Positions 1 through 64,000 of a stretch of DNA of 64,000 bases are shown here, in pieces. Location: contig NZ_MASN01000060.1 in the NCBI RefSeq assembly GCF_001861355.1, positions 186,001 to 250,000 of the forward strand. Direction: 5' to 3'. The stretch's first letter is position 1, and every line of letters starts with the position of its first letter. The stretch comes from Natrialba sp. SSL1 (GTDB lineage: Archaea; Halobacteriota; Halobacteria; Halobacteriales; Natrialbaceae). A program made the position numbers and the translations under genes. The notes beneath the pieces are model-generated. The model was not told where the DNA came from, ran no database searches, and worked only from the letters and a program-made list of their open reading frames with translations.

Positions 1-2
1 TG

Positions 3-941
3 ACGGGCGCTGATTCTGCGGGGGACTCGAGTCGACGCGCAGACACGACACGTGCGGCCACTCCAACCGCACCCGGTGGTCCACCCGGACGGGACCCAGG
101 GAGAGACGGCCCCACACCAGGTGCGAACGCACACCGAAACTGGTTCGGGCTGCTGGTCGGCCTCGCGGTCGCTGCCTTTCTGACGGCTGCGATCACGGTC
201 CTCACACAGGACGCCATCGAACCGGTGCTCGGCGTCACGGCCCTCGGTATCGGCTTCGCCGCGGCGGCGGGCATCGCCCGAACCAGTGCGCCGTGGCTCT
301 TCGAGGCACTGAGTGCCGCATGGGTCGAACACCGCCGCTCGGTCTGGGTCGCCACCGGCATGTTCGCAGTTGGAATCGCCATCGGCATCGCCCTCCTGCT
401 CGCCGGCGTCAACCTGCTCGAAATCGTCGCCGAACTGCTCGAGGAAGAACTGCTGCCCGAACTCGAGGACGAGCAAGCGAACGGGGAACTCGAGTTCACC
501 GCAACGTTCTTCATCCAGAACAACTCGGTGCCGTTCCTCATGGCGATCGGCGGCGCGCTCACGCTCGGCCTGCTCACGGCCTTCATCATGGTGTTCAACG
601 GAATTATCGTGGGCAACGTGAGCGCTGCTGCCGCGGAGATCGCTGGAGTTGACTTCATCCTCGCCGCGCTCGTCCCGCACGGCATCTTCGAACTGCCGGC
701 GCTGTTTCTGGCCGCGGGCGTCGGCTTTCGGCTGCTCTCGCGGTTCGGCCAGCGCGTGCTCGGCTCACGGAATGCGTTTTTCACCCGGCCGTATCTGGTC
801 CGGACTGCGCTGTTCGTCCTCTTCGCCTGGCTGTTGCTCGTCCTCGCCGCGTTCGTCGAGACCTACGTGACGCCGGAGCTACTCGAGGTGCTCTTTGCGG
901 ACCTACTCGAGGGACCGGATGATGCGCCGGTGACACCCTAA
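3..941 (+). CDS. SpoIIM-like membrane protein (5' partial)
   Basis: The frame is open from the left edge to a TAA at 941, so the true start lies at or before the window edge; the GTG at 225 falls inside a membrane segment and is not a credible start. About 312 residues are visible: a low-complexity Pro/Gly/Arg-rich N-terminal stretch, then four to five long hydrophobic helices separated by an acidic loop rich in Leu-Glu. The motifs FFIQNNSVPFLMAIGG and PHGIFELPALFLAAGVGF are characteristic of the stage II sporulation protein M (DUF95) family. Archaea do not sporulate; in them the family is a membrane protein of unknown role, often linked to membrane remodelling or transport. Family call is firm, function unknown. 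Ends 10 bp before the convergent kinase gene. Confidence 0.85.
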   Translation, partial: TGADSAGDSSRRADTTRAATPTAPGGPPGRDPGRDGPTPGANAHRNWFGLLVGLAVAAFLTAAITVLTQDAIEPVLGVTALGIGFAAAAGIARTSAPWLFEALSAAWVEHRRSVWVATGMFAVGIAIGIALLLAGVNLLEIVAELLEEELLPELEDEQANGELEFTATFFIQNNSVPFLMAIGGALTLGLLTAFIMVFNGIIVGNVSAAAAEIAGVDFILAALVPHGIFELPALFLAAGVGFRLLSRFGQRVLGSRNAFFTRPYLVRTALFVLFAWLLLVLAAFVETYVTPELLEVLFADLLEGPDDAPVTP

Positions 942-950
942 CTGAAGTGT

Positions 951-2063
951 TCACGCGTCGGCTGCCGGAAGTGTGAACGAAAACGTCGATCCCGCTTCGG
1001 GGTCGGAGTCCACCCAAATATCGCCTCCGTGGCGTTCGACAACTCGTCGACAGAGTGCGAGGCCAATTCCTGCCCCTTCGTACTCCTCGTGGCTATGGAG
1101 TCGCTGGAACACCTCGAAGACCCGGTCTGTCTCTTCGTGATCGATACCGATTCCCTCGTCGCTCACCGAAAGAATCCACTCGTCCTCGTCACGTGTCGCA
1201 GAGAGTGTCACTCGGGGATTCTCCTCGCCGCTGTACTGAAGAGCGTTTTCCAGTAGATTCTGGAAGAGTTGACGGAGTTGACTGGCGTCACCGCTGACAG
1301 TCGGCAGCGGTTCAGCGGTGATTTCGGCATCAGTTTCGTCGATCCGCACACTGAGGTCCGTCAAGACATCGTCCAGCACTGCGTTGAGGTCGACCGAATC
1401 GAAGGACGCCCCCTGTGTTTCGACTCTGGAGTACGCGAGAAGTCCCTCGATCATCGCCTCCATCCGCTCGGCACCGTCAACTGCGAACTCGATGAACGTC
1501 TCGGCGTCGTCGTCAAGGTCGTCGCCGTAGCGACTCTCGAGCAGTTGTAGATATCTCGTGACCATCCGTAACGGCTCTTGGAGGTCGTGAGAGGCAACGT
1601 GGGCGAACTGCTGGAGGCGCTCGTTAGATTCTTCCAACCGCCGCTGATACTCGTATCGATCAGTGATGTCGAAATGGGCAACAGCGACGTATCTCTGCTC
1701 ACCGTTCGTGAACGATGCTGCTCGCATGAGGAACCACCGACGTGTGTTGGGAGAGTGACACGGATACTCGAACTCGAAGAGATCTCGGTCGCCCGTTAGA
1801 ATCTCGGACAACCCGGTGGCAGCTGCTTGTGCTTCCTCCGTGTTCGCCTGTCTGGTGATCGTAAGGTAGTTGGTTCCGATCGTATCCGGTTGCAGTTCGA
1901 TATCGTTCGCCTCCCCGAACTCCTGCCATGCACGGTTTGTATACAGGATTGTCCCGTCGTCATCGAGGATTGCAAAGTTGATCGGGAGTGTATCCACAGC
2001 CGCTGGGATAAGAGCCTCTGGCTCCCGGGCGTTCATATCCGTTTGCAGTTGATTGACGGACAT
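951..2063 (-). CDS. PAS-domain sensor histidine kinase
   Basis: Sensor kinase of 370 residues with no membrane segment, so probably cytoplasmic. A PAS domain occupies about residues 25-135. The dimerisation/phosphoacceptor box is VASHDLQEPL with His near residue 159. The C-terminal HATPase domain has the N-box LFQNLLENALQYSG and the glycine boxes SDEGIGID and GAGIGLALCRRVVERHGG. All catalytic motifs are intact, unlike the kinase-like protein at 58990-61539. An upstream in-frame ATG at 2114 exists, but the segment before MSVNQL looks non-coding, so 2063 was chosen. No response regulator is adjacent, which is common for haloarchaeal kinases. Signal sensed is unknown. Confidence 0.9.
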   Translation of the reverse strand: MSVNQLQTDMNAREPEALIPAAVDTLPINFAILDDDGTILYTNRAWQEFGEANDIELQPDTIGTNYLTITRQANTEEAQAAATGLSEILTGDRDLFEFEYPCHSPNTRRWFLMRAASFTNGEQRYVAVAHFDITDRYEYQRRLEESNERLQQFAHVASHDLQEPLRMVTRYLQLLESRYGDDLDDDAETFIEFAVDGAERMEAMIEGLLAYSRVETQGASFDSVDLNAVLDDVLTDLSVRIDETDAEITAEPLPTVSGDASQLRQLFQNLLENALQYSGEENPRVTLSATRDEDEWILSVSDEGIGIDHEETDRVFEVFQRLHSHEEYEGAGIGLALCRRVVERHGGDIWVDSDPEAGSTFSFTLPAADA

Positions 2064-2209
2064 AACGTTGTTCCCAATTCTGGGTGCAAGCACCACCACC
2101 CTCTCGAGAACCAATACACGTTTCTACCGTGTGTCCAGACCGCATGACGATTCAGCCGCTATCCGGCAGGAACAGCGAGAGTGACGTGTCGGGTGGCTCA
2201 ACGCGCCAG

Positions 2210-4876
2210 TCAGTTTCGACCGAGAAGCGCGTCGAACGGCTTCAATACCGCGAGCCGGTAGTCCTCGTGCGGATCGTAGGTCGCGAACGAGAGACTGTTG
2301 GCCATCACGCTCACGCTCGAGGTCGCCATCGCGAGCCCGGCCAGTGCGGGGTTCAACATCCCGAGCGCGGCGATCGGGATGAGCGTCGTGTTGTAGATGA
2401 ACGCCCAGAAGAGGTTCTGGCGAACCTTCGAGATCGTCGCCTCGGAGATGCGAACGGCCTTGAGCACGTCTGCCGGGTCGTCTCGCATCAGCGTCACGTC
2501 GGCCGATTCGATGGCCACGTCGGTCCCCGACCCGATGGCGACGCCGACCTGGGCGGTGGTTAACGCGGGTGCGTCGTTGACGCCGTCGCCGACCATCATC
2601 ACGCGATTGCCATCGTCCTGCAGCGCCTCGACGTGGTCCGCCTTGTCCACCGGGAGGACCTCCGCGCGGACGTTCTCGGAGGGGATGCCGACCTGTTCGG
2701 CGACGGCCTGCGCCGTGCGCTCGTTGTCGCCGGTGAGCATCACGACCTCGGTTCCGCGCTCGTGCAGCGCCGCAACGGTCTCCTTTGCGCTCTCTCGAAC
2801 CTCGTCTGCGACCGCGAGTACACCGCGAAGTTGCCCGTCGACTGCGACCGCCATCGCCGTCTTCCCCTCGCGCTCGAGTTCGGTCAGCGTGTCCTCGGCC
2901 GGCTGGGTGTCGATCCCCTCGTCACGGAGGAGCTTCCGGCGGCCGATCAGGACGCGCCCGCGGTCCGTCTCCGCGCTGACGCCGTGGCCGGGGACGTTCT
3001 CGAACTCGCTGACCTCGCCGGCGGTGACGCCGCGTTCCTCGGCACCCTCGACTACCGCGCGGGCGATCGGATGTTCGGAGCCGGATTCGGCGGTCGCCGC
3101 CGCGCCGAGGAGAAACGCTTCGAGAGCCTCGTCAGCGTCGGTCTCCGCCTGCTCTGCGAGTGTCCCGCCGTCTGCTGCAGGTTCGCCGCCGTCGGTCGCC
3201 GTCGACTCGTTGTCGTTGACGAGTTCAACGTCCGTCAACGTCATCTCACCGTGGGTCAGCGTCCCCGTCTTGTCGAAGACGATCGTGTCGATGCCCCGAA
3301 CCTGCTCCAGCACGTCACCACCCTTGAACAGGACGCCGTTCGTCGCCGACAGCGTCGAGCCCACCATCGTCGCCGCCGGCGTCGCCAGCCCGAGCGCACA
3401 GGGGCAGGCGATCAGCAGCGACGAGGCGAGCACGATCACGGAGAACTCGAGTACCGGCACGCCAGCGCCCCCGGCCGCGGCAACCTCGGGGCCGCCCTGG
3501 ACGAGTCCCCAGAGCGGGATCATGTCGACGAACGCCGCGAGCGCTTCCGGGAACGCGGCCCAGAGCAGCGCCCAGGCGACAGCGTTGACGATCACGGCGG
3601 GGACGAAGTAGGCGCTCACCTTGTCGACCAGCCGCTGAATCTCGGGCTGGCGCGACTGGGCTTCCTTCACCCGGTCGACGAGCTGCTGGATCGCCGTCTC
3701 GGAGCCGACTTTCGTCGCCTCCACGAGGAGCACGCCGTTCTCGTTGATCGTCGAGCCGACGACCTCGTCGCCGGCTGCCTTCTCGACCGGAACCGACTCG
3801 CCGGTTAGCATGGATTCGTCGACCGCACTCTGGCCGTCGACGACCTCGCCGTCGGTCGGAATCCGCTCGCCCGGTCGGACCTTCATCACGTCGCCGACGG
3901 CGACGGTCTCGAGTGGGACCTGCCGCTCCTCGCCGTCTTCAACGACCGTCGCTTCGTCCGCCTCCATCTCCAGCAGTTCGCGCAGCGCATTGCCCGCGCG
4001 GGCCTTCGAGCGCACCTCGAGCCAGTTGCCGAGCGTGATGAACCAGAGGATAAACGCGACGGCCTCGAAGTACAGCCCCGCGCCGGCGATGAGCCCGAAG
4101 AGGAGCGCCGTACTGTAGACGTAACCCGCGGACGTGCCGAGCGCGACCAGCGTGTCCATGTTCGCCCGCCGGTTGTGCGAGAACGCCCGCCACGCGCCGG
4201 CGATGAACTCCTTGCCGAGCGTCGCCATCAGCGCCGTCGCGAGCACGAACTCGAGTAGCCCCAAGATCGGAACCGACGCGATGGCGAGGTCGACCGTCCC
4301 GAGATCGGGTAACGACACGAGATCGAACATCGCGAGCATGATCGGCACGAACGGCAGCGTCAGGATGCCGCCGCCGATCACCAGCCGGCGCTGGCGACGA
4401 AGCTCTTTCTCGACGGCGCGCTCGCGCTGGCTCGCACCCTGCGTGTCCTCAACCTCGTCGCGGACGGGTTCGTAGCCGGCGTCTTCGATCGCGTCGCGGA
4501 TATCGGCCAGCGAGATATCGTTCGGGTTGTACTCGACACGTGCTTCGTCCGAGGCGAAGTTTACGTCGGCCCGAATTACGCCGGGGAGGTCGCAGACGGC
4601 GTCGCTCACCGTGCCCGAACAGGTGGAGCAGGACATTCCCATCACGGTGAGCGTCTCAGTGACCGAAGCGGCCTCGTAGCCGGCGTCCGCGATAGCCTCG
4701 TATATTTCAGCCAGCGAGGTCTTGGCTGGATCGTACTCGACGGTTCCCTCGTCCGTCGCGTAGTTGGCGTTGCCCGCGTCCACGCCGTCGAGGTCGGCGA
4801 CCGCGTCCTCGACGGCTCCCGAGCACGTCGAACACGACATGCCCGTGATCTCGAGGTGGGCCCGTCTGGTAGTCAT
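2210..4876 (-). CDS. copA: Copper-translocating P-type ATPase (two HMA domains)
   Basis: Membrane P1B ATPase of 888 residues that would export Cu(I) at the cost of ATP. Two N-terminal heavy-metal-associated domains each carry GMSCSTCSG (CxxC at residues 15-18 and 83-86). Then follow the membrane helices, the actuator motif [10 protein letters not shown] (about 360), the transmembrane metal site [13 protein letters not shown] (about 490), the phosphorylation site DKTGTLTHG (about 532), the SEHPIA nucleotide-binding motif (about 600) and [10 protein letters not shown] (about 764). The CPC motif and paired CxxC domains point to copper or silver. Length and order fit the CopA family. The gene stands alone; palindromes lie just upstream and could bind a copper-responsive regulator (inference). 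Confidence 0.95.
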
Positions 4877-4914
4877 GGCTAGTCGTACGGGCTACACATT
4901 CAAGCGGATTGTGC

Positions 4915-4956
4915 CTTTGAAAAGACGACTCGTTCAACCATGGACTTTCGAAAGTA
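4915..4956 (-). promoter_or_regulatory. Candidate operator upstream of copA
   Basis: A perfect 12-bp palindrome ACTTTCGAAAGT lies at 4945-4956, and a near-palindrome CTTTGAAAAG at 4915-4924, both between the copA start (4876, minus strand) and hisG. The A/T-rich flank around 4915-4925 could also serve as the promoter element. Palindromes placed about 40-80 bp before a metal-exporter start are plausible regulator sites; the binding protein is not identifiable here. The rest of the 4877-5183 gap shows no other gene. Confidence 0.4.
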
Positions 4957-5183
4957 AACCTGGGATCGGATTAGGAGTCGGCTACGAAAGTGGCACGGCC
5001 CGAGCGGGTGTGCGAGACCGACGTGTACTCGAGTCCCGACTGCACCGTCCGTGGAAACGCACCCCATCACACTGGCGGTTCGAGTGATCACTCACAACTC
5101 GAGTATCCAGCGCGGGAAGCGAGCACAACAACGGCTGATGGAGATGAAAAGACAATTCCCCGCTGGGCCCCAACACGCCGTAA

Positions 5184-6035
5184 ATGCGAATCGCCGTTCC
5201 CAACAAGGGCCGCCTGCACGAGCCGACGATCGACCTTCTCGAGCGGGCCGGTCTCCATCTCGAGAACGGTGCCGACCGACAGCTCTACGCCGACACCGTC
5301 GATCCCGAGGTCTCAGTGCTGTTCGCCCGCGCCGCCGACATTCCGGAGTACGTCGCCGACGGCGCGGCCGACATGGGAATCACCGGCTACGACCAGGTCC
5401 GGGAAGCGCAAGTCGAGGACGTCGCAGAACTGCTCGATCTCGAGTTTGGGACCTGCCGACTCGTCCTCGCCGCACCGGAAGACGACGAAATCGAGACCGT
5501 CGAGGATCTCGCCGACAAGACCGTCGCGACGGAGTTCCCGAACATTACCCGCGAGTTCTTCGCCGAGCGCGGCCTCGAGCCGACCGTCGTCGAAGTATCC
5601 GGCGCGACCGAGTTAACGCCACACGTCGAGATTTCGGACGCCATCGTCGACATCACGAGCACCGGCACGACGCTGAAGATGAATCGACTGGCCGTCGTCG
5701 AGGAGGTACTCTCGAGTTCCGTCCGCCTGTTCGCCCGGGAAGACGTGCGCGAGGAATCGAAAGTCGAGGAGGTCCGGACCGCGCTGGCGTCGGTGAAGCA
5801 GGCCGAGGGCAAGCGCTACCTGATGATGAACGTGCCCGAGGAGCGACTCGACGACGTACGTGATGTGATTCCGGGGATGGGCGGCCCGACGGTGATGGAC
5901 ATCGCGAACGGCGGCGAGAAGGTCGCGGTTCACGCGGTGGTCAACGAGGGAGACGTGTTCGAGACGATTACGGATGTCAAGCAGGCCGGCGCGAGCGATA
6001 TTCTGGTGACGGAAATCGAACGGTTAGTCGAGTGA
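5184..6035 (+). CDS. hisG: ATP phosphoribosyltransferase, long form
   Basis: Catalyses the first step of histidine synthesis, joining ATP and PRPP to give phosphoribosyl-ATP. The protein is 283 residues, the size of the long hexameric form that does not need HisZ. It begins [19 protein letters not shown], typical of HisG; the PRPP-binding loop is in [19 protein letters not shown], and the C-terminal ACT-like regulatory domain covers roughly the last 80 residues (from [11 protein letters not shown] to the end), so histidine feedback inhibition is expected. The ATG directly follows TAA in the upstream sequence. hisI lies far away at 45441, so the histidine genes are scattered. Confidence 0.95.
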
Positions 6036-6094
6036 GGGTCGCGGGTACTGTTTTCGCTGGTACCGCCAGCTGGCGGTATGCCAACCGTTGTGAG

Positions 6095-6811
6095 TTACGA
6101 CAGTACTTCTTCTCGGTACTCGGCCACCACCGGACGCGTCGTCTCGAACGACTGGCCGTCTAGTTCGTACGTGACCGACACCGAGTCCGGCGTCGCCGCC
6201 ACCAGTTTCTCGGGATCGAGTCGCGTACCAGCGACCAGTTCACCATCCTCGCCGATGACAGTCCTGGCCGACACCGTCGGCCGACGGTTGCTCGGTTCAC
6301 GGTTCACCCCGACAGGACGGCTGATATCGTCGATGCCGAGCGCTTCTGAAACGTGCGCTGAGGCCGCTTTCGAGGCAATCTCGTTGGCACGTATGTACTT
6401 CCAGCGATTCCAGGACGTAGTGGTGAACGTGAGGTCGCGTTTTGGCGGTTCCTCGTCCCGATCTTCGTACGCTTCTGGATCGACGGCACTCGAGGGCCCT
6501 TTCGACTGAACGTATTTCACCTCGGAGTCAGCGGCTGTCTCGTCTGTGTCTGCCGGAAGATACTCGACCCACGGATCCCACTCAGTCCGCTCAGCTGAGA
6601 GTGACTCGGCCGTGCCGCGTTCGGTGTGGCGCTCGACGACGGTGGCGGTGGGCATGGGTTCCGTGGACTCGGCCACGTCTGCGGACCCATCGTCCGAACC
6701 GGGCTCGTCGTGTTCGCTCGCGGACTCTATCATCGCGTCCAGACAGCCGACTGTCGTCGTCGGAACGGAGACAGCTGCCGTCGCGAGGAGAGTGCGGCGG
6801 TCAGTCGGCAT
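6095..6811 (-). CDS. Tat lipoprotein of unknown function
   Basis: A 238-residue protein with N-terminal DRRTLLATAAVSV followed by TVGC, which reads as a twin-arginine signal with a lipobox-like cysteine at about residue 23. It would be exported folded and lipid-anchored on the cell surface. The mature part is acidic with no recognised domain; a segment near PPKRDLTFTTTSWNRW is the most ordered-looking stretch. It overlaps the preceding PRC-barrel gene by 11 bp, so the two are probably co-transcribed. Confidence 0.7.
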   Translation of the reverse strand: MPTDRRTLLATAAVSVPTTTVGCLDAMIESASEHDEPGSDDGSADVAESTEPMPTATVVERHTERGTAESLSAERTEWDPWVEYLPADTDETAADSEVKYVQSKGPSSAVDPEAYEDRDEEPPKRDLTFTTTSWNRWKYIRANEIASKAASAHVSEALGIDDISRPVGVNREPSNRRPTVSARTVIGEDGELVAGTRLDPEKLVAATPDSVSVTYELDGQSFETTRPVVAEYREEVLS

Positions 6812-7055
6812 CCGACAGCGTCACCACGAGCTGGTCGTCGACGCCGACGATCGCGCCCGCAGAGATTCGAAGGTCGCCCTCCGGCGTCCGCGGAATGTGT
6901 CTGAGTTCGCCAGCTGACCGGTCCGTAGCGACGAGAACCGATTCTAACCGGCCAGTCTGTGGATTCATCGTCAGGTTCCGGACGGTGCCGAGCTGGCGGC
7001 CATCCGCACTACACACCGGCTTTTCCGTCAGGGTACTCGCAAGGATCGGGGACAT
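6801..7055 (-). CDS. PRC-barrel domain protein
   Basis: A complete small protein of 84 residues. The pattern GRQLGTVRNLTMNPQTGRLE followed by a variable-strand region and GDLRISAGAIVGVDDQLVV matches the PRC-barrel fold found in photosynthetic reaction centre H subunits and RimM, and in many stand-alone haloarchaeal proteins. No enzymatic residues are expected; such proteins are thought to bind partners. It is the first gene of a probable two-gene operon with the lipoprotein that overlaps its 3' end. Confidence 0.8.
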   Translation of the reverse strand: MSPILASTLTEKPVCSADGRQLGTVRNLTMNPQTGRLESVLVATDRSAGELRHIPRTPEGDLRISAGAIVGVDDQLVVTLSDAD

Positions 7056-7227
7056 ACCACCAGTATCGCGGTTCTCATAAATAAAAACACGTGACTGTTA
7101 TGTCACGTCGCACGCAGTCGTCGAGACCGAGCAGTGGAGCGTGGAACGCGAAACGTGAATCAAGACACCGCCGAACCGTCGTTCACGTATCTCAACACTT
7201 TTGAATTACGCTCCGAATGAGAGGCCT

Positions 7228-8250
7228 ATGCCCTCCGCTCACGCGTCCCTGAAGGTTCGGATGGTCGCAGCGATCCTCGGCCTGGTACTCGTCACGGCAG
7301 CGTTCCTCGCCGGTGTCTGGGCCGTCTTCTACGGCATCTTCACCTTCCTCGACATCGTGTTCGCCGCGCAGTACGCCGCCGGCATCACCATCATCACGCT
7401 GCTGGCGATCGGCTATCTCGAGTACACCCAACTCGAGACGATCGAGCGACTCGCGGACGCCCATCCGATCGACGAGGAGGCGGCCCCAGAGCTGTACCGG
7501 ACGACGACGCGGGTTGCGGCCCAGTTAGATGTCCCCGTTCCGACGATCGCCGTCTCGGACCGCGATGCGCCGGAGGCGCTGGTTGTCGGCTTTCGACCGG
7601 AAAACATGCACCTCGTGCTCTCACTGGGGACGATCAAATCGGTCGGCGGTGCGAACAGCGACGAACTCGAGGCCGTGATTGCTCACGAACTTGCTCACGT
7701 TGCAAACCGGGACGCAATGGTTATGACGGTCGTCTCCCTCCCCGTTGTGCTCGCCGACGGCCTGAGTTCACGGATCGCCGAGATCGAGGATCCCGGCTGG
7801 CTCGCGATTTTCACGGTGCCGCTCGGGTTCCTCTCAGCCGGCGTGTTAGTCGTCGGACGGACGATCACGAGCCACCTCTCGCGTGCCAGAGAGCGAGCCG
7901 CGGATCGGGCGGCTGCGGAAGTGACCGGGTCGCCCGCCGCGCTTGCGAACGCCCTCCGGCGGCTGGATCGGGAGGTTGCGGAGACGCCGACGACGGATCT
8001 CCGTGACGTCTCTGGTGTCTCGTCGCTGTCGATCATCCCGCTGGAGCCAGCGGAACTCGAGAAGGTCATGCTCGGTCCGGACGGCGACCGGGAGCCGGCC
8101 TACTGGGAACTCACGAAGCGGCTGCACCGACTCGAGCGCCGGCTGTTCGGGACACATCCGCCGACGGAATCACGACTCGAAGCGCTGGCTGCTCAGGAAC
8201 GTGAGCACGAACGCGAACGTGCACAGAGACAGCTGCAAGAGGCCGAATAA
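7228..8250 (+). CDS. htpX: M48 family membrane zinc metalloprotease (HtpX-like)
   Basis: Membrane-bound protease expected to degrade misfolded membrane proteins. The 340-residue protein has two N-terminal transmembrane helices (about residues 10-60), the zinc site HELAHVANRD with HExxH at about residue 153, further hydrophobic segments around 175-215, and a downstream SRARERAADRAAAEVTGSP segment holding the family's third metal ligand. The ATG at 7228 was chosen over an upstream TTG at 7201 because an A/T-rich promoter-like element (CTTTTGAATTA) sits about 25 bp before it, the usual haloarchaeal leaderless spacing. Confidence 0.92.
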   Translation: MPSAHASLKVRMVAAILGLVLVTAAFLAGVWAVFYGIFTFLDIVFAAQYAAGITIITLLAIGYLEYTQLETIERLADAHPIDEEAAPELYRTTTRVAAQLDVPVPTIAVSDRDAPEALVVGFRPENMHLVLSLGTIKSVGGANSDELEAVIAHELAHVANRDAMVMTVVSLPVVLADGLSSRIAEIEDPGWLAIFTVPLGFLSAGVLVVGRTITSHLSRARERAADRAAAEVTGSPAALANALRRLDREVAETPTTDLRDVSGVSSLSIIPLEPAELEKVMLGPDGDREPAYWELTKRLHRLERRLFGTHPPTESRLEALAAQEREHERERAQRQLQEAE

Positions 8251-8283
8251 GTGGCAAACGCGGCCACCCGAAGTCAGCAGGAG

Positions 8284-8478
8284 TTACGTCTCGTTTCGGA
8301 TGGACTCGAGTACCCCGCCGTAGGTGAGAGCCACCGAGAGGACGACGGCGGCGACCAGCAGCGGTGCGGCATAGCGCAGGAGGGAGAACGGATCCGGCGG
8401 GGACGCGAAGCCCGCGATGACGAGCGCGAGTGTACACAGGAGCGCGAGTGTTCGTGCGAAGTGGTCGTGGGAGGCCAT
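8284..8478 (-). CDS. Small two-helix membrane protein
   Basis: A 64-residue protein starting MASHDHFARTLALLC. It has two predicted helices, about residues 7-25 and 35-55, joined by a short loop containing PPDPFSLLRY. The longer upstream reading is rejected because a TATA-like element (reverse complement of CAATACATATAG near 8505-8515) lies about 30 bp before the ATG at 8478. No family is recognised. It is convergent with htpX, with a 33-bp gap. Confidence 0.6.
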   Translation of the reverse strand: MASHDHFARTLALLCTLALVIAGFASPPDPFSLLRYAAPLLVAAVVLSVALTYGGVLESIRNET

Positions 8479-8648
8479 CGGCGGTGTTCGTGGAGTGCTC
8501 CTATCAATACATATAGCTGCTTCTCCGTAGGCGGACGAGACGGCGACCACCACCCAGACTGAACAGGAGATAGGCATCTACACAGACTGAACAGGACACG
8601 GACACACCGCAGCGATACCACTATGATCGTTGGGAGCTAACAATACGC

Positions 8649-9080
8649 ATGCCAGAACACGTACTTGTGCCGATCGATCGGTCGGAACAATCACGGACAG
8701 CGCTGGCGTTCGCCGTCGATGAACATCCGGACGCGACGATCACGCTGCTTCACATCATCGACCTCGGGAATCTCACGAAGTACGGCGACGAGGGCTACTT
8801 CTTCAGCGACGACTTCGTCGACCAACTGCGCCAGCGCGGTCGCGAACTCCTCGACGAGAATCGAACGCAGGCGAGAGAGCGCGTTGACGGGATCAAAATC
8901 GAGACCGAACTCAGAATGGGATCACCAGCACGGACGATTACGGAGTACGTCGACACTCACGACGTCGACCACGTCGTCATGGGAAGCCACGGTCGCCACG
9001 GCGTGAGTCGCGTGTTGATCGGCAGCGTCGCCGAGACAGTGACGCGCCGGTCGCCCGTACCGGTGACGATCGTCAGGTGA
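8649..9080 (+). CDS. Universal stress protein (UspA family)
   Basis: Single Usp domain of 143 residues. It starts MPEHVLVPIDRSEQS and has the ATP-binding signature G-x2-G-x9-G-S in GSHGRHGVSRVLIGS near the C-terminus, so it belongs to the nucleotide-binding branch. Cytoplasmic; the role is stress resistance in the broad sense, with the substrate unknown. A second Usp gene lies at 49761. Confidence 0.92.
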   Translation: MPEHVLVPIDRSEQSRTALAFAVDEHPDATITLLHIIDLGNLTKYGDEGYFFSDDFVDQLRQRGRELLDENRTQARERVDGIKIETELRMGSPARTITEYVDTHDVDHVVMGSHGRHGVSRVLIGSVAETVTRRSPVPVTIVR

Positions 9081-9165
9081 GTTCCAGGTACCAGTACCGA
9101 GTATCAAGAGCCGCTGATGTCGGTGATAGACACTTGGTGAACTCCCAAGCGGCAGTTCAATCGCG

Positions 9166-10275
9166 TTAGTCGTCCACCGGCGGCCACTCCCACGCGTCGG
9201 CCCGTACGACACCGAGGAGCCTTCGCCGACGCTCGGCGTGGTCCTCGAGTGCCGCCTCGAATTCGTCGTCCGAAACGGTCGGGATGTCGTCCTCGCGCAG
9301 GCGGTCGAGTTCCGGCGCGGGCGGGGCCTGCGCTGCCGGCTCGATAAACGCCGTCTCTAACGTCTCGAGATAGCCGTCGACGCTCGAGCGCGCGTCCGCA
9401 ACCAGCGTCGGATTCGGCTGGTCCTCGTCTGGAATACCGTGTCGAAAGAGCGTGAGCGACTCGTCCAGAATTGGAACCGCAACCGCCGAGGCCTGGGCCG
9501 ACTGCTCGCTGTGGTAGTAGTGCAAGATCGGGTAGGACTTGTGTTGCTCCGCGAGGAGACTGAGCTGTGTGGCGAGGGACTCGAGTGGAAGATCTAGCCC
9601 GGCGAACGGATCACCAGCGTTGGGGTGAGAATGGGCGCCCGTATTGCTGCCGCCGTCAGTGACCGCCCCGGTCGGACCACTGGAGCCAGTCGAGCCGCCC
9701 CGCCCGCTGCCGTCAGGCGAATTGCCGGTCCATCCGGTTCTGACGAGCGACTCGCTCCGGTCGCCCAGGCCCGTCACGTCGCTCGCAAACGAGCGCTTTT
9801 CGGAGACTGCGCCGAGCACCGAGAGCACGTAGGAGACCGCGAGCGTGACGAACGCCATCCCCGTCGCCGTCGTCGCGGCGCTGACGAGTTCCCAGGTCGC
9901 GCTGGTCGGCGTGTAGTCGCCGTTGCCGCTCGTAAACATCGTGTAAGCCACGTAGTAGAGTCGCCCTGGCCAGGTCGCGGGGTCGCCGGTGTGGGTGTTG
10001 ACCAGCGCAGTCGACCCGCCGGCGAAGAGGAACGCCCAGCCGAGCCAGAGCAGCCCGATCCACATGACGAGCGTGCACGCGAGAATCAGCGGCCCGGCAA
10101 CGCTGAGCGCCCGGGAGCGCTCCCGTGCGACGAATCGAAGTCCGCGCCAGACGCCCGTCGTCAGACGGCCTGAAAGTGGACCGGAGCCACCGTCGACCCA
10201 GAGGGTCGTCCAGAAGAGGTCGATAATGACGGCGATCAACAACACGATTCCGACGACGAGAAACAGCGGTTGCAT
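9166..10275 (-). CDS. Potassium-channel-like ion channel protein
   Basis: A 369-residue membrane protein. Helices lie at about residues 2-24, 60-85 and 128-152; between the last two is a pore-loop-like segment VAYTMFTSGNGDYTP near residue 115, laid out like the two-helix potassium channel pore. The filter reads TSGNGD where classical potassium channels have TVGYGD, so the selectivity may differ. The C-terminal 190 residues are cytoplasmic, with a Gly/Ser-rich linker and then a helical domain containing LATQLSLLAEQHKSYPILHY. Family assignment is good; the ion is uncertain. Confidence 0.8.
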   Translation of the reverse strand: MQPLFLVVGIVLLIAVIIDLFWTTLWVDGGSGPLSGRLTTGVWRGLRFVARERSRALSVAGPLILACTLVMWIGLLWLGWAFLFAGGSTALVNTHTGDPATWPGRLYYVAYTMFTSGNGDYTPTSATWELVSAATTATGMAFVTLAVSYVLSVLGAVSEKRSFASDVTGLGDRSESLVRTGWTGNSPDGSGRGGSTGSSGPTGAVTDGGSNTGAHSHPNAGDPFAGLDLPLESLATQLSLLAEQHKSYPILHYYHSEQSAQASAVAVPILDESLTLFRHGIPDEDQPNPTLVADARSSVDGYLETLETAFIEPAAQAPPAPELDRLREDDIPTVSDDEFEAALEDHAERRRRLLGVVRADAWEWPPVDD

Positions 10276-10470
10276 GGATTCGGGCAGTGCCTACAACGCC
10301 CTACGGTGTCAACGATGGCCCGGCGACGGACGACCCGATTTTGTATGCCCGGCACTCGCGTCCGGGACGCGCGAGCGCTGTTTGCGATACCGGAGACGCA
10401 CCCGGAAAACGGACAGATACGTCTCTGAGGAACGCAACAGTCGGAGAACTGAGAGCAGAGAGTGCCGAGC

Positions 10471-10525
10471 GCAAAACCGCAAACTGCGAACCGCGAACCG
10501 CGAACGCAAACCGCAGACACCGCAA
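10471..10525. repeat. Short degenerate repeat, CGCRAAC-type
   Basis: In the 293-bp gap between the channel gene and tbp there is a run of imperfect 7-10 bp units (CGCAAAACCG, CGCAAACTG, CGAACCG, CGAACCG, CGAACG, CAAACCG). No open frame across it looks like protein. It may be slippage-generated filler; no function is claimed. The rest of the gap shows no gene. Confidence 0.4.
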
Positions 10526-10568
10526 AGAGAGATCATCAGCGAGCGCGAACCGGAACCGATTCCAGCCG

Positions 10569-11129
10569 TTACTCGAGTAGACCGAGATCTTCGAGTCGGG
10601 AAACGATCTTGTCGACGGCGTGTTCGGCGTCTTCGGGCTTCTTGCCGCCGGTGATGACGAGCTTCCCCGAGCCGAACAGCAGTGCGACGACTTCTGGGTC
10701 GTCGAGGCGGTAGACGAGGCCAGGGAACTGCTCTGGCTCGTACTCGATGTTCTCCAGTCCCAGCCCGATCGCGATAGCGTTCAGGTTGAGGTTGCGGCCG
10801 AGGTCGGCCGAGGTGACGATGTTCTGGACGACGATTTCGGGGTCCTCGTTGACCTGGATCTGGAGTTCACGGAGCTTGTCGAAGACGATACGGAGGCTCT
10901 CGTGGACGTCGTCAGTGCTCTTTGCGCCGGTGCAGACGATCTTTCCGGAACGGAAGATCAGTGCTGCAGACTTGGGATTCTGGGTGCGGTAGACGAGACC
11001 GGGGAACTGCTCGGGGTCGTAGTCGGCCCCCTCGAGGTCCATTGCGACGCTCTGGAGGTCGAGTTCCTGTCCGATGCCGGTCGACGCCACCACGTTTTCG
11101 ATGTTGATGGTGTCCTTCGGATCCGTCAT
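10569..11129 (-). CDS. tbp: TATA-box-binding protein
   Basis: Basal transcription factor that binds promoter TATA boxes and recruits TFB and RNA polymerase. The 186-residue protein has the two direct repeats of the TBP saddle: EQFPGLVYRTQNPKSAALIF/RSGKIVCTGAKS at about 40-75 and EQFPGLVYRLDDPEVVALLF/GSGKLVITGGKK at about 130-165. The C-terminus is acidic and leucine-rich. It has its own strong leaderless promoter (see 11155-11166). Confidence 0.97.
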   Translation of the reverse strand: MTDPKDTINIENVVASTGIGQELDLQSVAMDLEGADYDPEQFPGLVYRTQNPKSAALIFRSGKIVCTGAKSTDDVHESLRIVFDKLRELQIQVNEDPEIVVQNIVTSADLGRNLNLNAIAIGLGLENIEYEPEQFPGLVYRLDDPEVVALLFGSGKLVITGGKKPEDAEHAVDKIVSRLEDLGLLE

Positions 11130-11154
11130 AAGTCGCTTAAAAAGACGTATTTAA

Positions 11155-11166
11155 GGTTTATAAAGG
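11155..11166 (-). promoter_or_regulatory. TATA box of tbp
   Basis: Minus-strand CCTTTATAAACC is centred about 31 bp upstream of the tbp ATG at 11129, the spacing expected for a leaderless haloarchaeal transcript. It is among the clearest TATA boxes in the window. A second A/T run (CTTAAATACG) lies between it and the start. Confidence 0.75.
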
Positions 11167-11296
11167 TTGGTACCGACACCTGATATATCCGGTTTATTGA
11201 GTCCGGAAGCCCTGAGGCGGCCGATTTGCGGACGGAGCAGCCGACGGCGTCGGCGAAAACGGTAGGCTCATACCGTCCCCGCGGTGACGAACGACC

Positions 11297-12388
11297 ATGT
11301 ATTTCCTCGAGCTCGGCGGCGAGGACGACGCGTTTGCGGCCCGCGAAGCGGCGAGCGCCGCGAGCGACGTCCGCCGAATCGCACCCGGGCTCGCCACCGC
11401 CCGCGGCATCGACCCGTCGCGCGTCCGCGGACTCGCCTACACCCACCGCGCGAGCGAACTGCTCGGGCGGACCGACGCGGATCTCGCGAGCGCGCAGGCA
11501 CTGCTGGAGGCCGCGGAAGCGGGACGTGGACTCGAGTGCGCCCCAGCCAACGCAGAAATGACGGTCGCCGTTCGTGCAACGGATGTCCACGGTGCGACCG
11601 GAGTCGACACCGCGAAAGTTGAGCGCGAACTCGGGCAGGTGTTGGTCGACCGCGGCTTCGGTGTCGACCTCGACGAGCCGGACCGGGTGTTGCGGGCGGT
11701 GTTTTCGGCCGGTGGCAGTGGAAACGGTGACGACGCCGACAGCGACAACGACGGTGACAGCCACAGCGACGGCGACACTGTCTGCGCCCTCGGCTGGCTC
11801 GCCGCCGAAAGCGTTCGGGACTTCGGCACCCGCGCACCGACAGACAAACCCTTCTTCCAGCCCGGCAGCATGGACCCGCTGCTCGCCCGCGCGGTCGCAA
11901 ACATCGCCGGCGCACGACCCGGCCACACCCTTCTGGATCCGATGTGTGGCACCGGCGGCGTTCTCGTCGAGGCCGGTCTCGTCGGCGCGGACGTGATCGG
12001 GACCGACGCGCAGGCGAAGATGGCCGAAGGCGCTCAGAAGAACCTGATCCATTTCCTGGATCGAGACGAGCCGTCCCCAACTGGCATCGAACGCGGCTCC
12101 TGGCACGTCGGCCGCGGCGACGGCACCCGCCTCCCGCTCGCGGACGACGCCGTCGACGGCGTCGTCTTCGACGCACCCTACGGCCGCCAGTCCAAGGTCG
12201 ACACCCACCGGCTCGAGGACCTCGTCGCCGGTGCGCTCTCGGAAGCCCGCCGCGTCGCCTCCCGCGCTGTCGTCGTCGCCGACCGCTCGTGGCAGGACGA
12301 AGCCGCGGCTGCTGGATGGGAGCTCGAGTCCGTCTTCGAGCGACGAGTGCATCGCTCGCTGACGCGGTACGTGCTTGTACTCGAGTAG
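11297..12388 (+). CDS. trmG10: tRNA (guanine-10-N2) methyltransferase
   Basis: Modifies G10 of tRNA with S-adenosylmethionine. The 363-residue protein has an N-terminal THUMP-type RNA-binding region (about 1-150) and a C-terminal Rossmann methyltransferase domain. The SAM-binding motif is LLDPMCGTGGVLVEAGL (about 213-229) and the catalytic motif is DAPYGRQ (about 293), a variant of DPPYG seen in Trm11/Trm-G10. An acidic Asp/Ser/Gly-rich insert (about 140-158) sits between the domains and looks like a flexible linker. A long antisense frame (11126-12400, minus) is a shadow. Confidence 0.9.
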   Translation: MYFLELGGEDDAFAAREAASAASDVRRIAPGLATARGIDPSRVRGLAYTHRASELLGRTDADLASAQALLEAAEAGRGLECAPANAEMTVAVRATDVHGATGVDTAKVERELGQVLVDRGFGVDLDEPDRVLRAVFSAGGSGNGDDADSDNDGDSHSDGDTVCALGWLAAESVRDFGTRAPTDKPFFQPGSMDPLLARAVANIAGARPGHTLLDPMCGTGGVLVEAGLVGADVIGTDAQAKMAEGAQKNLIHFLDRDEPSPTGIERGSWHVGRGDGTRLPLADDAVDGVVFDAPYGRQSKVDTHRLEDLVAGALSEARRVASRAVVVADRSWQDEAAAAGWELESVFERRVHRSLTRYVLVLE

Positions 12389-12460
12389 GAGCGCCAGCAA
12401 CGGCGACGTGTCGGTTCGGTCACGAAGTCAGTGGAGGCCGGGTCATCAACCAGGCCGAAA

Positions 12461-12820
12461 TCACGAACGCCACCGATCCGCCGTAGCAGCGACGAGACCG
12501 GCGGCAACCGCGCCGAGCCAGGCGCTGAGCGCGATCACAATGTCGGTATCGTCCTGGGAGATGTCGAACACGCCCCAGAGGACGAACGCCGCGAGCCAGG
12601 TCGTCAGTCCGAACCGCCAGACGTGGGTGTACTCGAGACGGTCCGATCGGAGCACCACCAGTCCGACGAGGATCCCGGGGACGAGTGCGAGGAGACTCAG
12701 TTGGACGGGCAAGAGCACGGCGTCGACGAAGATGCCGAGCAGCGCGGCGGTCGGAATCGCGAGCAAGATCGCACAGCCGACGACGACGCCGAGTTCCTCG
12801 AGTCGATCCGCGAGTGCCAT
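12461..12820 (-). CDS. Four-helix membrane protein of unknown function
   Basis: A 119-residue protein starting MALADRLEELGVVVGC. Hydrophobic segments near residues 10-32, 38-58, 70-85 and 95-112 indicate four helices with short loops. No family is recognised; similar small membrane proteins next to metabolic genes are common in haloarchaea. The ATG at 12820 is chosen because upstream sequence in this frame is Arg/Ser-rich shadow sequence. Confidence 0.65.
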   Translation of the reverse strand: MALADRLEELGVVVGCAILLAIPTAALLGIFVDAVLLPVQLSLLALVPGILVGLVVLRSDRLEYTHVWRFGLTTWLAAFVLWGVFDISQDDTDIVIALSAWLGAVAAGLVAATADRWRS

Positions 12821-12923
12821 ACCGGCCGCTCGAACGGGGCGGAAAAGAGAATACCGGTTCGAGTGCGGGACGTGCCGACAGCGGACTCGGTTACGATGTA
12901 CTCGTACGGATCGGTGGAGCGTC

Positions 12924-13361
12924 TCAGTAGTCCGCCGCGATCGCACGCTCTCGAAGCTGTTCCCCCTCCTCCGTTTCCGCGGATAGCTCGGGCACCGGAA
13001 CCGGCGTATCGTCCTCGTCGATCGCGACGAACGTGAACGAGGACGCAGTCGTCCGCTCGGTCTCGCCACTGCGGGGTTCCTCGCGCCAGGCTCGGAGCGC
13101 AACGTGGACGCTCGTCCGGCCGGCATCGTAGACGTAGGCCTCAACGAGTGCGGTGTCGCCGATCCGGATCGGACGCTCGAAGTCGAGTTCGTTCACTCGC
13201 GCGGTGACGCAGGTCTCGCCGGCAAACCGCATCGCCGACATCGCGCCGACCTCATCGAGCCACTTCATCAAGTTGCCGCCGTGGAGTGTGGCGTTGTTAT
13301 TCGCGTGATTCGGCTGGACGCGAAAGCGATTTCGGATACGAGTATCGAGAACAGTGGGCAT
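12924..13361 (-). CDS. Acyl-CoA thioesterase, hotdog fold
   Basis: Hydrolyses acyl-CoA thioesters. The 145-residue protein shows the hallmark sequence NHANNNATLHGGNLMKWLDE (about residues 18-37), in which the Asn/His and HGG segments form the YciA/ACOT-type hotdog active site, followed by the central helix and VNELDFERPIRIGDTALVEA. The substrate chain length cannot be told. The start at 13361 gives the expected N-terminus (MPTVLDTRIRNRF); the longer upstream reading adds non-homologous residues. Confidence 0.88.
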   Translation of the reverse strand: MPTVLDTRIRNRFRVQPNHANNNATLHGGNLMKWLDEVGAMSAMRFAGETCVTARVNELDFERPIRIGDTALVEAYVYDAGRTSVHVALRAWREEPRSGETERTTASSFTFVAIDEDDTPVPVPELSAETEEGEQLRERAIAADY

Positions 13362-13594
13362 GTGCCAGAATTTAGTCGGAGTGACGATAAATCCTGCCGG
13401 GTCCACCCGCTTTGGACGCTGTTTCGGCGACCTCACGGAAAAGCCGCTCTGGGTCGCGGACCAACGGTTTCTGAGTGCCGACACTGGGTTCGACTCCTGC
13501 GTTATCAACGGTCTTGTACCCGTCTCTGTCGGTCTCGCGTTTGTGCCGATTCAACTCGACGCCGTCTTGCGGTTCATCGGCGGCAGTTGGTAAA

Positions 13595-14725
13595 TTAGTC
13601 GTCACTCTCAGCAGTGCTGTTCATACCTGGATCCGTGTTCTCGGTCTGTGACTCATCGATCGCCTCCACCCCGCTGTCGACGCTGACGCCTTCCCAGTCG
13701 TGGTCCGAGTGGTAGCCTTCACGTTCCTTCGCGCTGGGTGCAACGCGGATGAACTCCGCCTTCTCGCGCGCGTTCTGGATCGTATGGCCGCCACAGTAGG
13801 AGAGACCAGACTGAATACCAGCACAGAATTCATCGACGACATCGGTGACTGTGCCTTTGTACGGCGTTAATGCTTCTACCCCCTCATCAGCCCGAACATT
13901 GTTGTCTTTGTCCTCACGCTTCTTGCCAGCAGCCGTCGTCGCCATTCCACGCGAGCGCTTGTACCGATCCCCGTCAATCTCGACCACTGCTCCAGGCGCT
14001 TCCTCGGTGCCAGCAAAAAGGCTGCCAAGCATTACCGTGTTTGCGCCAGCCATCAGCGCCTTCACGGCATCGCCAGATGTGCGGATGCCACCATCCGCAC
14101 AGATGGTAATGTCCAGGTCATCAGCCGCTGTCGCGCAGTCATCAACAGCAGTCAACTGGGGGACACCAGCACCAGCGACCTTTCGAGTAGTACAGTGAGA
14201 TCCAGGCCCGATACCAACTTTCACACAGTCAGCACCGGCGGCTGCAAGATCTTCAACTCCCGCTGGAGTAGCAACATTGCCAGCAATGAGATCGATACTG
14301 GGGAACGCTTCCCGGAGAGCTTCCACCGCGGTGAGTGTTCGTTCGAGGTGGCCGTGAGCCACATCGATTACGAGTGCGTCAACGCCACTTTCAATCACAG
14401 TAGAACTGCGCTCAATGTAGTCCTCGTTAATACCGACGGCAGCACACACCTGTTCACCCGCGGCTTTCACCTGTTCGATCTGCTCGGCCTGTTCAGCAGG
14501 CGTGAGAAACCGATGAAGCACACCGATCCCACCAGCACGAGAGAGTTCGATCGCGAGAGTCGCCTCTGTAACCGTATCCATGGCGGCGGAAACCAATGGA
14601 TTGGCCAGTTCAATGCTTGGTGTGAGGGGCGTCGAAAGGGAAACATTGCTGCGGCTATCGACTGGCGAGCGTTTCGGGACAAGGAGCACGTCACCGTAGC
14701 TCAGTCCAGTGCGGAGATCGTTCAT
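13595..14725 (-). CDS. IMP dehydrogenase/GMP reductase family protein without CBS domains
   Basis: TIM-barrel purine enzyme of 376 residues. It begins [19 protein letters not shown], has the substrate loop [20 protein letters not shown] with the catalytic Cys, the phosphate-binding [10 protein letters not shown], and a flap region ending in [13 protein letters not shown]. The CBS pair normally inserted near residue 100 of IMP dehydrogenase is absent, so it could be a GMP reductase (salvage) or a CBS-less IMP dehydrogenase; sequence alone does not decide. The C-terminal 40 residues are acidic and unordered. A TATA-like GGTTTAATTAG lies about 31 bp upstream. Codon use is visibly less GC-biased than in neighbouring genes. 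Confidence 0.85.
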
Positions 14726-14868
14726 ACCGTTACATGACAGGGAGTCTTTGCTAATTAAACCTTCTCCCCCAATCCGGCGCTGTTCAGAGTGAACCGTCTC
14801 GAGGGGAACAGGGCGCGGTGAATCGCCAGACCAGGGACGATTTCACGGAACCTCGTATGTGACATCCT

Positions 14869-15313
14869 CCCACGACTGAAGTCGTGGGCTTCCCACCGCG
14901 CCGCAGCAGTTGAGTTGGGTGTTTGCAGGTTTGCAACCCGTCGTCACGCACAGAGTTGGAATCTCTGAACGCGACCCGTTTGGCTTGGAGCGAATTGCTG
15001 GCGGTGCCACGCCGCCGGTACTCCTATCCTTGGCCTGTTCAACCGCGCCGTTTTGATTCCGGTTGGGTCGAAACGGGGCGTCAGCGGACTCAGAGTTACT
15101 TGTGTTGCTTGCTTAAATCCCGGCGCTTAGTTTTTGATCCCGCATGGGGCACACGCCGTTTCCGGCGTGGGCGGACACGTGAACCGCCAGTTTTCGGGCT
15201 GTCGATTCGAAGGGTTCGTAACCTTCGAACCGATGGTACACGTTACGAAGCCAATCCGTGTAACTGTTTCTTTCAGACTCGGGTGGCGCGTATCTCACGA
15301 CTAAAGTCGTGGG
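14869..15313 (-). mobile_element. tnpB-less remnant of an IS200/IS605-type element
   Basis: The segment is bounded by two related hairpins: CCCACGACTGAAGTCGTGGG at 14869-14888 and CACGACTAAAGTCGTG at 15296-15311. Subterminal palindromes of this kind are the ends recognised by IS200/IS605 and IS1341-type transposases in haloarchaea. Between them are only about 400 bp, with more short inverted repeats (TTCGAAGGGTTCGTAACCTTCGAA around 15206-15230; CGCCGTTTCCGGCG around 15153), and no transposase. On the minus strand, a short frame near 15113-15298 and its continuation resemble, from memory, the C-terminal tail of haloarchaeal tnpB genes. Best read as an internally deleted element keeping both ends and possibly the guide-RNA (omega RNA/sotRNA) region. 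Confidence 0.6.
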
Positions 15314-15360
15314 TTTTGCGCCTGCTCCGTCGATAAACAGGACCGCTCAGTGAGACGCGC

Positions 15361-16365
15361 TCAGGTGTCCCGGCCTAACTCCGCCAGCAGGTGCGAGACG
15401 TGAATCCGATCGCTCGAGCCCTCGTGCATCTCGAACTCGATATCCGCGGCGAGTCGGTGCATTCGCGCCAGTTTCTCACCCTGGTACCGCTTTCGAGAGA
15501 GCCGTAGAATCGAGTCGAGGACTTCCTCGCCGTCAAGTCCCTCGTCGACGAGCAGGTCGTCTAAGGTCTTTCGGGCGTCGGTGAACTCGCCGGCTTCCGC
15601 GTCGTCGAGCATCGACTCGATTTCGTCGTCCAGCCCGACCTCGCCGATCGTCTCGTAGGCCGCACTCATCGTGAGTTCGCCCGCGTTCTCGACCGTCGTC
15701 TGGGCTGCGAGAATCGCCTGCCGGAGGTTGCCGTTCGCATAGCCCGCGACGAACTCGAGTCCGTCCGGTTCGTAGTCGACCTCCTCGGTCTCGACGATGC
15801 GCTCGAGGACGGTGACGGTCTCCGCGCTGCTCGGCGAGCGAAAGGAAACGGGGAAACAGCGCGAGCGGATCGGCGGGATGAGTTTCGTCGGCTGGCGGGT
15901 CGCGATGATAAACTGCGTCGTCCGGTGGTGTTGCTCCATGATCCGGCGCAGGGCTTGCTGGAAGTCCTCCCGAACATCCTCGGCGTTGTCGAGCAGGATT
16001 GTCTTGTAGTCGCCGGAGACGGAGGCGTAGCTCGCGGACTCTTTGAGGACGTGGTTGATCATGTCTCGCTTCGACATCGAGGAACGACCGACGAGGAACT
16101 GCGCGAAGCGCGGGTCGTTCTTGATCTCGGTTTTCGTCCGCCCGAAGAAGTCGGCGACGTTGATCTCGATCAGGTCGTTGTCGGGGTCAGCGTGTGCGTC
16201 GCGGGCGAGTGCGCGCGCTGCTGCCGTCTTGCCGCTGCCGGGTGGCCCCTGTAAGAGGAGATTAATCGGTTCGTCGACGGCCCGCTCTAGGTACTCACGG
16301 GCGTCGTCCTGTGGCAACTCGGCCAACTCGGGGGCGTGCGTGTCGGTCCACAGCGGCGCGTCCAT
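15361..16365 (-). CDS. rfcC: Replication factor C small subunit, second paralogue
   Basis: AAA+ clamp-loader subunit of 334 residues. Walker A is GPPGSGKT at 40-47; the Walker B region reads ILLDNAED instead of the usual LDEAD; sensor and arginine-finger region IPPIRSRCFPVSF is present. The C-terminal part forms the helical collar. It is clearly distinct from the canonical small subunit at 61602. Haloarchaea carry two small subunits plus a large one, and this matches the second. The altered Walker B suggests a mainly structural or modulating role in the loader (inference). Confidence 0.88.
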   Translation of the reverse strand: MDAPLWTDTHAPELAELPQDDAREYLERAVDEPINLLLQGPPGSGKTAAARALARDAHADPDNDLIEINVADFFGRTKTEIKNDPRFAQFLVGRSSMSKRDMINHVLKESASYASVSGDYKTILLDNAEDVREDFQQALRRIMEQHHRTTQFIIATRQPTKLIPPIRSRCFPVSFRSPSSAETVTVLERIVETEEVDYEPDGLEFVAGYANGNLRQAILAAQTTVENAGELTMSAAYETIGEVGLDDEIESMLDDAEAGEFTDARKTLDDLLVDEGLDGEEVLDSILRLSRKRYQGEKLARMHRLAADIEFEMHEGSSDRIHVSHLLAELGRDT

Positions 16366-16470
16366 CGGCGGATGATAGGGACGGGACGGGTAAGAATCGG
16401 TCGGTTACAGTCGGTTGCACGCCGTGACCGTACCGTGTGAGACGCGGATGACAGCCGAGACCGGCGACGG

Positions 16471-17667
16471 TCACTCCGCGTCAGTCGACTCCTCACCGAC
16501 GGTGAACGTCGTCTCAACCAGTTCAGGTAACGCCTCCTCGTCGACGACGATCTCGTCAGCATCCGGTTCGTACGGGGAGGCCGCCTCGCGATCCTCCGGA
16601 TCACCCTCGTAGATGACCGCCGTGAGTTCGTCGCCGTCGTCGACCGAGACGTTCTCGTCGTAGGAGACGCGCACCTCCTCGTGCTCACCCGGCTCGAGTT
16701 GGTCGCTCACGCCGAGTATCTCCCAGTCCTCGGGATTGGCGTCGGTCTCGTCTGTGGCGTTCTCGTCGTTTTCGTCCCCGTCCTCGCTTCCATCCTCGAC
16801 GACCGCAACGAATCCGTCGACCGGAATCGCCACGTCCGTAATCACGCGACTCTCGCTCGCGTCGGTGACCGTGACGCTTGGCTCCGTGTGGAACTCGAGT
16901 TCGATCGTCTCGTGGATGCCGTCACGGTCGGTGTAGACCCCGAGGACGCGCTCGCCGGGTGGCGTCCCGCGAGTGTCGACCTCGAAGGTGACCGTCGTCG
17001 ACTCGCCGCCTTCCAGATCGAGCGTCTGCCACTCGAGTAGGCGGCCGTCGAGTCGGAGTTCGACGGGCTGTTGGGCGTCGAGATCGGTCGGGTTGCGGAT
17101 TTCGGCGGTGACCTCCATGGTTTCGTTCGTCGTGGCGCTACTCGGTATCTCGAGGCCCTCGACGGCGAAGGAGTCGTCGAGGCCGTCGTCGATCTCCTCG
17201 GCGGTGACGGTGGCGGTGGCGCTGACGGGGTAGCCGGCCGAGAGGTACGGTTGGTCCTCGGCGCCGTCGGTCTCGGCGTAGGCGAAGTCGTCTTCGTCTG
17301 CGGTGTTCTGGTGGACTGTTGCGGTGAGGCGACCGAGCAGGTCCTGCTCTGCGTCATCGTCTCGGTCGATGGTGAGGTTCTCGTGGGTGCCGGCGGAGAG
17401 TGGGTCCGAGACGGCGAGGGGTTCGGTCGCGTCGGTGCCGCCGGTAATGACGACGTAGCCACCGTCGGAGAGGGTGACCTCGTCGATGACGACCGCCGAG
17501 CCGTTTTGCTGTTGGTCCTCGAACTCGATCGTGGCCTCAGGGTCGTCGTCGATGCCGAAGAGTGCGGGTGCCTGCCCGACGACAATGCCCGCCGCGAGCA
17601 CGATCGTGATGGCGATCAGGATGGCGACGACACGCTTTATCGTGCCGAAAGTCGGTCTCGAACTCAT
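16471..17667 (-). CDS. Secreted or membrane-anchored surface protein with repeated beta domains
   Basis: A 398-residue protein with an N-terminal hydrophobic anchor (about residues 12-32), followed by an entirely extracellular acidic region. Two related modules flank a CARDB-like middle domain (about 175-265, with ELRLDGRLLEWQTLDLEGGE). The modules share phrases such as VSDPLSAGTHENLTI and VSDQLEPGEHEEVRV, the pattern of haloarchaeal DUF7282-type domains (name from memory). A Glu/Asp/Asn-rich linker precedes the second module. Probably a cell-surface structural or adhesion protein. The ATG at 17667 places the anchor at the N-terminus. Confidence 0.7.
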   Translation of the reverse strand: MSSRPTFGTIKRVVAILIAITIVLAAGIVVGQAPALFGIDDDPEATIEFEDQQQNGSAVVIDEVTLSDGGYVVITGGTDATEPLAVSDPLSAGTHENLTIDRDDDAEQDLLGRLTATVHQNTADEDDFAYAETDGAEDQPYLSAGYPVSATATVTAEEIDDGLDDSFAVEGLEIPSSATTNETMEVTAEIRNPTDLDAQQPVELRLDGRLLEWQTLDLEGGESTTVTFEVDTRGTPPGERVLGVYTDRDGIHETIELEFHTEPSVTVTDASESRVITDVAIPVDGFVAVVEDGSEDGDENDENATDETDANPEDWEILGVSDQLEPGEHEEVRVSYDENVSVDDGDELTAVIYEGDPEDREAASPYEPDADEIVVDEEALPELVETTFTVGEESTDAE

Positions 17668-17845
17668 TGGGGGTGGGCTAGATGCGCAAGGGTACGGACT
17701 GGAGTGACGTAAAACGCGCCGTCCGTTTGCACGACACTCGTCAGACAAGTCGTGACTGACAGCGACACAGCGAGTGGCTACTGCACCGATGGGTCGACAT
17801 TCGAAGCGGGTTTAGCCCCGGGCCGTCGAACACACTCTCACTACG

Positions 17846-18781
17846 ATGCCACTACGCGTGACGTTCCTGGGGACGGCCGGCGCGGTTCCGACGACGAACC
17901 GGAACCCGAGCGGAATCCACGTCGCCCGAGAGGGCGAGGAACTGCTGTTCGACGCCGGCGAGGGAACGCAGCGCCAGATGATGCGCTTTGGAACCGGGTT
18001 CTCGATTTCGCACCTATTCGTCACGCATCTCCACGGCGACCACGTTCTCGGCATTCCGGGCCTCCTTCAGACAATGGATTTCAACGACCGCGAGGAGTCA
18101 CTCGCCGTCCACACCCCACACGGCACACGCCGCCAGCTCAAGGGACTCGTCAACGCGCTCGGCAACCGACCCTCGTTCCCGGTGCGGATCAACGAAGTCG
18201 GCGACGGCGATGTCGCCTATCGCGCCGACGAGTTCGAGGTTCGTGCGTTCGGCACGGACCACGATACACAGTCGGTCGGATACGCACTCGTCGAAGACGA
18301 CCGCAAGGGGCGCTTCGACCGCGAACACGCCGAAGAACTGGGCGTCCCCGTCGGCCCAAAGTTCTCGAAACTACACAACGGCGAGCCAGTCGAACTCGAG
18401 GACGGTACCGTCGTCGACCCCGAGCAGGTCGTCGGCGAACCCCGGCCCGGCCGCAGTCTCGTCTACACCGGCGACACGCGGCCAACGGTGGCGACGATCG
18501 AGGCTGCAGACGAGCCCGACCTCCTGATCCACGACGCGACCTTTGCCGAGGACCGCGCGGATCGAGCGGCCAAGACCGCCCACTCGACGGCCCAGCAGGC
18601 CGCCGAAATAGCGAACCGCGCCGGCACAGACCGGCTGGCGCTGATGCACATCTCCTCGCGCTACGCGGGTCACACCGGCGACCACCTTGCCGAGGCCCGC
18701 GACGTGTTCGATGGCGAGGTGTTCGTTCCCGAAGATGGCGATGTGATCGAACTCGAGTACATGGACGCAGACGAAACGTAA
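17846..18781 (+). CDS. rnz: Ribonuclease Z (tRNA 3'-processing endonuclease)
   Basis: Metallo-beta-lactamase fold enzyme that cuts precursor tRNA after the discriminator base. It has 311 residues, the short RNase Z size. It begins MPLRVTFLGTAGAVPTTNRN; the zinc motif is THLHGDHVLGIPGLL (about 59-73), followed by a GTDH motif in AFGTDHDTQSVGYAL, the YTGDT motif near 210 and the C-terminal MHISSRY motif supplying the last metal ligand. It is followed at 90 bp by the DUF460 gene, which has its own promoter. Confidence 0.95.
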   Translation: MPLRVTFLGTAGAVPTTNRNPSGIHVAREGEELLFDAGEGTQRQMMRFGTGFSISHLFVTHLHGDHVLGIPGLLQTMDFNDREESLAVHTPHGTRRQLKGLVNALGNRPSFPVRINEVGDGDVAYRADEFEVRAFGTDHDTQSVGYALVEDDRKGRFDREHAEELGVPVGPKFSKLHNGEPVELEDGTVVDPEQVVGEPRPGRSLVYTGDTRPTVATIEAADEPDLLIHDATFAEDRADRAAKTAHSTAQQAAEIANRAGTDRLALMHISSRYAGHTGDHLAEARDVFDGEVFVPEDGDVIELEYMDADET

Positions 18782-18837
18782 CCGGACTGGAATCCACCGG
18801 CGATCTGACACCTCCACCACGGACTCACACCCGCGCC

Positions 18838-18848
18838 GGATTTATACT
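18838..18848 (+). promoter_or_regulatory. TATA box deciding a GTG start
   Basis: GGATTTATACT is centred about 28 bp upstream of the GTG at 18871. This leaderless spacing supports GTG 18871 as the start of the DUF460 protein, rather than any codon further upstream in the long open frame that is antisense or out of frame to rnz. Confidence 0.65.
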
Positions 18849-18870
18849 TACTTCGCCCCTACCACCGTCC

Positions 18871-20844
18871 GTGAGTACGCGAACGAGTGCGCTCGATGCA
18901 GTCGTCTTCGGGGTCGACGTCCAGAGCGGCGACGTGCGCGGTGACGCACCGTCGTACGCGCTGGTCGAGTTCGACGGCGAGACGGTCTCGCGGGACGTCG
19001 TCTCACACCGAAAACTCAGACGGCTGATCGACGACGAGGAGCCGGCGATCGTCGCGACGGACAACATGTACGAGCTGGCCGCCGACAAGGACCAGCTCAT
19101 CCACCTGCTCGGCGCGCTCCCGGCAGGAACGAAGCTCGTACAAGTGACGGGGGCCGAACAGCCCGAGCCACTCTCTCGAGTCGCGAAACGCCACGGCATT
19201 CCATACGGCAAGGAGCCGATGCAGGAAGCCGAGGCTGCCGCCCGCCTCGCCGCTCACAACGTCGGCCACGAGGTCTCCGCCTTCACCGACACTACGACTG
19301 TCAAGGTCGCTCGGGGCCGCTCGACCGGCAGCGGCGGCTGGAGCGAGGACCGCTACACCCGCCGCATCCACGGCTCCGTCAAGAAGCGCGCCCGGGAGGT
19401 CGAGTCCGAACTCGAGGAGGAAAACCTCGCGTACGAGACGGACATCCGGGAAGCCTACGGCGGCTACGCGAACGCGGTGTTCACCGTCGAGGCGCGCCCG
19501 CAGGATATTCCGGTCTCGCGCAATCGCTCGGGCGACGTCCGCGTCGAAATCGAACGCGAGCGACGCGACGGGATCGAGTTCCGCCCGCTCGCAAAGCGCC
19601 GAGATCACGTCGTCGTCGGGATCGATCCGGGGACGACGACCGCCGTCGCTATCGTCTCACTCGAGGGCGACGTGCTCGACGTCTGGAGTTCACGGACCAG
19701 CGACACCGCCGACGTGATCGAGTGGATCGTCGAGCGCGGTCGGCCAATTATCGTTGCCGCGGACGTGACGCCGATGCCCGAAACGGTCGAGAAGTTCCGC
19801 CGGAGCTTCGATGCGGCGGGCTGGGCACCGGAGACGGACCTGCCGGTCGACGAGAAACAACACCGAACGCGCGACCACCCCTACGACGACGACCACCAGC
19901 GCGACGCGATGGCGGCCGCGCTGTACGCCGTCGACGCCCACGGGGACCAGTTCGAGCGCATCGCCGCGAAACTCCCGCCGGGAATCGACCGCGGCGAGGT
20001 CACCGCCCGCGTCGTCGCCGACGAGGAAAGCGTCGAAGCCGTCCTCACGGATCTTACCGACGACGACGGCGAGGAGGAGGAGACAACCGAACACGAACCC
20101 CGCGAACTCAGCGAGGACGAACAGCGGATCAAAGATCTGGAACGACAGGTCGAACGCCTCCAGTCACACGTCGACACCCTCGAAGGACGGATCGAGGATC
20201 GCGACGATCGCATCGACGACCTGGAACGGGAGCTCGAGTCGGCCCGCCGCCAGGAACGCAAGGAGGTGCGACAGGACCGCGAGGTGACTCGTCACCGTCG
20301 CACGGCGGAGCGACTCGAGTACGAACGCGACGAGGCTCGTGAGCGCGTCGAGGAGCTAGAGGACAAGGTCGCACGAATGAAGGCGCTCTGGAAGCTGGAT
20401 CACTCGAACTTCAGCGACGTCTCCGCGAAGAAGGAGGGGCTGGTGCCGGTCAAGGTTATCGAGAAGTTTACGAAGGGAGCGATTCGCGAGGCCGACGACC
20501 AGTACGGAATCGCGGAGGGAGACGTGGTTTACGTGCGCGATGCGAGCGGTGCGGGGCGCTCGACGGCGAAGTTACTCGCGGGGTTCGAGCCGCGGGTGAT
20601 CCTGAAGGACGGCGGGCTCTCGGAGGTCGCCGACGAACTGCTCTTCGAGCACGAGATTCCGGTCGGACCCGCCGGTGACGTGGCGATGCAGGAGGTGGAC
20701 GAACTCGCCGTTGCACGGGAAGAGGACGTGGAGGCGGTGATCGACGACTGGCACGACCGTGCACGGGAACGGCGACGTGATCAGAAGTCGGCGATGGTCG
20801 ATCAGCTGATCAGCGAGCATCGGGCTGGCGATAACGAGGTCTGA
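18871..20844 (+). CDS. DUF460 protein: RNase H-fold predicted nuclease with coiled coil
   Basis: A 657-residue protein conserved in archaea. The N-terminal region (about 1-110) starts TSALDAVVFGVDVQSGD, which looks like a first, degenerate RNase H-like unit. A second unit begins HVVVGIDPGTTTAVAIV (about 248), continues with IIVAADVTPMP and ends with DDDHQRDAMAAALYA (about 338-352); the spacing of D, D and DH..D resembles the RuvC catalytic set. Residues about 405-515 are a long charged coiled coil, then a C-terminal globular part with GDVVYVRDASGAGRSTAKLL. Cytoplasmic; substrate unknown. DUF460 proteins have been predicted to be nucleases, but this is not shown biochemically to my knowledge. 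Confidence 0.85.
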   Translation: MSTRTSALDAVVFGVDVQSGDVRGDAPSYALVEFDGETVSRDVVSHRKLRRLIDDEEPAIVATDNMYELAADKDQLIHLLGALPAGTKLVQVTGAEQPEPLSRVAKRHGIPYGKEPMQEAEAAARLAAHNVGHEVSAFTDTTTVKVARGRSTGSGGWSEDRYTRRIHGSVKKRAREVESELEEENLAYETDIREAYGGYANAVFTVEARPQDIPVSRNRSGDVRVEIERERRDGIEFRPLAKRRDHVVVGIDPGTTTAVAIVSLEGDVLDVWSSRTSDTADVIEWIVERGRPIIVAADVTPMPETVEKFRRSFDAAGWAPETDLPVDEKQHRTRDHPYDDDHQRDAMAAALYAVDAHGDQFERIAAKLPPGIDRGEVTARVVADEESVEAVLTDLTDDDGEEEETTEHEPRELSEDEQRIKDLERQVERLQSHVDTLEGRIEDRDDRIDDLERELESARRQERKEVRQDREVTRHRRTAERLEYERDEARERVEELEDKVARMKALWKLDHSNFSDVSAKKEGLVPVKVIEKFTKGAIREADDQYGIAEGDVVYVRDASGAGRSTAKLLAGFEPRVILKDGGLSEVADELLFEHEIPVGPAGDVAMQEVDELAVAREEDVEAVIDDWHDRARERRRDQKSAMVDQLISEHRAGDNEV

Positions 20845-20955
20845 ACAGTACTATAGTAGCCACTGCAAGTCAATGCACACCTGATCGCATGACAGCTGTG
20901 CGATCAGTGTGTGAATAGTTGCAGTTGTTATTATAGACGGCGAACAGAACGGAAC

Positions 20956-21135
20956 CTAGAACATACCGAACTGCTGGAGGACATTCGAGATGAGCGCCTT
21001 GACGACGAGGCCGAGACCGGCGAGCACGAGGGCGATGCCAGCCGCGACCAGCCAGTTCGCATAGGCGATGACGCCGATACCGGCGACGAGAATCAAGATG
21101 CCGACGATTCCGAGGGGACCGAGACGATTGAGCAT
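20956..21135 (-). CDS. 59-residue two-helix membrane protein
   Basis: Reads MLNRLGPLGIVGILILVAG then a short turn and a second Gly/Leu/Val-rich helix ending in VVKALISNVLQQFGMF. It resembles a small haloarchaeal membrane family (DUF7470, name from memory). A TATA-like TTTATTT (minus strand, about 21158-21164) lies roughly 26 bp before the ATG, as in leaderless genes. It is divergent from aIF-1A and too short for usual gene finders. Confidence 0.7.
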   Translation of the reverse strand: MLNRLGPLGIVGILILVAGIGVIAYANWLVAAGIALVLAGLGLVVKALISNVLQQFGMF

Positions 21136-21260
21136 AGTCGTGCATGCTCAGGCGAGCGAAATAAACGCCGTGGTTCGCGGACCACTCACCGCCAGCGCGG
21201 GGTGTGATCGCCCCAGGGAATCGATAAAGGGTTAAACCGTTCGAACTCGAACCGGGGCCC

Positions 21261-21551
21261 ATGAGCGACGACGGCGAGGGTGGTCGGAAGAACCTCCGAA
21301 TGCCTGAGGAGGATGAGGTCTTCGCGACCGTCACGAACATGCTCGGAGCGAATCGGGTGACAGTACGCTGTGCAGACGGGGAAGAGCGCACCGCGCGCAT
21401 TCCCGGCAAGATGCAAAAGCGCATCTGGATCCGCGAGGACGACGTGGTTCTCGTCGAACCGTGGGACTGGCAGGACGAGAAGGCCGACATCACCTGGCGC
21501 TACGAGAAGAGCGACGCGGACCAGCTCCGTCGTGAAGGGCACATTCAGTAG
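21261..21551 (+). CDS. eif1A: Translation initiation factor aIF-1A
   Basis: OB-fold initiation factor of 96 residues that binds the A site of the small ribosomal subunit. Characteristic segments are [19 protein letters not shown] (about 19-37), [20 protein letters not shown] and the C-terminal [20 protein letters not shown]. Length matches archaeal aIF-1A. A promoter element near GGTTAAACC (about 21230) is about 28 bp upstream. Confidence 0.96.
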
Positions 21552-21725
21552 CGACTCGAAACGACAGTTTTCGTTCGGTTCCGTGGGGTTAGTGGGGTTG
21601 GAACTCCGTTGGCGAGCCGGCCGTATCGCTCGGTAGCCGCCGATCTGTCTCGATGAACGAGACGTGCCAACGGAGTGAACAGACAGCACAGAAAGCTTAT
21701 CTGGCAGGTTTACCTTTCAGTCCCC

Positions 21726-23114
21726 ATGACTCTCACTCGTCGCCAGCTCCTGCAGGGTGCCGGCGCAGCCGTCTCCGTCAGTCTCGTCACGTCTGCAGGG
21801 ACGGCGGCGGCGTCGCAGTCGTCCACAGCGTCACCCTCGTCGGACAGTCGACGGGTGTTCGTCCACCCGCAAAACGGACTGCTCGGCGAGCTACTCGATG
21901 TCGTCGACTCCGTCGGCGGCACGACGCTTCGCGAGTACGACAACTTCGACTTCGTGCTCGCAGAAGTGCCGTCGAACCGGCTGGACGAGTTGCTCGCCGC
22001 TACCGGCGTCGCCTCCGTCGAAGAAGACGACGAAACCGGCATCCCGGACGACTGGTCGCCGTCGCTACTCGAGTCGTTGTTGCCGCCGGACCGGTCGGAC
22101 TGTGAGACCCACCCCGACCAGCGAGTCTCGTGGGGACACGAGCGCATCGGCGCGACTGAGGTCGAACCGGACGGGGCGGGCGTCGACATCGGCATTCTCG
22201 ATACCGGCATCCAGACCGACCACTGTAGCCTCTCGGTTGCGGGCGGGCGGAACGTTACCGGCTCTGGACTCCCCGACGACTACGAGGACCGCCACGGCCA
22301 CGGGACCCACGTCGCCGGCGTCGCCGGCGCGCTGGACAACGACCGCGGCGTGGTGGGGACGGCACCGAACGCGGACCTCTACGCCGTGAAGGTGCTCGAC
22401 GACGATGGCGACGGCCGCTACAGCGATCTGATCGCCGGTATCGACTGGTGTATGGAGAACGGCGTGGAAATCATCTCGATGAGCCTCGGTGGCGAGAGCG
22501 AGAGCGACGCGGTCGACGAGGCGGTCGAAACCGCCCACTCGGCGGGTCATCTCCTCCTTTCGGCGGCCGGCAACGAGGGCAACAACGGAAGCAGCTCCTG
22601 CACCGAGGAGACGATGACCTACCCGGCGACACACGACGACGTCGTCGCCGTTACCGCGATGAACGAGGACGACACGCTCGCGTCTTACAGTAGCGTCGGT
22701 GAGGGTGTCGACCTGCTCGCGCCGGGCACCGATATCACCTCGAGTACCGTCGACAATCACTACGCCGAGGCCAGCGGAACGAGCGTCGCGACGCCGTTCG
22801 TCGCCGGCGTTGCGGCGCTGGTCTGGGAAACGCGCGAGGAGTCGGGACCGGAACCGGGAACCAACGAGGCAGTGCGATCGATTCTCGGCGAGACGGCGGA
22901 ACCGGTACTCGATACCTGCGCGGAAGGGGACGGCCTCGTCGACGCTCGTGCGGCGGTGGGCGACGACCGGGCGACGGGTGGCTCCGATCACGAGGAGGGC
23001 TGGTCCGAGGATGGGTCAGTTGGGACGCTCCGCGACAGCGTCTCGTCGGCGTTCGAGTGGGTCACTGAGCTGGTTGGAGCGATTATCGACCGGCTCGGAC
23101 GGCTGTTCGGGTAG
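21726..23114 (+). CDS. Tat-exported subtilisin-like serine protease (halolysin type)
   Basis: Extracellular S8 protease of 462 residues. The N-terminus LTRRQLLQGAGAAVSVSLV is a Tat signal. Residues about 45-115 form an I9-like inhibitory propeptide. The catalytic triad lies in GILDTGIQTDH (Asp about 158), HGHGTHVAG (His about 194) and SGTSVATPF (Ser about 353). The C-terminal 40 residues form an amphipathic helix (SSAFEWVTELVGAIID), shorter than the usual halolysin extension. The ATG at 21726 was chosen because it starts the signal peptide; the upstream in-frame ATG at 21675 adds unrelated sequence. Confidence 0.93.
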   Translation: MTLTRRQLLQGAGAAVSVSLVTSAGTAAASQSSTASPSSDSRRVFVHPQNGLLGELLDVVDSVGGTTLREYDNFDFVLAEVPSNRLDELLAATGVASVEEDDETGIPDDWSPSLLESLLPPDRSDCETHPDQRVSWGHERIGATEVEPDGAGVDIGILDTGIQTDHCSLSVAGGRNVTGSGLPDDYEDRHGHGTHVAGVAGALDNDRGVVGTAPNADLYAVKVLDDDGDGRYSDLIAGIDWCMENGVEIISMSLGGESESDAVDEAVETAHSAGHLLLSAAGNEGNNGSSSCTEETMTYPATHDDVVAVTAMNEDDTLASYSSVGEGVDLLAPGTDITSSTVDNHYAEASGTSVATPFVAGVAALVWETREESGPEPGTNEAVRSILGETAEPVLDTCAEGDGLVDARAAVGDDRATGGSDHEEGWSEDGSVGTLRDSVSSAFEWVTELVGAIIDRLGRLFG

Positions 23115-23256
23115 TTGTCCGCGAGCGGGACGACACTCACCGTTTGTCGACCGGCAAAGGTGGGACTTGGAAACTGGAACTGGGTACTCGAGTACCGCGT
23201 CTGTTGTGACTACGGAGCTGCTGTACCTGCGCGGACACTGAGACGCGAAAAACCGA

Positions 23257-23538
23257 TTACTGGGAGTTGACGCGGATTTCGACGGTACCGAAGCCGGGGA
23301 CGTCGAGTTCGGTCATGTAGCCGCGGAGGCGTCGGCCGAGGGCGGGCAGGGCGCGTCGGAGGACGACGACTGCGAGTGCGACTGTAATCGTGATGGTTGC
23401 CGCGTAGACGGGGTAGCTCGCAGCGATGAGCAGCGCGAACGTCCCGATCAGGAAGACGATCCCGCCGATGAGGGAGCTCGTGACAGAGGGTGGTTTGGGA
23501 TCTGTGCTTCGTGGGCGAAGGTGTGGATACTGTGTCAT
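23257..23538 (-). CDS. Small two-helix membrane protein
   Basis: A 93-residue protein beginning MTQYPHLRPRSTDPKPPSV. Two helices lie at about residues 22-45 and 46-65, followed by a basic stretch (RRALPALGRRLRG) and a short beta-like tail. No family is recognised. A broken paralogous copy of its first half lies at 25678-25827, with a stop at codon 3. The longer upstream reading from 23649 is rejected since it crosses the A/T-rich promoter region (GTATATAATG around 23602-23611). Confidence 0.7.
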   Translation of the reverse strand: MTQYPHLRPRSTDPKPPSVTSSLIGGIVFLIGTFALLIAASYPVYAATITITVALAVVVLRRALPALGRRLRGYMTELDVPGFGTVEIRVNSQ

Positions 23539-24057
23539 GGTGTGTAGCAACCGTCGCCCCGAACGGGGGACGGGTGGTCTCGATTCGAAATACGGGTTCC
23601 CCGTATATAATGTTTCACTTTCTTGGTAGGAGTAGATGCGTGTTACCACACAACATTATAGAAAACAACCGTTATAGACTCCGTATGCCCATGTAACCAG
23701 TACCATGTCATACTCTACCTACTTTACCGAAGAATTATACATTCGAGATTCAATGAGACAGGTGTGACCACGAACGGTGGCACTCCTCGTGACGGCCACG
23801 GCTCTCGGGCCAGCACGGCTGGCGGGACTGGACAGCACGAAGTACGCACAAACAGCACGCGGGAGACGGACTCAGACGGAAAATCAGAGACAGTCTGAAA
23901 CAGTTCACCCCTGGTTCCGGACCGTTCCCCTACAGCTCGGCGACGTCTTCGATCGCGTCGGTCAGCGTCCGAATGCTCTCGACATCGTGTTCGCCCATGT
24001 GACCGATGCGGAACGTCTGCTCGCCGAGCGCGGAGCCGTAGCCGTTCGAGAAGACGA
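23405..24057. repeat. Direct repeat, left copy (about 0.65 kb)
   Basis: This stretch is homologous in order and orientation to 25700-26374. It spans the 5' half of the small membrane gene, its upstream region, and the last 42 codons of an aminotransferase gene. Shared blocks include GGTGTGGATA, CCGTTATAGAC and the aminotransferase 3' end. Offsets between blocks are about 2.29-2.32 kb, so the copies have accumulated substitutions and indels. The left copy keeps the intact small membrane gene but only the 3' fragment of the aminotransferase. The 391-bp gap 23539-23929 inside it has no gene. Confidence 0.75.
23930..24057 (-). pseudogene. 3' fragment of the class V aminotransferase gene
   Basis: Translating the minus strand back from TAG at 23930-23932 gives VFSNGYGSALGEQTFRIGHM and GEHDVESIRTLTDAIEDVAE, nearly identical to the last 42 residues of the intact aminotransferase at 26247-27368. 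Identity stops abruptly at 24057, where the AT-rich insert begins. The fragment lacks the cofactor-binding part and cannot be functional. An ATG at 24076 would make a 48-residue hybrid frame, but nothing suggests it is expressed. Confidence 0.85.
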
Positions 24058-24142
24058 TTATGACCAAGAGGTCCATAACCATAGGAAATTATTATGAGGA
24101 GTTTCCATAAGATATTTATTATTGTTGGCCTATGTGATTTTC

Positions 24143-25168
24143 ATGGGAGAAGATAAATCCCAACACAGTCGGTCAAGAAGAGATTTTTGTCGAACGAGCG
24201 TTGCATTAGTAGGTTTCGGAGGACTCACACAAACATCATCAGCGGATGATGCGAATACTGATGATTACATGCGTCCACCACCAGGTGGAGAACCGTCTCC
24301 AACGACTGATGAATGGGATGGTGCCTGTTATGTCAATCCGTCCCTATACCAGTATGAGGGATATCATACGAGCAGTGTTGTTGAATATGATCGATTTTAT
24401 GCGCCAAATAATCCTCTAGGAGCGTGGGGTCATGACCTGCAAATAACTGCGCGGTCGGAATTCGGACGTTGGAGTTCCCGATTAGGAGATGATCCAAGCG
24501 ATGCCGATTTTGCTCCGTATTTGGAAGCACAAGGGATTAATTTTGATATGAATAATGGGAATCTAATGACTCCAAGTCCAGGTAATATGGAAAACAATAA
24601 TTATTTCGGGACATCTCGTCCAGAAGACGATGATGCCGAGAAATTAAATGAACCCGATGATGACGAACTTGAAGATGTTCTTGAAGCAGCATTAGGTGCT
24701 GCTCCAGTAATTGGGGACATGCTAGATTACGCAGCTATCGCCGATGCCCTCATTGCGGATGGAAACAACGGTGAAGGATACGATTTTTACTGGCCATTCG
24801 CTACTGGAGGAGCATCTACGGGGTCAGGATTAACTGAAACAACCTGTACGATTCGATGTCAAGCATTTGGTGACCCAGATACGTACATTACTGGGACTAT
24901 TGAAGCGACGATCTGGGCCGAAACGAATTTTGGTGATGAATGGGGGAATAGGTCACACACCCATGAATGGGAAGTAGAACTGTGGTGTCCTGATTGGGTC
25001 CCTGATGAAGTTGGTCAAGCCACAATATCTAGCCCAGAATTCACGAACGACGAGAAGACCAATATTGTGGTAGAAGACGTAGATGAGTCGTTGGTAATCA
25101 ATGGGGAAGAAATAGATATAGAGAAGAGGGTAAAAAATGTCCCCTCCCAAATTCGGCAAGTAAGTTAA
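24143..25168 (+). CDS. Tat-exported protein of unknown function (AT-rich gene)
   Basis: A 341-residue protein starting MGEDKSQHSRSRRDFC, with SRRDF then a hydrophobic stretch (TSVALVGFGGL), a clear twin-arginine signal. After a Pro-rich segment (YMRPPPGGEPSP) come an acidic region rich in Asn/Asp and a hydrophobic helix LGAAPVIGDMLDYAAIADAL (about 183-202). The rest is probably beta-rich, with a cysteine pair in TTCTIRCQAFG and HEWEVELWCPDW near the end. No family is recognised. Base composition and codon use are far more AT-rich than surrounding genes, indicating transfer. It occupies the insert between the two direct repeats and converges with a lipoprotein gene. Confidence 0.75.
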   Translation: MGEDKSQHSRSRRDFCRTSVALVGFGGLTQTSSADDANTDDYMRPPPGGEPSPTTDEWDGACYVNPSLYQYEGYHTSSVVEYDRFYAPNNPLGAWGHDLQITARSEFGRWSSRLGDDPSDADFAPYLEAQGINFDMNNGNLMTPSPGNMENNNYFGTSRPEDDDAEKLNEPDDDELEDVLEAALGAAPVIGDMLDYAAIADALIADGNNGEGYDFYWPFATGGASTGSGLTETTCTIRCQAFGDPDTYITGTIEATIWAETNFGDEWGNRSHTHEWEVELWCPDWVPDEVGQATISSPEFTNDEKTNIVVEDVDESLVINGEEIDIEKRVKNVPSQIRQVS

Positions 25169-25191
25169 TCGGGTGCGCTACATATTTGTAA

Positions 25192-25644
25192 CTAGCAATC
25201 ATATTCTCTATTTTCTGGGTCCAATTTAAAGAAAGATACTTCCTCTTCCTCTGTAATAACTGCTTGAACACCCACTGGGATAGAATCAGCATATATTGCT
25301 GTCATGTCAATGGACTTCCATTCAGAAGAGTCTACCTTTACACGAAATTTGAAGGCACCTTCTCGTGAAGGAAGGTCTGATCTTGTTATTGAAATGGTAG
25401 TTGGATTAAGATTATGAGACACCCCTAATGGGGATAATTTTTTAGTTACTTCATATACCAATTCATCCTCATCAACAATTTGTGCACGGATATTATAGCT
25501 GTTTGACTCATCCATATTTTGAATAGTTGCCAAGCAAAATTGGACAGGCTCGTCTAATTCTTCGTCCGAGGTACAACCGCTACTCATCAGTAGTATACTA
25601 CTAGTACAAACTCCTAACAATGTTCGACGTGGTAGAGAAGGCAT
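25192..25644 (-). CDS. Small Tat lipoprotein (AT-rich gene)
   Basis: A 150-residue protein. The N-terminus PRRTLLGVCTSSILLMSSGC combines a twin-arginine signal with a lipobox, giving a lipid-anchored surface protein whose mature part is about 125 residues and probably an all-beta domain (alternating strands such as FKFRVKVDSSEW). No family is recognised. It shares the unusual AT-rich composition of the gene at 24143 and converges on it with a 23-bp gap, so the two form the cargo of one insert. A relationship such as secreted factor plus surface-anchored partner is possible but unproven. Confidence 0.75.
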   Translation of the reverse strand: MPSLPRRTLLGVCTSSILLMSSGCTSDEELDEPVQFCLATIQNMDESNSYNIRAQIVDEDELVYEVTKKLSPLGVSHNLNPTTISITRSDLPSREGAFKFRVKVDSSEWKSIDMTAIYADSIPVGVQAVITEEEEVSFFKLDPENREYDC

Positions 25645-25677
25645 TTTTAACTACGTGAGAGGTTGTATTGGTTTAAC

Positions 25678-25827
25678 TTATAGCCGTTGGTTCCAACCAA
25701 TATAGCTGACGGCGACGAGAAGCGTGAACGTGCCGAGCAGGAACGCGAGACCGCCGCCGATCGAACTCGCGACCGATGGTGGTTTCGGGCCTGTGCCGCT
25801 CGGTTGAAGGTGTGGATATCAGATCAT
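25678..25827 (-). pseudogene. Broken copy of the small membrane protein gene
   Basis: Reading from ATG at 25825-25827 gives M-I-stop, then YPHLQPSGTGPKPPSVASSI and GGGLAFLLGTFTLLVAVSY, clearly homologous to residues 4-43 of the intact gene at 23257-23538. The third codon is TGA where the intact copy has CAG, and homology ends near AVSY where AT-rich insert sequence follows. It is therefore truncated and stopped. It marks the left end of the right-hand direct repeat. Confidence 0.8.
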
Positions 25828-26374
25828 GGGTCGTGTAACCGCCGTCTCGAACGGGACGTGTGAGTTAAGTCGACGTATGTCCTCGCCGCATACCACATTT
25901 CATATTTCTTATAAGAATAGTAGTAACGGTAACGCGCGCGACTGTAGAGATCATCCGTTATAGACCGTATATCCTATTGAAACAAGTACTATGATACAGT
26001 ATCTGAATCACGAAAATATCATACAAGCATGATGACTGGTCCGGCGGTGCGCAAAGCGGAAGTGAGATGACTGCGAGGCCAACGGCGCAACGCAAATACG
26101 AGACGACGAGAGAGTCGCGTCGCTTGAGCACGTTCGAAGACGAGCGAAAACAGCGGAGACAGCGAAGAACGAAAAATGGAGTCGCCGTCGTTCCGCCGTC
26201 ACGGCGGGTTCCAGGACGCTCCGACCGATGTGTGCGCCCCCGTCGGTTACAGGCCGGCAGCGTCTTCGATGGCGTCGGTCAGCGCTCGGATACTCTCGAC
26301 ATCGTGTTCGCCCATGTGGCCGATCCGGAACGTTTTCTCGCCGAGCGCGGAGCCGTAGCCGTTCGAGAAGACGA
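25700..26374. repeat. Direct repeat, right copy (about 0.67 kb)
   Basis: Homologous to 23405-24057 in the same orientation. It contains the broken membrane-gene copy, about 420 bp without a gene (25828-26246), and the 3' end of the intact aminotransferase. Between the two copies sits the AT-rich cargo 24058-25677. Left copy plus intact left gene, and right copy plus intact right gene, is the arrangement left by a single homologous crossover of a circular DNA, or by tandem duplication with later insertion. Confidence 0.75.
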
Positions 26375-27368
26375 AGTCGTACTCCTCGCTGACGGCGTCG
26401 ATTGTTTCCGCGACGTCGATCCCCTGGGTGTTCTCGATACAGCTCACCGTCTGGGATTCGTAGCCCGCCTCGGGGAACATATCGAAATGCTCGTGCGCCC
26501 ACTCGCGCGTGTACTCAGCCATCTCCCGGTGGCGCTGATCGCGCGCGTCGTGGCCTTCGTCGAGCATGTGCTTCATCTGTTTGCGGTAGGCGAGCATGAT
26601 CGGAATTGCCGGCGTCGAGTGGGTCTGGCCCTTCCGGTCGTAGTAATCGAGCGAGCGCTGGAAGCCGCCGTACCACGAGGCCGAGTCGGACTCGAGTTCG
26701 CGCTCGTAGGCGTCGTCGCTGACGACGCAGACGCCGAGTCCCGGCGGCATCGCGAACGCCTTCTGGACCGACGTGAAGATGACGTCGATGTTGTGCTCGT
26801 CGATGTCGACGAAATCGCCACCTAGCGAGGAGACCGCATCCACAATGAAGGACGTGTCCGGGTACTCCGCGACCACGTCACCGATCTCCTCGACCGGATT
26901 TCGGACGCCGGTCGAGGACTCGTTCATCACGCAGGTGACCGCGTCGTACGCGCGGTCGCTTTCCTCGAGTGCCTCGCGAACGTCTTCGGGCTTGACCGCC
27001 TGGCCCCAGTCGTACTCGAGTATGTCGACGGTTTTCCCCAGTCGCTCGGCGACGTTGGCCTGGCGCTCGCTGAAGCTGCCGCAGGTCGTGACGAGGACGG
27101 TGTCGTCGACGAGGTTGAGGATCGAGCTCTCCATGAACTCGGTGCCGGAGCCGGTGAGGATGATGACGTCGTTGTCGGTGCCGAGGAAGGTCTTGGTGTC
27201 CTCGACGATGGTCGTATAGAGGTCGGTCATCCGGTCCATGCGGTGGCCGAACATCGGCTCGCACATGGCCTCGATGACGTCCTCGCGCACCTCAGTCGGG
27301 CCGGGGATGTACAGCGTCTGCTCGGGATAGTCGTCTCTGTATTCTCGTTTTTCGGTCACGGAAGCCAC
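26247..27368 (-). CDS. Class V PLP aminotransferase (alanine/serine-glyoxylate type)
   Basis: Transfers an amino group from alanine or serine to a keto acid such as glyoxylate. The 373-residue protein begins with YIPGPTEVREDVIEAM, typical of this family. TGSGTEFMESSI (about 72-83) binds cofactor phosphate, the Asp of SFIVDAVSSLGG contacts the pyridine nitrogen, and the Schiff-base lysine is in TSVQKAFAMPPG (about 204). The C-terminus FSNGYGSALGEKTFRIGHMG is intact. The exact donor and acceptor cannot be told. Its last 42 codons are duplicated at 23930-24057. Confidence 0.88.
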   Translation of the reverse strand: MASVTEKREYRDDYPEQTLYIPGPTEVREDVIEAMCEPMFGHRMDRMTDLYTTIVEDTKTFLGTDNDVIILTGSGTEFMESSILNLVDDTVLVTTCGSFSERQANVAERLGKTVDILEYDWGQAVKPEDVREALEESDRAYDAVTCVMNESSTGVRNPVEEIGDVVAEYPDTSFIVDAVSSLGGDFVDIDEHNIDVIFTSVQKAFAMPPGLGVCVVSDDAYERELESDSASWYGGFQRSLDYYDRKGQTHSTPAIPIMLAYRKQMKHMLDEGHDARDQRHREMAEYTREWAHEHFDMFPEAGYESQTVSCIENTQGIDVAETIDAVSEEYDFVFSNGYGSALGEKTFRIGHMGEHDVESIRALTDAIEDAAGL

Positions 27369-27490
27369 CTGAGTACCGCCTACTGGGTGGCGAGAGGGTA
27401 TGGTAGTTTTGGATGGCGCAGTCGAAACGAAGGGGTTGCCGGCGAGTGAGACGCGGTGTGAACGGGAGGCGGATGTCGAGACGCAGGACG

Positions 27491-28597
27491 TCAGTCGCCG
27501 TGTGGAGAGACCGACGCGGAGCCACCGGTCGCGTTCGTGCCGTGTGTGTTCGGCGTCGCGTTGGCGGCTGTCGACGACGAGTCGGCTGGGCTGTTGTCGG
27601 CACGCAGTCCGATCCCGAGGTCGCGGTCACTCAGATAGGAGTTGCCCGAGACGACGACGCTGCCGTCCGTGAACGTTGGGCGCCGCGGGCCGTAGCCCAC
27701 GAGCGGACCGCCGACCTGCCAGAGCGCGTCGAGCTTACAGAGTGCGAAACCGGCGATGATCAGCGCGAAGCCGAGGATCGTCAGTGCGGTAATCGACTCG
27801 CCGAGCAGCGCCCAGCCGAAGACGGCAGCGACGACCGGCGTCGCGTAGTTGACCAGGCTGAGTTCGGCCGCGCCAACGCGCTCCAAGAGGACGAAATAGA
27901 TGAGGAAGCCACCGGCCGTTGAGGCCACGCCAAGGTAGAGCAGCGCGCTCGCCGCGGGCAGCGTCAGCGACGCCGAGGAAACCGCCTCAGCGGGGTGGGC
28001 GGCGCTCAACGCGTGCAAGACGGCAGCGCCGACGACCATCGCCCACGCCTGCAGGGAAATCACCGGAAGGCTCTCGTCGATGCCCTCGATGAGTACCGAG
28101 CCAAGTGCGAACAACGTCGCCGCGACGAACAGCAGCGCGACGCCGAGGACCTGTCCGTCGAGCGAGCCGCCGGGAACCGCGATAACGACGATGCCCGCTA
28201 AGCCGACGAGCAGTCCGAGCACTGCGGGGGCGCGGATCCGCTGGTTCGGCAGGAGTGCGAGTGCGAGCGGCGGCGTCACGATCGGCGTCAGACTCAACAC
28301 GATCGCGGCAACGGCACTCGAGACGTACGACTGTCCCAGAAAGAGGAACGCGAAGTGGCCACCGACAAGCAGGCCGCCGGCGACGGCGATCGCGTACCAG
28401 TCCGTCCGGGTCCGTGGTCGCCACTCGAGTTCCCGGAGCGCGACGAGGCCGACGAAGACCAGCGCGGCGATGTCGAAGCGAAGCGCCGCAAAGAGAATCG
28501 GCGGGATCGTCGCGAGACCGACCTCGATCGCACTGAAGGCGGTCCCCCAGACGAACGCGAGGGCGACAAAGAGCAGGATGTCTCTCTGTGAAATCAT
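27491..28597 (-). CDS. DMT-superfamily transporter (two EamA domains)
   Basis: Membrane transporter of 368 residues. Ten hydrophobic helices form two EamA repeats, the first starting ILLFVALAFVWGTAFSAIEV and the second after GSVLIEGIDESLPVISLQAW. The family exports amino acids or related metabolites; the substrate is unknown. The C-terminal tail of about 80 residues is soluble and Ser/Thr/Asn-rich, longer than usual. The ATG at 28597 is supported by a TATA-like element (minus strand AATACAAAAG, about 28 bp upstream). The 401-bp gap behind it (28598-28998) shows no gene. Confidence 0.88.
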   Translation of the reverse strand: MISQRDILLFVALAFVWGTAFSAIEVGLATIPPILFAALRFDIAALVFVGLVALRELEWRPRTRTDWYAIAVAGGLLVGGHFAFLFLGQSYVSSAVAAIVLSLTPIVTPPLALALLPNQRIRAPAVLGLLVGLAGIVVIAVPGGSLDGQVLGVALLFVAATLFALGSVLIEGIDESLPVISLQAWAMVVGAAVLHALSAAHPAEAVSSASLTLPAASALLYLGVASTAGGFLIYFVLLERVGAAELSLVNYATPVVAAVFGWALLGESITALTILGFALIIAGFALCKLDALWQVGGPLVGYGPRRPTFTDGSVVVSGNSYLSDRDLGIGLRADNSPADSSSTAANATPNTHGTNATGGSASVSPHGD

Positions 28598-28998
28598 TTT
28601 CAGAGAAAAAGTGCTGGGGGTACTTTTGTATTCTGATTTCGCATCGTCAGTGCCTGAGCGTTCCGAATTCGGCGCCACGTGGTAACAATGATCAGTGGTG
28701 AAGAACCGTGGTAGTCTCCGAAATCCGACAAACAGATACGCAGTTCGATACGTCAGTGACGATGAACGACGGCAAGCGAGACAGCGCGTGGAAACCGGGG
28801 ACGAGTAACCAGCGAGCGACCGGCGAACAGAGGCGAGCAGAGGCGATATAACGAGTTCGAGACGCGAACCCAGACTGACCAGTGGCATTCGGGACGCTAC
28901 CGGGATGACATCGTAGACACGCGGAAAACGTCGAAGAGAGATGTGACTCAGGGACGAACGCACACGAAAGAAGTCAGATCGAAAGAACGGCAGTCGCG

Positions 28999-29487
28999 TT
29001 ATTCGGACTCGACCTGAATCTCGCCCTGCATCTGGCCGTGTGGCTCACAGCGGTAGTAGGCCATCTCCTCGGAGGCAACGACGCCCTCGAGGGTCTGCTC
29101 GTCGTCGTTGACCTGGTCCGTTGCGTAGTCGTCGACGATCTCTTCGTCTTCGTCCCAGATCTCGATGTTGTGGGTACCACTGTCCTGGTTGTACCAGGTG
29201 AAGTCGTACTCTTGGCCCTCGAAGAGGACGATCGTCGGGTTCTGCTCGCCGGCGATCATGTCGGGCGCGACGCCTTCCCAGCCGCCGGTCGCGCCGTCGA
29301 GTTCGATCGTGTCGACGTCTTCCCACTCCGATGGGTCGATGTCGTCGCCGCCGTTCTCGTCGCCATTTTCGGCGCCGTTTTCGTCGTCCGTATCGTCGTC
29401 GCTACATCCTGCGACGAGTGCGGTCGCGGCTGCCGCACCCGTAAGCTTCAGTGCCGTACGTCGGGAGAGAGGGTTGTTTCGACTCAT
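28999..29487 (-). CDS. hcp: Halocyanin-type blue copper lipoprotein
   Basis: Membrane-anchored electron carrier of 162 residues. The N-terminus SRRTALKLTGAAAATALVAG then C is a Tat signal with lipobox; an Asp/Glu/Asn-rich linker follows. The cupredoxin domain has its type I copper ligands: His in DSGTHNIEIW and Cys, His, Met in YYRCEPHGQMQG at the C-terminus. All four ligands are present. A TATA-like element (minus strand TTTTTATGTGG near 29518) lies about 31 bp before the ATG at 29487, favouring this start over 29556. Confidence 0.93.
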   Translation of the reverse strand: MSRNNPLSRRTALKLTGAAAATALVAGCSDDDTDDENGAENGDENGGDDIDPSEWEDVDTIELDGATGGWEGVAPDMIAGEQNPTIVLFEGQEYDFTWYNQDSGTHNIEIWDEDEEIVDDYATDQVNDDEQTLEGVVASEEMAYYRCEPHGQMQGEIQVESE

Positions 29488-29657
29488 CAACAGCGTATTA
29501 GAGATCACCACATAAAAATGGCCCTCCTCTACCGGCGTGCCGTTATGCGATTTCATACCATAGTAACACTGACCAGTAGTGATTTCTTACGACAGAGAAA
29601 GACCGTATTACGTCGTGAATACGGGGATAACGGGAGCACCGACGAGACGTGCTCACC

Positions 29658-30968
29658 CTACCGGTCTGCCTGTGGCGATGACTTCGCACCGGACTCGAGT
29701 GATAGCCGCAAAAAGATCGGAATCGTGACGAGCGCGATGGCGATTTCGAGGCCGCCGACGACGAGGAACGCGAGGTCGTAGCCGTAGGAGCCAGCGACGG
29801 AGCCGCCGATGAGAAAGCCGCCGAGGAAGCCGAGGCTGCCGGCGACGTTGAAGCCAGCCATCGCGGTTCCCCGTTCGCGTTCGTCGGCGAGATCCGTGAC
29901 GAGCGCCATCGTCGCGGGCGAGACGAGCGCGCCGAGGATGCCGACGACGATCATCGCTCCGGCAGCGGCACCGACGGAGGGAGCGACACCAACACCGAGA
30001 ATACCGATGCCGTAACAGGCGGAGCCGACCACGACCGGAATCGTCCGACCGATCCGATCGGAGAGCGTCCCGAGCGGGTACTGCAGGAGGGCAAACGGCG
30101 CGAAGAAACACGCGAGCAACAGTCCGGTCGCACCGGGATCGAGGCCGAACGTCTCCTGGAAGTACAGCGTGCCAACGAGCGCGAAGAAGCCCGCCGTCAT
30201 CCGATCGACGAAGCCGAAGGCGTAGGGCAGCGACAGTGTTGGCCGCTGTCGGACGCCCTCGAGAAGCGCGCGGGCGGTCCGACGAGACGCCGGCGTTCGG
30301 TCCTCGAGCCGGGAGACGAGGAGTCCAACACAGACGAGCAGCGTTGCGGCCGCGAGCAGCGGTGCAACTGGATCGAGTTCGGTCAGTTGGCCGCCGATCG
30401 GCGCACCCATCGCAGCACCGAGCCCGATGGCAATGCCGGCCGCACCCATGTTGCGCCCGTGACCACCTTCGAGATCCATCAGCATCGTCATCGTCAGTGA
30501 GAACGCACCGATCGTCATCGCACCCTGCAGGACGCGCAACAGGAGGACACCTTCGAACGGAATGGTACCGATCGAGGGAACTGCCGCTAGCGCGGCGTAG
30601 CTCGCGGCCCCGCCAATCGCGCTCACCACGATAAACGGTGTTCGTCGACCCGTAACGTCGCTTATCGCACCCCAGACACCGACGAAGACGACGTAGGCCC
30701 CGAACTCGCTCACGAGAAACCACATGCTCGCGTCGAGTGTCGTCGACGCGACGGGCGAACTCGCCGCATCAGCTCCGAGCGCGTCGACCAGGGTCGCGAT
30801 ACCCGGGTAGAGCAGCAGTTGCGAGAAGAGGACGGCGAACACGACCGCCGCGAGCACCAACCGGTCACGATCACTCGAGTGCACGACCAGAGGTTCGAAC
30901 CAGGAGAATATGAAGGCGTCCGTCTCGTCGCCGTCCGTGCGCTCGCCATTAGATGCGTCGTTTGCCAC
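29658..30968 (-). CDS. Major facilitator superfamily transporter
   Basis: A 436-residue protein with twelve predicted helices. The loop between helices 2 and 3 carries GAISDVTGRRTPF and the corresponding C-terminal-half loop GTLSDRIGRTIPV, both MFS signature A motifs (G-x-x-[SA]-D-x-x-G-R-[RK]). The overall pattern resembles drug or metabolite efflux members; the substrate is unknown. An inverted repeat spans the probable TATA region upstream (31017-31037), suggesting regulation. Confidence 0.92.
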   Translation of the reverse strand: MANDASNGERTDGDETDAFIFSWFEPLVVHSSDRDRLVLAAVVFAVLFSQLLLYPGIATLVDALGADAASSPVASTTLDASMWFLVSEFGAYVVFVGVWGAISDVTGRRTPFIVVSAIGGAASYAALAAVPSIGTIPFEGVLLLRVLQGAMTIGAFSLTMTMLMDLEGGHGRNMGAAGIAIGLGAAMGAPIGGQLTELDPVAPLLAAATLLVCVGLLVSRLEDRTPASRRTARALLEGVRQRPTLSLPYAFGFVDRMTAGFFALVGTLYFQETFGLDPGATGLLLACFFAPFALLQYPLGTLSDRIGRTIPVVVGSACYGIGILGVGVAPSVGAAAGAMIVVGILGALVSPATMALVTDLADERERGTAMAGFNVAGSLGFLGGFLIGGSVAGSYGYDLAFLVVGGLEIAIALVTIPIFLRLSLESGAKSSPQADR

Positions 30969-31016
30969 CGCCAGGGAAGCCCGCCAGACACGTCAACAGG
31001 ACTAATACCGTTAGCC

Positions 31017-31037
31017 AGTGATTTCTTAAATATCACT
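31017..31037 (-). promoter_or_regulatory. Inverted repeat over MFS promoter
   Basis: AGTGAT (31017-31022) and ATCACT (31032-31037) are perfect inverted 6-bp arms separated by TTCTTAAAT. The spacer contains the only TATA-like sequence (TTTAAGAA on the minus strand) upstream of the MFS gene, about 59 bp before its ATG, which implies a short leader. A dimeric repressor could block the promoter here (inference). The remaining gap 30969-31329 is AT-rich and without a gene. Confidence 0.4.
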
Positions 31038-31329
31038 TACAGGGGAGTATTGAAGTCTATTTGGTGACCCGGACATCAACATCATACGTAAAAATAAATG
31101 TAGATGAACGAGGGGCTATTCAAAGACCGTTCCATTTGACCAATGAAGAGCGTTTTTTACAGAGATTTGGTTAAATATAGTGCATTGAATGGGCGGGATG
31201 AAATCACATCATAAGTAGAAGAGATTTCAATAGGAAGAACCCCATTATATTAGATGGGAATTCTAATGGTAAATGTTTAGTTTAATCGTATACCATAACT
31301 TTTAATATATGTAGTAAGTAATATAATGT

Positions 31330-32226
31330 ATGGAAAGAAGAAAGTTACTCCAAGCAATTGGAAGCGGATCGGTTGGTATCGGTACTGTAGGTGCAATTTC
31401 AGGTAGTAGTACGGCCAAAGAAAACAACATTGCAGCACGAGATCACAGTGAGGACGCTACAGCGTCTCTAATCAAACAGGCTCAATCGGATTCGGACTTA
31501 CGCGCCCTCATTGATCATGCAAATGAAAACGGATGGCGTATACCGTGGGACAGTGCAACAACTAAACGTATAACCAGCCAAACGGAAACAGGGTATTACG
31601 ACTACATCGTTGTCGAGGCGGAGTCGTCTAGCCAACAAGTGGAGAAAGAGGAGGAGTTAGTATTCATTTGGATTGGTAACGATACAATGGGTTTAGACCT
31701 TTCGCACCATACAGTTATCCACCACGTTCAAAAAACGGACAAACCGACAGCTAGTGGCCTCTTTGGGTGGGACAAAGTAAAAGTGATAAAATCCGAGGCC
31801 GGTGATATTATCCAAACAGAGAGGGATTTCCATAGGGAGAACGAATTAGGAGCGGACGATTACACGTTCCCTCCCGGTGGTGGCAGTAGTGAATGTGTCG
31901 AAGTAGACGTCCAAATAGCTCCAGACGCAAAATGGGATTGTGTCGCCCTAGCTGTCGCGGGTGCGATTCCAACTTCCGTGCCATGTTCGACTTGTATTCT
32001 AGATGTTACACGTACGTCGTGTGCTGTCTGCGCAATTGCGACTGTTATATACAAGGTTTCCTCGATGCATTGCTTTTCTGATTTGGGGCCTGTCGTTCAA
32101 GCAGATGTCGAAGAATGGTTTTTCGAGGAACACGATGATTTCAGTTACTCGGATTTTGCGACCTGGACAGATGAGGCACTAGTTGTTGACGAAACCTTTT
32201 ATAACGAAGACCTACCTGTCTGCTAG
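31330..32226 (+). CDS. Tat-exported Cys-rich precursor, halocin C8-like architecture
   Basis: A 298-residue protein from an AT-rich gene. The start MERRKLLQAIGSGSVGIGTV is a Tat-like signal. Residues 35-182 contain no cysteine. A PPGGGSS segment (181-187) follows, and after it come eight cysteines at 189, 204, 219, 222, 231, 234, 248 and 298, including PCSTC and SCAVC in a hydrophobic stretch (204-247). The halocin C8 precursor has the same plan: Tat signal, cysteine-free N-terminal part acting as immunity protein, and a C-terminal cysteine-rich hydrophobic peptide antibiotic; AGAIPTSVPC here resembles GITIPVAGLSC there (from memory). Cleavage near the Gly run would release a peptide of about 112 residues. 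A TATA-like TTTAATATAT lies about 27 bp upstream. Alternative: a Cys-rich surface protein that is not antimicrobial. Confidence 0.6.
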   Translation: MERRKLLQAIGSGSVGIGTVGAISGSSTAKENNIAARDHSEDATASLIKQAQSDSDLRALIDHANENGWRIPWDSATTKRITSQTETGYYDYIVVEAESSSQQVEKEEELVFIWIGNDTMGLDLSHHTVIHHVQKTDKPTASGLFGWDKVKVIKSEAGDIIQTERDFHRENELGADDYTFPPGGGSSECVEVDVQIAPDAKWDCVALAVAGAIPTSVPCSTCILDVTRTSCAVCAIATVIYKVSSMHCFSDLGPVVQADVEEWFFEEHDDFSYSDFATWTDEALVVDETFYNEDLPVC

Positions 32227-32305
32227 GTGAGCTATAGAGCCACATTTATACCCATATAGTTATGGGAAACTCAAATATCTAATACGGAGAAATATATAGA
32301 ACACC

Positions 32306-32575
32306 ATGATGAGTCCACTGATCTTGTTGTACACCATTTTATTTATATTTCTATTTTTGATTATAAGGAGAGAGTATGCAAGAGGCTCAGATAAGTATGA
32401 AATTTGTGGTTGGGTTATGGTGGCGGGAAGCTTTTTCTTCCTCTTTGTTACTACTACTGACATGCATGTTCCTATATTATCAAGGGTGCAAGAAGTGACT
32501 GTGTACGGTCTAATAGCCATTCAGGGGGTGGCAGCGTGGATGTTTCTCTGGTTATCGAATACATCAAAGTTTTAA
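32306..32575 (+). CDS. Small three-helix membrane protein next to halocin-like gene
   Basis: An 89-residue protein starting MMSPLILLYTILFIFLF (the second ATG at 32309 is equally possible). Helices lie at about 4-20, 34-52 and 63-84, with a short basic loop RREYARGSDKYE after the first. It lies 79 bp after the Cys-rich precursor gene on the same strand and shares its AT-rich composition. A TATA-like run GAAATATATAG (32289-32299) is only about 12 bp before the ATG. No family is recognised. Position suggests a helper, immunity or transport role for the precursor (inference). Confidence 0.6.
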   Translation: MMSPLILLYTILFIFLFLIIRREYARGSDKYEICGWVMVAGSFFFLFVTTTDMHVPILSRVQEVTVYGLIAIQGVAAWMFLWLSNTSKF

Positions 32576-32769
32576 TATCTTATCTGTGTTAGACTGAATT
32601 GGTTATTAGCGTTGGTTTTACAGATAGTTATTAATACGACTACAGACGGCCACACCAGATAATCCGATTCAGCCCACGTTTTAACTCCGGAGTGTTATCA
32701 CTAGCCACAGACAGCGGTTTTTGCCGTTACTGAGGCGCATATGAGGCTGGAGTTATATGCATACTGAAC

Positions 32770-34110
32770 ATGAGCGACGACGCGAGCGACGGGACCGACG
32801 CCGAGTTCGGGACGGCGGAATTCGGCACGCGGAGCGTTCACGCCGGCCAGCGAGCCGATCCGGCCACTGGTGCGCGCGCCCCGCCGATCTACCAGACGAC
32901 ATCCTACACCTTCCCCGACGCCGAGACCGCCGCCGAGCGCTACGCGCTGGCGGACGACGGTTACATCTACTCTCGAATCAGCAATCCAACCGTCGAAATG
33001 CTCGAGGACCGCCTCGCCTCCCTCGAGAACGGCGCGGGCGCGGTCGCAACGGGCAGCGGTATGGCCGCACTCGACTCGGCCACCCTGCTCCTCGCCGAGG
33101 CAGGCGACAACGTCGTCTGCTCGACCGACACCTACGGCGGGACGACGGCCTACTTCTCGAAAACTGCGACGCGACGCGACATCGAACCCAGATTCGTGCC
33201 GACACTCGAGTACGACGCCTACGAGGAAGCCATCGACGAGGACACTGCCTTCGTCCACGTCGAGACGGTCGGCAACCCCTCGCTCGTCACGCCGGACTTC
33301 GAGCGCGTGGCCGAGATTGCCCACGAGAACGGCGTGCCGCTGGTGGTCGACAACACGTTCGCGACGCCGGCGCTCTGTCGGCCGCTCGAGCACGGGGCCG
33401 ACGTGGTCTGGGAGTCGACGACGAAGTGGCTCCACGGCTCGGGAACGACCGTCGGCGGCGTGCTCGTCGACGGCGGCACGTTCCCGTGGGGAGAGCACGG
33501 CTACGACGAAATCGCGGGCCAGAACCACGCCTACCACGACGTCGACTTCTCGCGGGACTTCCCCGAGGCACCGTTCGCCGCTGCAGCCAGGTTCCGCTCG
33601 CTGCGCACCCTCGGCAATCAGCAGTCACCGTTCGACGCCTGGCAGACGCTACAGGGACTCGAGTCCCTGCCGTTGCGGATGGACAAACACTGCGAGAACG
33701 CGGCCATCGTCGCGGAGTACCTGGCCGACCACGAGGATGTGGCCTGGGTCACACAGCCCGGACTCGAGTCCCATCCGACCCACGACAACGCCGCGCGCTA
33801 CCTGGACGACTACAGTGGGATGGTCGCGTTCGGGCTCGAGACGGGCTATGCCGGCGGGAAGACCCTATGCGAGAGCGTGGAGGTCGCCCAGTTCCTCGCG
33901 AACATCGGCGACGCGAAGACGCTAGTGATCCACCCCGCGAGCACGACGCACGGCCAGCTCACCCCCGACGAGCAAGAAGAGGCTGGCGTCACGCCGGATC
34001 TGATCCGTATGTCGGTCGGTATCGAGGACCCTGCGGACATCCTGGCCGATCTGGAGCAGGCGATTGAAACCGCGACACGGACGGCGACGGAGGGCGACGA
34101 ACGCACATGA
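32770..34110 (+). CDS. metY: O-acetylhomoserine sulfhydrylase
   Basis: PLP enzyme of the Cys/Met metabolism family that joins O-acetylhomoserine and sulfide to give homocysteine. It has 446 residues. [14 protein letters not shown] (about 35-48) and [17 protein letters not shown] are typical N-terminal motifs; SGMAALDSA binds cofactor; the Schiff-base lysine is in [16 protein letters not shown] (about 220). The C-terminal [11 protein letters not shown] motif binds substrate carboxylate. The stop overlaps the metX start (ATGA), so the pair is co-translated, and metX supplies the substrate, which supports this activity over cystathionine enzymes. Confidence 0.93.
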
Positions 34111-35321
34111 CGACGACCGACGTGCAGTCGCTCGGCGAGTTCACCTTCGAGTGCGGCGAGTCGATCCCGAATCTCGAGGTGGCCTACGAGACGTACGGCG
34201 ATTTCACCGGTGACAACGCTGTCCTCGTCTGTCACGCCCTGACCGGCAGCGCACACGTTGCCCGCCGCCCCGACGCCGGCGACGACACCGCGGGACAGGC
34301 CCGCGCCTGGTGGGGCGACGTCGTCGGTCCCGGAAAGGCGGTCGACACCACCGAGTACTACGTCGTCTGTGCGAACGTCCCCGGCTCCTGCTACGGGACG
34401 ACGGGGCCCTCGAGTACGAATCCCGAAACTGGCGAGCCCTACGGCACCGACTTCCCGCCGGTCACGGTCGGCGACTGGACGCGCGCACAGCGTCGGTTGC
34501 TCGACGAACTGGGTGTCGGTCGACTCCACACCCTCATCGGCGGCAGCGTCGGCGGAATGAACGTCCTCGACTGGCTCTCGCGCTACCCCGACGATGTCGA
34601 ACGCGCGGCGGCCGTCGCCACGGCCGCGAGACTCGACGCGCAGTGTCTCGCGCTGGATACGGTCGCTCGCCGGGCGATCACGGGCGATCCGAACTGGAAC
34701 GGCGGTCACTACTACGGGGGGACGGAACCGCAAGAGGGTCTCGCACGCGCCCGGCAGATCGGCCACATCATGTATCTCTCGAAGGCCTCGATGGCCCAGA
34801 AGTTCGGCCGGCGCTCCGCGGGCCGCGAGACGGTCCGCGAGGAATCACCGGACCCCGCAGCGTCGTTTTTCCCCTATCGCGAGGTCGAGTCCTATCTCGA
34901 CTATCAGGCCGAGAAGTTCACCGACCGCTTCGACGCGAACAGCTACCTGTACCTCACGCGCGCGATGGATGACTACGACCTCTCGACCGGATACGAATCC
35001 GACGCGGCCGCACTCGCCGCCTTCGAGGGCGAACTCCTCTTGCTGTCGTTCACCGGCGACTGGCACTTCACCGTCGAGCAGTCAGAAGCGGTCGCCGAGG
35101 CCTGCCGCGAGGCCGGGGTCGACGTTTCCCACCACGTCGTCGAATCCGATCACGGCCACGACGCGTTCCTCGTCGAACCGGAAAAGGTCGGCCCGCCGCT
35201 GGCGACCGTACTCGAGGAGGGACTCGCCGGGCGGACAATTACGGATACAACGGATGGCGACGAACCGACAGGCGAGTCGGAGTCGTTTGCACCCGTACAC
35301 ACGAGTCTGTTTTCGGAGTAA
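34107..35321 (+). CDS. metX: Homoserine O-acetyltransferase
   Basis: Acetylates homoserine with acetyl-CoA as the first committed step to methionine. Alpha/beta-hydrolase fold, 404 residues. Conserved motifs: [11 protein letters not shown] (about 43-53), [14 protein letters not shown], the nucleophile elbow GGSVGGM (Ser near 150), and the catalytic His in [12 protein letters not shown] (about 350). The last 35 residues are an acidic extension. Overlaps metY by 4 bp. Confidence 0.95.
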
Positions 35322-35383
35322 CAGCTTGCTGTTTTCGAGTAACACGGAGTGAAACAACGAAACCGAACAGCAAGGAAAACGCG

Positions 35384-35788
35384 TTAGTCAGCCGTATTCG
35401 TGTGTCTCTGCTGCGGGGACGGGTCGTCCTGCCCACCAGTGAATCGAACGTACTGGTCAGCAACGCTGCGGCCTGGCCGCCGTCGCGCCAGCCACCGTCG
35501 CAGGTCGCTCCCGAGCAGGTCGAGGCCGGTTGCACGCATGAACCGCCGGGCGGGCGGGGAACGGAACATGGTAATCAGCGCCCACATCGTCCCTGCTGTA
35601 AACGTCCCGAGTGCCGAAAACGTCATGCCGAGCGTCAGGAAGGTGAACGTGTAGACGTAGCCGATCGTCATCGAGGGAATACTCGTTCCGAGCGGGACCC
35701 GGGCGCTCGCATTGGCTAGCGTCGGCCCGAGAAAGACCACAGAGAGACCGCTACCGATCATGAACACGAAGTCTTGCCACATCATCAA
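35384..35788 (-). CDS. Membrane protein of unknown function
   Basis: A 134-residue protein beginning MMMWQDFVFMIG; any of the three adjacent ATGs may be used. Two hydrophobic helices (about 6-25 and 38-70) are followed by a basic cytoplasmic tail (LRRWLARRRPGRSVADQY) and a polar end. No family is recognised. It is convergent with metX. Confidence 0.6.
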   Translation of the reverse strand: MMMWQDFVFMIGSGLSVVFLGPTLANASARVPLGTSIPSMTIGYVYTFTFLTLGMTFSALGTFTAGTMWALITMFRSPPARRFMRATGLDLLGSDLRRWLARRRPGRSVADQYVRFTGGQDDPSPQQRHTNTAD

Positions 35789-35988
35789 ATTCGGTTACTC
35801 GATTGTGAGTTAAAACTCTCTCGGTCAGGAAATAGGCCATTACAGCGGATACTCGGGAGAGCGAGAACGTCGTGCGCAGCAGTCGATCGGCAGCGAGCAA
35901 ACTGCGTCGATCATACTGCCGGACAGAACTACTCGAAGATCGGTCGCGCTACTACGGCCGACTTCTTACTGACTTCTGTCGGGCAGCA

Positions 35989-36627
35989 TCACTCGAGTAC
36001 GGCGTTGGACTCGAGTACCTCGCGCGCTTCGGCCATCGAGGAGACGACGACATCACAGTGTGGTTCAACAGCCGGTTTCGGCTCGAAACCGATCGCGAGA
36101 CCGGCGACCTCGAGCATCGGAAGGTCGTTCGCGCCGTCGCCGATCGCGACGGTGTCCTCGAGCTCGGCACCGACGTCGTCGGCGAGGGACTCGAGTGCGT
36201 CGTCCTTGGTGCCCTCGATTAGTGAGCCGTTGACCTCGCCGGTGAGTTCGCCGTCCGCTAGCGGGAGGCGGTTCGACACGATATGGTCGACGGCGACGCC
36301 CTCGCGCTCGAGTGCCGCTGCGACGCCGCGTTCGAAGCCGCCGGTCAGAATGGCGGTCGTGATTCCGGCCTCGTTGAGCGTCTCGATCAGGTCCGCCGCG
36401 CCGGGTCGCAGTTCGACCTGCTCGTAGGCGGCGGTCGCGTCGGATTCCGGCAGGCCCTCGAGGAGGGCCGCCCGCTCGCGGAGGCTCTCCGCGTAGCCGA
36501 TTTCGTCGTTCATCGCGCGCTCCGTAATCGCTGCCATCTCGTCGGCGACGCTGCAACGCTCGCCGAGTAGTACCGTCATCTCGGAGTCCGAAAGGGTCCC
36601 GTCGAAGTCGAAAGCGACGACTGTCAT
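35989..36627 (-). CDS. serB: Phosphoserine phosphatase
   Basis: HAD-family phosphatase completing serine synthesis from phosphoserine. 212 residues starting MTVVAFDFDGTLSDSE, so motif I (DFDGTLS) is at the very N-terminus. Motif II is AILTGGFERG; motifs III-IV are the Lys of EGTKDDALE and GDGANDLPMLEVAG. Length and order match archaeal SerB. The longer upstream reading to 36846 is non-coding. serA, its pathway partner, lies about 6 kb away beyond an ABC importer operon. Confidence 0.92.
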   Translation of the reverse strand: MTVVAFDFDGTLSDSEMTVLLGERCSVADEMAAITERAMNDEIGYAESLRERAALLEGLPESDATAAYEQVELRPGAADLIETLNEAGITTAILTGGFERGVAAALEREGVAVDHIVSNRLPLADGELTGEVNGSLIEGTKDDALESLADDVGAELEDTVAIGDGANDLPMLEVAGLAIGFEPKPAVEPHCDVVVSSMAEAREVLESNAVLE

Positions 36628-36958
36628 CGCTCGCCGATTGTGGACGGCCGGATAAACCAGTTCAGGTTCACGGCAGGTTTCACACGGCACCGAACCCACC
36701 CCGCGTCTGTGTCCTTTCAGACCGGAACGACCGACGACGGCCACCGCTGGTGAGTGATACGAGTCTAAGGGGCTGTACTCGAGGAGAGTGACCGGGCGTC
36801 TCGAGTCGTCGACCGGCGGGAGGTGTCGATGCGTGAACCAGAACATTCACAAGTGCACTTTCAGTACATAAAATAAGATTGTACAATGGTCATCAGCGAG
36901 GTTGATCCGGATCGAATCAACGCCAGTTGCACCTGGGAACTGACGAGTACGAGAGTGC

Positions 36959-36985
36959 TTGTTAACTACCACCCATAGTTAGCAA
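36959..36985. promoter_or_regulatory. Inverted repeat upstream of ABC importer operon
   Basis: TTGTTAACTA (36959-36968) and TAGTTAGCAA (36976-36985) are inverted arms with one mismatch and a 7-bp spacer. They sit immediately upstream of the TATA-like ATTAAAAGC (about 36991), which is at the right distance from the ATG at 37020. A further half-site-like TTAGTTAATA follows at about 37005. The arrangement is typical of a regulator-controlled haloarchaeal promoter. A second TATA-like CATAAAATAAG is at about 36868-36878, followed by a 30-codon frame (36887-36978) of doubtful reality. The rest of the 36628-37019 gap shows nothing else. Confidence 0.5.
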
Positions 36986-37019
36986 GTATTATTAAAAGCT
37001 AAAATTAGTTAATAACACG

Positions 37020-38573
37020 ATGGACACAGCACTCACACGCCGACATCTCCTCAGCGCCGGAGTTGGCGCTGGAATCGCCGGGCTCGCCGGCTGTGCGGAG
37101 ACCAGTCAGGATGCGGACGCGAACGGTTCGTTTACGATCGTCCCGACTTCGGACCCGACGGGAACGGGCGACTCCTGGGAGAACTGGGGCGGGATGACAC
37201 CCTACTGGACGCGGGTTATCGAACCGCTGGTCTGGGGGACCGGCGGCATGCAACCACAGCCGTGGCTCGCGACCGACTGGACCGCGACAGACGACACTAC
37301 CTGGGTGTTCGACCTCCGGGAGGGCGTCACCTTCCACAACGGCGACGAGATGACCGCGGACGACGTCGTCCACTCCTTCGAGGAGGACATCCTCACCGAA
37401 CGTGGCGACTTCGTTCACGGCTGGCTCCACCTCGAACCAGGCAGCGTCGACCGGATCGACGACTACACTGTCTCCTTCGAGACGACGGAACCCTTCCCCG
37501 GATTTCCCGGAACGATCGCACACAACATGATCGACATTCAGCCGCCCGAAGCCGACCGCCGTGACGGCGACATCATCGGCACTGGCCCGTTCACGCTGGC
37601 CGAGATGGAACAGGGCCAACAGCTTCGCGTCGAACGCTTCGAGGACTACTGGGGCGGCGCTCCCGAGCCCACCGGTCTCACGTTCCGGGCCGCCGAGGAC
37701 GCGACGACCCGAACCGACCTGCTCGTCGCCGGCGAGGTCGACCTCATCTACGAGCCCGCGACGAGCCGAATCGACGGACTACGCGAACGCGGCGACGTGC
37801 GCGTCGAAACCGAACAGTCCTCCGGCTCGGTATTCGTCTCGATCAACATTCACCGGGAGCCGACCCACGATGCCGACCTTCGACGGGCGCTCAACTACGC
37901 GATCTCACAGGACGAAATCGTCACCACCGTCCTCGAAGACATCGGCCAGCCCGCCCGCGGTCCGCTCTCGTCGGTCATCGACTGGGCCGCCGACGAGGAA
38001 CTGCCGGCCTACGAGCGCGACCGTGACCGAGCGCGTGACCTCGTCTCGCAGTCGTCCTACGACGGCGAGGAGCTCACCTGTCTCGTCGAGAACGACATGG
38101 ACGACGGCCGTACGCTCGTCCAGATCCTCCAGGAGGAGTTCGAGAAAATCGGTGTGACCCTCGACGTGGAGGTACTCGAGAGCGCCTCGCTCCGGGACCG
38201 GACCGACCGCGGCGAGTTCCACCTCGAGCTCGGTACGTCGCAGTCGAACAGTCCGGCGGCGGACTACATCATGTGGGAGAACTTCCACACGATGGGGATT
38301 TCGAACAAGGACCTGTACGAAGCCGAGGGAACGGGGCTGCACAACCTCGGCGGCGAGGTCGACGAGCTAATCGAGACCGGCTTCCAGTCACACGACCCGG
38401 ACGAGAAGCGCGAGGCGTACGTCGCCGCCCAGCGCGAGATTATGGACGCAGGCGTCGTCGTTCCCCTGTTCTACCGGGAGTACGTCGTCGCCGCGGACGC
38501 CGAACTCGAGGGGATCGACCTCCACCCGATCGATAAGTTCGCCCAGTGGGGCGAGCTGACGCGAACGACGTAG
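37020..38573 (+). CDS. ABC importer substrate-binding lipoprotein (peptide family 5)
   Basis: Cell-surface receptor of a dipeptide/oligopeptide/nickel-type importer, 517 residues. The N-terminus LTRRHLLSAGVGAG then GLAGC is a Tat signal with lipobox (Cys about 27). The mature part shows the SBP_bac_5 pattern: WVFDLREGVTFHNGDEMTA (about 98-116), VDLIYEPATSRIDGLRERG and RRALNYAISQDEIV. First gene of a four-gene operon; its stop is followed by the permease ATG after 1 bp. The cargo (peptide, sugar or metal chelate) cannot be read from sequence. Confidence 0.92.
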   Translation: MDTALTRRHLLSAGVGAGIAGLAGCAETSQDADANGSFTIVPTSDPTGTGDSWENWGGMTPYWTRVIEPLVWGTGGMQPQPWLATDWTATDDTTWVFDLREGVTFHNGDEMTADDVVHSFEEDILTERGDFVHGWLHLEPGSVDRIDDYTVSFETTEPFPGFPGTIAHNMIDIQPPEADRRDGDIIGTGPFTLAEMEQGQQLRVERFEDYWGGAPEPTGLTFRAAEDATTRTDLLVAGEVDLIYEPATSRIDGLRERGDVRVETEQSSGSVFVSINIHREPTHDADLRRALNYAISQDEIVTTVLEDIGQPARGPLSSVIDWAADEELPAYERDRDRARDLVSQSSYDGEELTCLVENDMDDGRTLVQILQEEFEKIGVTLDVEVLESASLRDRTDRGEFHLELGTSQSNSPAADYIMWENFHTMGISNKDLYEAEGTGLHNLGGEVDELIETGFQSHDPDEKREAYVAAQREIMDAGVVVPLFYREYVVAADAELEGIDLHPIDKFAQWGELTRTT

Positions 38574-38574
38574 C

Positions 38575-39525
38575 ATGGATACGGCACCCTACCTCGTTCA
38601 TCGGTTCGGCACGTCGCTCGTGGTGCTCGCTGGCGTCTCGGTCGTCACCTACGGGTTGCTCTTTCTGACGCCCGGCGACCCGGCCGAGGTGATTCTCAGC
38701 CAGCAACTCGACCGCCAGCCCTCCGAGGCCGAAATCGAGGCGTTCCGCGCGGAGCACGGCATGGACGAGCCGGTACCGCTCCAGTACGCCGACTGGCTCA
38801 CCGACGTGCTACGCGGCGATCTGGGAACCTCGTACTACAGCGACGCATCCGTCACAGGACTCATCCTCGACGCGCTCCCGCTGACGCTCGAACTCGCCGC
38901 CGCCTCGGTGGTCGTCGCGCTCGCGCTCGCGATTCCGACCGGCGTCCTGAGCGCCGTCCACCGCGGAACGGCCATCGACCGCGCGAGCCAGCTCGGGGCG
39001 CTCGTCGGCGTCTCGATGCCGAACTTCTGGCTGGGCTACCTGCTGATCCTCGTCTTCGCGCTGACGCTCGGCGTCCTCCCGGTCGCGGGCGCGGGGAGCT
39101 ACAGCCAGCTCGTCCTCCCCGCAATCACGCTCGGCACCGGCATGGCCGCCGTGCTAACCCGGCTCGTCAGGAGTTCGATGCTCGACGTTCTCGACGAAGG
39201 CTACCTCGACACCGCGCGCTCGAAGGGGCTGCGCAAGCGGATCGTCGTCTACAAACACGCACTTCGCAACGCGCTCGTCCCCGTCGTGACCATCCTCGGC
39301 GTCCAGCTCGGCGCGCTGCTCAACGGCGCGGTCGTGATCGAGATCGTCTTCCAGCGCCCCGGACTCGGCATGCTGCTCGTCGACGCCGTCTTCGAGCGCA
39401 ACTACCCGGTCGTGCAGGGAATCACCCTCTTCACCGCGGTCGCCTTCGTCGTGACGAACCTGCTCGTCGACCTGAGCTACCGCTACCTCGACCCCCGCGT
39501 CGAGCTCGGAGGTGACCCCGCGTGA
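38575..39525 (+). CDS. dppB: ABC importer permease, DppB type
   Basis: Inner-membrane permease of 316 residues with six helices. The N-terminus TSLVVLAGVSVVTYGLLFLT and LTPGDPAEVIL are typical of DppB/OppB; the ATPase-docking EAA loop reads LDEGYLDTARSKGLRKRIVV (about 207-226). Its end overlaps the next gene's GTG start by 4 bp (GTGA), implying translational coupling. Confidence 0.93.
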   Translation: MDTAPYLVHRFGTSLVVLAGVSVVTYGLLFLTPGDPAEVILSQQLDRQPSEAEIEAFRAEHGMDEPVPLQYADWLTDVLRGDLGTSYYSDASVTGLILDALPLTLELAAASVVVALALAIPTGVLSAVHRGTAIDRASQLGALVGVSMPNFWLGYLLILVFALTLGVLPVAGAGSYSQLVLPAITLGTGMAAVLTRLVRSSMLDVLDEGYLDTARSKGLRKRIVVYKHALRNALVPVVTILGVQLGALLNGAVVIEIVFQRPGLGMLLVDAVFERNYPVVQGITLFTAVAFVVTNLLVDLSYRYLDPRVELGGDPA

Positions 39526-40430
39526 GCGTCGCACTCGAGTCCATCGCAAGCGCGGTCGGCCGCCGGTATCGTGCGCTCCGAACGTCGCGAACGCTGGCGA
39601 CGTTCTGTGCGAACCCGCTCAACGTCGCGGGACTGAGTATCGTGACGGCGATCACGATTGCCGCGGTCATCGGGCCGCTCGTCGCGCCGTACGACCCGAC
39701 GACGCAGGATCTCGCGAATCGGCTGCAGGGTCCCTCGCTGGCGCATCCCTTCGGCACCGATCAGCTCGGTCGCGATATGCTCTCGCGGCTCCTCTACGGT
39801 GCGCGGCTCTCGCTCGGCATCGCCGTCGCCGTCACTGGGATCCGGCTCGTGCTGGGGACGGCGATCGGCCTGCTCGCGGGCTACGCCGGCGGCTGGATCG
39901 ACGAGGCGCTGATGCGGCTCGTCGATATCCAGCTCGCCTTCCCCGGACTCGTCCTCGCGCTCGTGATCGCCGGTATCCTCGGCCCGAGCCTGCGGAACGT
40001 GATGCTCGCGCTCGCCGTCGTCGGCTGGGCCTCCTACGCACGGCTCGTTCGCGGAACCGTCCTCGCGACGAAAGAGCGCGACTTCGTCCGCGCCGCACGG
40101 CTGATGAACGTCTCCCGGTTCCGGATCGCGACGCGACACCTCCTCCCGAACGTCGCCGGCCCGGTAGTCGTCCTCGCAACGCTGAACATGGGGACGGTCA
40201 TCCTCGGCACCGCCGGCCTCTCGTTCATCGGCCTCGGCGCGCAGCCACCGACCCCCGAATGGGGGACGATGCTCGCTGACGGCCGTCACCACCTCCGTAC
40301 CGCCTGGTGGATCGCGAACGTTCCCGGCGTCGCCATCATGTGCACCGTGCTCGGATTCACCCTGCTCGGCGACGGCCTGCGCGACGTGCTCGACCCGAAT
40401 CACGAGACGACGCTGGAGAAACCGACGTGA
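39522..40430 (+). CDS. dppC: ABC importer permease, DppC type
   Basis: Second permease, 302 residues, starting at GTG 39522. After an N-terminal arm and first helix come HPFGTDQLGRDMLSRLLYGA (about 82-101), a DppC/OppC hallmark, and the EAA-type loop TKERDFVRAARLMNVSRFRI (about 184-203). Pairs with DppB to form the channel. Confidence 0.93.
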   Translation: MSVALESIASAVGRRYRALRTSRTLATFCANPLNVAGLSIVTAITIAAVIGPLVAPYDPTTQDLANRLQGPSLAHPFGTDQLGRDMLSRLLYGARLSLGIAVAVTGIRLVLGTAIGLLAGYAGGWIDEALMRLVDIQLAFPGLVLALVIAGILGPSLRNVMLALAVVGWASYARLVRGTVLATKERDFVRAARLMNVSRFRIATRHLLPNVAGPVVVLATLNMGTVILGTAGLSFIGLGAQPPTPEWGTMLADGRHHLRTAWWIANVPGVAIMCTVLGFTLLGDGLRDVLDPNHETTLEKPT

Positions 40431-40454
40431 CTACAACACCACCCACAGAGCCAG

Positions 40455-42473
40455 ATGACCACGACACCACCCACACTCGAGTACGGTCCTGACGACGCGG
40501 CTACCCCCGACGACGAGGCGACGAACCTCCTCGCCGTCGAGAACCTGCAGGTACAGTTCGGAACGCACGACGGCCCCGTCCGCGCGGTCGACGGCGTCTC
40601 GTTCAGCCTCGAACCGGGCGAAACAGTCGGGATTGTCGGGGAGAGCGGCTGTGGCAAGTCCGTCACAGCTCGCTCGATCGTCGGGCTTCAGGAACCCGGC
40701 GAGGTCGTCGGCGGCACCGTCCACATCGACGGCGTGAACGTCCACGAGGCGAGCGATCGGGCCCGAAGACAGCTACGCGGTGACACCGTCTCGATGGTGT
40801 TTCAGGATCCCGACCAGACGCTGAACCCCGCGTTCGATGTCGGCGAACAGATCGCCGAATCGCTCAAGGTCCACGACCAGCCGGAACGACAGCGCTTGCT
40901 CGACTACCTGCACGCGCCGCTGTTCGCCAACCGATCGGACTGGCGAGACCACCGCGAGCGCGCCGTCGAGCTGATGGATCAGGTCGGCATCGACGAGCCC
41001 GCCGACCGCGTCGACGACTATCCCCACGAATTCTCCGGCGGAATGCGCCAGCGCGCCGGCCTGGCCATCGCGCTCGCGTCCGATCCCGACCTGCTGATCG
41101 CCGACGAACCCACGACTGCGCTCGATACGACGACGCAAGCGCAACTGCTGGATCGCCTCCGACGGCTCACCGACGAGCGCAACATGGCCACCCTGCTCAT
41201 CACCCACGACCTCGGCGTCGTCGCCGACATCTGCGACCGCGTCGTCGTGCTCTACGCCGGCCAGGTGATGGAAACCGGCCCGACCGACCGCGTGCTCGCA
41301 GCGCCCCACCACCCCTACACGAGAGCGCTACTCGAGTGCCGAACCAGCCGGGCGGCGAGAAAGCGACGGGTGCCGACGATCGAGGGGACGGTACCGGAGC
41401 GCCTCGGCGAGCAGCCGGGCTGTCCGTTCGCGCCGCGGTGTCCGGCGGCGGTCGACGCCTGCCGGGAGGGGGAACCGCCGACGTTCGAACGCGACGACGG
41501 GACGGTTCGCTGTCGCGAGGGCGTCGTGTTCGGTGAGCCTGACGCCGACGGTGGCCTGGGGCTGGAGTACGGGTGTGGAGAGACCCAGTGCGACGAGGGT
41601 GACTCGAGTACCACCTCGGCCACAGCCAGCACCAGATCGGCGAGTCAACCACTGAGAACGGACGCAGGCACTGACTCGCTCGTCTCTCTCGAGGGCGTCT
41701 CGAAACGATACCAGCAGGCAGGCGGGCTACTCAGGCGTCTCCTCGGAACCGACCGGAGCCTGCAGGCCGTCGACGACGTGACGCTCGAGATTGCGGCTGG
41801 CGAAACGCTGGGGCTCGTCGGCGAGAGCGGGAGCGGCAAGTCCACCCTCGCCAATCTGGTGACGGGACTCGAAACACCCACGAGCGGCGCAGTTCGGTTC
41901 GACGGCGACCTCGTCGGCGCGGCCGGAACCCGCACGGCAGCCACCCTCCACGACGTGGGCGTCGTCTTCCAGAACCCGCGATCGAGTCTCAACCCGCGGC
42001 TGCCGGTCGCGCAGGTGATCGCCGAACCCCTACACGCGAACGGCTGGAACGAACAGCGACGACGCGACCGCGTCAGCGAGTTACTCGAGTCGGTCGGGCT
42101 CTCGGAGCGCCACGCCGAGCGGTACCCCCACGAGCTCTCGGGCGGGCAGCTCCAGCGCGTTGCGATTGCGCGGGCGATCGCACTCGATCCGCGGCTGGTC
42201 GTTCTCGACGAACCCGTCTCGGCGCTCGACGTCTCGGTGCAGGCGCGGATCCTCAACCTGTTGCTGGAACTACAGCGGGACCTCGAGTTGACGTACCTGT
42301 TGATCTCCCACGATCTGGACGTGGTCGAGCACGTCTCGGATCGGGTCGTCGTCCTTTCGAACGGTGAGGTGGTCGAGGCGGGGCCGACCGAGCGGGTACT
42401 TGCAGAGCCGAGTCATCCCGAGACGGCCGCGCTGGTGGAGGCAGTGCCGCGGCTCGAACACAGTTCGCAGTAG
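40455..42473 (+). CDS. Fused double ATPase of peptide-type ABC importer (DppD-DppF)
   Basis: Both ATPase halves are in one chain of 672 residues. First half: Walker A GESGCGKS (about 63-70), signature FSGGMRQR, Walker [13 protein letters not shown], then the oligopeptide-type C-terminal Cys motif [15 protein letters not shown] (about 319-333). A linker of Ser/Thr/Asp-rich residues follows. Second half: Walker [10 protein letters not shown], signature LSGGQLQR, Walker [13 protein letters not shown]. In most bacteria DppD and DppF are separate; the fusion fixes a 1:1 ratio and is common in haloarchaea. The second half lacks the terminal Cys motif. Confidence 0.93.
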
Positions 42474-42605
42474 TGGTACTGAGGTGAGGAGTCGGAAGGT
42501 GGGGAGAAGGGAACCGGAAAATCGCCAGCCAGCGCCGACAAGGTAGTTTTTGCCACCCGTGGCGACAACGGAAGGGTTTACCTGCTGCGCGCGATTGTCT
42601 CGCGC

Positions 42606-44192
42606 ATGAACGTGCTCGTCACGGACCCCATCGCGGACGCGGGTCTTGACGTACTCAGAGACGCCGGCCACGAGGTCGAAACGGGCTACGAACTCGAGGG
42701 CGAGGATCTTCTCGAGGCGGTGTCTGACGCTAACGGACTCATCGTCCGTTCCGGGACGGAAGTCACCGACGACCTCCTCGAAGCCGCCGAGAACCTGGTT
42801 ATCGTCGGCCGCGCTGGAATCGGCGTCGACAACATCGACATCGAGGCCGCGACCGACAACGGTGTCATCGTCGCCAACGCGCCGGAAGGAAACGTCCGCG
42901 CGGCCGCAGAGCACACCGTCGCGATGACGTTCGCCGCCGCACGCTCGATTCCGCAGGCCCATATCCGCCTGAAGGACGGCGAGTGGGCCAAAAGCGAGTA
43001 CCTCGGTGCCGAACTCGACAGCAAGACGCTCGGCGTCGTCGGCCTCGGTCGCGTCGGCCAGGAGGTCGCGAAAAAGCTCGATTCGCTCGGCATGGACATC
43101 GTCGCCTTCGATCCCTACATCTCCGAGGAGCGCGCCGACCGCCTCGGTGCCGAACTCGTCGACTTCGAGGACTGTCTCGCCCGTGCCGACTTCCTCACTA
43201 TCCACACGCCGCTGACCCCCGAAACGGAGGGGATGATCGGCCCCGACGAACTCGACCTGCTGGAAGGCGGCTACGTGGTCAACGTCGGTCGTGGCGGCAT
43301 CATTCAGGAGGACGCACTCGCCGCCAAAGTCGAGGATGGGACCGTCGCCGGCGCAGCGCTCGACGTCTTCGCCGAGGAACCGCTCGCCGCTGACTCGCCG
43401 CTGCTCGAACACGACGACATCATCGTCACGCCCCACCTCGGTGCCTCGACCGAGGCAGCCCAGGAGAACGTCGCGACCTCGACGGCCGAGCAAGTCAACG
43501 CCGCACTCGCCGAGGAGCCAGTCGCGAACGCGCTCAACGCGCCCTCGATCGACGAGAGCGCCTTCCCGCGTCTCGAGCCCTACATCGAAATCGCCGAGAC
43601 CGGCGGCAAGGTCGCCGCCCAACTCCTCGATGGCCGCATCGAGAACATCGAGGTCACCTACGAGGGCGACATCGCAGACGAGGACATCGAGTTCGTCACG
43701 GCCTCCGCGCTGAAGGGCGTCTTCGAACCGCTGGAGTGGCAGGTCAACGCGGTCAACGCCCCACAGATCGCCGAAGACCGCGGTGTCGACGTGACGGAGT
43801 CGAAGACCCGCCAGGCCGAGGACTTCCAGAGCCTGATTTCGGTGACGGTCAGCAACGACGACGATTCGATCACCGTCGACGGAACGCTCTTCGCGGGCGA
43901 CGACCCGCGGATCGTCCGCGTCGATGGCTACCGCGTGGACGCCATCCCGCACGGAAAGATGGTCGTCACGCGCAACACGGACGAACCGGGCGTCATCGGC
44001 CTCATCGGAACCGTGATGGGCAAACACGGCGTCAACATCGCCGGGATGTTCAACGCCCGCGAGGCCCACGGTGGGGAGGCGCTGACGGTGTACAACGTCG
44101 ACAGTCAGGTGCCCGACGCGGCGAAGGACGAACTCAACGAGGACGAGCGGATCATCGGCGTCGATTACATCACGCTGAACGGTCAGAACTGA
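42606..44192 (+). CDS. serA: D-3-phosphoglycerate dehydrogenase
   Basis: First enzyme of serine synthesis, NAD-dependent, 528 residues. The catalytic domain starts MNVLVTDPIADAGLDVL; the nucleotide-binding motif is GVVGLGRVGQEVAKK (about 144-158), and the active site includes VNVGRGGIIQ (Arg) and ITPHLGAST-like VTPHLGASTEAA (His). An allosteric substrate-binding domain follows and a C-terminal ACT domain starts NTDEPGVIGLIG (about 460), so serine feedback is expected. A TATA-like GGGTTTACC is centred about 28 bp before the ATG. Confidence 0.95.
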   Translation: MNVLVTDPIADAGLDVLRDAGHEVETGYELEGEDLLEAVSDANGLIVRSGTEVTDDLLEAAENLVIVGRAGIGVDNIDIEAATDNGVIVANAPEGNVRAAAEHTVAMTFAAARSIPQAHIRLKDGEWAKSEYLGAELDSKTLGVVGLGRVGQEVAKKLDSLGMDIVAFDPYISEERADRLGAELVDFEDCLARADFLTIHTPLTPETEGMIGPDELDLLEGGYVVNVGRGGIIQEDALAAKVEDGTVAGAALDVFAEEPLAADSPLLEHDDIIVTPHLGASTEAAQENVATSTAEQVNAALAEEPVANALNAPSIDESAFPRLEPYIEIAETGGKVAAQLLDGRIENIEVTYEGDIADEDIEFVTASALKGVFEPLEWQVNAVNAPQIAEDRGVDVTESKTRQAEDFQSLISVTVSNDDDSITVDGTLFAGDDPRIVRVDGYRVDAIPHGKMVVTRNTDEPGVIGLIGTVMGKHGVNIAGMFNAREAHGGEALTVYNVDSQVPDAAKDELNEDERIIGVDYITLNGQN

Positions 44193-44319
44193 CGGCTGAC
44201 GGTGAAGTCCGAGGGCTGAGAATCGAGTATACCAGAACGCCGTCTTTTCGCCACACTCACACGGACTCTCTGAACGCGTTCCGTCAGTCTGAGTGAACAC
44301 GTTCCGCCAGTCTGAGCGC

Positions 44320-45264
44320 CTACTCGTCGGGTCCGGGCGACACGTTCGGCGCACCGCCGGTAATCGTCACCGTCCGCCCCTCGACCTCGGTGTCGTGGAC
44401 GTCGTCCGAGATACCCTCGAGTTCGGCCACGATATCGTCGGTCGGCTCGACACCCTCCTCGAGGATGAACACCCAGGTCATGGTGTCTGCCATCGGCGAC
44501 TCACTCGAGACACCCCAGATGTAGATCTCGTCGAGCGAGACGTCGCTCCCCTCGGGCGCGTTGTACTCGCCGGTAACGGTCGTCGTGTGGGGGAACTGCC
44601 GGAAGAGGTGGGTGAACTCCTGGTCGATATCTTCCAGTCGGTCGTGGCTGCCGTGGTGGGCGTCGATCCGCTCCTCGTAGTCCGGGCCGATGACGATGGC
44701 CGACTCACTGACGGCGATGTCCCGCCGGCCCGACGTGTTCGGAATCGGCGCGTCGATGATCGCGAAGCCCTCGTACTCGTCGACGAACTCGTACTCGTCG
44801 TCGTCTTCGACGCCCGCGACGATAGCGTCCCGGTCGAACGAGCCGAAAAAGACCTGCGTGAGCGACTGGATCAGGTGCGCGTCCACGGTCTCCGAAGAAA
44901 CCTCGAAGTAGTCGGGGAAGACGCTCCCGAAGTCGGTCCCCTCGGGGAACGCCTCGGTGTAGTCAAAACGGCGGTTGCCGCCGTTGAACGGGTCCGCGTC
45001 GGTGAGCCAGGTCCGGAAGGCGGCCGCCTCCTCCCAGTCCGCCTCGATATCACGGTCGGGAATCTCGCGCTCGAAGCCCTCCTCGCCGTTGGCATCGCCG
45101 TTTCCGTCGTGGCCGTTCGAATCGTCATCGGACTGATGCCCGTTGTCCGATGGATCGTCCATCTCTTCGCTATCCGCACAACCGGCCAGTCCCGCCAGTC
45201 CGAACGCAATGGCACCGATCGCGCCGCGGCGCGTGATCGTGGTTACCGAACTCGAGTTGCTCAT
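44320..45264 (-). CDS. Tat lipoprotein of unknown function
   Basis: A 314-residue protein. The N-terminus TITRRGAIGAIAFGLAGLAG followed by C is a Tat signal with lipobox at about residue 28, then an Asp/Asn/Gly/His-rich linker. The mature domain (from FEREIPDRDIEADW) is mixed alpha/beta with no recognised family; a block GFAIIDAPIPNTSGRRDIAV is the most distinctive. The ATG at 45264 is chosen since the upstream residues in frame are not signal-like. Divergent from hisI. Confidence 0.75.
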   Translation of the reverse strand: MSNSSSVTTITRRGAIGAIAFGLAGLAGCADSEEMDDPSDNGHQSDDDSNGHDGNGDANGEEGFEREIPDRDIEADWEEAAAFRTWLTDADPFNGGNRRFDYTEAFPEGTDFGSVFPDYFEVSSETVDAHLIQSLTQVFFGSFDRDAIVAGVEDDDEYEFVDEYEGFAIIDAPIPNTSGRRDIAVSESAIVIGPDYEERIDAHHGSHDRLEDIDQEFTHLFRQFPHTTTVTGEYNAPEGSDVSLDEIYIWGVSSESPMADTMTWVFILEEGVEPTDDIVAELEGISDDVHDTEVEGRTVTITGGAPNVSPGPDE

Positions 45265-45440
45265 GTGGTAGGCGTCGACCACGGATGGACCCATAACTGC
45301 TCGTGACTGTCTATCGCTGTGAGAACGTCCGTAAATCGAGACAGTCACGGGCCGAACGGGTTCGGTTCCGGTAAATCGCCGGGTGGCGACGTTTGCGAGG
45401 CGGCAAAAGACCTATCGCCCCGACGACCAACCCATCAGAC

Positions 45441-45881
45441 ATGGACGACAACGGCGACGTTGCGGTCGACTTCGGCGAGGACGGCCTCGTCCCCGCGGTC
45501 ACACAGGACGCCGAGACGGGCGAGGTCCTCATGCTCGCCTACGTCTCGCCCGAGGCCCTGGACCGCACGCGCGAGACCGGTCGCGCCCACTACTACTCGC
45601 GCAGTCGGGACGAACTCTGGGAAAAGGGCGCGACGAGCGGGCACGTTCAGGACGTCCGCGAGGTGCGCGTCGACTGCGACGCCGACACGCTGCTCTATCT
45701 GGTCGACCAGGAGGGCGGCGCATGTCACACCGGCCATCGCTCGTGTTTCTACCGGACCATCGACGGCGAGACGGTCGGCGAGGCCGTGTTCGATCCCGAC
45801 GCAGTCTACGCGGACGGCGGGACGGTCGACGAGACGATTGATGGAGACGAAAGCGGCGAGACGACCACCGAATCCGAGTAA
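45441..45881 (+). CDS. hisI: Phosphoribosyl-AMP cyclohydrolase
   Basis: Third step of histidine synthesis, opening the adenine ring of PR-AMP; soluble metalloenzyme. 146 residues. Motifs [14 protein letters not shown] (about 28-41), [19 protein letters not shown] (about 51-69), and the metal sites [15 protein letters not shown] followed by [13 protein letters not shown] with two Cys. The C-terminal 25 residues are an acidic tail; the PR-ATP pyrophosphatase domain fused in some bacteria is absent. Followed by a coiled-coil gene after 8 bp. Confidence 0.95.
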
Positions 45882-45889
45882 CCCAGACG

Positions 45890-47092
45890 ATGAGTGAACG
45901 CGTCCACGACACCCACGATCACAACGCCACTGACGGCACCGAGGGCGACCGACGGGACGGCCACGAGCACGTCGACTCACCGGCACTCGCCGACCTCGAA
46001 GCCGCCCGCGACCGATTCGAGCGCGCAACTCAGCGCATCGAGGACCACGGCGGAGATGCCGTCCACGAAGCCGCAGCCGCCTACCGCGACGCCGACGAAC
46101 TCCTCACGGGGTACGTCGACCGCGCGACCGGCACCGGCCGCGAGAACTTCAAGGCCTACGTTGAACTCGAGGGCAAGTTCTCCACGCTCGTCGAGAACCT
46201 CCCGGACGATCTGAAGGGGCGCGCGGCGTTCGACGACGCGCTGGATGCCATCGACAAGCGCCGCCTCAGCGAGTCCGACTTCGAGCGCGCCCACGACGCA
46301 CTCGAGCCCGCCGCACAGTACGCCGAACTGCTCGACGAACGCGAGGCCGCCCGCGAAGCGATCGACGACGCCCGCACCGCCGCCGCCAAGCGCCGGCGTG
46401 AAATCGAACGTCAGATCAGCGAGCACGAACGACTGCTCGAACTCGGCACCGCCGACCTCGACGCGCCGGTCGAACAACTGCGAGACCCAGTCGAGGCCTA
46501 CAACGATGCGATCCGCGAGGCGTTCACCGAGTACCGACTCGAGACACCCGCCCGCGAGGTGTTCGCCCTCGTCGACCGCAGCCGGTGGTATCCGTTCGTC
46601 GGCTTCAGACAGCCGCCGGCGGATCTCAAAGCGTACGTCGAAGAGAGTTCCGACGGCGAGTATTCGATCCCGAAGCTACTCGAGTTCGCCGGCTACTCAC
46701 ACTCGAAGCTCGAGCACTACGTTGAGGATGCGGACGTACTCAAGCGCCGTGTTGCGACCCAGCAGACGTATCTGGACGGGATCGACGCCGAGGCGCTGAC
46801 CATCGACTGGCCGCCCGAACCTGCGGGTGCACTCGAGCGCCGTGTGCGAGAGTACCGGCCGTTCGTCGCTCGGGTGGCTGACGAGGAGACGGTCGCACAG
46901 CTTCGCGAGATCCGTCTGCGGACGTACGATGACGAGTACGACCGGCTCCAGACGGCCGCCCAGGCGGTCGAACAGCTCACTGCCGAGGAGCGCGAGCAAC
47001 TCGCAAACGGTGCGCTCGCGGACGACCTCGACTCGCTGCGCGCAGAGAAGGCTGCACTCGAGTCGGCGCTGGATGTGGACGATCCGGTGTAG
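45890..47092 (+). CDS. Coiled-coil protein of unknown function
   Basis: A 400-residue acidic, largely helical protein without a signal peptide or membrane segment. It opens with a His/Asp-rich stretch, then charged helices dominated by Glu/Arg/Ala (for example REAIDDARTAAAKRRREIER). A more globular middle segment (VFALVDRSRWYPFVGFRQPP, about 223-242, and IPKLLEFAGYSHSKLEHYV) is followed by more coiled coil. It resembles a haloarchaeal family (DUF7118, name from memory) often placed after hisI. Close spacing suggests co-transcription with hisI; no function can be assigned. Confidence 0.75.
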   Translation: MSERVHDTHDHNATDGTEGDRRDGHEHVDSPALADLEAARDRFERATQRIEDHGGDAVHEAAAAYRDADELLTGYVDRATGTGRENFKAYVELEGKFSTLVENLPDDLKGRAAFDDALDAIDKRRLSESDFERAHDALEPAAQYAELLDEREAAREAIDDARTAAAKRRREIERQISEHERLLELGTADLDAPVEQLRDPVEAYNDAIREAFTEYRLETPAREVFALVDRSRWYPFVGFRQPPADLKAYVEESSDGEYSIPKLLEFAGYSHSKLEHYVEDADVLKRRVATQQTYLDGIDAEALTIDWPPEPAGALERRVREYRPFVARVADEETVAQLREIRLRTYDDEYDRLQTAAQAVEQLTAEEREQLANGALADDLDSLRAEKAALESALDVDDPV

Positions 47093-47223
47093 AGTTTGCT
47101 CGCAAGGGGCGCCAAACGAGCGAAAACGCGGAATGCAACGCCGGGTCAGAACGCGATCCCAGCGGCCGGTTTCCGAACCCCGATCCAAGCGGTGGCTTCT
47201 ACCACCAGTTACCACCAGTGTCG

Positions 47224-48504
47224 TTAGTGAACGTACTCGTCGGCCATCTCCGCCGGCGTGATTACCTCCAGATCGCCGGCTTCGACGTGGGCATCGAGTT
47301 CTTCGAGCGTTTCCTCGAGCCCCTCGATCGCTTCCTCCTCCTCGAGTTGGTAGAACGCGAGCGACGTGATGCCGCCGTGGGTCGCGGTCCAGTCGAGTAT
47401 AGTAGCCGCTTCGCCGGGCGCAGGGTTCGACACCGTCGAACAGAGGTGTGGGTTGCCGGCATACCCCTGTGCCTGTGTCTGGCCCGCGAACGCGAGGTCG
47501 TAATTGTCCTGGACGAGTTCGTAGGCAGATTCAGTGTACTGCGAGCCGGGGAACGCGAAGAAGCGTGCGCCGTCGTCGTACCCTTCATCCTCGAGCCAGT
47601 CGATCGGTTCGGTGATATTCTCCTCCATTTCGTCCGGGCCGATGTTGCTGACGTGCGTTCCGTAGTGTGAATGGCTGCCGATCGTCCAGCCGTCGTTGGC
47701 GAGGTCAGCAACCTGATCTTCCGTGAGCCGGTCGCCTTCTACCGCAACGTCCGACCGAATGCGACTGGTCGGGACGAACGTCGTTGCCGGGAACCCGTAC
47801 TCGGAGACGCGCGGCAGCGCTTCCGAGTGGTGGGTCTCGTAGCCGCCGTGGAACTGGAGCATCACTTTGCCGGCGTTCGGCTTCGGAACGAAGTGGAAGT
47901 CATCGACCCACATCCGGCTGTCGTCGTCACCCTCGTCGTCACTGCTGCCAAACCAGCGGATGATCTGCAAGACCATGATCTCGCTCAGGTCCGGTTCGCC
48001 GCGGACGCGAGTGAGCCCGAAGTTTTTGCGAGCCAACGGCATGTCCGACATCACCTGTTGGCTGTATTCGACGTAGTCGCCGTCTTCATCCTGCAGTTGA
48101 AGGAGTACGACACCGTCGTCTTCCGCGGTCATCGCGAGGCCAGGGACGACATCCCGGATATCGATTGGGTCGTCGAGCGAGCGTCGGGCCCGGACCTGGC
48201 CGTCTTCTGGGTCCGGCGCGAGAACCATCGATTGCGAGCCGTCGTAGGACCGCTCACTATCGGTGTCGATCGCGCCAATGTCCTGGAACGCCTCCCACTC
48301 GTCGATGGATTCGAAGTCGTCGAAGGTGCCGACCAGACCGGATCGGTCGCCGCCGTTGCCGCCGTCGTCACCGTTCTCACTCTCGGCGTCACCACCGTTT
48401 TCGTCGCTCGGATCGTCACCGCTCTCATCACCGCCCATACAGCCCGCAAGCGCGAGTCCAACGGCCGTAGCCGATGTCGTCGTGAGATACGTTCGTCGGT
48501 TCAT
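47224..48504 (-). CDS. Polysaccharide-deacetylase-like Tat lipoprotein
   Basis: A 426-residue surface lipoprotein: MNRRTYLTTTSATAVGLALAG then C, followed by an acidic Gly/Asp linker. Residues about 55-200 look like a carbohydrate-binding beta domain (ending SRMWVDDFHFVPKPN). From about 208 a NodB-type barrel begins: KVMLQFHGGYETHH corresponds to the usual LTFDDGY, and WTIGSHSHYGTH to the HxxxH metal site. The two aspartates of TFDDG are replaced by His-Gly, so classical deacetylase chemistry is doubtful. GARFFAFPGSQYTESAYELV matches a later NodB motif. Probably acts on or binds surface glycans. Confidence 0.82.
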   Translation of the reverse strand: MNRRTYLTTTSATAVGLALAGCMGGDESGDDPSDENGGDAESENGDDGGNGGDRSGLVGTFDDFESIDEWEAFQDIGAIDTDSERSYDGSQSMVLAPDPEDGQVRARRSLDDPIDIRDVVPGLAMTAEDDGVVLLQLQDEDGDYVEYSQQVMSDMPLARKNFGLTRVRGEPDLSEIMVLQIIRWFGSSDDEGDDDSRMWVDDFHFVPKPNAGKVMLQFHGGYETHHSEALPRVSEYGFPATTFVPTSRIRSDVAVEGDRLTEDQVADLANDGWTIGSHSHYGTHVSNIGPDEMEENITEPIDWLEDEGYDDGARFFAFPGSQYTESAYELVQDNYDLAFAGQTQAQGYAGNPHLCSTVSNPAPGEAATILDWTATHGGITSLAFYQLEEEEAIEGLEETLEELDAHVEAGDLEVITPAEMADEYVH

Positions 48505-48892
48505 CGGTGTACTACCGAGGCAATTCAGGAAGCCCGATTGTTATGTACGAAATAGATCAACTCGGCCATCGCTACCACAACGGTTACCGATAGTAATGGG
48601 AGCGAACGCCGCGACAGCGACATGCTGTTTACTCGTACGCCCGCTATGCGTTTCCCAGCCCACAGACGCAACCGGATTCCCGATCCATAATCAGTGGGCT
48701 ACGTGTCAGGACTCATGGGTACACGCTTGCTCGCACCGGGACAAGTGACCCAGTCGACAGCGCAAACGTCGGACTAGTCGAGCTGGTCAGCGTGCCTACT
48801 GTCGGTAGGTCCGTGTTTCAACTGGTCCCGAGTGATGACTCTCTGGCGGATGGAAATAACTTATATTCGACACGATGAGGAAGCGCCGTTCC
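48505..48892. other. Gene-free stretch of 388 bp
   Basis: Divergent intergenic region between the deacetylase-like gene and the acyltransferase gene. No open frame here is convincing. It contains a small inverted repeat CCTAC-TGTCG-GTAGG near 48797 and the acyltransferase promoter at its right end. Confidence 0.5.
48857..48866 (+). promoter_or_regulatory. TATA box deciding the acyltransferase start
   Basis: AATAACTTATATTC contains a clear TATA element centred near 48863. It is about 30 bp before ATG 48893 but only 12 bp before the alternative ATG 48875, which favours 48893 as the leaderless start. Confidence 0.5.
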
Positions 48893-49603
48893 ATGGCCCT
48901 CGATACCATCGTGGAACGGTCCCTGTCGCTGCTCGGGTATCCGTCCATCACTCACGGGCTGCTCAATCGACGCGTCGACGCAACTGCGCTCGATGTCGCA
49001 CCCTCGGCACGAATTTCGATGGGATGTCTCCTTCGAGGGCACGTCACACTCGGCCCGCACGTCCGGTTGAGTCGTGGCTGTATCCTGAATGGCTCGATCG
49101 ATGTCGGACGACGAACGAACTTCGAACCAGACTGCGACCTCGTTGGCGACATCGAGATCGGCAACTACTGTGCAATCGCCAGGGAGACGACGTTCCAGCA
49201 AACGAATCACGAAACGACGAAACCCGCGATGCAGATCAGACTGTACGACGAAGTTCTCGACAGTGAGCTGCCACCCACAGCAGACGGGCCAATCGAAGTC
49301 GGCAACGACGTCTGGATCGGAACGGATGCGACGATCCTCTCCGGCGTCACGATTGGGGATGGCGCGATTATCGGTGCCGGTGCCGTCGTGACGAGCGACG
49401 TCGATCCGTACGCGGTCGTCGCCGGGGTCCCAGCCAAGCGAGTGCGGTGGCGGTTCCCAAAGGAAACGCGGGAACGGCTGCTCGAACTCGAGTGGTGGGA
49501 GTGGGACGAGGAGACGATGCGCGAGAATCGCGACTTCTTCGAGCGGACGCTTCCCGACTCACGGGCCGTACAGGATACACTATCGCTTGAGACGGTGAAC
49601 TGA
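48893..49603 (+). CDS. Hexapeptide-repeat acyltransferase
   Basis: A 236-residue enzyme of the left-handed beta-helix family (maltose/galactoside acetyltransferase type), which moves acetyl or other acyl groups from acyl-CoA to sugars. Hexapeptide turns run through ISMGCLLRGHVTLGPHV and IEIGNYCAIARETTF; the catalytic His is in TFQQTNHETTK (about 105), and IGTDATILSGVTIGDGAIIG and AGAVVTSDVDPYAVVAGVPA are diagnostic C-terminal motifs. Likely role is decoration of surface polysaccharide or lipids, which would fit the neighbouring deacetylase-like gene. Confidence 0.88.
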   Translation: MALDTIVERSLSLLGYPSITHGLLNRRVDATALDVAPSARISMGCLLRGHVTLGPHVRLSRGCILNGSIDVGRRTNFEPDCDLVGDIEIGNYCAIARETTFQQTNHETTKPAMQIRLYDEVLDSELPPTADGPIEVGNDVWIGTDATILSGVTIGDGAIIGAGAVVTSDVDPYAVVAGVPAKRVRWRFPKETRERLLELEWWEWDEETMRENRDFFERTLPDSRAVQDTLSLETVN

Positions 49604-49760
49604 CGCTGCACGCGAGGGACACGACAGTCGAACAGCCGTCGAATAGTGGTGGAGGTCAGCGGCGTTCGGCGGACACAGCAGCGGACAGATGCAGTGGCCA
49701 GCATCGAGCCGAGCGCGGAAGGGGCCGGGGATTTTCACGGAGAACCCCGTACGAACACCC

Positions 49761-50171
49761 ATGACCCGGCAGCTGCTCGTTCCGATGGACGACTCCGAGC
49801 CCGCGCGTGCGGCATTCGAGCATGCTCTCACAGTCTATCCCGATGCCGAGATCACGGTCGTTCACGTCGTCGACGACCTCGAAACCGGCTATGCGGGAGA
49901 GTCGGCTCCAGCGGACGCTGACGAGGCAGAACCCGAGTTCTTCACCGAGGTGCGGGAGCTGGCGACAAGACGCGATCACCCCGTCGAGACAGCCGTCATC
50001 GAAGGTACCTCGGCCGAGGCGATACTCGAGTTCGCCGACGAGGAAGGGGCCGACCAGATTGTGATGGGCAGCGCTGGCCGGTCCGGCGTCTCGCGGATGT
50101 TGCTTGGAAGCATCGCGGAGGGTGTTGCACGGCGGTCGACGATTCCGGTGACGATCGTTCCGCGAGGGTAA
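49761..50171 (+). CDS. Universal stress protein (UspA family)
   Basis: A single Usp domain of 136 residues, starting MTRQLLVPMDDSEPARAAFE. The ATP-binding signature is GSAGRSGVSRMLLGSIAEGV near the C-terminus. It is a paralogue of the protein at 8649 with a shorter middle region rich in Asp/Glu/Ala. Next gene is the HPP membrane protein 83 bp downstream on the same strand. Confidence 0.92.
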   Translation: MTRQLLVPMDDSEPARAAFEHALTVYPDAEITVVHVVDDLETGYAGESAPADADEAEPEFFTEVRELATRRDHPVETAVIEGTSAEAILEFADEEGADQIVMGSAGRSGVSRMLLGSIAEGVARRSTIPVTIVPRG

Positions 50172-50254
50172 TAACGACACGCGGAGGTGCACAAGGCGAC
50201 CGCAGGTCCGGGCGCGGCAACGTGAATCGGGGGTGTTTTTCGCATCACTTTCCA

Positions 50255-50773
50255 ATGGGGGGTATGGACGACCGGACGGGAACGACGCTGCACACCGGCC
50301 TCCTTATTCTGACCACTGCTGCGGTGGCGTGGCTCTCCGGATTGCCGATGTTGTTCCCGAGTCTCGGTCCCTCCGCGTTCGTTCTGGCGCTCTTTCAGGA
50401 CAGCGACGCGACCTCCCCGCGACGGGTGATCGGCGGCCACGCGATCGGCGTCGCGGCCGGACTGCTCGCCTACCATCTGTTCGCTGCGGGCGTGACGATG
50501 ACCAGCGCGACAGATCCGGGTTCGATCGAAGGCCTTCGGATCGCCGCGAGCGCCGTGCTCGCGACGATGCTCACGACCGGCGGCATGCTCGCGACCGACA
50601 CCCGACACCCGCCAGCGTGTGCGACGACGTTGATCGTTTCGCTCGGACTGCTTTCGACGGTGTTCGAGGGCGTGCTGATCGTCCTCACCGTCGTCGTGCT
50701 CGTCGTCGCCCACGAACTCCTGCTGGCGACGGAGCGACTCGGCGCACGATACGAAAGTCGACTGCGGTCCTGA
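50255..50773 (+). CDS. HPP-family membrane protein
   Basis: A 172-residue membrane protein (start could also be ATG 50264). Four helices; diagnostic motifs are MLFPSLGPSAFVLALF (about 31-46) and the name-giving HPPACATTLIVSLG (about 117-130). HPP proteins have been linked to nitrite transport in plastids and cyanobacteria; the substrate here is unknown. Same-strand pairing with a universal stress protein suggests a shared stress or nutrient response, but this is inference. Confidence 0.85.
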   Translation: MGGMDDRTGTTLHTGLLILTTAAVAWLSGLPMLFPSLGPSAFVLALFQDSDATSPRRVIGGHAIGVAAGLLAYHLFAAGVTMTSATDPGSIEGLRIAASAVLATMLTTGGMLATDTRHPPACATTLIVSLGLLSTVFEGVLIVLTVVVLVVAHELLLATERLGARYESRLRS

Positions 50774-50886
50774 TGGTGCCAGGTCGGTTTCGTTTTGTCC
50801 CGTTCGGTTCCGTCCCGTTTCGCCCCATCCCGTCCCGTTTACCGGTTTTGTTGAAAGCCTCAATCGGTGATAGATTCCAACCGCCT

Positions 50887-50920
50887 TGCTGAATACAGGG
50901 CGCGAATGTGGCACGAGATC
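50887..50920 (+). repeat. Dispersed inverted repeat, outer left copy
   Basis: Reads TGCTGAATACAGGGCGCGAA followed by TGTGGCACGAGATC. The first 33 bases pair in inverted orientation with 52508-52540, with about six mismatches. Related copies are at 51013-51063 and 53621-53671. Copies left of the tandem-repeat gene are on the plus strand, and those to its right on the minus strand. Confidence 0.6.
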
Positions 50921-51012
50921 CGGGCCGCTTTGCGAAGGTGGTGATCGTTCAGTACAGGACAAGCAGTTACCGAAGCGGGTATCGATCTATCAGGACCATG
51001 TCAAAAGTCGCC

Positions 51013-51063
51013 TGCTGAATATAGAAGATGCGTTCCGCACAAAGGCTTCGTTTGTTTCGCGTC
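51013..51063 (+). repeat. Inverted repeat, left arm (51 bp or longer)
   Basis: Starts TGCTGAATATAGAAGATGCG and ends TTTGTTTCGCGTC. Its ungapped comparison with the reverse complement of 53621-53671 gives 36 identical positions of 51, and weaker similarity continues inward to about 51093 (CTGCTCA block). Both arms have TGCTGAATA/TACTGAATA facing outward, as terminal inverted repeats would. Confidence 0.6.
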
Positions 51064-51134
51064 AACGACGACGAACCAACTGCTCAGTAAACCTACTTAC
51101 TGCGCACATTCAGTATCGACATCTCGGGAGTTTC

Positions 51135-52250
51135 CTATTTTAATATAGCCTGACGGATACGTTCTACTATTGTCTCCTCATCAGTCATTTCGACTATTTC
51201 TTTCCCGCCGTCCCTCATCTTTTCTCTCGTGTCCCCACCATCGTCTTCCCTTTCTTCGAGCATTTCGTCCACTTCTTCACCACCTTCTTCGAATATTTCA
51301 CCAGTTTCCTCACCGCCTTCTCGGAGCGTCCCGCCTACTTCATCGCCACCTTCTTCGACCATCTCAGCTGTCTCCTCACCACCTTCTTCGACCATCTCAC
51401 CTGCCTCTTCACCACTCTCTTCGACCATCTCACCTGCCTCTTCACCACTCTCTTCGACCATCTCACCTGCCTCTTCACCACTCTCTTCGACCATCTCACC
51501 TGCCTCTTCACCACTCTCTTCGACCATCTCACCTGCCTCTTCACCACTCTCTTCGACCATCTCACCTGCCTCTTCACCACTCTCTTCGACCATCTCACCT
51601 GCCTCTTCACCACTCTCTTCGACCATCTCACCTGCCTCTTCACCACTCTCTTCGACCATCTCACCTGCCTCTTCACCACTCTCTTCGACCATCTCACCTG
51701 CCTCTTCACCACTCTCTTCGACCATCTCACCTGCCTCTTCACCACTCTCTTCGACCATCTCACCCGCCTCTTCGAGCATCTCACCCGCCTCTTCACCACT
51801 TTCTTCGACCATCTCACCGATCTGTTTACTTCCCTCTTCGATCTGATCGCTGAGCCCCTCGCTGGACTCTCTAATTCGATTGGCGACGTTCTCCGTCGTC
51901 TCTTCCGTCTTTTCTGCTACTTTTTGACCACCCTTCTGGACTTGATCAGCCGCGCCGTGGGTCATCCCCCACGTACGACTTTTGACGGTGTCAGTGACTC
52001 CATGACCCTGCTTTGAGGGGCCGTCGCCCTCAGAACTGACCTTTTCGCTTACTGAACCAAACCAATCTCGGAGTACGTAACCAAGGCCGATGAGGGTGAC
52101 TACATCAATTAGACGGGGACGAGATTTCCCCTTCTCAGTAGTCATTCTCTCCTCATCGCTGGTCGGCATTTCCTCCTCGATCCTCCTTCCCCCTTCGTGT
52201 CTGGTCGTCCCCCCGTGTGGAGGGGTTATGTCTGTCTTATCTGACATCAT
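51135..52250 (-). CDS. Membrane-anchored acidic protein with 11-residue tandem repeats
   Basis: About 371 residues (MMSDKTD start at 52250 or MSDKTD at 52247; TATA-like AGTATACTG about 27 bp upstream). A polar N-terminal part is followed by one hydrophobic segment (DVVTLIGLGYVLRDWF, about 48-63), then a helical region and a long run of GEMVEESGEEA units, about eleven nearly perfect plus degenerate flanking ones. Each unit is 11 residues, i.e. three helical turns, so the region should form a long, highly acidic amphipathic rod as in apolipoprotein-like or LEA-like proteins. The C-terminus ends in IVERIRQAILK. No catalytic domain; a structural, membrane-associated or protective role is inferred. 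Confidence 0.75.
   Translation of the reverse strand: MMSDKTDITPPHGGTTRHEGGRRIEEEMPTSDEERMTTEKGKSRPRLIDVVTLIGLGYVLRDWFGSVSEKVSSEGDGPSKQGHGVTDTVKSRTWGMTHGAADQVQKGGQKVAEKTEETTENVANRIRESSEGLSDQIEEGSKQIGEMVEESGEEAGEMLEEAGEMVEESGEEAGEMVEESGEEAGEMVEESGEEAGEMVEESGEEAGEMVEESGEEAGEMVEESGEEAGEMVEESGEEAGEMVEESGEEAGEMVEESGEEAGEMVEESGEEAGEMVEESGEEAGEMVEEGGEETAEMVEEGGDEVGGTLREGGEETGEIFEEGGEEVDEMLEEREDDGGDTREKMRDGGKEIVEMTDEETIVERIRQAILK
51385..51747. repeat. 33-bp tandem repeat inside the acidic rod gene
   Basis: Eleven head-to-tail units of 33 bp (plus strand TCTTCGACCATCTCACCTGC and the following 13 bases) with almost no sequence divergence, followed by more diverged units to about 51815. Near-identity at the DNA level indicates recent expansion or homogenisation. 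There are no spacers, so this is not a CRISPR array. Confidence 0.9.
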
Positions 52251-52507
52251 TAACCTCATTGGCCCCTACAGACAGTATACTTCGGCCAGCAGCAGCAAGT
52301 CGAAAAATGGCGGCCGAATTGTTATTAGCCAAACAGTATGTGGCGGATAACAGATGATACGGAGCGCATACGAGAGATAAACGTGTGTGTTCACTTGGTA
52401 GAAGACTGTCCGATCTGAACAGGGGATCGACGTACCGCTGGTTGGCCAATTAGTGAGCAGTACACGCTATGCACTGAGCATTCACTCTTCCGCATTGATT
52501 GCCTCTC

Positions 52508-52540
52508 AGCTCGTGTCACATTCGTGCTGTGTATTCAACA
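52508..52540 (-). repeat. Dispersed inverted repeat, inner right copy
   Basis: On the minus strand it reads TGTTGAATACACAGCACGAA then TGTGACACGAGCT, matching 50887-50919 in inverted orientation with about six mismatches of 33. It lies in the 828-bp stretch 52251-53078, which holds no intact gene, only a decayed fragment at 52693-52923. Confidence 0.6.
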
Positions 52541-52692
52541 CAACGCTACAAACCTCTCTCGGACCTGATAGAACGTTCGCTGGTCAACAAGCACGTACAG
52601 TGAGCAGATCACTACGTTTCGTTTCAATGTATCTTGGGAGGAACACGCTGATCAGTACAGGCGGACGAGATAACGAACGTTGTTATCTGCTA

Positions 52693-52923
52693 TTAGTCAA
52701 TCTCCCACTCTGGTCGCTTCTCGTCGAAGTGCGAGCCTTTCGTCACGATGTGTTCGTCTCTGTTCCAGTTGACCAATCCCTCCTGTTCTAATTCCGAAAG
52801 AGAAAAGCTAGACAGTTGGAGACGGAGCTTCGCCACATCCTCGTCAGCAGAAGGTGGATCATTACGCGAGTTGGCTTTGGATACTTGGTATTGTGCATCA
52901 ACTGTATAAGACGCCGGAAACGC
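52693..52923 (-). pseudogene. Decayed winged-helix (DUF7344-like) gene fragment
   Basis: A minus-strand frame without an upstream start (a stop precedes it at 52924-52926) encodes LRLQLSSFSLSELEQEGLVN then WNRDEHIVTKGSHFDEKR and ends at TAA 52693. The pattern of helix then LxxLEQxGLVxWxxxxxxV is that of the recognition helix and wing of small haloarchaeal winged-helix regulators (DUF7344, name from memory). The upstream part appears scrambled into other frames. A GTG at 52836 would allow a 47-residue peptide; expression is unlikely. Confidence 0.4.
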
Positions 52924-53078
52924 TTATGTTCCCAACATTTTCACTGACTCCCTGTGTTTTGATTAACTGAGGAACAATCTGCATCACACGATCAGTTCGC
53001 AAACCAGACAGTACATAGCCTCTTGAGAGTGCAAGCCTCGCCGTTTTCCCTATTCTACGGGTAAAAAGGGCGTTCGTC

Positions 53079-53516
53079 ATGAGCAATACACCAACTGACA
53101 CCGAATCGACCAGCGGTACCGAAGCTACTCGTGATACCCTCAATACGGACACGATGCAGTGGGTGAGCGCAATCGTTGCCTTGGCAGGATTAGGGCTCAT
53201 AGCCTACCCGTTCATGTTCGAGTCCACAGAGGCGGCGATCTGGAATGACACCATGACCGGGACGGCAGTGTTCCTGCTCGCCGGATACAACTTCTACCGA
53301 TTGACGAAGGATCGACTGGCGAACGTCGCCGTCGCGTCGCTGGCTACACTGCTCGGCCTGTGGGCGCTCGTCTCCCCGGCAGTCATCGAGATGGGCAGCA
53401 ACGAACTCGCGATGACTACCGCCGGTGGCGGCCTGCTCATCGCTGTCCTCTCGGCGTACAGCGCCTACGCGAACAACAGTGCCGATACCTCCGAGACGGC
53501 CCCCGCTCGCGCGTAA
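53079..53516 (+). CDS. SPW-repeat type membrane protein
   Basis: A 145-residue protein. After a Thr/Ser/Glu-rich N-terminus, four hydrophobic helices follow. QWVSAIVALAGLGLIAYPFM and AIWNDTMTGTAVFLLAGYNF contain the W-x-N-x-x-x-G pattern of SPW repeats, repeated loosely in ATLLGLWALVSPAV. Function unknown. An A/T-rich element (GGTAAAAAGG) lies about 25 bp before the ATG. It sits within the segment bracketed by the inverted repeats. Confidence 0.8.
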   Translation: MSNTPTDTESTSGTEATRDTLNTDTMQWVSAIVALAGLGLIAYPFMFESTEAAIWNDTMTGTAVFLLAGYNFYRLTKDRLANVAVASLATLLGLWALVSPAVIEMGSNELAMTTAGGGLLIAVLSAYSAYANNSADTSETAPARA

Positions 53517-53620
53517 TCAACTAATCCACTTTTCATCCCAAGAAGCCGAGGACACAGTCGGTACACGGGACCGTAACCGGTACATTCGCACGTGTGGTGA
53601 GCAGATAGTTCACTGATTTG

Positions 53621-53671
53621 GGCGTGAAACAAACAGCGCTCTCGTGCTGCACTTATCCTCTGTATTCAGTA
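53621..53671 (-). repeat. Inverted repeat, right arm (51 bp or longer)
   Basis: Minus strand begins TACTGAATACAGAGGATAAG and ends TGTTTGTTTCACGCC. It is the inverted partner of 51013-51063 (36 of 51 identical without gaps). It lies in the 253-bp gap between the SPW gene and the ligase-like gene, which otherwise shows no gene. Confidence 0.6.
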
Positions 53672-53769
53672 GTCAATACGTATCATCTATTGAGGGTTTC
53701 AGCAGAGCCGTTTCTCTACATCCCGCCCCACCCCACCACATCCCGTTCTGTCATGCTCAGGAACGTCCC

Positions 53770-54981
53770 TCACTCCAGCGCGTACCGTCCGTGCTCGTCT
53801 CGCTCGAACGACTGGCCGGTATCGACCCACTGGTCGGCCGGCTGACTCCCCGCCGCTTCCCCACCGAGGTACCCGTCCGCGACGACCGTCCCCCGCACCT
53901 CGAGCGTTCCGTTCCCTGCACCCTCGACGACGGCACCGTCCGACCCGACGAGTCGCACTCGACAGTCCAGAACCGGACGCCCGATACTCGCCGTCTCGGC
54001 AGCCTCGTCTCTCCCGTCTCCGTCGTCAGTCCCCGCAAAACCACCGCTCGCAACGGCGCTTCCCGCGAGTATCGTCGGACACTCGAGTACCCCGTACACG
54101 CGCGAGACTGGAATCCCGCGATCTCGATACGGATCGAGCAATGCCGGGTCGACTGTCGCGTCTGGCAACACACACCGGACGGACTCGAGTGCGGCCGTGA
54201 ACGCGCCGTCCGCGTCGCCTGCCAAGTCACGAAAAACGCTCGTCCGGCCCGAAAGATGTGTCGCGTTCTCCGCAGCCATCGCGGTCAGCGCATCGCCCGG
54301 ATCGAACGCCCGGTCGAGTAACAGCCGGCCGCCGGCGTACAGCACCGGGAGCGCCAGCCGAACGAGTCCGTCGGGTGCCGATAGCGGAGTCGGAATCGGC
54401 GCGACGGTGTCCTGCGTGAACCCCCACGTCAGGACCGCCGCGATGCAGTTGGACTCGAGCGTCCGCGCAGAAAACGTAACGATCGGCTGTCCGTTGTCGC
54501 CGTGGAGGGCGAGCAGCGCCCGCGATGCATCCGGATCGCTGCCCCAGCGGTCGGCGGGCTCGACATCCGTGAGGTCGGGCAGCGTCACCGAGCGGTCGAA
54601 CGGTATCGAACGGACGAGGTCGCGCTGGGCCGGTTCAGCGACGACGAGGTCAGGATCGAGCGCGTCGAACGGTCGCTCGACAGTCACCGGCGTGAGCAGG
54701 TGTGAAATCGGGGCGAGCGTCGCACCGAGGCGGCGACACGCGAACAGCAGCGCGAGCGAGGTCACGCGGTTTCGCGAAACGAGACAGACGGTGTCGCCCG
54801 CATCGATGCCGAGTCCCGCGAGACGCGCGCCGAGCCAGTCTGCGAGCGTCGAGAGCCCCTCATACGTAATCTGATCCTCGTGGATCGTCTCGGCGGGTGC
54901 GTACAGCCGCTCCTCCGAAATATCGACGATAGCGGTGCGATTCGGAAAGCGCGCCGCCCGCCGTGCGAGCGAGAGAGTCAC
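53770..54981 (-). CDS. Adenylate-forming-enzyme-like protein, truncated and degenerate
   Basis: 403 residues, aligning with the large N-terminal domain of acyl-CoA synthetases/MenE (DTVCLVSRNRVTSLALLFAC, then GATLAPISHLLTP). The P-loop that should read TSGTTGxPKG reads LHGDNGQPIV; the YGxTE motif is VYGVLECP; the TGD motif is WVDTGQSFERD, and the protein ends just after it, before the hinge. The C-terminal lid domain with the catalytic lysine is therefore absent. An ordinary ligase activity is unlikely. It follows a hydrolase-like gene (66-bp gap) that has also lost its nucleophile, so the two probably act together in a non-canonical way. Start at 54981 gives the normal N-terminal LARRAARFPNRTAIVD. 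Confidence 0.75.
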   Translation of the reverse strand: MTLSLARRAARFPNRTAIVDISEERLYAPAETIHEDQITYEGLSTLADWLGARLAGLGIDAGDTVCLVSRNRVTSLALLFACRRLGATLAPISHLLTPVTVERPFDALDPDLVVAEPAQRDLVRSIPFDRSVTLPDLTDVEPADRWGSDPDASRALLALHGDNGQPIVTFSARTLESNCIAAVLTWGFTQDTVAPIPTPLSAPDGLVRLALPVLYAGGRLLLDRAFDPGDALTAMAAENATHLSGRTSVFRDLAGDADGAFTAALESVRCVLPDATVDPALLDPYRDRGIPVSRVYGVLECPTILAGSAVASGGFAGTDDGDGRDEAAETASIGRPVLDCRVRLVGSDGAVVEGAGNGTLEVRGTVVADGYLGGEAAGSQPADQWVDTGQSFERDEHGRYALE

Positions 54982-55047
54982 GAGAGGGATGACGACGCTC
55001 GCAGCCGTAATACGAGCGGAGTCATTCGCAAGCCGCCAGCTCTGTGG

Positions 55048-55848
55048 CTACGAGTCCGCCGACTGCGACTCGGACTCCAAAAACCCGAGCAACCGATCGT
55101 TCACATCCCGCGAGCGCTCGATAAAGCCGAGATGGCCGACGGACTCGAGTGCCTCGAACTCGCCGCGGGGCAGCCCACGCGCGAGGTCGCGGCCGGCGTC
55201 GGGATCGACGAGCGAGTCGTCGGTTCCGTGGAACACCCGCGTCGGCTGGGTTACCTCGACGAGCCAGTCCGTCGCGTCGAAGTCGTCGAGCGCTGCGACC
55301 TGTGCTTCCCAGTCCGCACGGTCGGCATCGCCATCGGCTCGCCAGTCAACCATTCCCTCGACGACCTCCGGTTGGGACGCGAGAAAGTCAGCAGAGAGCA
55401 CCGACTCGAGTGACTCCCGAATCGCGTCCCGGTCGGCCGGCGGGGCGAACAGCGACTCGAGGGAGAACGCATCGCCGGTGGCTGCCGTGCCGAACAGCGA
55501 GAGCGTTTCGACGCGACTCGTGGAGCGAGCGGCCGCAAGCGCGATCGCGCCACCGAGGCCGCAGCCGACGAGGTGGGCGCTGCGAACGTCACACGCTGCG
55601 AGGACCGCTTCGAGGTCGGCGACGAAGTCAGCGAGGTCGTACGGTCCCGGCGGCCCATCAGAGCGGCCGGTGCCGCGGAGGTCCCAGACGATGGTTTCGA
55701 ACGGGCCAGTGAGGGCCGCGTGTTGCCAGCCCCAGAGCCAGCCGCCGAGACCGGCATCGGAGATGAAGACGACGGGAGCGGTGTCTGCCGCGGCGTCGCC
55801 GTCGCGGGAGTAGTGCAGTGAGACGGAACCGTTCGACGCGGTAGGCAT
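55048..55848 (-). CDS. Alpha/beta-hydrolase fold protein lacking the nucleophile
   Basis: 266 residues starting MPTASNGSVSLHYSRDG. The fold is clear: oxyanion-region DAGLGGWLWGWQ, VWDLRGTGRSDGPPGPYDL, the acid in VFHGTDDSLVDP and the His in VGHLGFIER. The nucleophile elbow, normally LVGHSLGGA, reads LVGCGLGGA, so the catalytic Ser position is Gly. Hydrolysis by the standard mechanism is not expected. First gene of a two-gene unit with the ligase-like gene. Compare haloperoxidase/MenH-like families. Confidence 0.8.
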   Translation of the reverse strand: MPTASNGSVSLHYSRDGDAAADTAPVVFISDAGLGGWLWGWQHAALTGPFETIVWDLRGTGRSDGPPGPYDLADFVADLEAVLAACDVRSAHLVGCGLGGAIALAAARSTSRVETLSLFGTAATGDAFSLESLFAPPADRDAIRESLESVLSADFLASQPEVVEGMVDWRADGDADRADWEAQVAALDDFDATDWLVEVTQPTRVFHGTDDSLVDPDAGRDLARGLPRGEFEALESVGHLGFIERSRDVNDRLLGFLESESQSADS

Positions 55849-55909
55849 ACTAGAAGCGAGTGGATGAAGAAAGGCGACGGTTTCGGTTCTATCTGCGCTC
55901 GCGCCGCGT

Positions 55910-58690
55910 TCAGGCGTCGAGGACCTGCCGCAACACGTCAGGTGCGTCCGCGAGTGCGTCGTCCAGGTCCTCGGTGTTCGGACCCCCACCTTGCGCGAAG
56001 TCCGGCGGACCGCCGCCACCGCCGCCGACGCGAGCGGCCAGTTCGCCGACCACTTCGCCAGCGTTGACGCCGACGCCGTCCGGAACGGCGACGACGAACG
56101 TCGCACCGCTCTCACCGCTGCCCAGAACTGCGATGCTTCCTTCGTCGACGATCGCACTCGCGGTCGCACGGAGTTCGTCCATATCGGCATCCAGTCGGTC
56201 GACGACTGCCGTCGTCTCGCCGACATCGTACTCCTCGCCGCTGCCACCGCCGCCCGCACGGGCCGCTGCGAGTTCCTCCGTCAGGTCCTCGATCTGCTTG
56301 CCGCGGTCCTTCCACTCCTCGAAGAACCGTTCTGCGGTCTCGGGGACCTCCTCCGGCGAAACGTCCAAAATCTCGGCCGCCTCGTAGAGGGCGTCCTCGT
56401 TCTCCTGGGTGGACTCGAGTGCGGCATCGCCAGCGGCGAAGGTAATGCGCTCGACGCCGTCCTGGACGCGCTCGGTGGTGAGGATCTTGATCGAGCCGAT
56501 ATCGCCGGTGCGGTCGACGTGGGTGCCACCGCAGGCCTGGACGTCGTCGGCGACGTGGATGAGGCGGATCTGTTCGCCCGGCGGGATGCCGCCCTGGTAG
56601 AGGTTGAAGCCGTGTTCGGATTCGGCGTCGTGGCGGTCGGGCCACTCCTGGCTGACCGAGGTGTTGTCCATTACGAGGTCGTTCGCGACGCGTTCGATCG
56701 TCTTGACATCCTCGCGGGAGATGCGGTCGTAGTGGCGCAGGTCGATCCGCGAGGAGTCGACGCCCTTCTGAGCGCCGGCCTGGCGGACGTGCTCGCCGAG
56801 GACCTGGCGGGCGGCGTGGATGATGATGTGGGTCGCCGTGTGGTGGCGCATGAGCTGGCGACGCCGGGCGGTGTCGAGTTGGCCGTTGACGAACTCGCCC
56901 TTGCCGAGTTTGTCGTCCGTGCGGTGGAGGATCACGCCGTCCTCGCGCTGGACGTCGCGGACCTCGACGGTCGCGTCGTCGGTCGAGAGCGTCCCGGTGT
57001 CTGCGGGCTGGCCACCACCCTCGGGGTAGAACATCGTCTGGTCGAGGACGATGTCGTAGCCCTCCTCGCGTTCGAAGACATCGAGCACGACCGCCTCGAA
57101 CTGCGTGCGCTGCTGGTCGTCGTAGTACAGCGTCTCCGTCTCGGGGAGGTCGGCAAAGCGCTCGTCGGTCTCGTCTGCCGTCTCCTCGGCCGCGTCGGGC
57201 GTGTCGTGGCGCTCGGCGACGAGACTGTAGAAGTCGTCCGGCACGTCGACGTCTGCACCGGCCTCTGTGGCGATTTCCTCGACCATGTCGGGCTGAAGCC
57301 CGTGGGAGTCGTAGAGTTCGATCAGTTCGTCGGTCGGAATCGGCTCGCCCGACTCGGCGTGCTCTGCGGCGAGCGATTCGACGCGACGACTGCCGCGTTC
57401 GAGCGTCTCGCGGTACTTCTCGACCTCAGTGCGGACGATGTCGCGGATCGTATCGCGGTTCTCGTACTCCAGGCGCGCTGCCTGCATGTCGACGAGTTCG
57501 TCGAGCGGCGCGTCGACGCCGACGGTGTCACAGAGGCGCTTCGTTCGACGGAGCACCATTCGTGCGAGATAGCCCGTGCCGACGTTCGAGGGGACGATGC
57601 CGTCGCCGAGCATGTACGCGAGCGTCCGGCAGTGGTCTGCGATGGCGTAGATGTCCTCGAGTGGTTCCATCAGGGATTCGAGTTCGCCCGGATCGACATC
57701 GAGTTCGGTCGCGATTTCGCCGCGAGCGGTCTCCATGTCCTCGGCCTCGTCGATGTCCATGTGGCCCGCGAGTTTGGCGGCGCGGTGGATGAGCGCCTCC
57801 TCGTCCTCGGTGTGCTCGAGTCCCGCGTTGTCTTTGAGGAACTCGATCATGTCGGGGTAGACGGCCTCGTAGACGGTCGGGGTTCCCTGGGACACCCAGG
57901 TCCACCGTTCGAGCCCGTAGCCGGTGTCGACGATGTAGGTGTCCATGTAGGAGTAGCGGTTCCCGTCTTTCATCTCGAACTCGCCGTCGGGGTCCTGCTC
58001 CATGCACATGAAGACCAGCGTGGCGAGTTCGACGCCGCGGTAGATGACCTCGATTGCGGGCCCGGCGTTGCCGCCGCCGACCCACGGATCTTCGATGTAG
58101 ATGACTTCCTCAAGGTCGACGCCCATCGAGTCGAAGAACTCGTCGCAGAGTTCGACGGTGCGGTCCTTCCAGTAGACCTCGCCCTGGTAGGCGTACTGGT
58201 CAGGGTCGTCTAAGTCCTCGCGCGCGTTGAACGCGTGGTGGGCCATCATCTCGAAGGCCATCGTGTGGCGGCCGGTCTTTCCGACGTTGTCGATGTCCTG
58301 CATCCGGATGCAGGGCTGGGAAACGGTGAGCGGGTTCGCCGGCGGCGGCGTCTCACCGCTCGTGACGAGCGGCTGGAAGTCGTAGATCGACGCCTGGGTC
58401 AGCAGAACGTCGTCGCGCCAGCGGTTCGCTGCGACCGGATACGGGTCGATCCGCTCGTGGTCGTGTGTTTCGAAGAACGAGAGGAACTGCTCTCGCATCT
58501 CCGAGAGGCTGTACGTTTCGTCGAATCCGGGGTTCTCGATGAAGTCGTACTCCTCACAGGGCGGTTCCCCGCAGGTTTCTCGGTCGTGGTCGCGCGTCCA
58601 GAACTGCGCGCCACAGGAGGGACACTCCTTCCGGACGAACCCCTCCGTCTCGAAATACTCGAGACGGTACTCCTCCTCAAGTTGGCTCAT
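55910..58690 (-). CDS. alaS: Alanyl-tRNA synthetase, archaeal type
   Basis: Charges tRNA-Ala; 926 residues. The archaeal N-terminal extension has a zinc-finger-like [17 protein letters not shown] with further Cys. The class II core follows ([19 protein letters not shown]). The editing domain shows the zinc motif [12 protein letters not shown] and [15 protein letters not shown], and the C-terminal Gly-rich C-Ala domain ends [18 protein letters not shown]. The start at 58690 has a TATA-like GTTTTACGCC about 28 bp upstream. Confidence 0.96.
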
Positions 58691-58912
58691 TATACACGTG
58701 TTGGCCATGCAGGGCGTAAAACAGTTCCGCAACACTCACTCGGCGAGAATCCGCCCGATAGCCGTCCGCTCGTCTCAGAGACCGGGTGTTCAGTTATTCA
58801 TTATGTCGGATAGATATTAGTGAGATTGGTGTGAATTAGTGAATCGGAGCCGGGTTCTGGACGCTGTATCGACGGCTCTCTGAGAGCTGGCTAATGTCTT
58901 GATTGTTACAAG

Positions 58913-58930
58913 TCTGCTGCCGGCAGCAGA
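58913..58930. promoter_or_regulatory. 18-bp perfect palindrome upstream of kinase-like gene
   Basis: TCTGCTGCCGGCAGCAGA is a perfect palindrome, immediately followed by a TATA-like ATCTTTATCG (58931-58940). A smaller inverted repeat GCTCTC-T-GAGAGC is at 58875-58887. Placed directly at the promoter, the palindrome could be an operator or part of the transcript's leader hairpin. No gene is seen in 58691-58989. Confidence 0.5.
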
Positions 58931-58989
58931 ATCTTTATCGTGGTGATACGGACAGTACGAATAGACGACGACTCAGGGGCAGGGCTACG

Positions 58990-61539
58990 ATGGGAACCGG
59001 GACACCACAACATCGGCCGCAGACAATCCTCTACGTCGCCGCGTCCGAGGACGCGGCCCGCGACGGAGCGGCGGCGCTCCAGCGCGTGCCGTCGGGTCCC
59101 GACCGCGCCGTCCGGCCAATGACCACCGTCGAGCGGGTCGAAAGCTGGGCTGCGAACGTCGACTGCGTCGTCTTCGCGGAGACGCCGACGACACCCGACG
59201 GCGCGCATCTCCTCGAAGTTGCCGACGCCTGCGGAGAGACGCCCCTCGTCCTGTTCTCCGAGAGCGGCTACGGTGCGACGGCCGCGCGCTCGACGGACGG
59301 CATCGACGGCTACGTCCGGCGCGATACCGACGACGCCGTCTCCCACCTCGCGGACGAACTCACGTGGTTGTGTTACGGGAACGACGGTAGGTCGACGGAG
59401 ACGAGCGCCGACTCAGTCGAGCAGCGCGACGGCGACGACAGCGAGGGTGACGCTGGTACCGATACTGACACAGAGACTGACGACGGCACCGATACTGACA
59501 CTGACGCCGCCATCGTCGCCACCGGTGAAACGAACTCGCAGACGGACACGGACACAGACGCAGACACAAACCCGGAACCACTCACGACAGCAACGACAGC
59601 GACCACCCACGACAGCACAAACACACTGCTCGCCGGCATCGCCAACCTGCTCTCCTGTCGCGATCGCGACCAGCTACTCGAGTCCCTCGTCTCACTCACG
59701 GCAAACACGGTCGACAACGCCGAGTGTTGGATCTCGACGGTCAACTTCGGCGAACTCGTGGCCCAAACGACGGCTGCGGGGGTCGATGCAAACGCAATCG
59801 ATGCGATGCCGACCGACGGCCCGGTCGGGACGGCCTTTCGGGCGGGCGACACGTACGTTGTTTCCGACATCGCGGCCAATGGGGACATCGAGCCACCGCT
59901 GCCAGACGTCCGCTCGCTGTGTAGCGTGCCGATCGACGACCTTGGGGTGCTGGTAGTCGCGAGTGAGACGCCGGAGCGGTTCGAAGTGGGGAACAGCGAT
60001 GCAGGCGAGGGAGACGGACGTACGGACACGGATACGAACACGAACACAGAGACTGACACCGGCGCCGACACCGACACCGACACCGACGAACCCGCCACCA
60101 ACGCAGCCCCAGCTCCAACCCCAACCGCTGTCGACCAACTCGAGTTCCTCTGTGAAATCGCAACCGCAGTTCTCGACCGAAACCGGGCCGAAGCACGTCT
60201 GGCAGCCGAGCGAGACCAACTCGAGACGGCCCGCGACGAAATTGCAAGCGAGCGGGATCGGCTCGCAGAGGAGCAGACAGTCATCGGCGAGGCCGCCGAG
60301 CAACTCGCAGCTGAACGCGACCGGTTCCGGGCGGCGTTCGCCGCCGCGCCGCTGCCGGCGTTGCGGTACGAACTCGAGGCCGGGTCCGAACCCGATGGGG
60401 ACGCCGAGGCGGTCATCACCGACATCAACGCCGCCTTCGAAGCCACGTTCGGCGACGACCGGGAAACCCTCCGCAGCCGCTCCGTCCAGGAGTACACCAT
60501 CCCCTCCGGCCTGAGCGAGCGTGCAACCGCACTCACCGACGCACTACACGCCGGCGAACAGCGGGTACTCGAGTGCCGTCGGGAAACGGTCACAGGTGTG
60601 CGAGAGTTCGAGGTGACGGTGGTTCCGCTGGATAGCAGCAGCGGAACCGAGCAAACTGCCGAGGAAAACACGTCTGCGAGCGCTCAGACCGGACTCCTCT
60701 ACTACGTCGACCGCACCGAACAGAGCGAGACGGAACGAGAACTCACGGCGACCAGGCGCCGACTCGATGCCATCGCGACCATGCTCGAAGACGAGGTCCA
60801 GACGCCGCTCAACGTCGCCCGGGGCTACCTCGAACTCGTCGAGAAGACCGGCGACGCCGAACACTTCGAGGTGATCGACGACGCCCACCTGCAGCTAACG
60901 GACCACGTCGAGTCGTTGTACGATCTCGCTGCGAGCGACGACGTGCTCGCCGAAACCGAGCCCGTCGCGATTCACGACGTGGCTCGGCGCGCCTGGATCA
61001 CCGTCGACACCGGTACGGCCGAACTCGTCACCGAATCGACGCTCGTCCTCGAGGCCGACCGGACGCGACTGCGTGAGCTGTTCGAACTGGTGGTGCGGCT
61101 CGTACTGGCAGATAGTCGGATAGGCGACCGCTCGGACACCGAGTCAACGCCGTCCGCAACGGTCACCGTCGGCGCGACGGACGACGGGTTCTACGTTGCT
61201 CGTGATGGGCCTTCGGCGACGAGTGCCGGCGACGGCTCAGTGAGGGAAGGACAGGGACAGGGAGAGGAGGCCGACTCGAGTGTCGCCGACGAGACGGCGG
61301 CTGCGGCGAACGCGGATGCACAGGCAGCATCGGCATCGGCATCGGAATCGGCATCGGCATCTGCGGAAACGCAACTCGCTGCTCCAACCGAGAACGCAGC
61401 GGAAGTCACAGGCGATCTAGCGGGGGCCCGCGAGCGCGTCGAACAGATCGCCGACGCCCACGGCTGGGACGTCGGTATTGCGGCGGACGACGAGCGTTCG
61501 GCGTTTGCGTTCCGCGGCGTCGACTCGGTTGAGCTCTAA
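58990..61539 (+). CDS. Histidine-kinase-like signalling protein without phosphoacceptor His
   Basis: 849 residues. An N-terminal receiver-like domain (about 12-125, from TILYVAASEDAARDG) lacks a clear phosphoacceptor Asp. An Asp/Thr repeat linker (TDTDTETDDGTDTDTDA) leads to a GAF domain (about 210-335), a second Asp/Thr linker, a coiled coil, and a PAS-like domain (about 450-580). The dimerisation box reads LEDEVQTPLNVARGYLELV near 600, where active kinases have SHDLRxPL, so His is replaced by Asp. The ATPase region (LRELFELVVRLVLADS) lacks the N-box Asn, and the glycine boxes are broken by an Ala/Ser-rich insert (ASASASESASASAE). It is probably a pseudokinase acting by binding. Confidence 0.8.
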   Translation: MGTGTPQHRPQTILYVAASEDAARDGAAALQRVPSGPDRAVRPMTTVERVESWAANVDCVVFAETPTTPDGAHLLEVADACGETPLVLFSESGYGATAARSTDGIDGYVRRDTDDAVSHLADELTWLCYGNDGRSTETSADSVEQRDGDDSEGDAGTDTDTETDDGTDTDTDAAIVATGETNSQTDTDTDADTNPEPLTTATTATTHDSTNTLLAGIANLLSCRDRDQLLESLVSLTANTVDNAECWISTVNFGELVAQTTAAGVDANAIDAMPTDGPVGTAFRAGDTYVVSDIAANGDIEPPLPDVRSLCSVPIDDLGVLVVASETPERFEVGNSDAGEGDGRTDTDTNTNTETDTGADTDTDTDEPATNAAPAPTPTAVDQLEFLCEIATAVLDRNRAEARLAAERDQLETARDEIASERDRLAEEQTVIGEAAEQLAAERDRFRAAFAAAPLPALRYELEAGSEPDGDAEAVITDINAAFEATFGDDRETLRSRSVQEYTIPSGLSERATALTDALHAGEQRVLECRRETVTGVREFEVTVVPLDSSSGTEQTAEENTSASAQTGLLYYVDRTEQSETERELTATRRRLDAIATMLEDEVQTPLNVARGYLELVEKTGDAEHFEVIDDAHLQLTDHVESLYDLAASDDVLAETEPVAIHDVARRAWITVDTGTAELVTESTLVLEADRTRLRELFELVVRLVLADSRIGDRSDTESTPSATVTVGATDDGFYVARDGPSATSAGDGSVREGQGQGEEADSSVADETAAAANADAQAASASASESASASAETQLAAPTENAAEVTGDLAGARERVEQIADAHGWDVGIAADDERSAFAFRGVDSVEL

Positions 61540-61601
61540 CTGTCAGCGCTGACCGCGACTCCCGCGAGAATGCCGTTGAAGACGAACCGGAAAAACAGCC
61601 G

Positions 61602-62621
61602 TTACTGATTCTCGAGCGCCAGCGACGCCAGCATCGCCTCGAGTTGCAGTCGCTCGTTCGCGCCCTCAGTGATCCGGAAATCGACCTCGCCGAGGCGTTC
61701 GAGTAGCCGAACCGTCTCCTGCTCCGGAATGTCGAACGCCCAGGCCGAGCGGTGGAGCTGGTCGATGACGTCGCCACCCGCAAGGCCGCGGTCAGTAAGG
61801 AGGTCCTCGAGTGACGCGCGTGCGGCGGTGAAGTCGCCGGCGATGGCCTGGTCGACCATCTCCTCGACCTCTTCGGGCCGTGCGGTCGCGGTAATCGCAA
61901 AGACGGTCTCCTCGTCGACGGTTTCGCCCATCACGGCCGCAGCCTGCAGGGCGTTGATCGCCTTTCGCATGTCGCCGTCGGCCGCGTAGACCAGCGCGTC
62001 GACGCCGTCGTCGGTGACCTCGATGTCCTGATCGGCAGCGATTTCGCGGACCTGCGCCTCGATAGCGGTCTCGGTGAGCTGCGTAAAGCGGAACACCGCG
62101 CATCGAGACTGGATCGGATCGATGATCTGACTCGAGTAGTTACACGAGAGAATAAAGCGGGTGTTGTTCGAGAACTGCTCCATCGTCCGGCGCAGGGCGG
62201 ACTGGGCGTCGGAGGTGAGTGCGTCGGCCTCGTCCAGGAAGATGATGCGGTGGTCGTAGCCGCCGAAGGAGGCGCGCGCGAAGTCCTTGATGCGGTCGCG
62301 GACGACGTCGATGCCGCGCTGGTCGGAGGCGTTGAGTTCGAGGAAGTTCTCGCGCCAGTCGTCGTCGTAGACCTCGCGGGCGATGGCCTGTGCGGCGGTC
62401 GTCTTCCCGGTGCCGGCCGGCCCCGCAAACATGAGGTGGGGTAGGTCGTCCTGTTCGACGTATCGCTGGAGTCGCGGGACGATGTTCTCGTGGCCCTTGA
62501 TCTCGCCTAAGTACTCCGGCCGATACTTCTCGATCCAGACCTCGGTCCGGCCGGCAGTCGACTCGGCGACCTCGGTGTCGGTATTGGTCTCGGCCTCAGT
62601 CGCGCCGTCGGCGTCGCTCAT
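61602..62621 (-). CDS. rfcA: Replication factor C small subunit (canonical)
   Basis: Clamp-loader ATPase of 339 residues that helps load PCNA on DNA. After an acidic N-terminal extension of about 25 residues comes [20 protein letters not shown], a classical RFC box. Walker A is GPAGTGKT, Walker [12 protein letters not shown], the sensor region is [19 protein letters not shown], and the C-terminal collar ends [13 protein letters not shown]. All catalytic residues are present, unlike the paralogue at 15361. Confidence 0.95.
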
Positions 62622-62700
62622 ATCGGGTCAAGGGACGGGCCGAAGATAAATCGACCGAACGATTCCATCGAGAGGGCTGCGGGGGAGCGGTTCACAGATC

Positions 62701-62787
62701 TGTTTCCACCGAACGGCGACGGTAAACGCCGTTTCCACTGAGCAACCACGCTGAACGCTGTTTCCACCGAACGGCCATGGTGAAGCC
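62701..62787. repeat. Three-copy 29-bp tandem repeat
   Basis: Units start at 62701, 62730 and 62759, each beginning [T/C]GTTTCCAC followed by CGAACGG or a variant; the first and third share TGTTTCCACCGAACGGC. It lies in the 257-bp divergent gap between rfcA and the bactofilin-like gene, which otherwise holds only the latter's promoter (ACAATTTTTTCACC, about 29 bp before ATG 62879). Confidence 0.65.
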
Positions 62788-62878
62788 GAGCTCATCGATC
62801 CGGAAGCGTCCCGGAAACGGACTGGTACAGAAGTTGACCGAATGACAATTTTTTCACCGATTGCAGCCAACAGTCAGT

Positions 62879-64000
62879 ATGGAACGTACTACCAGTAGCC
62901 GGTCGACCGCCTCGACCGCGTTCGTCCTCCTCGTCGTGATTCTCCTCGCCTGTAGCGCGTTTGCGGCACCAGTCGCCGCCCAGTCTGAGTCGCGCACCGG
63001 CGGGACAATCACCGTCGGCCCCGACGAGACCGTCAGCAGTCTCAACGCCTTCGGCGGCACTGTCGTCGTCGAGGGAACGGTCACTGGAGACGTCAGCGCC
63101 GCTGCGGGCGACGTTCGAATCGATGGCGACGTCGGCGGCGACGTCGAGGCCGGTGCCGGAAGTGTCACGATCACCGGTGATGTCGGCGGTGACGTCAACG
63201 CTGCAACTGGCGGACTGGAAATCGCCGAGGGCGCAACGATCGGTGGCAGCCTCGCGGCCGGCGCGGGGAGCGTAACCATCGACGGAACGATCGACGGCGA
63301 CGCAGAGGTCGGTGCCGAAACGACTACGCTCGGTGAGGAGGCCGCCATCGGCGGCGATCTGCGCTACGGTGGCGACCTCGTCGGCAACACCGACGCTGTC
63401 GCGGGCGAAATCGAGTACGACTCCACGCTCGGCAGTGAGTGGGTCCCGACGTTCGAACCGATCGGATCGCTGCTCGCCTCGGCGTACATCCTCGCCCTGA
63501 ACCTCCTCCTCGGGGCCGCACTGCTCGCTATCTTCCCGCGGTTCTCCGATAGTGTGGCGGGTCAGGTTTCCCAGAAGCCGGTCCGCTCCGGCCTGGTCGG
63601 GCTCGGCGTCCTCATCGGCGTCCCGCTCTTGCTGATCGCGCTCGCGATCACGATCGTCGGCATCCCGTTCTCGCTCGTCGGCGGGCTCCTGTTCGCGCTG
63701 ATCGTCTGGATCGGCGTCATCTACGGCCGCTTCGCCGTCGCGGCGTGGCTGCTCTCCGCTGGCGGGATCGACAACCGGTGGCTCGCCCTCGTCGTGGGCC
63801 TGGTCGGCGGCGCACTCCTCGCGCAGATCCCCTGGATCGGCGGGCTGTTGAACTTCCTGTTCTTCCTGCTCGGGCTGGGTGCGCTCACCCTCGCGCTGGT
63901 CCAGCACCGGCGAACGAGTCGCAAGCAGCGCCACGGGCAAGAGCCACAGCCGTACTCTCATCCCGGCCCGCAGCGCGACCAGCCACGCCGAAGCGATCCG
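62879..64000 (+). CDS. Bactofilin-like polymer-forming membrane protein (3' partial)
   Basis: Open from ATG 62879 to the right edge (374 codons, no stop). A Sec-type signal peptide (TAFVLLVVILLACSAFA then APVAAQ) is followed by a right-handed beta-helix repeat region of about 130 residues, rich in Gly-Asp-Val turns (VEGTVTGDVSAAAGDVRIDG), as in bactofilins. Then come four to six transmembrane helices (from SLLASAYILALNLLLGAALL) and a polar His/Gln/Arg-rich tail cut by the window. Extracellular beta-helix plus membrane domain suggests a cell-envelope scaffold. The 389-residue antisense frame is a shadow. Confidence 0.85.
   Translation, partial: MERTTSSRSTASTAFVLLVVILLACSAFAAPVAAQSESRTGGTITVGPDETVSSLNAFGGTVVVEGTVTGDVSAAAGDVRIDGDVGGDVEAGAGSVTITGDVGGDVNAATGGLEIAEGATIGGSLAAGAGSVTIDGTIDGDAEVGAETTTLGEEAAIGGDLRYGGDLVGNTDAVAGEIEYDSTLGSEWVPTFEPIGSLLASAYILALNLLLGAALLAIFPRFSDSVAGQVSQKPVRSGLVGLGVLIGVPLLLIALAITIVGIPFSLVGGLLFALIVWIGVIYGRFAVAAWLLSAGGIDNRWLALVVGLVGGALLAQIPWIGGLLNFLFFLLGLGALTLALVQHRRTSRKQRHGQEPQPYSHPGPQRDQPRRSDP

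Follow-up and report, generated by a model that had tools for sequence, protein, structure and literature searches.

A nucleophile-free α/β-hydrolase-fold protein of Halobacteria and its lidless ligase-like neighbor in Natrialba

Can the two proteins encoded just downstream of the alanyl-tRNA synthetase gene alaS (PF01411) in Natrialba sp. SSL1 do what their families imply? By family they are a hydrolase and an acyl-CoA ligase; by sequence, neither should do that job. The pair lies in the window, by which we mean the whole 64,000-nucleotide stretch of contig NZ_MASN01000060.1 that was analyzed, with the hydrolase gene first and the ligase-like gene following on the same strand after 66 bases (Table 1). 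Pfam places the first product in Abhydrolase_1/6 (Abhydrolase_1, E 3.1e-19) and the second in AMP-binding PF00501 only (E 7.7e-31). The original prediction described both frames as clean and highly biased in their codons. Both are indeed open, and a coding bias is present, with a GC content at codon positions 1/2/3 of 0.73/0.52/0.81 for the hydrolase gene and 0.74/0.53/0.76 for the ligase-like gene; however, it is weaker than in the neighboring alaS (0.70/0.40/0.86), so that the wording was a little strong. A promoter and terminator scan of the locus was uninformative, the promoter model being a bacterial one.

Table 1. Features of the gene pair and its neighbor in the window
Feature	Positions	Strand	Remarks
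HYD-G, α/β-hydrolase-fold protein with Gly at the nucleophile position	55048-55848	-	266 aa, ATG start
Asp at the oxyanion-loop position, codon 31	55756-55758	-	Gly in Ser-bearing relatives, Asp/Glu in most HYD-G
Gly for the nucleophilic Ser (LVGCGLGGA), codon 97	55558-55560	-	alignment to solved relatives and orthologues
Asp at the triad-acid position, codon 211	55216-55218	-	kept; alignment
His at the catalytic-His position, codon 239	55132-55134	-	kept; alignment
Lidless AMP-binding (acyl-CoA-ligase-like) protein	53770-54981	-	403 aa, GTG start
GDNGQP remnant at the place of the P-loop	54484-54501	-	TGGTTGxPK in intact relatives
Gln for Asp of TGD, codon 390	53812-53814	-	variable among orthologues
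Small SPW-repeat protein gene (PF03779)	53079-53516	+	faces the ligase gene

Three other features of the surroundings can be recorded here. The SPW-repeat gene occupies the place where many relatives have an amidotransferase gene. An ORF at 51135-52259 (-) contains about 13-15 near-identical units of 33 bases, with 98% matching over 51352-51773, and its protein matches an apolipoprotein-repeat model below the cut-off. Directed away from alaS is an ORF at 58903-61539 (+) whose GAF/PAS/HisKA-like product has long Thr-Asp runs (HisKA below cut-off); a related gene is found beyond alaS in many loci.

Catalytic α/β-hydrolases require a nucleophile at the elbow. HYD-G is without one, while the triad acid and His are present: in the alignment with solved relatives, Asp211 and His239 fall at the triad positions, and the elbow Ser corresponds to Gly97, the residue in LVGCGLGGA that had been noticed from the sequence in the first place. 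What is new here is this form of the protein, with the Asp211-His239 dyad kept and usually an Asp or Glu at oxyanion-loop position 31. The AF2 model of the hydrolase has a mean pLDDT of 96.9. The adjacent Cys96 was considered as a substitute nucleophile and rejected, as no more than 65 of 163 Gly rows have Cys there.

How widespread is this form? Whole-protein searches found a relative of the hydrolase in all 125 genomes of family f1, which we take to be Natrialbaceae. Of 391 genomes taken from the larger group of class Halobacteria, 361 had one, counting every relative with E 1e-15 or better; a few of these genomes hold a Ser paralogue only. Gly97 was present in 109 of 110 distinct HYD-type sequences, the window included, that were gathered without patterns by similarity to the hydrolase or the ligase-like protein of the window; the lone Ser row, L164, is a remote relative with 30% identity. 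With later loci added the count rose to 163 of 164 scorable HYD-type rows; 80 named loci were found by peptide patterns, one of them with GLG, and are biased towards Gly for that reason. Rows labelled HYDi or HYD2 (see below), of which 9 are also Gly, were kept out of the HYD-type counts. On both counts the substitution is conserved among orthologues, as the original prediction supposed. Asp211 is kept in 161 of 162 Gly rows and His239 in 158, the other four having Arg or Asn; His239 is also replaced by Arg in three further Gly rows labelled HYDi, two of which are hydrolases that adjoin a ligase in family f6. Of 165 HYD-type rows, 151 have Asp or Glu at position 31, where all 28 Ser rows have Gly; the position is non-acidic in 11 Gly rows (Pro in seven). 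The 27 Ser rows of the triad comparison were picked as Ser, so that their Ser97 is there by construction. To judge from these sequences, HYD-G is an old and widespread hydrolase variant of Halobacteria, and much of the class would thus carry a conserved protein under a misleading name.

The proteins also appear to be maintained. By the Nei-Gojobori method, the hydrolase gene of the window gives a pairwise dN/dS of 0.11-0.13 with its three closest relatives and the ligase gene one of 0.13-0.19 with two, and the maximum over all computed pairs is 0.34 and 0.41, respectively. These values, together with the same residue states in orthologues, bear out the view that the genes are selected rather than decaying. 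Since many related species retain them in the same altered form, the two genes seem to encode remodeled, functional proteins and not to be defective copies.

Ser is found in two groups of paralogues, HYDi and HYD2. In the pattern-free set HYDi has Ser, in GASMGGM or GASLGGM, and each of its nine Ser rows adjoins a full-length ligase; these ligases (LIGi) carry the P-loop, the TGD motif and the Lys. HYDi and LIGi share the two-gene order and the families of the window pair but, unlike it, have the Ser and all three ligase motifs. Intact pairs, which the original prediction had named as evidence against itself if they proved to be orthologues, do occur, but they make up a paralogous group of their own. 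Some HYDi loci have a truB-like gene, an HTH_10 regulator and branched-chain-type ABC transporter genes nearby. In four loci (L074, L077, L081 and L083) the intact hydrolase-ligase pair lies between the truB-like gene and the regulator, and where ABC transporter genes follow the pair, as in some of these, the arrangement could possibly represent an operon for uptake of an acid and its activation with CoA.

HYD2 adjoins a DNA primase large-subunit gene in both loci scanned (n=2) and is grouped with HYDi behind a 100/100 branch in the hydrolase tree. Of nine HYD2 rows, six have the nucleophilic Ser and three have Gly in its place. One of the Gly rows comes from the window's own genome (G000:C60:383396-384277; L099 8273-9331), with a GSGLGGM elbow, Asp at oxyanion position 31 and a DNA primase large-subunit gene beside it; Asp31 is found in two of the three Gly rows. 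The nucleophile state changed on at least two branches (two changes in the tree), which suggests that HYD2 underwent a second Ser-to-Gly change, independent of that in HYD-G. Because the tree is unrooted, it does not by itself distinguish gain from loss; Ser is taken as the ancestral state from the wider superfamily. A pairwise test of coupling between an acid at position 31 and Gly97 was not significant, and could not be, with only two independent pairs available. The recurrent, joint replacement at the nucleophile and in the oxyanion loop gives direct experimental access to the way in which a hydrolase fold takes on another use.

In the ligase-like protein, HGDNGQP and TGQ stand where intact relatives have TGGTTGxPK and TGD, and its chain stops where the lid would start, with no match to Pfam PF13193. 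Its best curated profiles are FadD- and MenE-like, far below cut-off, and its AF2 model has a mean pLDDT of 86.1. Absence of the ATP loop, the first of three losses originally proposed, holds for the whole group: the P-loop pattern [ST]G[GS][ST]TGxPK is present in 0 of 85 distinct degenerate ligases and in 24 of 26 others. Loss of the TGD Asp holds for the window protein, which has Gln, but is not a family trait, since the column reads D in 15, E in 15, Q in 5, R in 2, N in 1 and T in 1 of 39 aligned orthologues. The lid and its catalytic Lys are missing from the window protein and from all 73 distinct lidless-type rows for which the sequence was fetched (368-457 aa), but not from every relative, as those of family f6 keep the lid. 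A frameshift can be ruled out as the cause, because the aligned lidless orthologues stop at about the same place.

The f6 ligases show function being lost in stages, the ATP loop and catalytic Lys gone and the lid still present. All ten f6 genomes that were searched have a degenerate ligase next to a hydrolase, and that hydrolase has Gly in all nine genomes that cover the site. Eight of the ten ligases have a complete lid, no P-loop and Glu at the catalytic-Lys position, the Glu being found in six of six rows scorable by pattern. Of the others, L173 is cut by a contig end, and L177 (1486-2886) has most of the lid deleted, with the tail GELDRAALRRQ left; it could be an intermediate of lid loss. 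In family f9, a lidless ligase occurs in two of four genomes, but not next to the hydrolase. Among the 60 genomes searched outside family f1, the 46 that also lie outside f6 and f9 had no degenerate ligase, only intact-type ligases or none above threshold. In the ligase tree a single clade (27 rows, 100/100) holds the degenerate ligases, with three intact ligases as its sister group. Since f6 lacks both P-loop and Lys yet keeps the lid, the losses of P-loop and catalytic Lys probably preceded that of the lid, which may have gone once or more often, the branching among f1, f6 and f9 being unresolved. On this sequence evidence the ligase decayed separately from the hydrolase and stepwise. The single "paired loss" proposed at the outset is not supported: the Gly hydrolase occurs across the class, and degenerate ligases were found only in f1, f6 and f9, at different stages of loss.

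Where both genes are present in family f1, they are close neighbors. Ligase orthologues were listed in 88 of the 125 family f1 genomes, each of which also has the hydrolase, and in 87 of these 88 the ligase gene lies downstream of the hydrolase gene, on the same strand and within 5 kb, as had been expected of a conserved pair. The gap is at most 350 bases in 60 of the 87 (median 124) and reaches 4.9 kb; in the one exception, G122, the two genes are 324 kb apart. This count covers 88 ligase and 113 hydrolase places, the hydrolases of 12 other family genomes being omitted. No ligase orthologue accompanies 25 of the 113 listed hydrolases, and these cases, together with the 46 genomes devoid of a degenerate ligase, indicate that HYD-G does not need one.

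Other genes also recur around HYD-G. In a set of 136 loci, which repeats genomes (121 distinct hydrolase ends) and has flanks of unequal length, 111 loci have the start of a class-I glutamine-amidotransferase-like (GATase) gene less than 6 kb downstream of HYD-G, 68 have a degenerate ligase less than 5 kb downstream, and 90 include an alaS-like gene. An acyl-CoA dehydrogenase gene often comes next, and the order of hydrolase, GATase and dehydrogenase is shared by loci of several families. In phylogenetic profiles, GATase and acyl-CoA dehydrogenase both occur also in genomes without HYD-G; they are therefore neighbors rather than obligate partners, and co-occurrence names no partner for HYD-G. 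In seven Natrialba-group genomes the GATase gene is elsewhere and the hydrolase-ligase pair is still together; in the window's genome it is about 146 kb off on the same contig.

What could such proteins do? With Gly for the nucleophile and Asp for the oxyanion-loop Gly, HYD-G should not form an acyl-enzyme, and the ligase-like protein, having lost the ATP loop and lid, should not make an acyl-adenylate or acyl-CoA. The explanation we tentatively favor, at rather less than even odds, is that both have been repurposed, HYD-G as a Ser-free acid-base or ligand-binding protein and the pseudo-ligase as its partner. HYD-G would work without a nucleophile, and the His239-Asp211 pair, usually with the carboxylate at position 31, would bind or deprotonate a small acyl or aryl compound. 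By analogy, this mode would resemble that of cofactor-free dioxygenases of the same fold, which use a His-Asp dyad and can dispense with Ser. The downstream pseudo-ligase retains the large N-terminal acyl-CoA-ligase domain, would be non-adenylating and, in f1 and f6, may have been recruited near acyl-CoA genes as a putative ligand-binding or regulatory partner of HYD-G. In some families a separately decaying ligase is the neighbor and probable partner of HYD-G. Dyad chemistry cannot hold everywhere, since some Gly rows have Arg or Asn for His239. A bolder version, which we consider doubtful, is that the HYD-G family abandoned covalent catalysis, Gly for Ser and the oxyanion-loop carboxylate together turning the hydrolase site into a Ser-free acid-base site for a non-hydrolytic reaction. 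This state would have been reached twice, in HYD-G and independently in HYD2 of the window's own genome, and in Natrialbaceae and their relatives the pseudo-ligase would have become a dedicated subunit that presents or senses the acyl ligand.

Nearly equal in standing to nucleophile-free chemistry, and likewise short of even odds, is the possibility that both proteins are pure pseudoenzymes: HYD-G would act without chemistry as a sensor, chaperone or scaffold, like the NDRG proteins, and the lidless ligase would be its regulatory partner. The nucleophile and, mostly, the oxyanion Gly are gone, as are the P-loop and lid of the ligase, and non-enzymatic relatives of the fold are documented, for example NDRG3 (in the excerpt of PMC7022630 consulted). 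However, Asp and His persist in about 98-99% of Gly rows, which fits nucleophile-free chemistry better, NDRG3 having lost its whole triad according to the same excerpt, and an acid arises repeatedly at position 31; the few rows that also lack His239 fit a pseudoenzyme.

Distinctly unlikely, in our estimate, is that the two proteins have unrelated functions and are neighbors only through a stable stretch of chromosome around alaS. That region is generally syntenic, as many loci have alaS, a GAF/HisKA gene and an RFC-like gene in the vicinity of HYD-G, and HYD-G does occur without the ligase. Against mere synteny, the Natrialba pair has stayed together although the GATase gene left, the genes are kept within 5 kb in nearly all family genomes with both despite gaps of several kilobases, and the pair is adjacent in f6 too.

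A role for HYD-G as the missing haloarchaeal MenH (EC 4.2.99.20) is disfavored, and we regard it as very improbable. MenH has an α/β-hydrolase fold, and its elimination needs a base only, so that a Ser-free dyad could suffice; HYD-G is also widespread in class Halobacteria. According to the excerpt of PMC8305020 consulted, the haloarchaeal menaquinone pathway still has a gap at EC 4.2.99.20. However, MenB scored above cut-off in 23 of 24 genomes picked for lacking a HYD-G call, which indicates that HYD-G is not generally required for menaquinone. These 24 were 20 of the 30 class-wide misses plus four more: G127 and G132 hold the Ser paralogue only, G180 has no relative other than the remote Ser row L164, and G365 has a weak match at 5e-16 that was taken as lacking a call. 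In addition, HYD-G is matched by PcaD at E 5.7e-32 but by the MenH model TIGR03695 only at E 1.5e-5, with 24.6 bits (cut-off 208.55). The ligase-like protein likewise stays below the cut-off of MenE TIGR01923 (41.3 bits, cut-off 330.15), as does another ligase of the window's genome, with 308.6 bits. Proximity to menaquinone genes, which the original prediction had thought worth checking, was not seen: this genome carries MenB and its best MenE-like ligase on another contig, and a search for a link through MenE- and MenB-like genes in 12 genomes found none. Finally, decayed copies, a frameshift or an assembly error in this strain, which the missing catalytic motifs might suggest, can be excluded on the sequence comparison, as orthologues in many species and genera share the same states, dN/dS is well below 1 and the frames are open.

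Among the papers listed in searches of openly licensed PMC literature, none dealt with the HYD-G family or the pair by title or abstract opening. Several known systems can be set beside them. The closest folds to HYD-G are PcaD and esterases (2xua, 6eb3 and 5egn; Foldseek TM 0.85-0.87 with 2xua, probability 1.00), and PcaD, the 3-oxoadipate enol-lactonase, is also its best curated profile (NCBIfam pcaD, E 5.7e-32). Nevertheless, the score of 111.1 bits with TIGR02427 is under half of the cut-off of 255.85, and unlike these esterases HYD-G has Gly for Ser and Asp or Glu in the oxyanion loop. In the cofactor-free dioxygenases HOD and AqdC, the His-Asp dyad is the base and the nucleophile is dispensable, and some such enzymes have a natural Ser-to-Ala change at that position, as stated in the excerpt of PMC10548524 consulted. 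HYD-G keeps the dyad positions but differs in having Gly rather than Ala and an acid at position 31 and is not known to have oxygenase activity, and HOD and AqdC are not among its best 50 Foldseek matches. The NDRG family shares with HYD-G a hydrolase fold without a usable nucleophile; for NDRG3 the authors conclude, in the part of PMC7022630 consulted, that hydrolase activity was lost with the triad, whereas HYD-G keeps Asp and His. The closest fold to the ligase-like protein is feruloyl-CoA synthetase 8wev (Foldseek TMq 0.83). It has the AMP-binding N-terminal domain in common with this and other ANL ligases, such as MenE 5buq and MatB 4fut, but in contrast to the ANL acyl-CoA ligases the window protein has parted with the P-loop, the lid and the catalytic Lys.
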